From Candidatus Zipacnadia bacterium (GTDB lineage: Bacteria > Armatimonadota > Zipacnadia > Zipacnadales > UBA5352), in NCBI GenBank assembly GCA_029821265.1, contig JALGTR010000009.1, positions 1-35,127 of the forward strand: a DNA stretch of 35,127 bases, in the 5' to 3' direction. The position numbers and the translations under genes were made by a program. Each line of letters begins with the position of its first letter. The first letter of the stretch is position 1. Of this stretch, positions 1-35,127 are shown piece after piece. The notes beneath the pieces are model-generated. The model saw only the letters and a list, made by a program, of their open reading frames with translations, ran no database searches and was not told the DNA's origin.

Positions 1-2
1 CG

Positions 3-920
3 GGGCACAACGAGATGCTCGTGAGCGATGACGACGGCAGGACGTGGGAGAGCCGGCCGATGTACGAGGGGCTCGAGGGCTTCGACGACCCGGGCGGAGC
101 GGCGCTGTTCCGCACGCGCGAGGGGACGATTATTCGCGCGTTCATGAACTTCGCGGAGAAGAACTTCGCGTGGGATTACGATGGCGTTGGTCCGACGCCT
201 GAGTGCCAGCTTCCGGTCTACATCGTGCGCAGCCTCGACGAGGGCGAGACCTGGGAGAAGCCGTTTAAGCTGCAGGATGGCTGGTGCGGGTACGTGCACA
301 ACATGATCCAGACCGACAGCGGGCGCCTGATCCTGGTCAGCCAGGTTGCGGTGCCCGATCCGGGGCATCACGTGAGCTTCACATGGGTCTCCGACGATGA
401 CGGAGAGACGTGGCGTCGGAGCGCGAACGTGATCGACCTCGGCGGCAAGGGGGACCACGCCGGGGGCATCGAGCCGACGATCGTGGAGCTTGAGGATGGG
501 CGGATCTTGATGTTGATTCGCACCTACTCGGGCGAATTCTACGAGGCCTTCAGCGAAGATGAGGGTATAACGTGGGAGGAGATCGGGCCATCGGGCATTG
601 AGGCCAGCGGGGCCCCCGGAATCCTGTTGCGGCTCACCAGCGGGCGGATCCTGCTCGTGTGGAACCGCTTCGCGGAGGGGCGGCCGAAGAACATCGGCCG
701 CCGGGAGGAGATATCGGTCGCTTTCAGCGAGGACGAGGGTGAGACGTGGAGCGAACCTGTGGTGGTTGCGCGCAATCGCACGCCCGAGGGCGGCAACCCG
801 GTGCAGCATCGCATCTCGTACCCGGACGTCTACGAGCACGCGCCGGGTGAGATCTGGATCACCACGGGGCAGGGGAAGCTGCGCATGAAGTTCTACGAGA
901 GCGATCTCGTCGGTGGATAG
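3..920 (+). CDS. Sialidase-like Asp-box (BNR) beta-propeller protein, 5' truncated
   Basis: The reading frame is open to the left window edge (residues GHNE precede the first Met at 15), so this is the C-terminal part of a longer gene. Counting from the Met at 15, five Asp boxes of the form S-x-D-x-G-x-T-W are visible at about residues 4, 73, 126, 180 and 238 (for example SDDDGRTW, SLDEGETW). They are evenly spaced as in a six-bladed propeller of the exo-sialidase (GH33-like) or BNR-repeat type. Such proteins cleave or bind terminal sugars, usually outside the cytoplasm, but many Asp-box proteins are not true sialidases. The N-terminal Arg of the active site and any signal peptide lie outside the window. 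The fold is clear; the activity is inferred only from family. Nothing downstream is co-transcribed: a strong promoter starts the next unit. Confidence 0.85.
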   Translation, partial: GHNEMLVSDDDGRTWESRPMYEGLEGFDDPGGAALFRTREGTIIRAFMNFAEKNFAWDYDGVGPTPECQLPVYIVRSLDEGETWEKPFKLQDGWCGYVHNMIQTDSGRLILVSQVAVPDPGHHVSFTWVSDDDGETWRRSANVIDLGGKGDHAGGIEPTIVELEDGRILMLIRTYSGEFYEAFSEDEGITWEEIGPSGIEASGAPGILLRLTSGRILLVWNRFAEGRPKNIGRREEISVAFSEDEGETWSEPVVVARNRTPEGGNPVQHRISYPDVYEHAPGEIWITTGQGKLRMKFYESDLVGG

Positions 921-1106
921 CGCCCCCGGGGAGGCCGTGCGGCACCGGATCGCGTCCGGGTGTTTGCCGCGAATCGGTTCGGTGGAAGGATAGGAGGGCG
1001 CGCGAGGCGAAGAGAGCCTCTTAGAAGTCTTTTGAGAGCAGGAATGCGGTCGATGGCCGTGCGGAGGGGACCGCTCTCCGGGCTGTTGGCGCCCTGCTTA
1101 CGTCCG
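921..1106. other. Intergenic region, no gene seen
   Basis: This stretch lies between the propeller gene and the promoter at 1107. It has no convincing reading frame. A five-pair hairpin (GAGGC at 1004-1008 with GCCTC at 1016-1020) lacks a T-run directly after it, so I do not call a terminator. Confidence 0.5.
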
Positions 1107-1136
1107 TTGACAGCGGCGCGAGGGCTGTCATATAAT
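1107..1136 (+). promoter_or_regulatory. Consensus sigma70-type promoter of the TPR-M16-PQQ-LapA operon
   Basis: A perfect -35 hexamer TTGACA (1107-1112) and a perfect -10 hexamer TATAAT (1131-1136) are separated by 18 bases. Transcription would start near 1143, giving a leader of about 37 bases before the ATG at 1180. A matching Shine-Dalgarno (AAGGGAG) lies about 10 bases upstream of that ATG. Both hexamers match fully in a GC-rich background, so chance is unlikely. Confidence 0.85.
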
Positions 1137-1179
1137 ATCGCCCGCATGGGCGACCGTGGCTCTGAAGGGAGCATACCGG

Positions 1180-3135
1180 ATGACGATGACGAGCCGGGTC
1201 CGCGGGATTATCATGTACGGCCTCCTGGCAGGCCTGCTGCTATGCTGTATGACTGTCTCGGCCCAGGACGTTGATCCGGACTTTGCCGAGGCCGTGAGAC
1301 TGTTTCAGGAGCGGAACTACCCGGGTGCCATCCGCCAGCTTGAGCAGGTGACCACGGCGAGTCCCGACAATGAAGCGGCCTGGTACTACCTTGGGGTAGC
1401 GCGCTACGAGATGGGGGAGTACGAGGACGCGTTGAATGCGCTGGGCCGGGCGCGGGAGCTGCGCCCCGACCGGCCGGGGACGAACTACTACATCGGGCTG
1501 ATCTACGAGCAGCTCGGGGCCTACGACGAGGCCATCCGCGTGCTGCAGACCGAGCTGCGGAACCGGCAGTTCCGGGATCTGGCCGAGGTGTTCAATGCGC
1601 TCGGACGGGTCTACTACTGGGCCGGACGCTACGAGGACGCCCTCAGAACCCTCGAACAGGCCCTCGACCATAACCCCAACTTCGTCGAGTCACTTTACTA
1701 CCGTGGCCTGGCCTACTACCAGCTCGGTGAGTATGAGCTGGCCCTCGAGGAGTACGAGCAGGCGGTAGACGTCATCGATGAGTGGGACCGCATGAGGCGC
1801 CAGCTCGACAGGCTGACCGCGCGCGAGGCCGAGGGCGGGCTGAGCACGGAGGTGCAGCGCCAGAAGCAGCGGTTGCAGGAGGATCTGGCGCAGGAGTACA
1901 ATCGCGCCCGCGAGTTCGTGCAGGAAAAGACCATGCGGCCGCTGCTCTACATCGATTACGGTGACGCGGCCGTTGCGGCCGGCGAATATGCTCGCGCCCG
2001 CAACCTCTACCGGGATGCCCTCGATCCGCACAAGGGCGGCAACGAGGCCGATCCGCTGCCCCATACCAAGATCGGTCTGGCGTACTTCGAGCAGGCGAAG
2101 GACACCTTCTATAACGACGGTCTGCTTTTCAAGCCGATCTCGACCGTGGATGAGGCCATCCGGGCCGTGGACCAGGCGCTGATGATCAACATGCAGTTCG
2201 CGCCGGCCCACGTTGCGCTCGGGGAGATCTTCTACTTCCAGGCGGCCACCTACGTGTCAAATCCCGAGCGAAACATCGTCTCCCACAGCTTCGAGGACGC
2301 CATCGCGCGCTTCGACGAGGCCATTGCGATCGATCCGCAGTACGTTGACGCGTACCTCGGCCGCGCCCAGGCGTATCTGGAGCTGAACCAGCCGGAGGAT
2401 GCGATCGACGACCTGCAGACCGCCCTCGAGATGGCGCCGCGGCGAGCGGACATCTACGGCGCGCTGGCCGAAGCCTACATGGAGGACGAGCAGTACGATC
2501 GGGCGATCACCGCCGCCCAGACCGCGATCAACCTCGACCCCGACAACGCGCAGGCATACAACGCCGCCGGCCTGGCGCACTACTATATGGGCGACGTTGG
2601 AGCGGCGAGCGAGTACTTCGCCAACGCGATCGAGGCCGATCCGACGGCGCATGAGCCCTACACGAATCTCGGGAACACCTTCTTCCAGATGGGCTCGTGG
2701 CACCGCGCCCGGATGCAGTATGAGGAGGCGCTCGAGCGCATACCGGAGGCGACGGTCGCGAACACGGCGGTGCAACGCAGCTATCTGTATTACCTGATCG
2801 CGCGAACCTATCACTTCTCGGGCCAGTACGACCGCGAGATCACCGCGCTGAACAAGGCGCTGGCGCTGGACGCGGCGTATCTGGAGGCGCTGCTGCAGCT
2901 TGCGGACGCCTACTCTGAGCTTGAGCAGTACGATGCGGCGAAGGCGGCGCTGGATTCGGCGCTTTCGATATCGCCAAGCGTGGAGGCGGACGCGGAGATC
3001 TACGTGCGCCTCGGGCGGCTCTACGAGCGGCAGGGGCGGCCTCACGAGGCCATCACCGCGTACGGAGCGGCGCTTGACGCGCAGGACGATAACATTGAGG
3101 CCAGGGAGGCCCTGCAGCGGCTGACCACCGGGTAG
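1180..3135 (+). CDS. Exported tetratricopeptide-repeat protein
   Basis: A protein of 651 residues made almost wholly of TPR units (for example YYLGVARYEMGEYEDALNAL and later AYNAAGLAHYYMGDVGAASE). TPR solenoids bind protein partners, here probably in the periplasm. I start at the ATG at 1180 rather than the in-frame GTG at 1156 because it has a good ribosome site and opens a signal peptide: short basic stretch, hydrophobic core GLLAGLLLCC, likely cleavage after VSA. A charged, Arg/Gln-rich helical insert at about residues 205-250 interrupts the repeats and may be a coiled coil. It is the first gene of a four-gene unit; its stop is two bases before the next start, so translation is probably coupled. 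Partners are not known; a scaffold for the following envelope proteins is my inference. Confidence 0.88.
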   Translation: MTMTSRVRGIIMYGLLAGLLLCCMTVSAQDVDPDFAEAVRLFQERNYPGAIRQLEQVTTASPDNEAAWYYLGVARYEMGEYEDALNALGRARELRPDRPGTNYYIGLIYEQLGAYDEAIRVLQTELRNRQFRDLAEVFNALGRVYYWAGRYEDALRTLEQALDHNPNFVESLYYRGLAYYQLGEYELALEEYEQAVDVIDEWDRMRRQLDRLTAREAEGGLSTEVQRQKQRLQEDLAQEYNRAREFVQEKTMRPLLYIDYGDAAVAAGEYARARNLYRDALDPHKGGNEADPLPHTKIGLAYFEQAKDTFYNDGLLFKPISTVDEAIRAVDQALMINMQFAPAHVALGEIFYFQAATYVSNPERNIVSHSFEDAIARFDEAIAIDPQYVDAYLGRAQAYLELNQPEDAIDDLQTALEMAPRRADIYGALAEAYMEDEQYDRAITAAQTAINLDPDNAQAYNAAGLAHYYMGDVGAASEYFANAIEADPTAHEPYTNLGNTFFQMGSWHRARMQYEEALERIPEATVANTAVQRSYLYYLIARTYHFSGQYDREITALNKALALDAAYLEALLQLADAYSELEQYDAAKAALDSALSISPSVEADAEIYVRLGRLYERQGRPHEAITAYGAALDAQDDNIEAREALQRLTTG

Positions 3136-3137
3136 CG

Positions 3138-4445
3138 ATGGCGGTGATATGCGCTCGGCGGGCGACTCTGGCAATGCTCGCGATCGCGTGGGCCCTCTGC
3201 GTGGGCCCGCGGGCGGCTGAGGCGGCGACGAAGCAACATCTGGCCAACGGGATGCGGATCGTCGCCACGGGCAACGAGCACACGGCGACGGTCGTGATGA
3301 CCGCGTTCGTCCGGGCGACGGCTCTACACGAGCGAGCCGGCACGCGTGGTCTGCGGCAGTTCACGCAGACGATGATCGCGCGCGGCGACTGCTGCCGGGA
3401 TCTGCTGCGCGAGGCGGCGATTCGGGTCGACGCCTCGGTCTCGGCGGACTACGTGCAGCTTCAACTTGCGGCGCCGGCGGATTCGTTGAGCGAATGCTCG
3501 CTGGCGATGCGGAAGATGCTGTTCGAGCCGCAGTGGTCGGCGGATGCAGCGGAACTGGTGCGAGCCGGGCTGATACGGAGACTCGCGGCCAGAAACGAAG
3601 TGCCGACCACGTGGGCAATCGATCGGGTCCACGAGCGCCTCTACCCGGGTGTCGGGGACGGAGGCCCCGGCAGCGGCGACGTGACTGTCATCGCTGCCGT
3701 GACGGTCGATGACGTAGCGGACTTTCACGCCAGGCACTACCTGCCGAACGCCACGGTCATCTCGCTGAGTGGAGGCGTTGACGAGGACCGGGCGCTGCAG
3801 GTCGTGGCGCGAACGATGAGTGGCCTGCTGCCGGGGTCGATCCCGGAGGAGGCGCCTCTTCCACCACCGGGCGGGAGCGCCGACGGCGAGCTCATCGCCG
3901 CGACAGGGCCCACCGGGGTCTACTGTGTGGGAGCACGGGGCATATCGCTCGACGACCCGTTGTACCCGGCGGCGGCGGTTGGCATTGCGATGCTCGGGTC
4001 GGGAATGGACAGCCGGCTGTATCGGGCGCTGAGGCTGGAGAGGGCGCTATCTTACACAATCGGAGCAGAGTTGACGCCATCTCTCACGGCCCCATCGGCG
4101 ATCGTGCTGGTAACCTGTGACCCGCAGAAACTCAATGACGTTATGGACGCTGTTGACGCGCAGATTGACAGCATCATGGACGAACCGGCGGGCCCGAGCG
4201 AGTTGCGGAGGGCGAAGCGCTATCTCATAGGGCGCCACGCGCTGCAGAGGCAACGGAACGCGGAGATTGCGCACTATCTGGGGCTCTTTGAGCTGATCGG
4301 GGGGCCGTCGGGCTACCGCAGGGACAGTCGGCTTGCGGGCGAGATCGCGGCAGTGGACGCCGTCGACGTTCGTGATGCGATGCGGGAGATCTTCGACGAG
4401 ACCTGGGCCGTGCGGCTGAACGGACCGGACGCCGCGGAACAATGA
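3138..4445 (+). CDS. Exported M16-family peptidase homologue lacking the zinc motif
   Basis: 435 residues with an N-terminal hydrophobic signal-like segment (residues 8-30). The rest has the two-lobed layout of M16 (pitrilysin/processing peptidase) subunits: an N-terminal domain with the usual context around GLRQFTQTM, and a C-terminal domain with the SRLYRALRLERALSY block that in active pairs supports catalysis. The zinc-binding HxxEH is replaced by Q74-x-x-Q77-T78, so all three key residues are gone and peptidase activity is not expected. M16 proteins often act as pairs of an active and an inactive subunit (as in mitochondrial processing peptidase or bacterial paired M16 genes). No active partner is encoded in this window. 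It follows the TPR gene by two bases and precedes the PQQ gene by 33. A role in binding or chaperoning peptides is inference. Confidence 0.85.
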   Translation: MAVICARRATLAMLAIAWALCVGPRAAEAATKQHLANGMRIVATGNEHTATVVMTAFVRATALHERAGTRGLRQFTQTMIARGDCCRDLLREAAIRVDASVSADYVQLQLAAPADSLSECSLAMRKMLFEPQWSADAAELVRAGLIRRLAARNEVPTTWAIDRVHERLYPGVGDGGPGSGDVTVIAAVTVDDVADFHARHYLPNATVISLSGGVDEDRALQVVARTMSGLLPGSIPEEAPLPPPGGSADGELIAATGPTGVYCVGARGISLDDPLYPAAAVGIAMLGSGMDSRLYRALRLERALSYTIGAELTPSLTAPSAIVLVTCDPQKLNDVMDAVDAQIDSIMDEPAGPSELRRAKRYLIGRHALQRQRNAEIAHYLGLFELIGGPSGYRRDSRLAGEIAAVDAVDVRDAMREIFDETWAVRLNGPDAAEQ

Positions 4446-4478
4446 GGCGGCGCACTTGTGCACAGTGGAGGGACGGCT

Positions 4479-6299
4479 ATGCGACGTGCTGCTGTGATCG
4501 TCATCGTCATGATGCTGGCGTCCGCGGGCTTTGCGCAGGACGGCACCTGGTTGCCACGGTACGACGAGCAGAGTTCGGGTGTCTCGCCGGCGAGCCTTGA
4601 GTTGCCGGTCAGCCTTGCCTGGAAACACACCATCGATGACAACGAGGCCAGGTCGATCGCCACGCCGGCCGTTGGTGAGGATATGATCTACGCGCCGGTG
4701 GGCTCGTCGGTGTACGCGATTGACCGCGTCACCGGGGCCCTTGTGTGGGAGCGCGCCACCGGGGATGCGATCTACTCCAGTCCGGTGCTGGCCGACGGGG
4801 TCCTCTACTTCGGCTCGCGCGACGGGAACCTGTGGGCCGTGGATGCCGAGGACGGCTCGGTGGAGTGGCGCTACCCGACGGGAGCCGGCGTGGACTGCTC
4901 GCCCGTCCTCGCGTATGGTGTTTTGTACTTCGGCTCCGACGCGAACCGGGTCGTCGCCCTTGATCTGGAGACCCGCCAGCCGATCTGGCAGTTTGAGACA
5001 GGGGGCGACATCAAGGCCTCGCCGCTGGTCTATCGCGATGTGGTCGTTGTCGGCTCCCTCGACAATCGGATCTACTGCCTGAACAACCAGGGGCGGCCGA
5101 TCTGGTCGGAGGCCCTCGCCCACAAAGCGTTCTTCGCCTCTCCGGTGGGCGAGCGGACCAAGGTCATCTACGCCTCCGGGCGCAACCTCATGGCCCGGGA
5201 TATCTACACCGGTCGTCTGGTCTGGCCGCGGCCGTTCCGCGCGGCGGACCTGATCGTGGGCGCTCCGGCGGTTCAGGGCAGACGGGTGTACGTCGGGACC
5301 CGCGGCGGGGCGGTGTACTGCATTGATGCGAACCGGGGCCGCGCAATCTGGCGCTATCCTGCCGAGGGCAACCTCGAGCCGATCTCCAGCGCGGTCTCGA
5401 TCGTTGATGACGTGGTGGTGTTCAAGTCCGGGGACCGCACGCTCATGGCTGTCTCCCTTGACGGCCAGGAGCTTCGCTGGAAGTACGTCCTCCCCGAGGT
5501 GCCCCAGCAGGTCGCGCAGCCCGGGGCCGGGCCAGGCGCGATGGGTCCAGGAATGGAGCCCGGCATGGGACCGGGGATGATGCCCGGGATGATGGAACCG
5601 GGGATGGAGCCGGGAGGCCCGGGGATGGAGCCCGGCGGCCCCGGCATGGAGCCGGGAACTGGTCGCACTGGCGAACCGCGAGAGGTCGTCTTCGAGGAGA
5701 TCGTCAATGCGGCGGTCGCGGTGACTGAGAACGCTCTTTACACGACGGGCGCGGACAATGTTGTCTATGGCTTCGACTTCCAGGCGCCGGACAACATCGA
5801 GCCGACGATCGCCGATGCGGTGTTGGAGGTCCCGGGCAAGGGCCGCACGCGGGTTGAGTTTGCGCCGGAGATCGCTGATGAGGACGATTTCCCGGATCGC
5901 TACGCGTCCGACATCCAGATCCCGGGGACGCCGCCGATCTACCTGTCACTGCAGCTAACGGACGAGGGTTCCGGGGTCGATCCCGAGAGCGTCTCGGTGA
6001 CGATTAACGGCGAGCGGGCGGACTTCACCTACGACGCGACCGAGGGGCTCGTGTGGTATATCTACGCTCCGCGTGGCGCGGCGGCGAACCTCTCGAACGG
6101 CGTGAAGGTCATCGAGTTCTCTGCGACCGACTGGCGAGGCAACACAGCAAGGCGCTACGTGTCGATGACCATCGACAATCGGCTCAATCCACCGGAGCTA
6201 CCGCGGCAGCAGCGCCAGCAGTTCGAGCCCGGTATGGGTCCGGGCATGGAACCGGGGATGGAGATGCCGCCGGAGATGATGGCGCCGATGGTGCCGTAA
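4479..6299 (+). CDS. Exported PQQ-like beta-propeller protein with Met/Gly/Pro tract
   Basis: 606 residues from the ATG at 4479, chosen over an in-frame GTG at 4458 because GGAGGG lies about 7 bases upstream and the signal peptide (MRRAAVIVIVMMLASAGFAQ) then begins correctly. Residues about 40-350 hold repeated propeller blades with the PQQ-repeat signature (VLYFGSRDGNLWAVDAEDGS, VLYFGSDANRVVALDLETRQ), resembling BamB and quinoprotein domains. No dehydrogenase catalytic module is visible, so a structural or scaffold role is more likely than PQQ chemistry. A low-complexity tract rich in PGM/EPG follows at about residues 350-395, then an Ig-like region (about 460-575), and a second short Met/Pro-rich tail. 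It is the third gene of the unit; localisation should be periplasmic or outer-membrane associated. Confidence 0.85.
   Translation: MRRAAVIVIVMMLASAGFAQDGTWLPRYDEQSSGVSPASLELPVSLAWKHTIDDNEARSIATPAVGEDMIYAPVGSSVYAIDRVTGALVWERATGDAIYSSPVLADGVLYFGSRDGNLWAVDAEDGSVEWRYPTGAGVDCSPVLAYGVLYFGSDANRVVALDLETRQPIWQFETGGDIKASPLVYRDVVVVGSLDNRIYCLNNQGRPIWSEALAHKAFFASPVGERTKVIYASGRNLMARDIYTGRLVWPRPFRAADLIVGAPAVQGRRVYVGTRGGAVYCIDANRGRAIWRYPAEGNLEPISSAVSIVDDVVVFKSGDRTLMAVSLDGQELRWKYVLPEVPQQVAQPGAGPGAMGPGMEPGMGPGMMPGMMEPGMEPGGPGMEPGGPGMEPGTGRTGEPREVVFEEIVNAAVAVTENALYTTGADNVVYGFDFQAPDNIEPTIADAVLEVPGKGRTRVEFAPEIADEDDFPDRYASDIQIPGTPPIYLSLQLTDEGSGVDPESVSVTINGERADFTYDATEGLVWYIYAPRGAAANLSNGVKVIEFSATDWRGNTARRYVSMTIDNRLNPPELPRQQRQQFEPGMGPGMEPGMEMPPEMMAPMVP
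5538..5661 (+). repeat. In-frame degenerate tandem repeat encoding PGMEPG-type units
   Basis: A G+C-rich stretch inside the propeller gene repeats a core like GGGATGGAGCCGGGAGGCCC, with the clearest three copies near 5602-5660 at about 21-base spacing. It codes for PGMEPGG-like units. A shorter related tract lies at the 3' end of the gene (about 6225-6265). Copy number could vary by slippage without a frameshift when whole units are lost or gained. Confidence 0.75.
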
Positions 6300-6351
6300 G
6301 CATCGGCACGGTGCGGAGGTGCAGGCATCGAGACAGCCAGGAGGGCAGAGC

Positions 6352-6792
6352 ATGGCTCAGGCGGTACTTACAGTGTTGCTGCTGATCATCTTCATCGCGT
6401 ACGCAGTGTTGTTCGCGATGTGGAATCCGCAGGTGCTCGAGGTGACCGGCTTCCGCTTCGGAATGGATCCGGGGCCCGGCTGGGCGGCGGTGGTGCCGAT
6501 TTGGGTTCTGCCGCTGGCGGGGCTTGCCATCGGCGCGATCATCATGGCGCTCGTGATGGCGATGCCATGGGCGTCGATGCGCCGGACGCTTGAGGCGACA
6601 AGAGAGCGGCTGGGGGTGGAGCAGGCACGCAGCCAGGAGCGCGCGAAGAAGCTGAAGGCGCTCCAGGAGCGCGTCGCACAGCTCAAGGCCAGGTTGCAGG
6701 AGTGCATGAATGAGCAGGGCGGCGTCTCGCGCGCCGCGACGGTGCAGGCGGCGGAGGCGGAGTCGGTGGAGGACGAGGCCGGCGAGGTGTAG
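6352..6792 (+). CDS. LapA-domain (DUF1049-type) inner-membrane protein
   Basis: 146 residues. Two membrane segments (about 4-23 and 49-71) flank a short periplasmic loop containing the typical NPQ motif; a charged coiled coil (about 75-120) extends into the cytoplasm. This is the layout of the LapA/DUF1049 family, whose E. coli members help control lipopolysaccharide assembly; many homologues have unknown roles. The ATG at 6352 is preferred to an in-frame GTG at 6319 because AGGAGGG ends six bases upstream. It is the last gene of the unit and is followed by an intrinsic terminator. The C-terminal tail is acidic and low in complexity. The family call is by layout and loop motif and so is less certain than the topology. 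Confidence 0.75.
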   Translation: MAQAVLTVLLLIIFIAYAVLFAMWNPQVLEVTGFRFGMDPGPGWAAVVPIWVLPLAGLAIGAIIMALVMAMPWASMRRTLEATRERLGVEQARSQERAKKLKALQERVAQLKARLQECMNEQGGVSRAATVQAAEAESVEDEAGEV

Positions 6793-6823
6793 GCGACGCT
6801 CCTGCGGCATCATGAGATCACAG

Positions 6824-6860
6824 CGCCAAGGGGCCCTCATGGGTCTCTTGGCGGCTTTTT
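6824..6860 (+). terminator. Intrinsic terminator after the LapA-like gene
   Basis: A 13-pair stem (left arm starting CGCCAAGG at 6824, right arm ending CTTGGCG at 6853, with two G-U pairs) closes a TCAT loop at 6837-6840 and is followed by GC and five T's (6856-6860). It ends the unit that starts at the promoter at 1107. Confidence 0.88.
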
Positions 6861-6905
6861 CACGCCGCCCCAATCGGACGAACGCAGACGCGCGGGGGGT
6901 GAACC

Positions 6906-8018
6906 ATGACCGTTCGCGGCACGTCAGATGAGGACGCGTGGCTGCATCTGAGCTGCAGCGGCCTCACGGCCGGCCGGCAGCGCGCGCTGCTGGAGGCGTT
7001 CGGCTCGCCGGAGGCGATTCTTGAGGCGGACAGCGAGAGCCTCAGGTCGGTTGCGGGGATCACGGCAACCCACGTGCGCATGCTCAGGCAGCTGCGGTCG
7101 GAGTTTGACATCGATGGCCTGCGGGAGATGCTGCGGGAGCTTGGCGTGAAGCTGGTGCCGATCACCAGCGAGGAGTATCCTCAGCTTCTGCGTGAGTGTG
7201 CGGATCCGCCTCCACTTCTCTATGTTCGCGGCGAGCTTCGATCCCGTGACGATCTGGCGGTCGCGATGGTGGGAACGCGCAGGTGCAGCCCGTACGGCGA
7301 GCAGGTTGCCGAGCGGTTGGTCGGGGAGCTTGTGCGCCGCGGCTTCACGGTCGTCAGCGGGCTGGCCCTGGGCATCGACACGATCGCCCACCGAGCGGCG
7401 CTGGATGCCGGAGGCCGGACCATCGGGGTGATGGCCTGCGGGATCGATGTGAACTACCCGGCAGCCAACGCTAAACTGAAGCACGAGATGGTTGCTTCCG
7501 GTGCGGTCGTCACCGAGCTGGCGCCCGGAACGCCGGCCACGCGGGATCGCTTTCCGCAGCGAAATCGTATCATCAGCGGGCTGTCGCTGGGAACCATCGT
7601 GGTGGAGGCCCCGCTTAAGAGCGGGGCGCTGATCACTGCGCGGGTTGCGGGCGAGCAGGGCCGCGAGGTGTTCGCTGTGCCCGGGAACATCACGAGCCCG
7701 GTCAGCCGCGGATGCCATGACCTGATACGTCACGGGGCGACCCTGGTGGAGACTGCGGAGGACGTGGTCGAAGGCCTGGGGATACTCCTCGAGGCGGTGC
7801 CTGAGCGTGAGCCGGACGCGGAGCGGGAGCGCAAGATCGAGGACCTTCCCGCCGACCAGCGGCGGGTGCTGGACGCTCTCGACCACCAGCCGCGGAATAT
7901 CGATGACGTGATCGCCGAGTGCGAACTGGCCGCGCCGCAGGTCTCCTCGGCGCTGATGCTCTTGGAGGTTAAGGGTTTGGTCCGGCGTTTTCCGGGGAAC
8001 CAGTTTGTCCGCATCTGA
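6906..8018 (+). CDS. dprA: DNA-processing protein DprA (Smf)
   Basis: 370 residues, the usual length for DprA. An N-terminal helical SAM-like domain (about 1-75) is followed by the DprA Rossmann domain with VGTRRCSPYG, the SGLALGIDTIAH block, GIDVNYP, and PQRNRIISGLS, all hallmark motifs. A C-terminal winged-helix (about 310-370) completes the family layout. DprA binds single-stranded DNA in the cytoplasm and loads RecA onto it during natural transformation. The ATG at 6906 has a G-rich site (GGGGGGTGA) just upstream. It sits immediately before topA, a pairing seen in many bacteria. Presence of dprA alone does not prove competence, since it is widespread. Confidence 0.95.
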   Translation: MTVRGTSDEDAWLHLSCSGLTAGRQRALLEAFGSPEAILEADSESLRSVAGITATHVRMLRQLRSEFDIDGLREMLRELGVKLVPITSEEYPQLLRECADPPPLLYVRGELRSRDDLAVAMVGTRRCSPYGEQVAERLVGELVRRGFTVVSGLALGIDTIAHRAALDAGGRTIGVMACGIDVNYPAANAKLKHEMVASGAVVTELAPGTPATRDRFPQRNRIISGLSLGTIVVEAPLKSGALITARVAGEQGREVFAVPGNITSPVSRGCHDLIRHGATLVETAEDVVEGLGILLEAVPEREPDAERERKIEDLPADQRRVLDALDHQPRNIDDVIAECELAAPQVSSALMLLEVKGLVRRFPGNQFVRI

Positions 8019-8070
8019 CCCGGCCCGACCGATCTCGGACGAAGGAACACACAACCCAGACGAAAGCTAT

Positions 8071-8087
8071 CCGCAATGATCTTGCGG
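8071..8087 (+). promoter_or_regulatory. Hairpin overlapping the topA ribosome-binding region
   Basis: CCGCAA (8071-8076) pairs with TTGCGG (8082-8087) around a TGATC loop. The right arm overlaps GGTGAT (8086-8091), the only plausible Shine-Dalgarno for the GTG start at 8098. Folding would partly mask it. Effect on expression is inference; a six-pair stem can arise by chance. Confidence 0.35.
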
Positions 8088-8097
8088 TGATGATACC

Positions 8098-10590
8098 GTG
8101 GCGAAGAAAGCAATTATCGTCGAGTCACCGACCAAAACACGCACGCTCTCGAGCTTCTTCGATGATGACTACGAGCTGCTTGCGTCGATGGGCCATGTAC
8201 GCGACCTGCCTGACGATGAGATGGGCGTGGACACGGACGCCGACTTCGAGCCGCGTTACGTGGTCACGAAGAGCGGCAGGAAGACGATCAGGGAGCTGAA
8301 GAAGCGCCTGAAGGACGTGGAAGAGGTTTATCTCGCGACCGACCCGGATCGCGAGGGCGAGGCGATTGCGTGGCATATTAAGGACGAACTTGGCCTCGAA
8401 AACGCCCGGCGAATCCAGTTCAACCAGATCACGCGCGAGGCGGTGCTGGAGGCGCTGAAGCGCCCGGGCGAGATCGACATGGATCGCGTCGAGGCGCAGC
8501 AGGCGCGCAGGATCCTCGACCGTCTGGTTGGCTTTGAGCTGAGCCCGGTTCTGTGGCAGAAGATCGGTGGCGGCCGGAGGGCGGGTCTCTCGGCGGGGCG
8601 GGTGCAGTCCGTCGCGCTGCGGCTGATCGTGGATCGCGAGCGTGAGCGCATCGCATTCGAGCCGGAGGAGTACTGGACGATTGGCGTGACGCTGCAGCCG
8701 GAGGATGGCGAGCAGTTTGACGCCGAGCTGAGGACGATCGACGGCGAGGAGCACGGGCTGACCTCAGAGGACGAGGTGACCCCGGTCGTCGAGGAGCTGC
8801 GGAATGCGACCTACGTCGTGGCCGAGATCGAGCAGCAGGAGCGCAAGAACAACCCCAGCGCTCCGTTCATCACCTCGACGCTGCAGCGGGCGGCGTCGAA
8901 CCGGCTGCGGTTCTCGGCGCGGCGGACGATGGCCGTCGCGCAGCAGCTCTACGAGGGTGTGGAGATGGCGGACGGCAGCCACGGTCTGATCACCTACATG
9001 CGCACTGACTCGACGAATGTCGCGGCTGAGGCCCGGAAGGAGGCCGCGGAGTTTATCGAGAACAGGTGGGGCAAGAAGTTCGTGGGTCCGGGCGCGCGCG
9101 GCAAGAGGGTCAAGGGCGCGCAGGAGGCGCACGAGGCGATCCGTCCCACGTCCGTGCAGCGCACGCCCGAGAGCCTGAAGGACGTGCTCAGCGATGAGCA
9201 GTATCGGCTGTATGAGCTGATCTGGCGACAGTTTGTCGCATCGCAGATGGCTCCGGAGATCACGAACCGGACGACCGTGGATATCGAGGCCGGGCGGATG
9301 GGACTGCGGGCGACCGGGCAGGTGGTGGTCTTCCCCGGCTGGCGCGCGGTGATGCCTCGCGATGACGAGGACAGGTCCCTGCCGGAGCTTGAGGAGGGCG
9401 AGGAGCTTGCTCTCGTCGAGGTCACCCCGGAGCAGCACTTCACGAGTCCGCCGCCACGCTACACCGAGGCCTCGCTGGTGGCGGAGCTTGAGGCCAACGG
9501 CGTGGGGCGGCCGAGCACCTACGCGGACATCATCGACACGCTGCGGACCCGGCGCTACGTTCGGATGGAGCGCCGTGCGTTTGCGCCGACGGCGCTGGGG
9601 GCCGCGGTGAGCGACTACCTGGTGGACAACTTCCCGGAGATCATGGACATCGAGTTCACCGCGAATATCGAGGCGGATCTCGACACCGTCGAGCGGGGTG
9701 AGCGCGACTGGCATGAGGTGCTGCGCGAGTTCTACGGACCCTTCCACGAGGAGGTGGAGGAGGCCAGGAACGCGGAGCCGCAGGTGCTGGAGGGCGAGAC
9801 CTGCCCGAAGTGTGGCGGGCGGCTGCTGATCCGCTACGGCACGAGAGGGAAGTTCGCCGGCTGCGAGAACTACGAGAGGGATGGCAACGGGTGTGACTAC
9901 ACCCGTGACCTCTCGAGCGATGTGCTGGAGACGCCGCCGGTGGAGGAGACGGAGTTCGAGTGCCCCGAGTGCGGAAAGCCGCTGGTGATCCGCACCGGGC
10001 GGTACGGGCGGTTCTTCGCCTGCAGCGGGTATCCCGAGTGCAGGTATGCGGCCGACGTCGGGCCCGATGGCCAGCCGAAGGAACGTGGCAGGCCGATGGA
10101 GACTGATGAGCGCTGCCCGGAGTGTGGGGATGGTACGCTGATCGTGCGCGAGGGGCGCCGGGGGAAGTTTCTCGGCTGCTCGAACTTCCCGGCGTGTCGG
10201 TATACGCGCGAGTATGCGGGCGAGAAGATCGTTGGCGAGGCCTCGCCCGAACTTACGGCCGCCAACGGTGAGGGCAACGGCAGCAATCGCGTGCCGGTGC
10301 CCTGTCCGAAGTGCGGCGGACCGATGGCGGTGCGAAGCGGACGCCGCGGGAAGTTTTTGGGTTGTCTGAACTACCCCGAGTGCAAGGGCACGGCGTCGAT
10401 CAAGCGGGCAATCGAGGCAGGCTGGGAGCCGCCGGAGCCGGAGATGCTGGACGAGGAATGTCCCGAGTGCGGGAAGAAGTTGGCGATCCGGGAGGGGCGG
10501 CGCGGCAAGTTCATCGGCTGCACCGGCTACCCGAAGTGCAGATATACGCGAGACATTGAGCCCGCGAAAGAGGGCGCGGAAGCTGACTGA
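8098..10590 (+). CDS. topA: DNA topoisomerase I (type IA) with five C-terminal zinc ribbons
   Basis: 830 residues. The GTG at 8098 is chosen because it starts the classic TopA N-terminus MAKKAIIVESPTKT. The Toprim domain shows E9 and the D82-x-D84-x-E86 metal-binding triad; the catalytic tyrosine is Y300 in ITYMRTDST. The C-terminus carries five four-cysteine ribbons (from about residue 568 to 830) with repeated CPxCG ... R-G-x-F-x-x-C patterns, against three in E. coli TopA. The enzyme relaxes negative supercoils in the cytoplasm; the ribbons bind single-stranded DNA and, in E. coli, RNA polymerase. It lies 79 bases after dprA. Its 3' end overlaps the likely start of the next gene. Confidence 0.97.
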   Translation: MAKKAIIVESPTKTRTLSSFFDDDYELLASMGHVRDLPDDEMGVDTDADFEPRYVVTKSGRKTIRELKKRLKDVEEVYLATDPDREGEAIAWHIKDELGLENARRIQFNQITREAVLEALKRPGEIDMDRVEAQQARRILDRLVGFELSPVLWQKIGGGRRAGLSAGRVQSVALRLIVDRERERIAFEPEEYWTIGVTLQPEDGEQFDAELRTIDGEEHGLTSEDEVTPVVEELRNATYVVAEIEQQERKNNPSAPFITSTLQRAASNRLRFSARRTMAVAQQLYEGVEMADGSHGLITYMRTDSTNVAAEARKEAAEFIENRWGKKFVGPGARGKRVKGAQEAHEAIRPTSVQRTPESLKDVLSDEQYRLYELIWRQFVASQMAPEITNRTTVDIEAGRMGLRATGQVVVFPGWRAVMPRDDEDRSLPELEEGEELALVEVTPEQHFTSPPPRYTEASLVAELEANGVGRPSTYADIIDTLRTRRYVRMERRAFAPTALGAAVSDYLVDNFPEIMDIEFTANIEADLDTVERGERDWHEVLREFYGPFHEEVEEARNAEPQVLEGETCPKCGGRLLIRYGTRGKFAGCENYERDGNGCDYTRDLSSDVLETPPVEETEFECPECGKPLVIRTGRYGRFFACSGYPECRYAADVGPDGQPKERGRPMETDERCPECGDGTLIVREGRRGKFLGCSNFPACRYTREYAGEKIVGEASPELTAANGEGNGSNRVPVPCPKCGGPMAVRSGRRGKFLGCLNYPECKGTASIKRAIEAGWEPPEPEMLDEECPECGKKLAIREGRRGKFIGCTGYPKCRYTRDIEPAKEGAEAD

Positions 10591-12970
10591 TACGACCTCC
10601 CGAGCGGGGCCGGAAGTGCCCGCCTCAGTGCTGGCGGGCGTGTTTCTCATTGCCCTGAGCGCGCTGACGTTCGAGGTTGCGCTGACGCGCGCCTTCAGCG
10701 TCCTGCTGCGCTACCACTTCGTGTTCCTCGCGATCTCACTGGCCACCTGCGGACTGGGCGTTGGAGGGCTGCTGGACTTCCTGTGGTTACGCGGCCGCTC
10801 GCATGCCGATGACCGCGCGACGCTCAGCGCGCTTGCAGGGAGCGCGGCGGTCTGCTTCGCCGGCTCCATCGCGCTGTTGTTCTCGCCGGGACTGGCTCGC
10901 CATCTGACGTCGCTGGCGGTGGTGGGCGGGATCTGCATCGTGCCGTTCATCTTCGTGGGCGGCTTCCTCAGTCACGCTTTCGCCGTCTGGTCGCGGCATG
11001 GCGGGCGGATGTACTTCTACGACCTCACCGGCGCCGCCCTGGGCAGTTGCGGTGTCATCATCGCGCTGCAGCTTCTCGGGGCCACCGGAGTTCCTTTTCT
11101 CTGCGCGGGACTGGCCGCGATAGCGGCGGCGGTGGTCGCTCCATCGGTCGGGTGGCGGGCGGTTGGCGGCGCGCTGGCCGCCGGGGCCGCAGTGGCCGTC
11201 GCCCTGAGCCTGCAGGACCCCCTCATCGATCTTCCCCGGATCCCTGTCGACGCCGGTCACGCGGCCAAGCCGCTGTTCCAGGAGCTGGCGGATCCGGACA
11301 TCAAGGCGCGCATCGTCCACACTGAGTGGAACGCGTTCGCGCGCACGGACGTGGTGCAGTACGCGCGTCCGGATGACGGGCAGTACCACGCCGAGGACGA
11401 TCTCTACGTCTACACGGACGGCGAAGTACCGACGAACCTCATTCACTTCGAGGGCGACCTCGACGACCTTGCGCAGCGCTACGAGCGTTTCATCGGCTTC
11501 TTCCCATTTCGCACCGGCCGTCCCGACGATGTGCTGCTGATCGGTCCCGGCGCCGGCCTGGACGTGCTGCTGGCGCAGGCGGTGGGCGCGGAGCGGATCG
11601 AGGGCGCGGAGCTGAACCCATCGATGCTGCCGATCGTTCGGCGCTTCCGTGATTTCGTGGGCCCGGTCTACGACTACAGCAATGTCCACCTGGAAGTCGC
11701 CGAGGGACGCAGCTATGTCCGCCGCTCACAGCGGGACTATGATCTGATCTATATGGCGCTGACGAAGACGGCGACGACCGCCGCAAGCAGCCTGGCGCTG
11801 GTCGAGAGCTACGTGCACACGGTCGAGGGCTTTGGCGACTACCTCGATCACCTCACCGAGCGGGGCCAGCTTGCGATCGTCTGTCAGCATCCGCTGGTGC
11901 TCGCGCGCCTCGTGCTGACCGGCTATGAGGCGCTGGCTCGGGAGGGCGTGCCGAGGGAGCAGGTGCTGCGCCATATCGTCGTGCTCAGCGTGCCCGCGAG
12001 GGAGTATGCGTTGGGCCCTTACCGGCACATGGTGGTGGTCTTCCGCGAGCCGCTCACGGCCGAGCGATCGGCCGAACTTGCGAAGACGGCGATCGCGCTG
12101 GGACTGGTGCCGGTGTACTTCCCGGACGCCTACGACGCGCCGCCTTTCGGCTGGCTGCAGGACGTCGGGATGGAGGAATTCGTGCAGCGCTTCGACAGAC
12201 AGTGGTGGCCGGCCGGCACCGTCGATGTGAGCCCGCGCACGGATGACCGCCCGTTCGTGATCGATTTCCATCCCAGTATACCACCGGAGATGGCGCGGTT
12301 CGTGGGCGCGATTGTGCTCGCCGTCCTGCTGTTCGGGGCGGGGACGATCGTGTGGTTGACGCGGACCGGCTCGGGTCGGCCTGCGCCGCTGGCGGGCGCG
12401 GTGTTCTACTTCATGCTGCTGGGCGCGGGCTATATGCTGGTGGAGGTTGTGCTGGCCCAGAAGCTGATCCTGTATCTGGGCTATCCGGCGCTGACGCTGT
12501 CGGTCATCCTGTTCTCGCTGCTCGTTGGCAGCGGCGCGGGAAGCCTGTACAGCCAGGCGTGGCCTGAGCGCCGCATGCTGCGCTCCGCCGCGATCTCAGC
12601 GCTGGTGGTCTGCGTGGCGGTGGTGGTGCTTCTGTGGGCGTTGCCGGCGATCCTGTCGGCGACGCTGGCGTGGAACGTTGGGCTGCGCAGTCTCGTGACG
12701 ATGGCGGTGCTGCTGCCGCTGGGCTTCGCGATGGGGATGCCGTTCCCCACGGGGCTGCGCGAGGTGGGGGAGTGGGCCGGGAACGTGGTCCCATGGGCGT
12801 GGGGGATCAACGGTGTGGCCTCGGTCCTCGGCTCGGTGTCGGCGATGCTTGCCGCCAAGCTGTGGGGCTTTCAGACGGTGCTGCTGGGAGGCGCGGCGGT
12901 GTACGCCATGGCGTTTGCGCTGGCGGCGATCGCGCACCGCTATCACGGGGCGCTGAGGGGCAGGACCTGA
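10556..12970 (+). CDS. Polytopic membrane protein with embedded spermidine-synthase-like fold
   Basis: 804 residues if started at the TTG at 10556, which overlaps topA by 35 bases; in-frame GTG codons at 10616 and 10628 are alternatives and the start is not settled. About six membrane helices (to residue 215) precede a soluble Rossmann methyltransferase-like domain with DDVLLIGPGAGLDVLLAQA and an acidic ELNP turn, then YDLIYMALTKT and SYVHTVEGFGDYL. Around six further helices follow. This matches the membrane-fused spermidine-synthase-like family common in Planctomycetota, Acidobacteriota and Myxococcota. The DxxDP-type aminopropyl transfer motif of SpeE is replaced by MALTKT, so polyamine synthesis is unlikely. 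S-adenosylmethionine-type nucleotide binding is plausible. True substrate unknown. Confidence 0.8.
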   Translation: MSPRKRARKLTDTTSRAGPEVPASVLAGVFLIALSALTFEVALTRAFSVLLRYHFVFLAISLATCGLGVGGLLDFLWLRGRSHADDRATLSALAGSAAVCFAGSIALLFSPGLARHLTSLAVVGGICIVPFIFVGGFLSHAFAVWSRHGGRMYFYDLTGAALGSCGVIIALQLLGATGVPFLCAGLAAIAAAVVAPSVGWRAVGGALAAGAAVAVALSLQDPLIDLPRIPVDAGHAAKPLFQELADPDIKARIVHTEWNAFARTDVVQYARPDDGQYHAEDDLYVYTDGEVPTNLIHFEGDLDDLAQRYERFIGFFPFRTGRPDDVLLIGPGAGLDVLLAQAVGAERIEGAELNPSMLPIVRRFRDFVGPVYDYSNVHLEVAEGRSYVRRSQRDYDLIYMALTKTATTAASSLALVESYVHTVEGFGDYLDHLTERGQLAIVCQHPLVLARLVLTGYEALAREGVPREQVLRHIVVLSVPAREYALGPYRHMVVVFREPLTAERSAELAKTAIALGLVPVYFPDAYDAPPFGWLQDVGMEEFVQRFDRQWWPAGTVDVSPRTDDRPFVIDFHPSIPPEMARFVGAIVLAVLLFGAGTIVWLTRTGSGRPAPLAGAVFYFMLLGAGYMLVEVVLAQKLILYLGYPALTLSVILFSLLVGSGAGSLYSQAWPERRMLRSAAISALVVCVAVVVLLWALPAILSATLAWNVGLRSLVTMAVLLPLGFAMGMPFPTGLREVGEWAGNVVPWAWGINGVASVLGSVSAMLAAKLWGFQTVLLGGAAVYAMAFALAAIAHRYHGALRGRT

Positions 12971-13056
12971 GCCGAAGGGCGCCGAAATGCTTTCCCGGGC
13001 GCGGCTCAGGCCCGGGTTATGACGGCTAACGATGCTGTATCGAAGGGCATCAGACC

Positions 13057-13635
13057 ATGGCGCGAGCAACGAGGCTCGAAATCCGGAACGAGCGAACGAG
13101 GCAGTACATCGAGCAGCTCAACCAGGGGATGGAGAGCTGGACGATGGAGCAGATGAATGAGCTCAACACCACACACCACACGCGGCAGGTGGCCGAGCAG
13201 GCCTACCGCAAGGTGGTCCTGGGACGCCGCTACCTCATGCTGCCGAAGCACACCAAGGAGGAGCAGTTCTTCCTGCGACTGCTGGTTCTCTACGCCCTCG
13301 CCCTGCGCCCCGGACTGACCAACCGCGCGTATGAGGTCGCCGACTACTACGCGAGCAACTACCCCTACGAGTGGACGCAATCACAGATCACGCGCAGCGC
13401 GGTCGCGGCGGCACGCGACAGGATTCTATCGTCCGCAGAGTCCGAGTTTGGCGAGACGCCGATGGCCGGGCCCCTGGGCTTCGTCTACCACCACCATCGG
13501 ACTCTTAAGATCCGCAATATCTCGAACTACGGTGAGTGCTACTCGAAGGCCGTAAACCTGGTTCGCCAGCGTTACTTCATGAACGAGGAGCAGGCCTGGC
13601 GGGAGAAGCTCGGGTTGCATCGCCTCCACGACTGA
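13057..13635 (+). CDS. Hypothetical helix-rich protein
   Basis: 192 residues, not recognised. It has no signal peptide or membrane segment, is predicted helical and charged, and contains a segment at about residues 88-125 (LTNRAYEVADYY ... QSQITRSAVAAARD) that resembles a helix-turn-helix or wHTH layout; DNA binding is only a possibility. A GAAGGG motif lies about 8 bases upstream of the ATG. The stop is two bases from the end of the convergent minus-strand operon. Coding potential is supported by length, a ribosome site and normal composition. Confidence 0.65.
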   Translation: MARATRLEIRNERTRQYIEQLNQGMESWTMEQMNELNTTHHTRQVAEQAYRKVVLGRRYLMLPKHTKEEQFFLRLLVLYALALRPGLTNRAYEVADYYASNYPYEWTQSQITRSAVAAARDRILSSAESEFGETPMAGPLGFVYHHHRTLKIRNISNYGECYSKAVNLVRQRYFMNEEQAWREKLGLHRLHD

Positions 13636-13637
13636 TC

Positions 13638-14531
13638 TCAGCGCAGGGCCTCGATCGCGCGGACAAGTCGCGCGCGGCTGCGCTCAAGCGCTCCGGCCGC
13701 GTCCGGCTCCTCCAACTCGAAGTTCATCAGCCCGTGGTAGCCGGCCGATCGCAGCTCCCGCAGCAGGGCCTCGAAGTCGATGACGCCTGTGCCGCACTCC
13801 CGATGGTCGCGGATGCCCTCTGCGTGGACGTCGTGCATGTGCGTGTGGTAGATCTTCCTCCCCAGCGAGCGCACGTGCCGGCGCAGCAGAGCGTTGTAGG
13901 CCTCTTCGAGCGCCTCCGGCCGGCGCTCCTCCTCGCTCAGCAGGCCGCGCAGGTGCCCGACATCGACGTTGGCGCCGACTGCGAGGTGGCCGATCTCGAC
14001 GATGAGCGATGCGAACTCGTCGATCCCCTGCGGGTATCCCGTCTCGATCGTTACGGTCATGCCATGATCGGCGGCGACATCGCCCACCCGGCGGTAGAAA
14101 TCCACGACATCAGCGCGGAACTCCTCAAGCGCGAAGCCAACGCGGGGGATGACGTGCGTTGTGACCGTCGAGGCGCCGATGGCTGCACAGTTGCGAATAA
14201 TCGCGAGGAGCTGCTGGCGCGAGGCCGCGCGGACGGCCGGATTGGCCGCGAAGGGCGCGACGTCCCAGAACGGCGCGTGCACCGCGACGTGGTCGAAGGG
14301 CTCGAGGATGGCAAGCAGCCGATCGCGGTCGGCGTCCTCGAGGCGATCGAGCCAGACGCCGGCGAGGTCGCCCCGGGTGTGGCGATAGCCCTCAAACGCC
14401 AGGATCTCGATGCCCCGAAGGCCGAGCCGATGGCCCTCTCGTGCAGCGTGCTCGAGTGAGCGACCGGGCAGCGATGCGGTGTTGAAGCCGAGGCGGTCGA
14501 TCCAGTCGGCGGGGTCGAAGGCAGCTCTCAT
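13638..14531 (-). CDS. Xylose-isomerase-like TIM-barrel sugar isomerase/epimerase
   Basis: 297 residues from the ATG at 14531. This start is chosen over an upstream one at 14585 because its ATG overlaps the previous gene's TGA in an ATGA junction (14528-14531), a sign of translational coupling. The barrel has the AP-endonuclease-2/xylose-isomerase layout: VTIETGYP with a metal-binding Glu, a GANVDVGHL strand with Asp and His, and YHTHMHDVH near the end. The family isomerises or epimerises sugars using divalent metal in the cytoplasm, but substrates vary widely and cannot be assigned. It is the last gene of the holB operon, so its role need not relate to the upstream replication gene. Confidence 0.83.
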   Translation of the reverse strand: MRAAFDPADWIDRLGFNTASLPGRSLEHAAREGHRLGLRGIEILAFEGYRHTRGDLAGVWLDRLEDADRDRLLAILEPFDHVAVHAPFWDVAPFAANPAVRAASRQQLLAIIRNCAAIGASTVTTHVIPRVGFALEEFRADVVDFYRRVGDVAADHGMTVTIETGYPQGIDEFASLIVEIGHLAVGANVDVGHLRGLLSEEERRPEALEEAYNALLRRHVRSLGRKIYHTHMHDVHAEGIRDHRECGTGVIDFEALLRELRSAGYHGLMNFELEEPDAAGALERSRARLVRAIEALR

Positions 14532-15298
14532 CGCAGCCGCCTCACAAGCCAGTCGCAGCTCAGGTCGATGACCTCCCGCTCCCACGCCACGCTGCTGAAG
14601 GTATGGTCGGCGCCCTCGACGATATGCAGCGCTGCTCTGTCCTCGGAGAGAGTCTGGAGATAACGGTGGGCGTGCTCCACTGGCACCGTCTCGTCCTCGG
14701 AGCCGTGGACGATGAGCGCCGGCCCGCGCCAGTGGGCCAGTTCCGCCAGGGGGTCGACTGACCGCACGGTCTCCACGAATCCCCGCCCGATGCGGTGGGC
14801 GCCCGCCTCGTAGTATCCGTCGCGCTCGATGATCTCCAGGCCGCCCGCGGCATCGAGCCGGGCGTTGAACACGTCCGGAAGGTCGGCCACTGCGGACCAG
14901 AGCACCAGCGCCTGCACCTCGTCACGAGCGGCCGCACATGCGGCGACGAGTCCGCCGAGACTCAGTCCCAGGACCGCCACGCGGTTCGCATCGACGGTGG
15001 GCTCAGCGCGGAGGACGTCGAGGGCCGCGAGCGCGTCGGTGATCTCGGTCTCGACGGTCATCTCCACGAAGCGCCCCTCGCTCTCGCCGGAGCCGCGGAA
15101 GTCGAAGCGCAGGACATTGAGGCCCGCGTCACAGAGGGCGCGCGCGGCCTTCACGAAGAGAAAGTGCGCCTCGATCCGGTGGCCGGTGAAGCCGTGGCAC
15201 ATGACGACTCCCGGAGCGGGTGTGTCCCCGGGGATGTGAAGCGTGGCGGCGATCTGCTGACCGGCGACCTTAAACTGACGGAACTGCTGCATGGACAT
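14528..15298 (-). CDS. Alpha/beta hydrolase
   Basis: 256 residues, the usual size for a single-domain hydrolase. The catalytic triad is visible: nucleophile S113 in GLSLGG, D202 in HGSEDETVP, and H232 in GADHTF. An oxyanion-type HGFTGH lies at residues 35-40, and RFDFRGSGES follows as in esterases and acyl hydrolases of the dienelactone/BAAT-like group. No signal peptide, so cytoplasmic. Its ATG follows directly on the stop of the membrane-protein gene (no gap), and its stop overlaps the next gene's start by four bases; both suggest coupled translation. Substrate unknown. Confidence 0.87.
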   Translation of the reverse strand: MSMQQFRQFKVAGQQIAATLHIPGDTPAPGVVMCHGFTGHRIEAHFLFVKAARALCDAGLNVLRFDFRGSGESEGRFVEMTVETEITDALAALDVLRAEPTVDANRVAVLGLSLGGLVAACAAARDEVQALVLWSAVADLPDVFNARLDAAGGLEIIERDGYYEAGAHRIGRGFVETVRSVDPLAELAHWRGPALIVHGSEDETVPVEHAHRYLQTLSEDRAALHIVEGADHTFSSVAWEREVIDLSCDWLVRRLR

Positions 15299-15841
15299 CT
15301 ACTCCTCGGTTCTGTCGTCAGCTTCGGGTTCAGGGACCGCCGCATCGCTCTTGCCGGCGGCCAGAGAAGCGGTCCTCAGTCCTGACTGCTCATCCTCGGC
15401 CAGCTCGCGCAGCTCCTCCTGAAGCTGCACACGCAGGGCCTCGCGATCCGCTGCTCGCGAGACCCCGATCGCCGCGCCCACCGCTGCCGTGGCGACCCCG
15501 ACGATGAACGGCACACGCATCTGATCGGAGCCGATCTGCCACAGCGCGAAGTTGAGCTCCAGGATGCCCCAGGCCAGCAGCGCACTGAGGGCGGCGATGG
15601 TGATGCCGCGCGTCCCCTGGCGGCGTCCCATGGCGTTGCCGACGGCGAGCGCGAGCAGCGCGTAGAGGACAGTGACGACCACGAAGGCGAGACGCAGGTC
15701 GCCATCGCTCCCGGTCGAGCGGGTCAGGAAGACGAGGGTGACGACCCATCCGCCGAAGCTTGCTGCGGCGAGGAGTGCGAGCGTCGATTGCAGCACCCCG
15801 CGCAGTATTGCGAGCGCCTCGGACCTGTCGAACTCGATCAT
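15299..15841 (-). CDS. Predicted membrane protein with four helices
   Basis: 180 residues from the ATG at 15841, chosen because TTGGGAG lies about 8 bases upstream and because the longer frame from 15907 overlaps holB. Hydrophobic segments at about residues 15-37, 45-65, 75-95 and 105-125 give four membrane helices. The C-terminal 45 residues are acidic and soluble (EELRELAEDEQ). No known domain is recognised. It lies between holB (17-base gap) and the hydrolase (no gap), so is co-transcribed with both. Function unknown; membership of the operon is the only clue. Confidence 0.7.
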   Translation of the reverse strand: MIEFDRSEALAILRGVLQSTLALLAAASFGGWVVTLVFLTRSTGSDGDLRLAFVVVTVLYALLALAVGNAMGRRQGTRGITIAALSALLAWGILELNFALWQIGSDQMRVPFIVGVATAAVGAAIGVSRAADREALRVQLQEELRELAEDEQSGLRTASLAAGKSDAAVPEPEADDRTEE

Positions 15842-15858
15842 TGTCTGCTCCCAATATC

Positions 15859-17124
15859 CTATCGCCGACGCCGCGCGGCGATGAGCTTGACCATGAGGGT
15901 CTGACACGCCAGTGCGAAGTTCGCGTTCCTGACGGCGAGATCCCGCCGGACGTCCTCAATGACCTCTGAGGCCCAGATCAGCCCGGACGGTGTGTAATCC
16001 CTGGCCAGCTCCTGGAGCTGCTCGACGCGGTCGGCGTTGACGACCAGTTCGGTCGCGGACGCCTTCCGCAGGAGCGTAAGGTCACGGTACCAGGTCTGGA
16101 GGATGTCGAGCAGCTCGTTCATCTGGATGCGCTTGATGCGGTCGGGGCTGCGCCTGTGGAGCTGCTCGAGCGCCCTGTTTCGCAGCTCCCGCTCGACGTC
16201 AGATGTAGCCCCGGCCAGCTCCTCGGCCTGCTGCGAGGCCTCCCACCAACGCTCAGGCAGTTCGGCGAGCTTCTCGCCAAGGTGCAGGCACTCCGCCAGC
16301 GGCGCCTCGGCTGTGGAGGCGGCGAGGTCCAGCAGGGCCCCGCGGAGCTCGATCAGGTCCGGCGCATCCATCAGGAAGCGAGCACGACCGTAGCGGCCGC
16401 CGGCCATTGCGGTCACCGCGCGGATCAGCTCGTCATCAGCCCCCGGAAACCGCTCGTGGAGGGCGGCGCGCAGCTCGGCGTGAGGCAGGGGCTGGAAGCG
16501 TATTCGCTGGCAGCGCGATACGATCGTGTCGAGGAGCTGGTCCTCGCGTGAGGTGGTGAGGATGATGGTGGTGTCGGGCGGCGGCTCCTCGAGGGTCTTA
16601 AGCAGCGCGTTGGCGGCCTCGATGCCCATGCTCTCCGCGTTGCAGATGATGTAGAACTTGCGTCTGGCGCCCGAGCGTTTGGCGGCGCCATGGCGGATGA
16701 GGTCGCGGACCTGGTCGATGTAGATCACCGCGTCAGGCAGCTCTATGTAGACATCTCGGCTGCCGGTCATGACGGTGCGCGAGACCCCCTCGGTCTCCTC
16801 CCCGAGGGCGGCCTCCACGTCCTCGGCCCGCTCGGAGACATCCACGCGCACGGAAGGGCGGATCACCCGCAGGTCCGGGTGATTCTCCTGCTCGATCCGC
16901 ACGCAGTTATGGCAGACACCGCAGGCGTCGAGGCGGCCCTCATCCTCGCCGACCGGGTTCTCGCAGTTGACCGTGCGGGCGAACTGTCGGGCGACCATCG
17001 TCTTACCGGTATTCGGCGGCCCGACGAAGAGGTACGCCTTCGCGATGCGGTCTGCGGCGATAGCGTGCCTGAGGACCTCGATGGCCTGCTCGTGGCCGAT
17101 GACGTCGGAGAATGGCATGGTCAT
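15859..17124 (-). CDS. holB: DNA polymerase III subunit delta'
   Basis: 421 residues, longer than E. coli delta' (334). It is a clamp-loader AAA+ protein acting in the replisome. Walker A is intact (G35-PPNTGKT), unlike E. coli delta'. Cysteines C54, C68, C71 and C74 form the clamp-loader zinc knuckle. YIDQVRDLIRHG, NALLKTLEEPP and the SRC motif (VSRCQRIRF) follow in the normal order. The extra length is mostly an acidic insertion at about residues 91-130, between VIRP and VIYIDQVRDL. First gene of the minus-strand operon. Two in-frame ATGs (17124 and 17118) are possible and neither has a strong ribosome site. Confidence 0.92.
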   Translation of the reverse strand: MTMPFSDVIGHEQAIEVLRHAIAADRIAKAYLFVGPPNTGKTMVARQFARTVNCENPVGEDEGRLDACGVCHNCVRIEQENHPDLRVIRPSVRVDVSERAEDVEAALGEETEGVSRTVMTGSRDVYIELPDAVIYIDQVRDLIRHGAAKRSGARRKFYIICNAESMGIEAANALLKTLEEPPPDTTIILTTSREDQLLDTIVSRCQRIRFQPLPHAELRAALHERFPGADDELIRAVTAMAGGRYGRARFLMDAPDLIELRGALLDLAASTAEAPLAECLHLGEKLAELPERWWEASQQAEELAGATSDVERELRNRALEQLHRRSPDRIKRIQMNELLDILQTWYRDLTLLRKASATELVVNADRVEQLQELARDYTPSGLIWASEVIEDVRRDLAVRNANFALACQTLMVKLIAARRRR

Positions 17125-17498
17125 AGTAGCTTCGCCAGGGCGTGCGCGGAGACCTGCAAGTGTGGGGGACGTGCAATCGGTGCGCGGGAGCCCGCGCCTG
17201 CTCGATATGAGCCCACGCGGTCCGGGCGTCGAGCGGGCTGGTTGTCAGGGGTCATTGCGGGGCGTTGCGTGAGCTACGTCTCCCCGGCCTGTGTCGAGGC
17301 CAATGATGGACGGGCCCGATTGATGCCCGGTTAACCGAGGATTAGACCTGTGTTAAGTTCGGGGCGGGAGTATCCACATGCCCCCACGGCTTCAGGACAT
17401 CGCCAGACAGCCAGCGGGAGGATTCCCAACCGGTGGGGCCGAAAGTCGCTGATCAGGCTGTGGTCAACAGAAGAGTATGGCGCGAGGAGGCGCACCTG
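17125..17498. other. Divergent intergenic region, no gene seen
   Basis: 374 bases separating holB (minus) from the TIM-barrel gene (plus). It should hold promoters in both directions, but no pair of hexamers stands out. A perfect palindrome CGGTTAACCG at 17328-17337 could be an operator. GAGGAGG at 17484-17490 is the ribosome site of the downstream gene. Confidence 0.5.
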
Positions 17499-18347
17499 AT
17501 GAAGCTTGGCGTGTATTCAATCGTGCTCCCCGATTACCGGCGAGATGACGCGGCGGCGAAGGTTGCCGAGATCGGCTACTCGGGGATCGAGTGGACGGTG
17601 GGGTATAAGGATCAGGTCTTCGGGACCGGCGACGAGTGGCATGTGAGTCTTGAGAATCTCGAGGAGGACGCGCCGGAGGCCCGCAAGGTCGCCGAGAAGC
17701 ACGGGCTCGAGATTCCGTCGCTGGGCACATCGTCAGACACCGGCGACTTCGAGAAGATCGAGCGACTGATGAAGGGCGCCGCAGCGATGGGCGCGCCGAT
17801 GTTGCGGATCGGTTCGGCCCGGTATGATGGCTCGACACACTACGAAGAGCTGCGCGAGATGGTGACCGAGAACTACCGGACGATCGAGGCCCTCGCGGCA
17901 GATCATGGCGTCAAAGCCCTGATTGAGATCCACGCGAACACGATCTGTCCTTCTGCATCGGCGACCATACGGATTCTGGAGCATTTCGACCCGGAGCACG
18001 TGGGGGCGATCCTCGATCCGGGGAATATGGTGATCGAGGGGATGGAGAACTGGCGCATGGCGGTGGAGATCCTCGGCCCGTACCTCGCCCATGTGCACGC
18101 GAAGAACATGCAGTGGGTCCGCGACGACGCCGGCAACTGGAAGTGGGACAACGCCTCGCTCGAGGGCGGCATAGCGAACTTCGAGATGATCATACAGGCG
18201 CTGGCAGACTACGATTACGACGGCTACATCTGCCTCGAGGACTTCCGTGGCGGATACTGCGTCGCTCCCGAGGGCATCACGACCGAGCAGAAGCTGCGGG
18301 AGGCGTACGATTACCTGTCGCGGCTCGTTGCGGAGGTGGATGGCTGA
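17499..18347 (+). CDS. Xylose-isomerase-like TIM-barrel sugar isomerase/epimerase
   Basis: 282 residues from the ATG at 17499, chosen over the longer frame from 17433 because GAGGAGG lies 8 bases upstream. The metal ligands of the AP-endonuclease-2 barrel are clear: E143 in LIEIHANT, D173 in AILDPGNM, H198/H200 in AHVHAKN and E247 in YICLEDF. The family includes hydroxypyruvate isomerase, inosose dehydratase and 3-keto-sugar epimerases. I cannot choose between them. It is distinct in sequence from the barrel at 13638-14531. Neighbours of oxidoreductase and hydrolase type in the same region suggest a role in catabolism of a sugar or inositol-like compound. Confidence 0.87.
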   Translation: MKLGVYSIVLPDYRRDDAAAKVAEIGYSGIEWTVGYKDQVFGTGDEWHVSLENLEEDAPEARKVAEKHGLEIPSLGTSSDTGDFEKIERLMKGAAAMGAPMLRIGSARYDGSTHYEELREMVTENYRTIEALAADHGVKALIEIHANTICPSASATIRILEHFDPEHVGAILDPGNMVIEGMENWRMAVEILGPYLAHVHAKNMQWVRDDAGNWKWDNASLEGGIANFEMIIQALADYDYDGYICLEDFRGGYCVAPEGITTEQKLREAYDYLSRLVAEVDG

Positions 18348-18373
18348 GCCACACCGGGTGAGGGACGGATGGG

Positions 18374-18709
18374 GTGCCGAAGACAGAGAACCGGGTGTTG
18401 AAAACCGCTGCTGCGGTGGGGGCAGGACTGGCGCTCTTCGGTGGCCTCTACCACGTACAGGCGCAGAACTACCTGCTGTTCCACACGCTCTGTTACAGCG
18501 GCATGGGCGTCGTCGCCAATATCAGCGTCGATGAGCCGACGCAGTCGTCTCGCTCATGGCTCACCTCACGTGACCGACCGCAGCGAAGCGGACCTACAGG
18601 GCATCCTCAGTTTGATCCCGCGCGGTGCCCGATGTCGGCCGCACTGCGACAACGAGCACGGCGATCAGCGGCGGTGCGAGCGCACCCGCCGTTCCGGCGA
18701 TCGCCGTGA
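18374..18709 (+). pseudogene. Probable remnant of a MASE3 membrane-sensor gene
   Basis: The frame starts with a GTG at 18374 (GAGGGAC about 8 bases upstream). Residues 9-27 form a membrane helix, then NYLLFHTL, CYSGMGV and DEPTQ appear. In MASE3 sensor domains, as I recall them, a NYLLFHSL-like motif starts the second helix and a separate HTLAYKGMGV ... LPTQLWIAARY block occurs some 40 residues later. Here the two blocks are joined directly over the shared FHTL, and after PTQ the similarity decays. The remainder (after about 18570) lies opposite the convergent membrane-protein gene and looks non-coding. No kinase or effector domain follows. So this looks like a deleted and decaying sensor gene. 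A short functional protein is possible. Confidence 0.5.
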
Positions 18710-19082
18710 CCTCCAGCCGTCCCACGCTGCCGGCCGCCGGCCCGCGGCAGAGATCAGGGTGGATAACGTAAAGCATCATCAGGAGTATCTGAAGCGCCAG
18801 AACGTAACTGAGGCTTCCACCTGCGGCTACAGCGAACGACAGGTCAGGCGGTCTGCGGACGGCGAGCATCCCCGCGATGCTCGCGCCAAGCAGGCCGCCG
18901 ATGATCATGCGCAGGAAAAGCGCGATCTCCGCGCTCGTGTCGGCGGCGACGGGCTGCCAGCCACCGCGCCGCCAGAGCATCCACGTGGCCAGGAGAAAGA
19001 GGATGCCTCCGGATGCGGCGCCGAGGCCGGAGCAGAGCCAGCCGTACAGCCATTTTGGGTGCGTCTTCGCGTCGTCTAACAC
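18594..19082 (-). CDS. Predicted four-helix membrane protein
   Basis: 162 residues from a GTG start. Hydrophobic segments at about residues 14-36, 50-70, 80-105 and 122-146 give four membrane helices; no known domain is recognised. The start is preceded by a G-rich run (nine G's on this strand) that includes the ribosome site. It overlaps the 3' end of the putative MASE3 remnant on the other strand. Start choice is uncertain because GTG is the only good candidate close to that site. Confidence 0.65.
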   Translation of the reverse strand: MLDDAKTHPKWLYGWLCSGLGAASGGILFLLATWMLWRRGGWQPVAADTSAEIALFLRMIIGGLLGASIAGMLAVRRPPDLSFAVAAGGSLSYVLALQILLMMLYVIHPDLCRGPAAGSVGRLEVTAIAGTAGALAPPLIAVLVVAVRPTSGTARDQTEDAL

Positions 19083-19152
19083 CTGTCCCCCCCCCTTCGA
19101 GGCACGGAAGCCTGCGGGATGCGGGTTGGTCGTTGGAGCATCATTGCCGGAC

Positions 19153-19716
19153 TTACCGCGGCATCACGTCCAGCCTCTCGCCCGTTTCGATATTCCAGTG
19201 AGCGAGCTCGCCATCCTCCCACGTGGCGCAGGTCCGTCGCGCGAGGGCCGCGTCCTCGGCCAGCGGGTAGGTCACGGTCCCGGGGTTGACGTGCAGGACC
19301 CCGAGCTGCCGGTGCGCGACCGGCACGTGAAGGTGGCCGGTCAGCAGCAGGTCGATGCCCCACTGTGCCGCGAGCGGCAGGAGCTCCTCGGGTGGCTGAA
19401 TGTGCCCGTGCGCGGCGAGGATCCGCAGGCCCTCGAGCTGCGCGAAGACGTACGGGCCCTGCAGCGGGACCTCGAGCACGAGCTGATCGACGTCCGAGTC
19501 ACCGTTGCCTCGAGTGATCAACACGGGCACGTCGCTGTTGTTGATCGCCTCGGCGAGGCCCATCGGCGCATAGCCCTCGGCCGGCTCGAACTTCGGGCCG
19601 TGATAGAGCACATCGCCGCAGTGTATGATGATGTCGGCGTCGGCGAGCGCAACCTCCATCGCCTGCCGCCAGCCATCGAGATTGCCGTGCGTGTCGGAGA
19701 TCAGGCCAAGCTTCAT
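19153..19716 (-). CDS. yfcE: YfcE-type metallophosphodiesterase
   Basis: 187 residues, matching YfcE/MJ0936 phosphodiesterases (184 in E. coli). All metal ligands of the calcineurin-like fold are visible: D8 and H10 in SDTHG, D35 in GDVLYHGP, N71 in RGNGDSDVDQ, H103 in AHGH, and H128/H130 in GHLH. The GYAP and RGNxDSxVDQ blocks are characteristic of YfcE. E. coli YfcE cleaves phosphodiesters in vitro; its true substrate is unknown. Soluble and cytoplasmic. It lies 102 bases after the PHP gene on the same strand, so the two may be co-transcribed. Confidence 0.9.
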   Translation of the reverse strand: MKLGLISDTHGNLDGWRQAMEVALADADIIIHCGDVLYHGPKFEPAEGYAPMGLAEAINNSDVPVLITRGNGDSDVDQLVLEVPLQGPYVFAQLEGLRILAAHGHIQPPEELLPLAAQWGIDLLLTGHLHVPVAHRQLGVLHVNPGTVTYPLAEDAALARRTCATWEDGELAHWNIETGERLDVMPR

Positions 19717-19818
19717 CGTTGCTCAACCGCCTTCGGTACGAGGTTCCTGTGCCGCCCCGTAATGGCCCTCCACCGCGGGCTGCCCGCTCCCCTTGCACGT
19801 CGGAGAGCGCGCATCGGC

Positions 19819-20706
19819 TCAGTCGAGCCAGTACGGGTTCGTCCACGCGCGGTTCCCGTGCGCATCAACCACGACGACGCGGAAGGGGTCTGTGCCCGGC
19901 CGGAGCTGCAGGTCGAACGACTGCTGCTCGCTTCGGCCGCCGCCGTGGCGCCAGTTCGTCGTGCCCCTGCCGGGCGTGGGGCAGACCGCGAAGACCTCCA
20001 CGCATGGCGAGCACTCGATATGCAGGCTCTCGCCGTCGATCGTGACGTCGCGGATCTCCGGGCCCTGAGTGGCGTAGAAGTGACCGGCGCGAAGGGCCTC
20101 GCAGATGGCATCGGGCGAACGGTCCTGCGCGCGGAGCATGATCCAGCCGCCATAGAGGTCATCGTAATGCCGGTGGGCGTCATCGACCGCGAGGCCGAGG
20201 AGGCGTCGTCCGCGGGCCAGCAGATCATCCCACTGCACCTCCGACAGCCCGCGCCCGATCCCGCGGCGGCAGGTGCAGTTGAAGACCTCGAGGCCGATGA
20301 TCCCCTCGATCGGCAGGATGTCAGCGAAGGTGACGCTCGACCACGACGGGTGCGCCACGAAGCAGGCCTCGCACAGGTCCACCAGGCGACCGATCGCTGC
20401 CACAGCCGTGTCGGCCTCGAGCGTGCTCGGCTCGGCGGACGGACCGATGCCGACGCAGTGGATCGTCTGCCCGAGTTCGGCCCCGGGAGGCGCGATCTCC
20501 ACGCCCGGCAGCAGCGTCATGCCGCGTGAGTCCAGTTCGTCGGGGTCGGTGACGACGTCGTGATCGGTGATCGAGAGGAAGTCGTACCCCTGCTCGGCGT
20601 AGCCGTCGACCGCCTGTTGGGGCGCAAGCTCGCCGTCGGAGTTGGTCGTGTGCAGGTGCAGATTACCGCGAAGCCACTCGCCAGGTGCATCAAATACTCC
20701 GGACAT
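19819..20706 (-). CDS. PHP-domain metal-dependent hydrolase (CehA/McbA-like)
   Basis: 295 residues from the ATG at 20706; AAAAGGA lies about 8 bases upstream of it, whereas the in-frame ATG at 20715 directly abuts that site. A frame extending to 21039 is rejected because it runs into the divergent gene. PHP motifs are present: H17-x-H19 with D24 (LHLHTTNSDG), TDHD at 47-50, and GVEI. A later LAVDDAHRHYDD and HFYATQGPEI complete the active-site pattern. PHP proteins hydrolyse phosphoesters or other esters using a metal cluster. The region after the PHP fold looks like an Ig-like module. It is divergently arranged with the DUF3604 gene, also a PHP-superfamily member. Substrate unknown. Confidence 0.85.
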   Translation of the reverse strand: MSGVFDAPGEWLRGNLHLHTTNSDGELAPQQAVDGYAEQGYDFLSITDHDVVTDPDELDSRGMTLLPGVEIAPPGAELGQTIHCVGIGPSAEPSTLEADTAVAAIGRLVDLCEACFVAHPSWSSVTFADILPIEGIIGLEVFNCTCRRGIGRGLSEVQWDDLLARGRRLLGLAVDDAHRHYDDLYGGWIMLRAQDRSPDAICEALRAGHFYATQGPEIRDVTIDGESLHIECSPCVEVFAVCPTPGRGTTNWRHGGGRSEQQSFDLQLRPGTDPFRVVVVDAHGNRAWTNPYWLD

Positions 20707-20875
20707 CACGCTCATCCTTTTGCAGCGGAATTGGACGGATCTGGGCGTGAGGCAGTTTCGTCGCTCATGTGGGTAATCCTTTGCCGACCGTGGCAGGAGC
20801 GTTGCGGCGTCTCGAGGAAGTTGGGGCCACAGGACAGGGCAACAGACCGGGGCAGGGCCGGAAGGGGACCAGTAG

Positions 20876-22726
20876 ATGCGCAACGAGGAGATCGGAACCG
20901 ATAACGGGAGCGCGCAGATCGAGCCGTCGGAGCCGGTGCAGGCGAACTCACCCGGCTGGTGGCGGATTACATACACTGCAGGGCCCGCCGGCGTGGCCGT
21001 CGGCGGCAGCATTCGCTTCGAGATCCCGTACGGCTTCACGCCGCCGCAGATCTGGTGGCCCGGCGACGAGGGCTACTGCACGGCGACGTGCAGCCGCGAC
21101 GCGACTGAGATCGCGCTCACCATCGAGGAGCCGCCGGTGCAGATCGACCGATTCTACTACGTGACGCGCTGGGGCCGGATGATCTACGCCGAGGTGCGGG
21201 GCGAGCCGCTGGTTGAGGGCGATACCGTTGTGCTGACCTACGGCTACCGCCGGGGCTTCATCCCGGGCGCGTGGGCGCAGCATTTCGCCGGCAGGCCGGA
21301 GTTCACCGTGGCGACTGACGTCGACGGCACCCGTTCGGCGAAGTTCTCCGGCTACACACTCGTCTCCGAGCAGCCTGCGCTGGAGGTGATCGCCGCGGAG
21401 GAGGATCACTTCGAGGTGATCGGTCCGAGCTTCGCCGTCGTGGGCCAGCCGGTGGAGCTTGTGGCGCTGACGCGGGACATGGAGGGCAATACCTGCGAGC
21501 CGCTGGAGGGCATCATCGAGATCACCGCCAACGATCCGAGGGCCACCGCCCGGTTTGTGGGCATCGAGGCCCCGCAGCGCCGGGTCGAGGTGATCTTCGA
21601 CACACCGGGCGAGAAGGTCATCCGGCTGACGGAGCTCGAGACGGAGATCACCGGGCGATCGAACCCCATCATCTGCACGTCCGAGCCGACCGGGCTCGAC
21701 CTGTACTGGGGCGACATCCACGGGCACACGCGGCTCTCGGACGGGCTCAAGACCCCCGAGGAGTACTTCGAGTTCGCGCGCGACGAGGCTGCACTGGACT
21801 TCACGGCGATCGCGGATCACTCCCAGTACCTCAGCGACGAGGACTGGGAGTGGATCCAGGAGGCCACCCGGGAGTACAACCGCCCCGGCGAGATGGTGAC
21901 GCTGCTTGGTTATGAGTACTCGCTCAATGCGCGCAAGGAGCACTACGGAGACAAGTGCATCTACTATCCCGGCGACGAGGGGCCGCTGCTGCGAGCGACC
22001 GACATCAACCGGACCGAGTACGCCGAGATGGCCGAGCATGCGGAGACGTGGAAGGAATATGGCGCGATGATGATTCTGCACCAGCACGCGCACGGTTCGG
22101 GGAGCTTCTACGATCCGGAGCTGGTGCGTCTCGCCGAGGTCTACTCGATCTGGGGGGCCTCGGAGAGCCTCGACGCCACGCGGCCGCTGATGCCCGCGCG
22201 TGACCGCGACTACGAGGGACACCTCGCCGCCGACCTGCTGGCGAAGGGCTGGATCCTCGGCTTTATGGCGTCAAGCGACGACCACGCGGGCCGGCCGGGA
22301 AGGACCGACTGGCTGCGCGTGCGGCGCGCCTACCCGGGCGGGCTGGTGGCCGCCTGGGCGCCCGAGCACACGCGTGAGGCGATCTGGGACGCGCTCTGGA
22401 ACCGGCGCTGCTACGGAACTACCGGGGCGCGCATCGTGCTGGAGTTCGAGGTTGACGGCGAGCCGATGGGCAGCATCCTCGAGGGCGAGCATCCGAATCC
22501 GCAGATCGACGTTGCGGTGACGGGCACCGAGGCGGTGACGCTGGTGGAGGTGCTGCGGGGCCGTGATGTCATCTACGAGCACACCGGGACCGGCCCGACG
22601 GTGCGGTTCTCGCTCATCGACGACGAGGCCCCCGATGGCGCTGCCTACTACTACGTGCGTGTCACCCAGGCCGACGCGGAGATGGCCTGGAGCAGCCCGA
22701 TCTGGGTGGGGCCGGAGCAGATCTGA
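20876..22726 (+). CDS. DUF3604 (PHP-superfamily) protein
   Basis: 616 residues from the ATG at 20876, with GGAAGGGGA about 7 bases upstream. After an N-terminal beta-rich part (residues 1-270) comes YWGDIHGHTRLSDG (HxH) at about 279-292, FTAIADHSQYLSD, GYEYS, MILHQHAHG and MASSDDHAGRPG, in the order expected for DUF3604. These motifs supply the metal cluster of a PHP-like hydrolase. A C-terminal Ig-like domain follows (about 500-616). There is no signal peptide, so a cytoplasmic site is likely from sequence. DUF3604 proteins are widespread but poorly characterised. It faces the PHP gene and is followed 65 bases later by the sulfatase gene, possibly in one transcript. Confidence 0.87.
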   Translation: MRNEEIGTDNGSAQIEPSEPVQANSPGWWRITYTAGPAGVAVGGSIRFEIPYGFTPPQIWWPGDEGYCTATCSRDATEIALTIEEPPVQIDRFYYVTRWGRMIYAEVRGEPLVEGDTVVLTYGYRRGFIPGAWAQHFAGRPEFTVATDVDGTRSAKFSGYTLVSEQPALEVIAAEEDHFEVIGPSFAVVGQPVELVALTRDMEGNTCEPLEGIIEITANDPRATARFVGIEAPQRRVEVIFDTPGEKVIRLTELETEITGRSNPIICTSEPTGLDLYWGDIHGHTRLSDGLKTPEEYFEFARDEAALDFTAIADHSQYLSDEDWEWIQEATREYNRPGEMVTLLGYEYSLNARKEHYGDKCIYYPGDEGPLLRATDINRTEYAEMAEHAETWKEYGAMMILHQHAHGSGSFYDPELVRLAEVYSIWGASESLDATRPLMPARDRDYEGHLAADLLAKGWILGFMASSDDHAGRPGRTDWLRVRRAYPGGLVAAWAPEHTREAIWDALWNRRCYGTTGARIVLEFEVDGEPMGSILEGEHPNPQIDVAVTGTEAVTLVEVLRGRDVIYEHTGTGPTVRFSLIDDEAPDGAAYYYVRVTQADAEMAWSSPIWVGPEQI

Positions 22727-22791
22727 GCGCAACTCGGCGCGTGGGCTCATATAGGTGCTCACGGGACAACGGGAGATTGAGGTGTGACAGG

Positions 22792-24225
22792 ATGGCAGAG
22801 GGCGCGCAGCAGCGACCGAACATCATCTACATCATGGCCGATGACATGGGTTTCGGCGACCCCTCGTGCTACGCCACGGTCGATCCGCCGAAGATATCGA
22901 CGCCGAATCTGGATCGGCTGGCGGCGGAGGGGATGCGCTTCACCGATGCGCACTCGGCGTCGGCGGTCTGTACGCCGAGCCGCTACGCGGCGCTGACCGG
23001 ACGATACTGCTGGCGGACTCGGCTTCAGTCGGGCGTGATGTGGGGGTACTCGCCACCGCTTATTGAGGACGATCGCCCGACGGTCGCGTCGATGCTGCAG
23101 AGCGAGGGCTACCGCACTGCGGCGATCGGCAAGTGGCATCTCGGGCTGGGTTGGAACTGGCGCAACGGCGTGCCCGACGACGACGCGGCGATCCGCACGG
23201 AGTTCGGGCACAACATCGACCATGAGCGACCGCTCGCCGCCAGCCCGAACGACGTGGGCTTCGACTACTTCTTCGGGATCCCCGCATCGCTGGATATGCA
23301 GCCCTACTGCTTCGTTGAGAACAACGAGACGGTCGGGGTCCCGAGCGTGGAGAAGGACCCCTACGCCCCGCAGCAGCGCGAGGGGCTGATGGTGCCCGGC
23401 TGGCGCGACGATATCGTCGACGCGACCCACGCCGAGAAGGCCTGTCGGTTCATCGAGGAAAGCCACGGGGCGGAGGAGCCATTCTTCCTGTACCTGACGC
23501 CGTCGGTGCCGCATCGGCCGTGCATTCCCCCGGAGTTCATCGAGGGGGCGTCCGAGGCCGGTCTGCGTGGCGACTGCGTTGCGCTGTATGACTGGGTGGT
23601 GGGCGAGGTGATGGAGACGCTCGACCGGCTGGGAATCGCGGACAACACGCTGATGCTCGTGACCAGCGACAACGGCGCCCGGGCGACCGACTACTACGGC
23701 AATGACTGGGGACACAGGCCGAACGGAGACTGGCGCGGGCAGAAGGCCGATATCTGGGAGGGCGGCCATCGCGAGCCGCTGATCGCGCGCTGGCCGGGGC
23801 AGGTCCCTGCAGGCTCGGTCTGTAACGAGACCGTTGGCCTTATCGACCTGATGGCGACCTGCGCGGAGATAGTCGGCTGCGAGATCCCGGAGGATGGTGC
23901 ACCCGATAGCGTCTCGATCCTTCCCGCGCTGCGTGGCGAGGAGCGGTCGGAGCCGATCCGCGACGCCATCGTACATCATTCGCTTACGGGCATGTTCTCG
24001 ATCCGCCAGGGCGAGTGGAAGGCCTGCTTTGGCCTCGGCTCCGGCGGCTTCAGCGATCCGAGGCGGATCGATCCCGAGCCCGGTGGCCCCGACGGACAGC
24101 TCTACAACATGGCAGACGATCCGCACGAGACCACGAACCTCTGGCAGAAGGAGCCGACGGTGGTGGAGCGGCTTACGGAGCTTCTGCACATGTGGCAGAG
24201 GGAGGGCCGGTCGATTGAGCGGTAG
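22792..24225 (+). CDS. Sulfatase of the formylglycine (alkaline phosphatase-like) family
   Basis: 477 residues from the ATG at 22792. The N-terminal IIYIMADDMGFGD holds the metal-binding Asp pair (D17, D18). C60-TPSR-64 within CTPSRYAALTGR is the Cys-type formylglycine signature, so activity needs a formylglycine-generating enzyme or anaerobic maturase; neither gene is in the window. SDNGA and GKWHLG motifs are in their usual places. It would cleave sulfate esters from a sugar or other sulfated compound. No signal peptide is visible even with the longer frame, which is unusual since most relatives are exported. The last 11 bases overlap the start of the next gene, so the two are translationally coupled. 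Confidence 0.92.
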   Translation: MAEGAQQRPNIIYIMADDMGFGDPSCYATVDPPKISTPNLDRLAAEGMRFTDAHSASAVCTPSRYAALTGRYCWRTRLQSGVMWGYSPPLIEDDRPTVASMLQSEGYRTAAIGKWHLGLGWNWRNGVPDDDAAIRTEFGHNIDHERPLAASPNDVGFDYFFGIPASLDMQPYCFVENNETVGVPSVEKDPYAPQQREGLMVPGWRDDIVDATHAEKACRFIEESHGAEEPFFLYLTPSVPHRPCIPPEFIEGASEAGLRGDCVALYDWVVGEVMETLDRLGIADNTLMLVTSDNGARATDYYGNDWGHRPNGDWRGQKADIWEGGHREPLIARWPGQVPAGSVCNETVGLIDLMATCAEIVGCEIPEDGAPDSVSILPALRGEERSEPIRDAIVHHSLTGMFSIRQGEWKACFGLGSGGFSDPRRIDPEPGGPDGQLYNMADDPHETTNLWQKEPTVVERLTELLHMWQREGRSIER

Positions 24226-26140
24226 GCTGCACGACAAACGCAGAGCGGCGGGGCGACGACACCATGGCCGCGTTCTGCTGGCGATCGGGGCGGCGCTCGC
24301 GCTGGTGGTCGGGCTCGCGGGCCCGGCGAGCGCGGTCTCTATCGTGCTCGATGACTTCGAGGATGGCGTCGGGGCGTGGCGCACGAACGACGGCCTCGTC
24401 GAGGGCGACGAGGAGTCTACGCTCGCGTCGATCTTCCTCGTACCGCGGGAGACACCCGGCGGTTTCGAGCAGGCCGCGCGGATCGAGTTCCGAGCCGGCC
24501 GCCAGACGTGGGCCAGCGTCTCACTGCCGATCAATGGGACGCTCTGGACGCGGCAGAACGTGGGTCAGATCGCCATGCGACTCAAGGGGACGGGTGGGGA
24601 TGAGACCGTGCGCCTGACGCTGCGCTGCCTCGTCGGCGAGGAGCGTCGCGACGTCTCGTACGTCTACGAACTGCCGCTGGACAACCCCGAGTGGCACCGA
24701 CGCGCGGTGCGGCTCTTCGCGTTCAAGGACCCCGAGGGCAATCCCCCGGATGCGCACGCGATCCGGAACGCGTATCTGCTTCAGTTCGTGAAGACCGGCT
24801 CGTGGGAGGCGTTTTCGTTCTCTGTCGATGAGATCGTGGCGGAGCCGATCCCGGGGATGGAGGGTCCACAGCCACAGAGCGAGGAGCCGCTGTCGGTGCG
24901 GCTGGACTTCTCGCGGACGATCGCGCCGGTGCTGGGGCAGTTCGGCGTGAACCTCGGCGACGACCTCGGGCCTGTGCTCGATGAGCCGGCGAACTCGGCG
25001 GCGCTCAGCCGCGGGCTCGAGGAGCTCACCCCGTGCGTCGTGCGGGTGCGTCTTTCGGACTTCTACGAGCCCCGGACAGGCGACTACGACCTCGTGCGCC
25101 TGACGCAGACGCTGCGGTGGATCGCGGATGCGGGCGCTCGCCCGCTGGTCTGCCTCAACCCGGCACAGCTTCCGGCGACCCGGGAGCGGGAGGCATGCCC
25201 GGACCCTGACTTCGCGACGGCGGCCCTCAAAGTCGTCGCCCTGCGGCGCGGCGGGCCGCATCTGCGGTACTACGAGCTGTTCGACTCGCCGATCCTGAGC
25301 GGGCAGTTTGCCGATGCCGAGGAGGTCGTTGCCGGGTACAACGATCTCGCGCGCAGAGTCCTCGCTGCCGACCCCGAAGCGCGCATCGGTGGTCCGGGTT
25401 TCGCGTCGGCATGGGACAGCCGCGTGCGCACATTCCTCGAGGGAGCTCGCACGCTGCACTTCCTGTCGCTGAAGTTCTTCGGCGCGCACAATGTTGTCGC
25501 CGAGCGCGACGACCTCTTCGAGGCGGCCGTCACCGGGCGGACCTCGGACCTGCCGAACCAGCTCAGCCTGCAGCAGGTGCGGCAGCTGGCGCGCGAGCTG
25601 CGCCGGCCGGCGCCGGAGATCTTTGTGACCGAGATCGCGATGAGCTCGGCGCAGCGGCCCGATGGCATAGCGGCGGACGAGCGGATGCACCGGCCCTTCG
25701 GCGCCGCGTGGACGGCCGCGGCCGTGCTTGCGTCGAGCACGTGGGTGGACAAGTTCCTGCACTACCAGCTTTTCGGCGCGGGCTGGGGGCTGATGAACCG
25801 TGAGGGCCAGCACGATCCGCCGTGGGTGGCTGCGTGGCTGCTGCACACCTACGCGCCGCGCGGCTCCAGCCTGTGCGAGATCAGGCGGGTCAAGGATGAT
25901 CTGCTGGTGGCCGCCATCTGGACGTCGACCGCGCGTAACGCGTTTGTCATCTATGTGGGCGAGGAGCCGCGCTCAGTGGTCATCGACGCCTTCGGCATCG
26001 GAAGCCCGGTGCTGGTGCGTGAACGGCGGCTGACCTCGCGCGGGGAGCTGAGCATGTCCGACCTGCCAAACTCCGCCGCCCAATCCGTGCAGTTTGAGGG
26101 CCCCGGGGTCTCGGTCATCCAGTACGTCACCGGCGATTGA
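24215..26140 (+). CDS. Exported glycosidase-like protein (clan GH-A-type barrel) lacking the usual acid/base Glu
   Basis: 641 residues from the TTG at 24215, which has GGAGGG about 9 bases upstream, overlaps the sulfatase stop, and opens a signal peptide (Arg-rich start, core LLAIGAALALVVGLAG, cleavage after ASA). A longer frame from 23894 lies inside the sulfatase gene and is rejected. Residues about 45-210 form a CIA30/CBM-like jelly roll (VLDDFEDGVGAW start). Residues about 220-560 look like a (beta/alpha)8 glycosidase: RVRLSDFYEP, RYYELFDSP at about 351-359, IGGPGFAS, and FVTEIAMSS with E473. In clan GH-A the YYEL-x-NEP site gives the acid/base Glu; here it is S358, while the nucleophile-type E473 is kept. 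A Gfo/Idh gene follows. Confidence 0.7.
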   Translation: MSGRLHDKRRAAGRRHHGRVLLAIGAALALVVGLAGPASAVSIVLDDFEDGVGAWRTNDGLVEGDEESTLASIFLVPRETPGGFEQAARIEFRAGRQTWASVSLPINGTLWTRQNVGQIAMRLKGTGGDETVRLTLRCLVGEERRDVSYVYELPLDNPEWHRRAVRLFAFKDPEGNPPDAHAIRNAYLLQFVKTGSWEAFSFSVDEIVAEPIPGMEGPQPQSEEPLSVRLDFSRTIAPVLGQFGVNLGDDLGPVLDEPANSAALSRGLEELTPCVVRVRLSDFYEPRTGDYDLVRLTQTLRWIADAGARPLVCLNPAQLPATREREACPDPDFATAALKVVALRRGGPHLRYYELFDSPILSGQFADAEEVVAGYNDLARRVLAADPEARIGGPGFASAWDSRVRTFLEGARTLHFLSLKFFGAHNVVAERDDLFEAAVTGRTSDLPNQLSLQQVRQLARELRRPAPEIFVTEIAMSSAQRPDGIAADERMHRPFGAAWTAAAVLASSTWVDKFLHYQLFGAGWGLMNREGQHDPPWVAAWLLHTYAPRGSSLCEIRRVKDDLLVAAIWTSTARNAFVIYVGEEPRSVVIDAFGIGSPVLVRERRLTSRGELSMSDLPNSAAQSVQFEGPGVSVIQYVTGD

Positions 26141-26215
26141 CGTGTTCGAGCACAGCGGAGCGGGACAAAGAAACGGTCTGTCGGTGACCATCACGTCGCG
26201 TGGGAGCACGAGGAC

Positions 26216-27322
26216 ATGTCCCTGAGTGTCGGCGTCGTGGGCTGTGGCGCGTTCGGATCGAGGTTCATCGGGCTGGTTCAGGCCCATCCGCTCGTGGGTC
26301 GCGTCGCGCTGTGCGACCTCGATGCGGACAAGCTGGCGGCGCGGGCGGAAGAGTTCGGCATCTCGGAGTGCTACCTGAGCCTCGACGAGGTCCTCGCGAC
26401 CGATGTCGACGCTGTGATGATCTTCACGCAGCCGTGGCTCCACGCGCCCCAGGCGATCCAGGCGATGGAGGCCGGCAAGCACGCCTATACCGCCGTACCG
26501 GTCATCATGCTCCCTGACGGCGACGAGATCCTCGAGTGGTGCGACCGGCTCATTGAGGCCGCCGAACGGACCGGGCAGTACTACATGATGGGCGAGACCA
26601 CCTGCTACCGGCACGAAGCGATCTTCTGCCGGCAGAAGGCGGCCGAGAAGGCCTTCGGGCACTTCGCGTACTCCGAGGGACATTACTTCCACGACATGTC
26701 ACATGGCCTGTATGATGTCGCCAGGTGGCGCTGGGGAGACCAGTTCGACGACAGCAAGCGCGGCTCGATCCCGATGCACTACCCGACGCACTCGACGGGC
26801 GGGATCATCGACATCACCGGCGCGCACATGACGCACGTGTCCTGCATGGGCTATGCGATGCCCGGCGACGAGTGGTTCGTGCGCGGCACATACTGGGATA
26901 ATATCTACGCCGATCAGGTGGCGCTCTTCCGCATGAGTGACGGGCACACGGCGCGGGTGGCCGAGCTGCGTCGGGTGGGGACGCCCGGCATCGACAGCTT
27001 CAACCTCTACGGGACCGAGGGGGCGTTCGAGCGCAGCTTCGCGGGGGCGGTGTGGATGACGAAGGATGGTGGCTGCGAGGAGGTCGACCTGTCGAAGGTC
27101 GAGGCGCCGCTGCCGGATGAGCTACGCGGAGACAGCGGCCACGGCGGCTCGCACGCCTACCTCGTGCACGAGTTCATCAGCGCGTGCGTCGAGGGCCGCC
27201 AGCCGCGTGTGAATGCGTGGCAGGCCGTGCGATTCATGGCGCCGGGTGTCATCGCGCACAAGTCGTCGCTGCGCGACGGCGAGCTGCTTGAGATTCCCGA
27301 CTGGGGCGACGCGCCGGACTGA
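26216..27322 (+). CDS. Gfo/Idh/MocA-family oxidoreductase
   Basis: 368 residues. The N-terminal Rossmann fold has the GCGAFG dinucleotide-binding motif (residues 9-14). The C-terminal alpha/beta domain has the PMHYPTHSTGG and MSDGHTARV blocks seen in a large subgroup of these enzymes. In most members a conserved EKP sits where this protein has A93-V94-P95, so the catalytic Lys of the classical enzymes is absent. These enzymes act on sugars, inositols or biliverdin-like compounds with NAD(P); the substrate here is unknown. A ribosome site (GAGGA) sits only about 3 bases before the ATG at 26216; GGGAG is 10 bases further upstream. Co-directional with the glycosidase-like gene, 75 bases away. 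Confidence 0.87.
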   Translation: MSLSVGVVGCGAFGSRFIGLVQAHPLVGRVALCDLDADKLAARAEEFGISECYLSLDEVLATDVDAVMIFTQPWLHAPQAIQAMEAGKHAYTAVPVIMLPDGDEILEWCDRLIEAAERTGQYYMMGETTCYRHEAIFCRQKAAEKAFGHFAYSEGHYFHDMSHGLYDVARWRWGDQFDDSKRGSIPMHYPTHSTGGIIDITGAHMTHVSCMGYAMPGDEWFVRGTYWDNIYADQVALFRMSDGHTARVAELRRVGTPGIDSFNLYGTEGAFERSFAGAVWMTKDGGCEEVDLSKVEAPLPDELRGDSGHGGSHAYLVHEFISACVEGRQPRVNAWQAVRFMAPGVIAHKSSLRDGELLEIPDWGDAPD

Positions 27323-27363
27323 TCCTCCCGCAGGGGCTGCGATGGGGGCGCCGGATTCGTGCG

Positions 27364-30300
27364 CTAATCGGCGACCTCGAAGAGGCGTCGGCCGACCAGC
27401 TTCCCGTTCTCGCGGATCTCGACCGCGTAATGGCCGGGCCAGAGCGTCGGGTTGTTGCTGGCGAAGAAGTAACTGATGGTCCTGCGGTCCCCCGACACGA
27501 TAAGAAGCTGGCGGGCGATGAGCTTGCCATCATGGTAGTAGCTGAACTGGATCTCCGAGTTCGCCGGCGCGCCCTCAAACTCCAGGTACAGGGCGATCTT
27601 CTCTGTGTCGGCGGGGAAGACGTCCTGGACGCCGAACAGCTCGCCCGCATCGTTGACGCCGAGGCAGATGATGGCCTTCTTCACCACGCTGGTCTCCAGC
27701 AGTTCCATGGGCGCAAGCTCGTGTGCGGGCTGGGGCTGCGCGGGCGTCGTCGTGCCAGCGGGACCGGGGCCCGGCGCGCCACCGGATGATATGACCGCAG
27801 CGACGGCCACCGCGGCATCCACGGTCTGTGGCGCGGACATGCCTCCATCCGCGCCGATGGCGGTCATCTGACCGGCGGACAGGTCGGCGCTGCCCTGCGG
27901 TGTCTGCACCCGCGCAGAGCCCTCCACCACGGTGACCGCCGCCGCCCCGGCGGGGGCGACCTCCACGAGCACGACGGTTCCGGTCGGCGTGACCGTGGTC
28001 GTCCCGCTGGTGACGGTGATCGCGCCGTCAACGATGACGCGGCCGCTGTCCACCCGCAGCCGGTCCGCGGCCTCGAACGTGAAGCGCGTTCCCTGATCGA
28101 CGTACAGACGCCGCCACAGCGCCGGCTGGCCGACCTGCTCGACCATCACCAGCCCCTGGCCTTCGAGCATCTCGACCGGCTGACCAACCGGTATCTCCGC
28201 CGCGAAGGTATCGCCCTCGAGCTGGCGTTCGACGCCCGCGATTGCGACGCGGGTGGACCGGGCCTCGGGTCCGGTTGGCATGATCACACGCGCGATCGTG
28301 CCGCCCTCGAGCGCATACTTCCGCACAAGCTGCTCGAGGGTGTCGGTGGGGCCGTGTTTGCGCTTCATCGCGACCCACTGCCGGATGGTGCGCGCGGGCA
28401 CCCAGCGCAGCACGATCGATTCGTCCTTGTAGCGCTCGGCCATGCGCAGGACGTCTCCGATCGCCCTCGCAGCGTTGCCAGAGGCGAAATCACCGGCATA
28501 GAGCTCGCGCCAGAATGTTGTCTGCACACCCTCGACCTGCCATCCGCCGGGCCCGAGACTCGCCAGCGCGCGGGAATCGGTCTGGAACTGCGCGAAGTAG
28601 CCGCGCTCGGCGTAGATCGAGTGGGCCGTGAACTCGGGATGAGCCGACCGCAGGTGCTCGTAGAGGCAGTACGCGAAAAAGTCCGCCAGCGCCTCGAAGT
28701 AGGAGGTCATGGCGCGGCCTGAATCGGTTGATGCCGCGGGAGTCGTCCACGTCGAGTGCGCCCCGCCAATGAAGCACTTGTCCCAGAGGCCGAGCACGCG
28801 CAGCCAGCGATCGACCATCTGCTTATGGACCATGTGGCCCATCTCGTGGAAGATGATCCCGTAGGCGGGGTCCTCCTCGGTGAATGCCTTCGCCCCCCAC
28901 CACTCCTGCTCGGGCTGGTAGATGTGGATCGCTCCGTTGCCGTAGGCGGGTGGCTGGTCGGCCGTGCCCTGCGTATAGAGGACCGGGAGGGCCTCAACGG
29001 CCGCCCTCGTGTCGGCAAGATGTCCGTTGTCGAAGCCCATGGCACCGAGCATCTCATTGACCCAGGACTTGATGCGCGCCACGTGCTCGGCGGGCTCGAG
29101 GATGTCGATCTGACCGAGGTCCAGCGTCGCCCCCGCGTTCATGCTCTGACCCGCGAGGCGGCTCTCGATCTGACGCAGAGGGAGCTGGAGATTGAGTCGA
29201 CACCCCGGAGGCCAGACGAGCGTGCTGTCGAGTCCGAACATGCTGGCGCGCACGAGCACGTGAAAACGCCCCGGCTCCGCCGGATGAAGGGCGCTGGCAA
29301 GCCACGGTCGCGCCGCACCAGGAGCCAGCAGCCGCGGGGCCCGCGCCTCGCTGCGGGGCTGAAAGTCCGGCCCCACCGTCTGGCCTGTGAGCATCAGAAG
29401 GTCGATCGGGACGCTGATCTGTGCCTCCCCACGAACCGCAGGCTGGTCGGTGAGCCACGCCTCTGCTTTCACCGTGACGCTCAGGGGCAGATCGTGGAGC
29501 GTCAGCTGGCCCGCGTCCACCATCTGCTGCGTCGGGGGGCTGACGGTGATCTGGCGCGAGAGCGTGCCATCAGCGGCAGTGGAACCGTCCGGTTGGCCAC
29601 CAAGCTGAACGAAGGGCTGACTGGCGGCGTTGAGGATCGTGAACCGCACGGTGGCGTTCTGCGCCGGTGCGCCGGTCGTGCCATCGCGGACGGTGGCGGT
29701 CACCTGGCCGCTGCCGCCCACAGGCAGGAGCGTCGCGCCCGCGAGGTCCACCCGAAGTGTAGTGGTGAGGCGTCGAAGTGTCAGCGTGACGGCGCTGACG
29801 ATCTCGTCGCGTCCTGGCCCCTCCGCGCGGAGCACCGCGGTGCCCTGCTGCGACGTTACGGTCGTCACGTTATAGCCGGGGAGCGAGACCGTCACGCCCG
29901 GAAGCGGCTGAGGCCGCCCCTGCATCGACTGCAGCGTGGTGACCCGGATGGTGATCCGCCCGGGGGTTTTGCCGGCAGGGACCTCGATCCGGCGCGTCTG
30001 TGTCTGCCAGCCCGCCAGCTCGGCACGCACCTCGATCTGATCGGCGGCCGCCGGCGGCTGCACGTCGGGCTGGCCTCCGGCGTTCGCTCCGCCGTTCTGC
30101 TGGCCGACCTGCATGCCGAACCCGGGCTGAGGACCGGCCTCGAGCCGCGCTACCGTGTCAGTGGCGATCGCCACGATCAGCGTCTTCATGGCCTCCCGTG
30201 CGGCGCCCGTGTAGAGCCCCCTCCCCACATCAGAGCTGACGTGTACCATGAAGACCCCGACGCGCGCGGAGACCCGCTCATGATCGTCGCCGAGATTGTG

Positions 30301-30789
30301 CGCGCGGTCGAGGTTTGCCTCGTCGCCGATCTGCAGCGGGGTATCAACGCCCTGGTCGTAATCACGCTGGTAGGCCTCGCGCGCCTGCTGCTCGTTGAAC
30401 ATTCGGCGAACGCTCAGCTCGAGCGAGGCGTTCCAGAGCATGACCTCGGTATTGCCCTCCCGCCAGCGGGCGGTCTCGGTGATCGAGTAGTTGGCCATGA
30501 CCATCTCGATACCGGTCGTCGCGTCGGCCGCGTCCACCCAGAGGCTCTCGGTGACCTTCGTCTGCACCGGAAACCTCCAGGGCATCTCCGAACCGTCCGC
30601 CGGCGGCTTTGCGACGGGGAAGACCGTAGAGTTTGCGACCTCCGTCGGGGTCGGCACGAGGCGGCTCCACTCGGAAGGGAGCTGATCGCGCGTGGTGCGG
30701 TCGAAGGCGAAAACTCCCGTGGCAGAAAGCGCCAGGATGGCCACACAGAGCGCGATCGTGAGCTTCCCATCTGTCCGCACGGTGGTCAT
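27364..30789 (-). CDS. Giant exported zincin/FecR-domain protein
   Basis: 1141 residues from the ATG at 30789, chosen over 30813 because GGAGG lies about 5 bases upstream. A signal peptide (core LTIALCVAILALSA, cleavage near VFA) exports it. The N-terminal half holds a domain with repeated Trp/Asp-rich beta patterns and an Ig-like module (VGGSGQVTATVRDG). Near residue 648 lies an HExxH zinc motif, H648-E649-x-x-H652, in IIFHEMGHMVH; E699 in YFEALADFFAYC is a candidate third ligand. A FecR-like domain (about 900-975, RVIVDGAITV ... EGSARVQTPQG) and a Pro/Gly-rich linker follow, then a C-terminal Ig-like domain. Function unknown: a secreted metalloprotease or peptidoglycan/host-type binder is inference. 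It is convergent with the Gfo/Idh gene. Confidence 0.78.
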   Translation of the reverse strand: MTTVRTDGKLTIALCVAILALSATGVFAFDRTTRDQLPSEWSRLVPTPTEVANSTVFPVAKPPADGSEMPWRFPVQTKVTESLWVDAADATTGIEMVMANYSITETARWREGNTEVMLWNASLELSVRRMFNEQQAREAYQRDYDQGVDTPLQIGDEANLDRAHNLGDDHERVSARVGVFMVHVSSDVGRGLYTGAAREAMKTLIVAIATDTVARLEAGPQPGFGMQVGQQNGGANAGGQPDVQPPAAADQIEVRAELAGWQTQTRRIEVPAGKTPGRITIRVTTLQSMQGRPQPLPGVTVSLPGYNVTTVTSQQGTAVLRAEGPGRDEIVSAVTLTLRRLTTTLRVDLAGATLLPVGGSGQVTATVRDGTTGAPAQNATVRFTILNAASQPFVQLGGQPDGSTAADGTLSRQITVSPPTQQMVDAGQLTLHDLPLSVTVKAEAWLTDQPAVRGEAQISVPIDLLMLTGQTVGPDFQPRSEARAPRLLAPGAARPWLASALHPAEPGRFHVLVRASMFGLDSTLVWPPGCRLNLQLPLRQIESRLAGQSMNAGATLDLGQIDILEPAEHVARIKSWVNEMLGAMGFDNGHLADTRAAVEALPVLYTQGTADQPPAYGNGAIHIYQPEQEWWGAKAFTEEDPAYGIIFHEMGHMVHKQMVDRWLRVLGLWDKCFIGGAHSTWTTPAASTDSGRAMTSYFEALADFFAYCLYEHLRSAHPEFTAHSIYAERGYFAQFQTDSRALASLGPGGWQVEGVQTTFWRELYAGDFASGNAARAIGDVLRMAERYKDESIVLRWVPARTIRQWVAMKRKHGPTDTLEQLVRKYALEGGTIARVIMPTGPEARSTRVAIAGVERQLEGDTFAAEIPVGQPVEMLEGQGLVMVEQVGQPALWRRLYVDQGTRFTFEAADRLRVDSGRVIVDGAITVTSGTTTVTPTGTVVLVEVAPAGAAAVTVVEGSARVQTPQGSADLSAGQMTAIGADGGMSAPQTVDAAVAVAAVISSGGAPGPGPAGTTTPAQPQPAHELAPMELLETSVVKKAIICLGVNDAGELFGVQDVFPADTEKIALYLEFEGAPANSEIQFSYYHDGKLIARQLLIVSGDRRTISYFFASNNPTLWPGHYAVEIRENGKLVGRRLFEVAD

Positions 30790-30910
30790 CGGCGCCTCCA
30801 GGTGTTGCTTCATGCTGCGGGTTGCGTCGTGCTGCGGCCCCCGCCGTCGTAGCGGTATTCCTCCACGGGAGCTCTCAGACCTGCGCCATCTGTCCGGGAT
30901 GGCGTCAGAA

Positions 30911-30940
30911 TTGACGCGACCGCCACCAAATGACTACAAT
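30911..30940 (+). promoter_or_regulatory. Sigma70-type promoter of the SRPBCC gene
   Basis: TTGACG (30911-30916) and TACAAT (30935-30940) are separated by 18 bases, the same spacing as the promoter at 1107. Each hexamer differs from consensus by one base. Transcription would start near 30947, about 29 bases before the ATG at 30976. Confidence 0.75.
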
Positions 30941-30975
30941 GCTCAGAGCCGGACGAGAGGAGTGATGCGGCCCAG

Positions 30976-31491
30976 ATGTTCGATCGAGAGATTGAGGACC
31001 AGGTCGAGATCGTTGCCAGCCCCGCCGAAGTCTGGTGGCAGCTTACGAACCTCTCGGGGTACTCCAACTGGAATCCCTTCATCATCGATGCTCGGGGCAG
31101 CGTCTGCGTCGGCAGGAGGCTCACCCTCACGATAAAGCAGGACGGCATGCCGCCGATCGTTATCCGCCCGCGCGTTATCGTGGCCGAGCCCGAGCAGGAG
31201 CTGCGATGGCGGGGCCGGCTGGGCTTCCCGAACCTTCTCGACGGCGAGCACACGTTCCTGATCGAATCGACGGGACCCAACCGCGTGCGTTTCACGCAGC
31301 GGGAGGCCTACAGCGGCCTGCTGGCACCGGGCACCCTCGCGGTTGCCACCGACGTGATCGCGGAGGGTTTCCGGAGGATGAACGAGGCGCTGCGCCAGCG
31401 CGCCGAGGCCGCCCACGCAACGCGCGCCGCGGCGAGGGCCCACGAGGAGTCGTCGCATCAGAGGCAGATGGCTGGTCCTCCGGGCGGGTAG
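30976..31491 (+). CDS. SRPBCC-fold protein
   Basis: 171 residues with the START-like/SRPBCC pattern: EDQVEIVASPAEVWWQLTNLSGYSNWNPF at residues 6-34, then strands LTLTIKQDG, LRWRGRLG and FTQREAYSGLL. The fold makes a ligand-binding cavity for a small hydrophobic molecule; binding partners vary and no catalytic residues can be assigned. The C-terminal tail after residue 135 is Ala/Arg-rich and helical. It is cytoplasmic. It has its own promoter, faces away from the zincin gene, and is convergent with the DUF2142 gene (nine bases between stops). Confidence 0.82.
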   Translation: MFDREIEDQVEIVASPAEVWWQLTNLSGYSNWNPFIIDARGSVCVGRRLTLTIKQDGMPPIVIRPRVIVAEPEQELRWRGRLGFPNLLDGEHTFLIESTGPNRVRFTQREAYSGLLAPGTLAVATDVIAEGFRRMNEALRQRAEAAHATRAAARAHEESSHQRQMAGPPGG

Positions 31492-31500
31492 GGAACAGCT

Positions 31501-33027
31501 CTATCGGACGCCGAGCGCCTGGTAGAACGGCAGCGCGACGCCGAGGACGGCGTACAGGCTGAATGCGAGCATCGCCACGCCCGTAAGCAAAGGAAGATAC
31601 CGCCGCGCGTCCTCCTGCAGGAGCCGACCGACGCCGACGGCCCAGAGCATACCCAGCGCGGGCATCGCCGGGAACATATATCGCCCCTGACTGCCGCCGC
31701 CGAAGTCGATCGTCAGGATATACCAGACAACCGCAAGCGCCAGCAGCACGGCGGTCATCACGAGGATCCAGAACCCCCGGATCTGCAGCGCCGACCAGTC
31801 GAGTTCGTTTCGCCTTCGGTCGTTATAGAGCAGCAGCAGCCCGAAGAGCGCGACGATGCAGGCGCCCGCGAAGAGCCAGTAGAAAGCCGGCGCCACCGCG
31901 ATGTTCGTCCACCCGAACCCCGCCCAGAAGTTGCGGAATGCCATCGGAATCGCGACGGAGAGCACGGTTCCGGTCAGCCATGGCTGGGCGAGATAGGTCT
32001 CCCACGAAATCTGCCTCTCCACGTTCGCTGGGAAGTGCTGTGGCGCCCCGTACAGCAGCTGGTTGCGCACGTACCACCATCCGCCGAAAAGTGCCGCGAC
32101 ACCGAGTGTGACGGCGGCATTGCGCGCAAAGCTGCCCCAGTCGACCGCAGCCATGCGGCGCGCGATGTCGGTCAGGGGCGTCTCCGCCGGTCTCGGTTCA
32201 TACCTGCGCCCCACGCCCCAGGCGAGGGCCAGGAGGGCAGCCGGCAGGGCCACGAGTGCCGAATCCTTCGTCAGCATCGCGGTCGCCAGCGCCAGTCCAA
32301 GAAGCGCCGAGCGCCGCGCCGAGGCCCCGTGGCGCAGCACAAGCATCGCCATCAGGAGCACCAGGCCGACCGCGACCGTTGCCGGCGGATCATTCCCGAC
32401 GGCCCCGCTAATATGCGCGTACATCGGGTTCGTCGCCATACCGACCGACACGGTGCCCGCAATCCACTGGCGTTCGGGGAACAACAGAATCAGGATGCGC
32501 CACGCGAGTAGAATGCCGACCGCTCCTACAATGACGGTCAGCAGGCGCATCGCCAGCCACGCTCTCCGCTCCGCCGGCGAGTATCTGTGCGCCTGGCGGA
32601 GGGCGTCGAGAGCGAGCTGATGCTGCCCGGGACGGATCGTCGGGTACTGCGGCAGGCGGGAGAGGATGGTCTGATCGGAGGCTCTGAGCGCCTCCGGCGG
32701 CCCGGCCTCCGCCTGCTGTCCGGACGGCGCCGCAACCATCGTGAGCTTGCCAACGGCGGCGCACAGCGTGTAATATAATGGCGCCTGATAGCTCTCGTAG
32801 CCCGCATTGTCCACGTTGAAGTTCGGCAGGCGACCGTGTCGGGCGATGAACAACGCGTAACGGAAATGCGCGGGTTCGTCCGGCGCCTGCCCCAGCGGGA
32901 AGATGAAGGCACAGGCTCCACTGAGCGCGAGGTGAACGATAAGGCTGGCGGCGAGCAGCCTCGACCAGGGGGCGGCAAGCCACGGCCTGCCGGAGGCGTC
33001 CTGCCCGGTGACATCGTGTGTGCTCAT
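31501..33027 (-). CDS. DUF2142-type polytopic membrane protein (GT-C-like)
   Basis: 508 residues with about 11 membrane helices. The first loop has PDEPAHFRYALFIARHGRLP and YESYQAPLYYTL, the hallmark of DUF2142 and related GT-C glycosyltransferases that transfer sugars from a lipid-linked donor outside the membrane. The D-E pair in the first loop is the candidate catalytic acid. The acceptor is unknown. Located next to sugar-nucleotide genes on the opposite strand, it fits a surface-polysaccharide or envelope-glycan locus. A possible -10/-35 pair sits at 33037-33066 but gives almost no leader, so I do not call it. Confidence 0.83.
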   Translation of the reverse strand: MSTHDVTGQDASGRPWLAAPWSRLLAASLIVHLALSGACAFIFPLGQAPDEPAHFRYALFIARHGRLPNFNVDNAGYESYQAPLYYTLCAAVGKLTMVAAPSGQQAEAGPPEALRASDQTILSRLPQYPTIRPGQHQLALDALRQAHRYSPAERRAWLAMRLLTVIVGAVGILLAWRILILLFPERQWIAGTVSVGMATNPMYAHISGAVGNDPPATVAVGLVLLMAMLVLRHGASARRSALLGLALATAMLTKDSALVALPAALLALAWGVGRRYEPRPAETPLTDIARRMAAVDWGSFARNAAVTLGVAALFGGWWYVRNQLLYGAPQHFPANVERQISWETYLAQPWLTGTVLSVAIPMAFRNFWAGFGWTNIAVAPAFYWLFAGACIVALFGLLLLYNDRRRNELDWSALQIRGFWILVMTAVLLALAVVWYILTIDFGGGSQGRYMFPAMPALGMLWAVGVGRLLQEDARRYLPLLTGVAMLAFSLYAVLGVALPFYQALGVR

Positions 33028-33100
33028 GGCGTGACCACTCTATCACAGGCCCGCTGGCGATGGCAACGCCGGAAGACCGCCCATTCAGGGGAGAGTTCTG

Positions 33101-33877
33101 ATGAAGGTCGTGCTACTTGTCGGCGGTAAGGGCATCCGGCTTGCTGGCGAGGATGCGCCGCTGCCCAAGGCCCTCTTTCGTATCGGCAACCAGCCGATCG
33201 TCTACCACATCATGAGGGGTTTCGCCGAGGCGGGCTTTCGCAGCTTCCTGCTGACACTGGGCTACCGCGGTGAGCAGATCGTCGACTACTTCCTGCACAA
33301 ATGGCCGTATCTGCACAGCGATCTGCGGCTGCGCATCGACAGGGACAACGCCACGCCGAGGGTGGACCGGCTGGGCGACGCTGATGAGGACTGGGATGTG
33401 TTGCTGGCCCGGACCGGCCTCGAGGCGCCGACCGGGGAGCGGATCCGGCGGGTGCGCGAGTACCTGGCCTCCGACGATCTCTTCATCGTCACCTATGGCG
33501 ACGGCCTGTCGGATCTGGATCCGCGCGAGCTGGTGACCTTCCACCGCGAGCACGGCCGGGCCGGAACGGTGACGGTCATCCGCGCCCACTCGCAGTTCGG
33601 CCACGTGGCGTTCGACGATGACCATACGGTCAGCAGGCTCGATGAGAAGCCGCTGCTTCCCGGATGGGTCAACGGGGGGTTCTTCGTGTTCGACCAGCGG
33701 CTCTTCGACTATCTTGAGCCCGGCGATTCGCTCGAGACCGACTGCCTGCCCCGGATGATCGAGGACGGCCAGCTCATGGCGCGGCCGTGGGATGGCTTCT
33801 GGGCGTGTATGGACACTTACAAGGACGGGCTGCAACTCAACGAGCTGTGGGCGTCGGGACAACCGCCCTGGCGCTGA
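33101..33877 (+). CDS. Sugar-1-phosphate nucleotidyltransferase, RfbF-like
   Basis: 258 residues, the length of glucose-1-phosphate cytidylyltransferase (RfbF). VGGKGIRL (residues 7-14) is the nucleotide-binding loop, with Ile where GGxGTRL has Thr; PLPKAL supplies the conserved Lys. ARTGLEAPTGERIRRVREYL, YGDGLSDLD, FHREHGRAGTVTVIR, VNGGFFVF and FWACMDT follow in the same order as RfbF. It makes a nucleotide sugar (CDP-glucose by family). The ATG at 33101 follows GGGGAGAG by about 6 bases. The next gene is an RfbG-like dehydratase, the usual partner. Nucleotide specificity is inferred. Confidence 0.86.
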   Translation: MKVVLLVGGKGIRLAGEDAPLPKALFRIGNQPIVYHIMRGFAEAGFRSFLLTLGYRGEQIVDYFLHKWPYLHSDLRLRIDRDNATPRVDRLGDADEDWDVLLARTGLEAPTGERIRRVREYLASDDLFIVTYGDGLSDLDPRELVTFHREHGRAGTVTVIRAHSQFGHVAFDDDHTVSRLDEKPLLPGWVNGGFFVFDQRLFDYLEPGDSLETDCLPRMIEDGQLMARPWDGFWACMDTYKDGLQLNELWASGQPPWR

Positions 33878-33944
33878 CGCCGATCGGGTGAACTGAGGCT
33901 GCCCAACGCACGTCCTCAGACCATAGACATATGAGGAGACCGTG

Positions 33945-34937
33945 ATGGCCGAAGTGGCGGGAACCAAGGTTATCGTGACAGGAGCGCACGGCTTCGTCGC
34001 CGGACATCTGATCGAGCGGCTCGTCGAGCTGGGCGCGACCGTCGTGGGCGTTGACCTCTGGGCGCTGCGCCAGTCCTACCTGAGCATGTCCGAGGCGATG
34101 CGTGGCACCGACCTGGTCGAGGCAGACATCGCGAATCTCGAGCAGATGCAGCAGCTCTTCGACGACCACCAGCCCGATGTGGTGATGCACCTTGCGGCGC
34201 AGGCGGATGTGACGCGGGCCCTGGCGAACCCGCTGGGGACCTTCGAGGCGAACGTGAGGGGCACGTACATTCTGCTCGAGTGCGCCCGGCGCTGCTGGGA
34301 GGACTCCGATCGGCCGCATGCAATGGTGGTGGCGTCATCAGATAAGGCCTACGGCACCCGCCGTTTTCTGCCGTACCGCGAGGACGATGAGCTCGCGGGG
34401 ATGTACCCGTACGATGTCTCCAAGGCCTGCGCGGACATGATCGCGCGCGGCTACTATGAGGCGTGGGCGATGCCCACCGTGGTGGTGCGCTGCGCGAACA
34501 TCTACGGACCGGGTGACCTGAACTTCAACCGTATCGTGCCGGGCACGCTCCGCTCGCTCCTGCACGGTGAGAGGCCGATCATCCGCTCGGACGGCACCCC
34601 GATGCGCGATTACATGTACGTGACCGACGCGGTCGAGGGCTACGTGCGGGTGATGGCCGCGGCGCTGAACGGTGAGCATCTCGGCGAGGCCTTCAACTTC
34701 GGGACAGAGGAGCCGGTGAGTGTGCTGCAGGTCTTCGAGGAGATGGTTGAGGTCGCCGGACGTCCGGATCTGAGCCCCGAGATCCAGGGCGAGGCCCCGA
34801 AGGAGCTCTCGGACCAGTACATCTCCGCGCACAAGGCCAGGCGGTTGCTCGGCTGGAAACCGAGCCTCAGTCGGATCGAGGGCCTGACGCGGACCTTCGA
34901 GTGGTATCGCGACAACCTTGCAGAGATCGAGAGCTGA
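33945..34937 (+). CDS. NAD-dependent sugar-nucleotide 4,6-dehydratase, RfbG-like
   Basis: 330 residues of the extended SDR family. VTGAHGFVAGHL is the NAD-binding GxxGxxG-type loop. The catalytic set is visible: the SSD of VVASSDKAYG and Y-x-x-x-K in YPYDVSK. TFEANVRGTYILLE, CANIYGPGDLNFNRIVPGTLRSLLHGERP and IRSDGTPMRDYMYV closely match CDP-glucose 4,6-dehydratase (RfbG), which makes CDP-4-keto-6-deoxyglucose for surface glycans. The ATG at 33945 is used because AGGAG is 7 bases upstream; the adjacent GTG at 33942 is possible. The gene follows the RfbF-like gene by 67 bases, so co-transcription is likely. Confidence 0.88.
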   Translation: MAEVAGTKVIVTGAHGFVAGHLIERLVELGATVVGVDLWALRQSYLSMSEAMRGTDLVEADIANLEQMQQLFDDHQPDVVMHLAAQADVTRALANPLGTFEANVRGTYILLECARRCWEDSDRPHAMVVASSDKAYGTRRFLPYREDDELAGMYPYDVSKACADMIARGYYEAWAMPTVVVRCANIYGPGDLNFNRIVPGTLRSLLHGERPIIRSDGTPMRDYMYVTDAVEGYVRVMAAALNGEHLGEAFNFGTEEPVSVLQVFEEMVEVAGRPDLSPEIQGEAPKELSDQYISAHKARRLLGWKPSLSRIEGLTRTFEWYRDNLAEIES

Positions 34938-35001
34938 CTGGGGCAAAGGTGCTCTCTGACGGATCGGCCCGTGGTGCAGCCTACCCTGCCGAATGCGCAG
35001 C

Positions 35002-35127
35002 TTACCGCGCCGTCGCGTGGTAGGTGACGCCGGAGTCATACAGTTCGCGTCGGCCCGCAAAGGGCCCGTTCAGAACAATCGAGTCCTGTTGTGCGTATGA
35101 TAGCGCCTCAATGAGCTGCCCGACCGA
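35002..35127 (-). CDS. C-terminal end of a minus-strand protein, truncated by the window edge
   Basis: A reading frame on the minus strand is open from the right edge (35127) to a stop at 35002-35004, with no internal stop in 41 codons. The encoded fragment ends in ALSYAQQDSIVLNGPFAG followed by RRELYDSGVTYHATAR, which reads like a compositionally normal protein C-terminus. It is too short to identify a family. It would be convergent with the RfbG-like gene. No start is visible because the gene begins outside the window. Confidence 0.5.
   Translation of the reverse strand, partial: SVGQLIEALSYAQQDSIVLNGPFAGRRELYDSGVTYHATAR

Follow-up and report, generated by a model that had tools for sequence, protein, structure and literature searches.

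We identified a 1141-residue protein, P0001, encoded on the minus strand at positions 27364-30789 of the window (the whole stretch of DNA that was analysed, 35,127 nucleotides from a Candidatus Zipacnadia bacterium), which is probably an active exported gluzincin-type zinc metallopeptidase of a new family. Judging from its sequence and those of its relatives, we assign this reading a probability of about 0.6, and we are clearly more confident that the protein contains a gluzincin-like core, of whatever kind, that binds zinc. The P0001 family is new and, as far as we searched, does not extend beyond one order of the Zipacnadia (Armatimonadota), the one to which the window genome belongs, and the full catalytic set occurs in only three of its proteins.

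The gene opens with an ATG at 30789 and closes with a stop codon at 27364-27366. Two full-length relatives, with about 50% identity to P0001, were found in two genomes of the same Zipacnadia family, and the existence of two independent full-length relatives indicates that P0001 is a real gene. One of them is carried by JALGUJ010000152.1 (Candidatus Zipacnadia bacterium), the sole relative named by searches of genome contigs and of viral, plasmid, and phage sequences. The preliminary description of an exported protein of 1141 residues is thus borne out by the open frame, the ribosome-binding site, the signal peptide, and the relatives. A plus-strand open frame of 698 aa (window 28756-30852) runs antisense to P0001 and is also matched in the relatives, a match explained solely by conservation of the sense gene; it was dismissed as an antisense artefact of a GC-rich gene. 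The gene and the domains of its product are listed below.

27364..30789, minus strand: coding sequence of P0001, 1141 aa (open frame; two full-length relatives at 50% identity)
30795..30800, minus strand: ribosome-binding site TGGAGG, 5 nt upstream of the ATG (sequence)
30706..30789, minus strand: signal peptide, residues 1-28, lipobox absent, predicted cut after VFA (hydropathy; pattern of the relatives; cut site by eye)
30085..30702, minus strand: N-terminal domain, residues 30-235, no assignment, least conserved at 31-33% identity (alignment of the relatives)
29755..30072, minus strand: CarboxypepD_reg-like beta domain, residues 240-345 (PF13715, E 3e-4, 21.1 bits against a cut-off of 32.2)
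29404..29757, minus strand: tentative Ig-like or invasin-like beta domain, residues 345-462 (pattern only, no significant match)
29092..29409, minus strand: beta domain just before the catalytic part, residues 461-566, 64% conserved (strands in a low-confidence model)
28255..29109, minus strand: predicted gluzincin-like catalytic domain, residues 561-845, 61-62% identity among the long forms (helical in a low-confidence model)
28834..28848, minus strand: HEMGH, residues 648-652 (H648 and H652 invariant in 7/7, E649 in the long branch only)
28681..28695, minus strand: ExxxD (EALAD), residues 699-703, with E699 as predicted third zinc ligand (E699 invariant in 7/7)
28387..28398, minus strand: PART motif, residues 798-801 (invariant in the family)
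27790..28254, minus strand: FecR-like domain, residues 846-1000, clearly matched only at about 910-992 (hhalign; BLAST)
27367..27693, minus strand: C-terminal DUF2914-like / Ig-like module, residues 1033-1141, common across the order (similarity to DUF2914 and to Ig domains of the PDB)

The most hydrophobic 19-mers of P0001 are at residues 7-14, inside the N-terminal signal peptide, and the signal peptides of the two long relatives share the same pattern, ending in VAPA and IAPA. A 19-residue hydropathy scan revealed no transmembrane-quality segment beyond the signal peptide. The only other stretch to come near its hydropathy (residues 937-957 or so, mean 1.8) lies in the FecR-like region and reads as beta structure. 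Ig-like modules had also been proposed for the middle of the protein; here the data offered a CarbopepD_reg_2 match (E 3e-4), which is weak and under its cut-off.

The HExxH motif and the candidate glutamate downstream of it, both noted at the outset, were confirmed. The former is HEMGH at residues 648-652, with HE[ML]GH present in all three long forms, and the latter is E699 of the sequence E699-A-L-A-D703, which is invariant in the three long relatives, E699 itself being present in 7/7 family members. Gluzincins are defined by HExxH followed by the Glu of an ExxxD motif 20-60 residues downstream (PMC3356374). E699 sits 47 residues after H652, within this range, and P0001 therefore carries the motif that defines gluzincins. 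The core is also where the long forms are most alike, with 61-64% identity against 31-33% at the N-terminus.

Searches of the phylum revealed that the family comprises two branches. Of 291 phylum genomes, just 3 yielded the long form with a profile of the core, while a profile built from six sequences found members in 7 of the 291, adding four shorter proteins to the three long forms. The shorter ones come from one genus of a sister family and share 19-22% identity with P0001. Three of them are complete, with 600-685 aa as called, and retain both the FecR-like and the C-terminal part; an assembly gap splits the fourth. Across the aligned core of all seven proteins 13 columns are invariant, including H648, H652, E699, and PART (798-801), and in the six-sequence alignment the chance of three preset positions all being invariant is about 4e-4. 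Meanwhile, the catalytic Glu is present in 3/3 long forms and replaced by Gln in 4/4 short forms (HQxGH), and D703 of the ExxxD motif is kept in 3/3 long forms but only 1/4 short forms. In inactive zincins the catalytic Glu is most often replaced by Gln, and inactive ADAMs include examples of HQxxH (PMC3650047). This pattern suggests that the short branch may be a metal-binding pseudo-peptidase. Just upstream of one short form (L033, 4660-4980), a separate ORF of 107 aa nearly duplicates its C-terminal module, through either a recent tandem duplication or an assembly effect.

The core has no counterpart in the libraries that we searched. Sequence and profile searches of Pfam, NCBIfam, and the PDB returned no match to it, and searches with the whole of P0001 and with each domain separately returned nothing above threshold. 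Among the near-threshold hits of the core profile in the 41 genomes of the order were three M48 gluzincins, aligned on HExGHxVH. Comparison of the core and M48 profiles gave a probability of 88-93% and scores of 47-53, against 20 at most for 30 column-shuffled controls, a comparison that is not independent, since the M48 sequences were retrieved by the same core profile and the overlap is mainly one HExxH helix. The likeness of the core to the Peptidase_MA_2 proteins of the order was rejected, with scores no better than those of shuffled controls. These Peptidase_MA_2 proteins look exported, are typically 350-400 aa long, occur in 36/41 genomes of the order (L114-L143), and represent a separate, widespread gluzincin-type protein. 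Structure prediction, which the preliminary description had named as the check that could refute a zincin-like core, was run twice on the core with two-sequence alignments. The AlphaFold models placed both motifs in helices with mean pLDDT of 41 and 46, and Foldseek searches with these low-confidence models gave no significant match. The initial suggestion of an undescribed secreted protease is backed by the export signal, the full gluzincin motif, the selective conservation of the ligands, and the lack of a match to any known family, with the zincin fold and the proteolytic activity as predictions.

Other explanations of these data were considered. Chance is expected to account for about half of the HExxH motifs found in databases (PMC3650047), and conservation is for this reason a better test than the presence of the motif. 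The commonness of such motifs, together with the lack of a fold or family match, would fit a chance HExxH in an exported adhesin-like protein devoid of a zincin-like core. Nevertheless, composition alone predicts just 0.02 such motifs in a protein of this length, and the motif, its spacing, and the third ligand have persisted at about 20% identity, a level that leaves only 13 columns invariant, which makes coincidence very unlikely. A better contender, though still an improbable one in our estimation, is that the whole family represents a non-catalytic metal-binding or structural module, in which HExxH is kept for the sake of binding or of a fold stabilised by zinc, and the long form lacks peptidase activity just as the short HQxGH proteins do. 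This reading draws on the family-wide invariants, which are the ligands and not the catalytic Glu, on the HQ of every short form, and on the loss of the ExxxD Asp in all but one of them. Against it, every long form keeps both the catalytic Glu and the ExxxD Asp, and does so in the most conserved part of the protein. We favour an active peptidase for the long branch.

The FecR-like region invites another interpretation, in which P0001 is a FecR-type surface sensor whose zincin-like and FecR-like domains form one signalling unit. The FecR-like domain first described in this protein proved to be homologous to genuine FecR, but divergent, partial, and under the Pfam threshold: at gathering score PF04773 (FecR) was called neither in P0001 nor in this region searched alone. 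Residues 910-960 aligned, at an hhalign probability of 88%, with a profile built from 30 genuine FecR domains found in the order (51 columns, E 2.8e-6), and residues 910-992 matched L048 by BLAST (E 3e-6) where Pfam also calls FecR, with the sequences agreeing by eye as well. The region resembles the last part of the FecR domains of the order, but it differs from PF04773 in being sub-threshold, with an unrecognisable first half, and in having neither a membrane anchor nor a sigma-factor partner. The neighbours examined in the window and in the relatives included no genes for sigma factors, anti-sigma factors, or TonB receptors, and P0001 lacks the transmembrane and cytosolic parts of a FecR sensor. 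Furthermore, FecR domains occur in 40/41 genomes of the order, in proteins of many sizes, for which reason the domain looks like a generic exported beta module here. Since there is no membrane anchor and no sigma-factor partner, and FecR is so widespread, the idea that this domain senses ligands found no support, and although a divergent FecR-like domain is indeed present, we consider a sensor highly improbable.

The C-terminal module (residues 1033-1141) has a wider distribution than the rest of the protein. Its description as an Ig-like segment is supported by weak similarity to DUF2914 and by matches to Ig domains of the PDB (E 0.002-0.005). DUF2914 (PF11141) aligned with the C-terminal 61 residues of P0001 with an E-value of 0.005, and of 3.6e-5 for the best of 22 relatives; P0001 itself misses the Pfam gathering score (17.0 against 23.6 bits), while two distant relatives of the module do pass it. 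Compared with DUF2914, the module is extended, to about 110 aa, and nearly always sits at the extreme C-terminus. It was detected in 39/41 genomes of the order and in 45/291 of the phylum, and it ends at most 20 residues from the C-terminus in 45 of 46 distinct proteins, with 3-5 residues following the last conserved Phe in 30 of 36 aligned copies. Its partners are unrelated exported proteins, among them concanavalin-like and alpha/beta-hydrolase proteins. Those of the module proteins inspected by eye that have an intact N-terminus carry a signal peptide, and the automatic count was 22/34, a figure that depends on the choice of start codon.

These traits are reminiscent of the C-terminal domains of type IX secretion, which are likewise Ig-like, about 100 aa long, extreme C-terminal, and attached to unrelated exported proteins. 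In contrast to these, the module has few copies per genome (at most 8 were found), and tandem copies and one internal copy exist. The NCBIfam models of such C-terminal domains matched none of 22 module members at E-values up to 10, and a search for SprA, run without a positive control, gave 0/41 in the order. A sorting or anchoring role of the module is possible. A more ambitious reading, argued by analogy with type IX secretion, would make it a Zipacnadia-specific C-terminal targeting or anchoring domain, by which an as yet undescribed system might deliver unrelated exported proteins, the predicted peptidase among them, to a single site in the envelope; the family would also pair an active protease with a dedicated inactive counterpart bearing the same address. 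We regard this scenario as speculative and rather unlikely.

If P0001 is an active gluzincin-type peptidase, its mechanism can be outlined from the conserved residues. H648, H652, and E699 would hold the zinc ion (Zn2+), D703 would orient one of the histidines, and E649 would activate the zinc-bound water for attack on a peptide bond, presumably in a protein of the envelope or outside the cell. The beta domains ahead of the catalytic part may serve to position it, whereas the FecR-like and C-terminal Ig-like modules may act as spacer or attachment, placing the enzyme in the envelope or on a ligand. Meanwhile, the short HQxGH proteins might bind metal without cutting, and could act as decoys or binding partners.

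Compared with known systems, P0001 shares with the gluzincins (peptidase clan MA, thermolysin-like, e.g., M48) an HExxH motif with ExxxD 47 residues downstream and, in the low-confidence models, predicted helices around both motifs; with the M48 proteins of the order it also shares the HExGHxVH helix. It departs from them in having no match at the family level and in belonging to a family of which one branch is catalytically substituted, and neither the 47-residue stretch between its motifs nor the subsequent VEGVQTT and PART motifs were assignable to any known family. The coexistence of intact and substituted active sites in one family, with the typical Glu to Gln change, has parallels in the substituted zincins, such as CLCA and the inactive ADAMs (PMC3650047). 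Those proteins are unrelated in sequence, and the substitution in the P0001 family is set apart by being fixed in one genus-level branch (4/4) with all zinc ligands kept.

If confirmed, P0001 would represent a new gluzincin family that is invisible to current libraries. A published peptidase survey of the class Zipacnadia would then probably have missed it, because that survey drew on similarity searches against MEROPS (PMC10290634). With an intact long branch next to an HQxGH short branch, the family lends itself to the question of what inactive zincins do, and the order-wide C-terminal module offers a concrete handle on how exported proteins are arranged in these uncultured bacteria. The useful surprises of this locus lie in its substituted sister branch and its C-terminal module, not in the FecR element.

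P0001 is a solitary gene flanked by genes on the opposite strand, which encode a Gfo/Idh oxidoreductase and a polyketide-cyclase-like protein. No conserved operon was found around the family in the window or in the neighbourhoods of the relatives, the one conserved neighbour link being a Gfo/Idh gene in a single relative genome (G004). Directly upstream of the long form, two relatives carry a gene judged by eye to be NlpC/P60-like (L053, 6127-6810; L052, 786-1550). Its product is small and membrane-anchored, with DCSDFV and GHVGVV motifs and no Pfam match, and is found in 26/41 genomes of the order; the copy of the window genome lies outside the window, on another contig (G000:C250). The surroundings of P0001 (window 20876-35060) include DUF3604, sulfatase, Gfo/Idh oxidoreductase, DUF2142 membrane protein, nucleotidyltransferase, and epimerase genes, a content suggesting polysaccharide metabolism. 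Within this region, a 748-aa frame with no Pfam match (23894-26137) probably has its true start later, at an internal signal peptide, and by eye it looks like an exported glycosidase-like protein.
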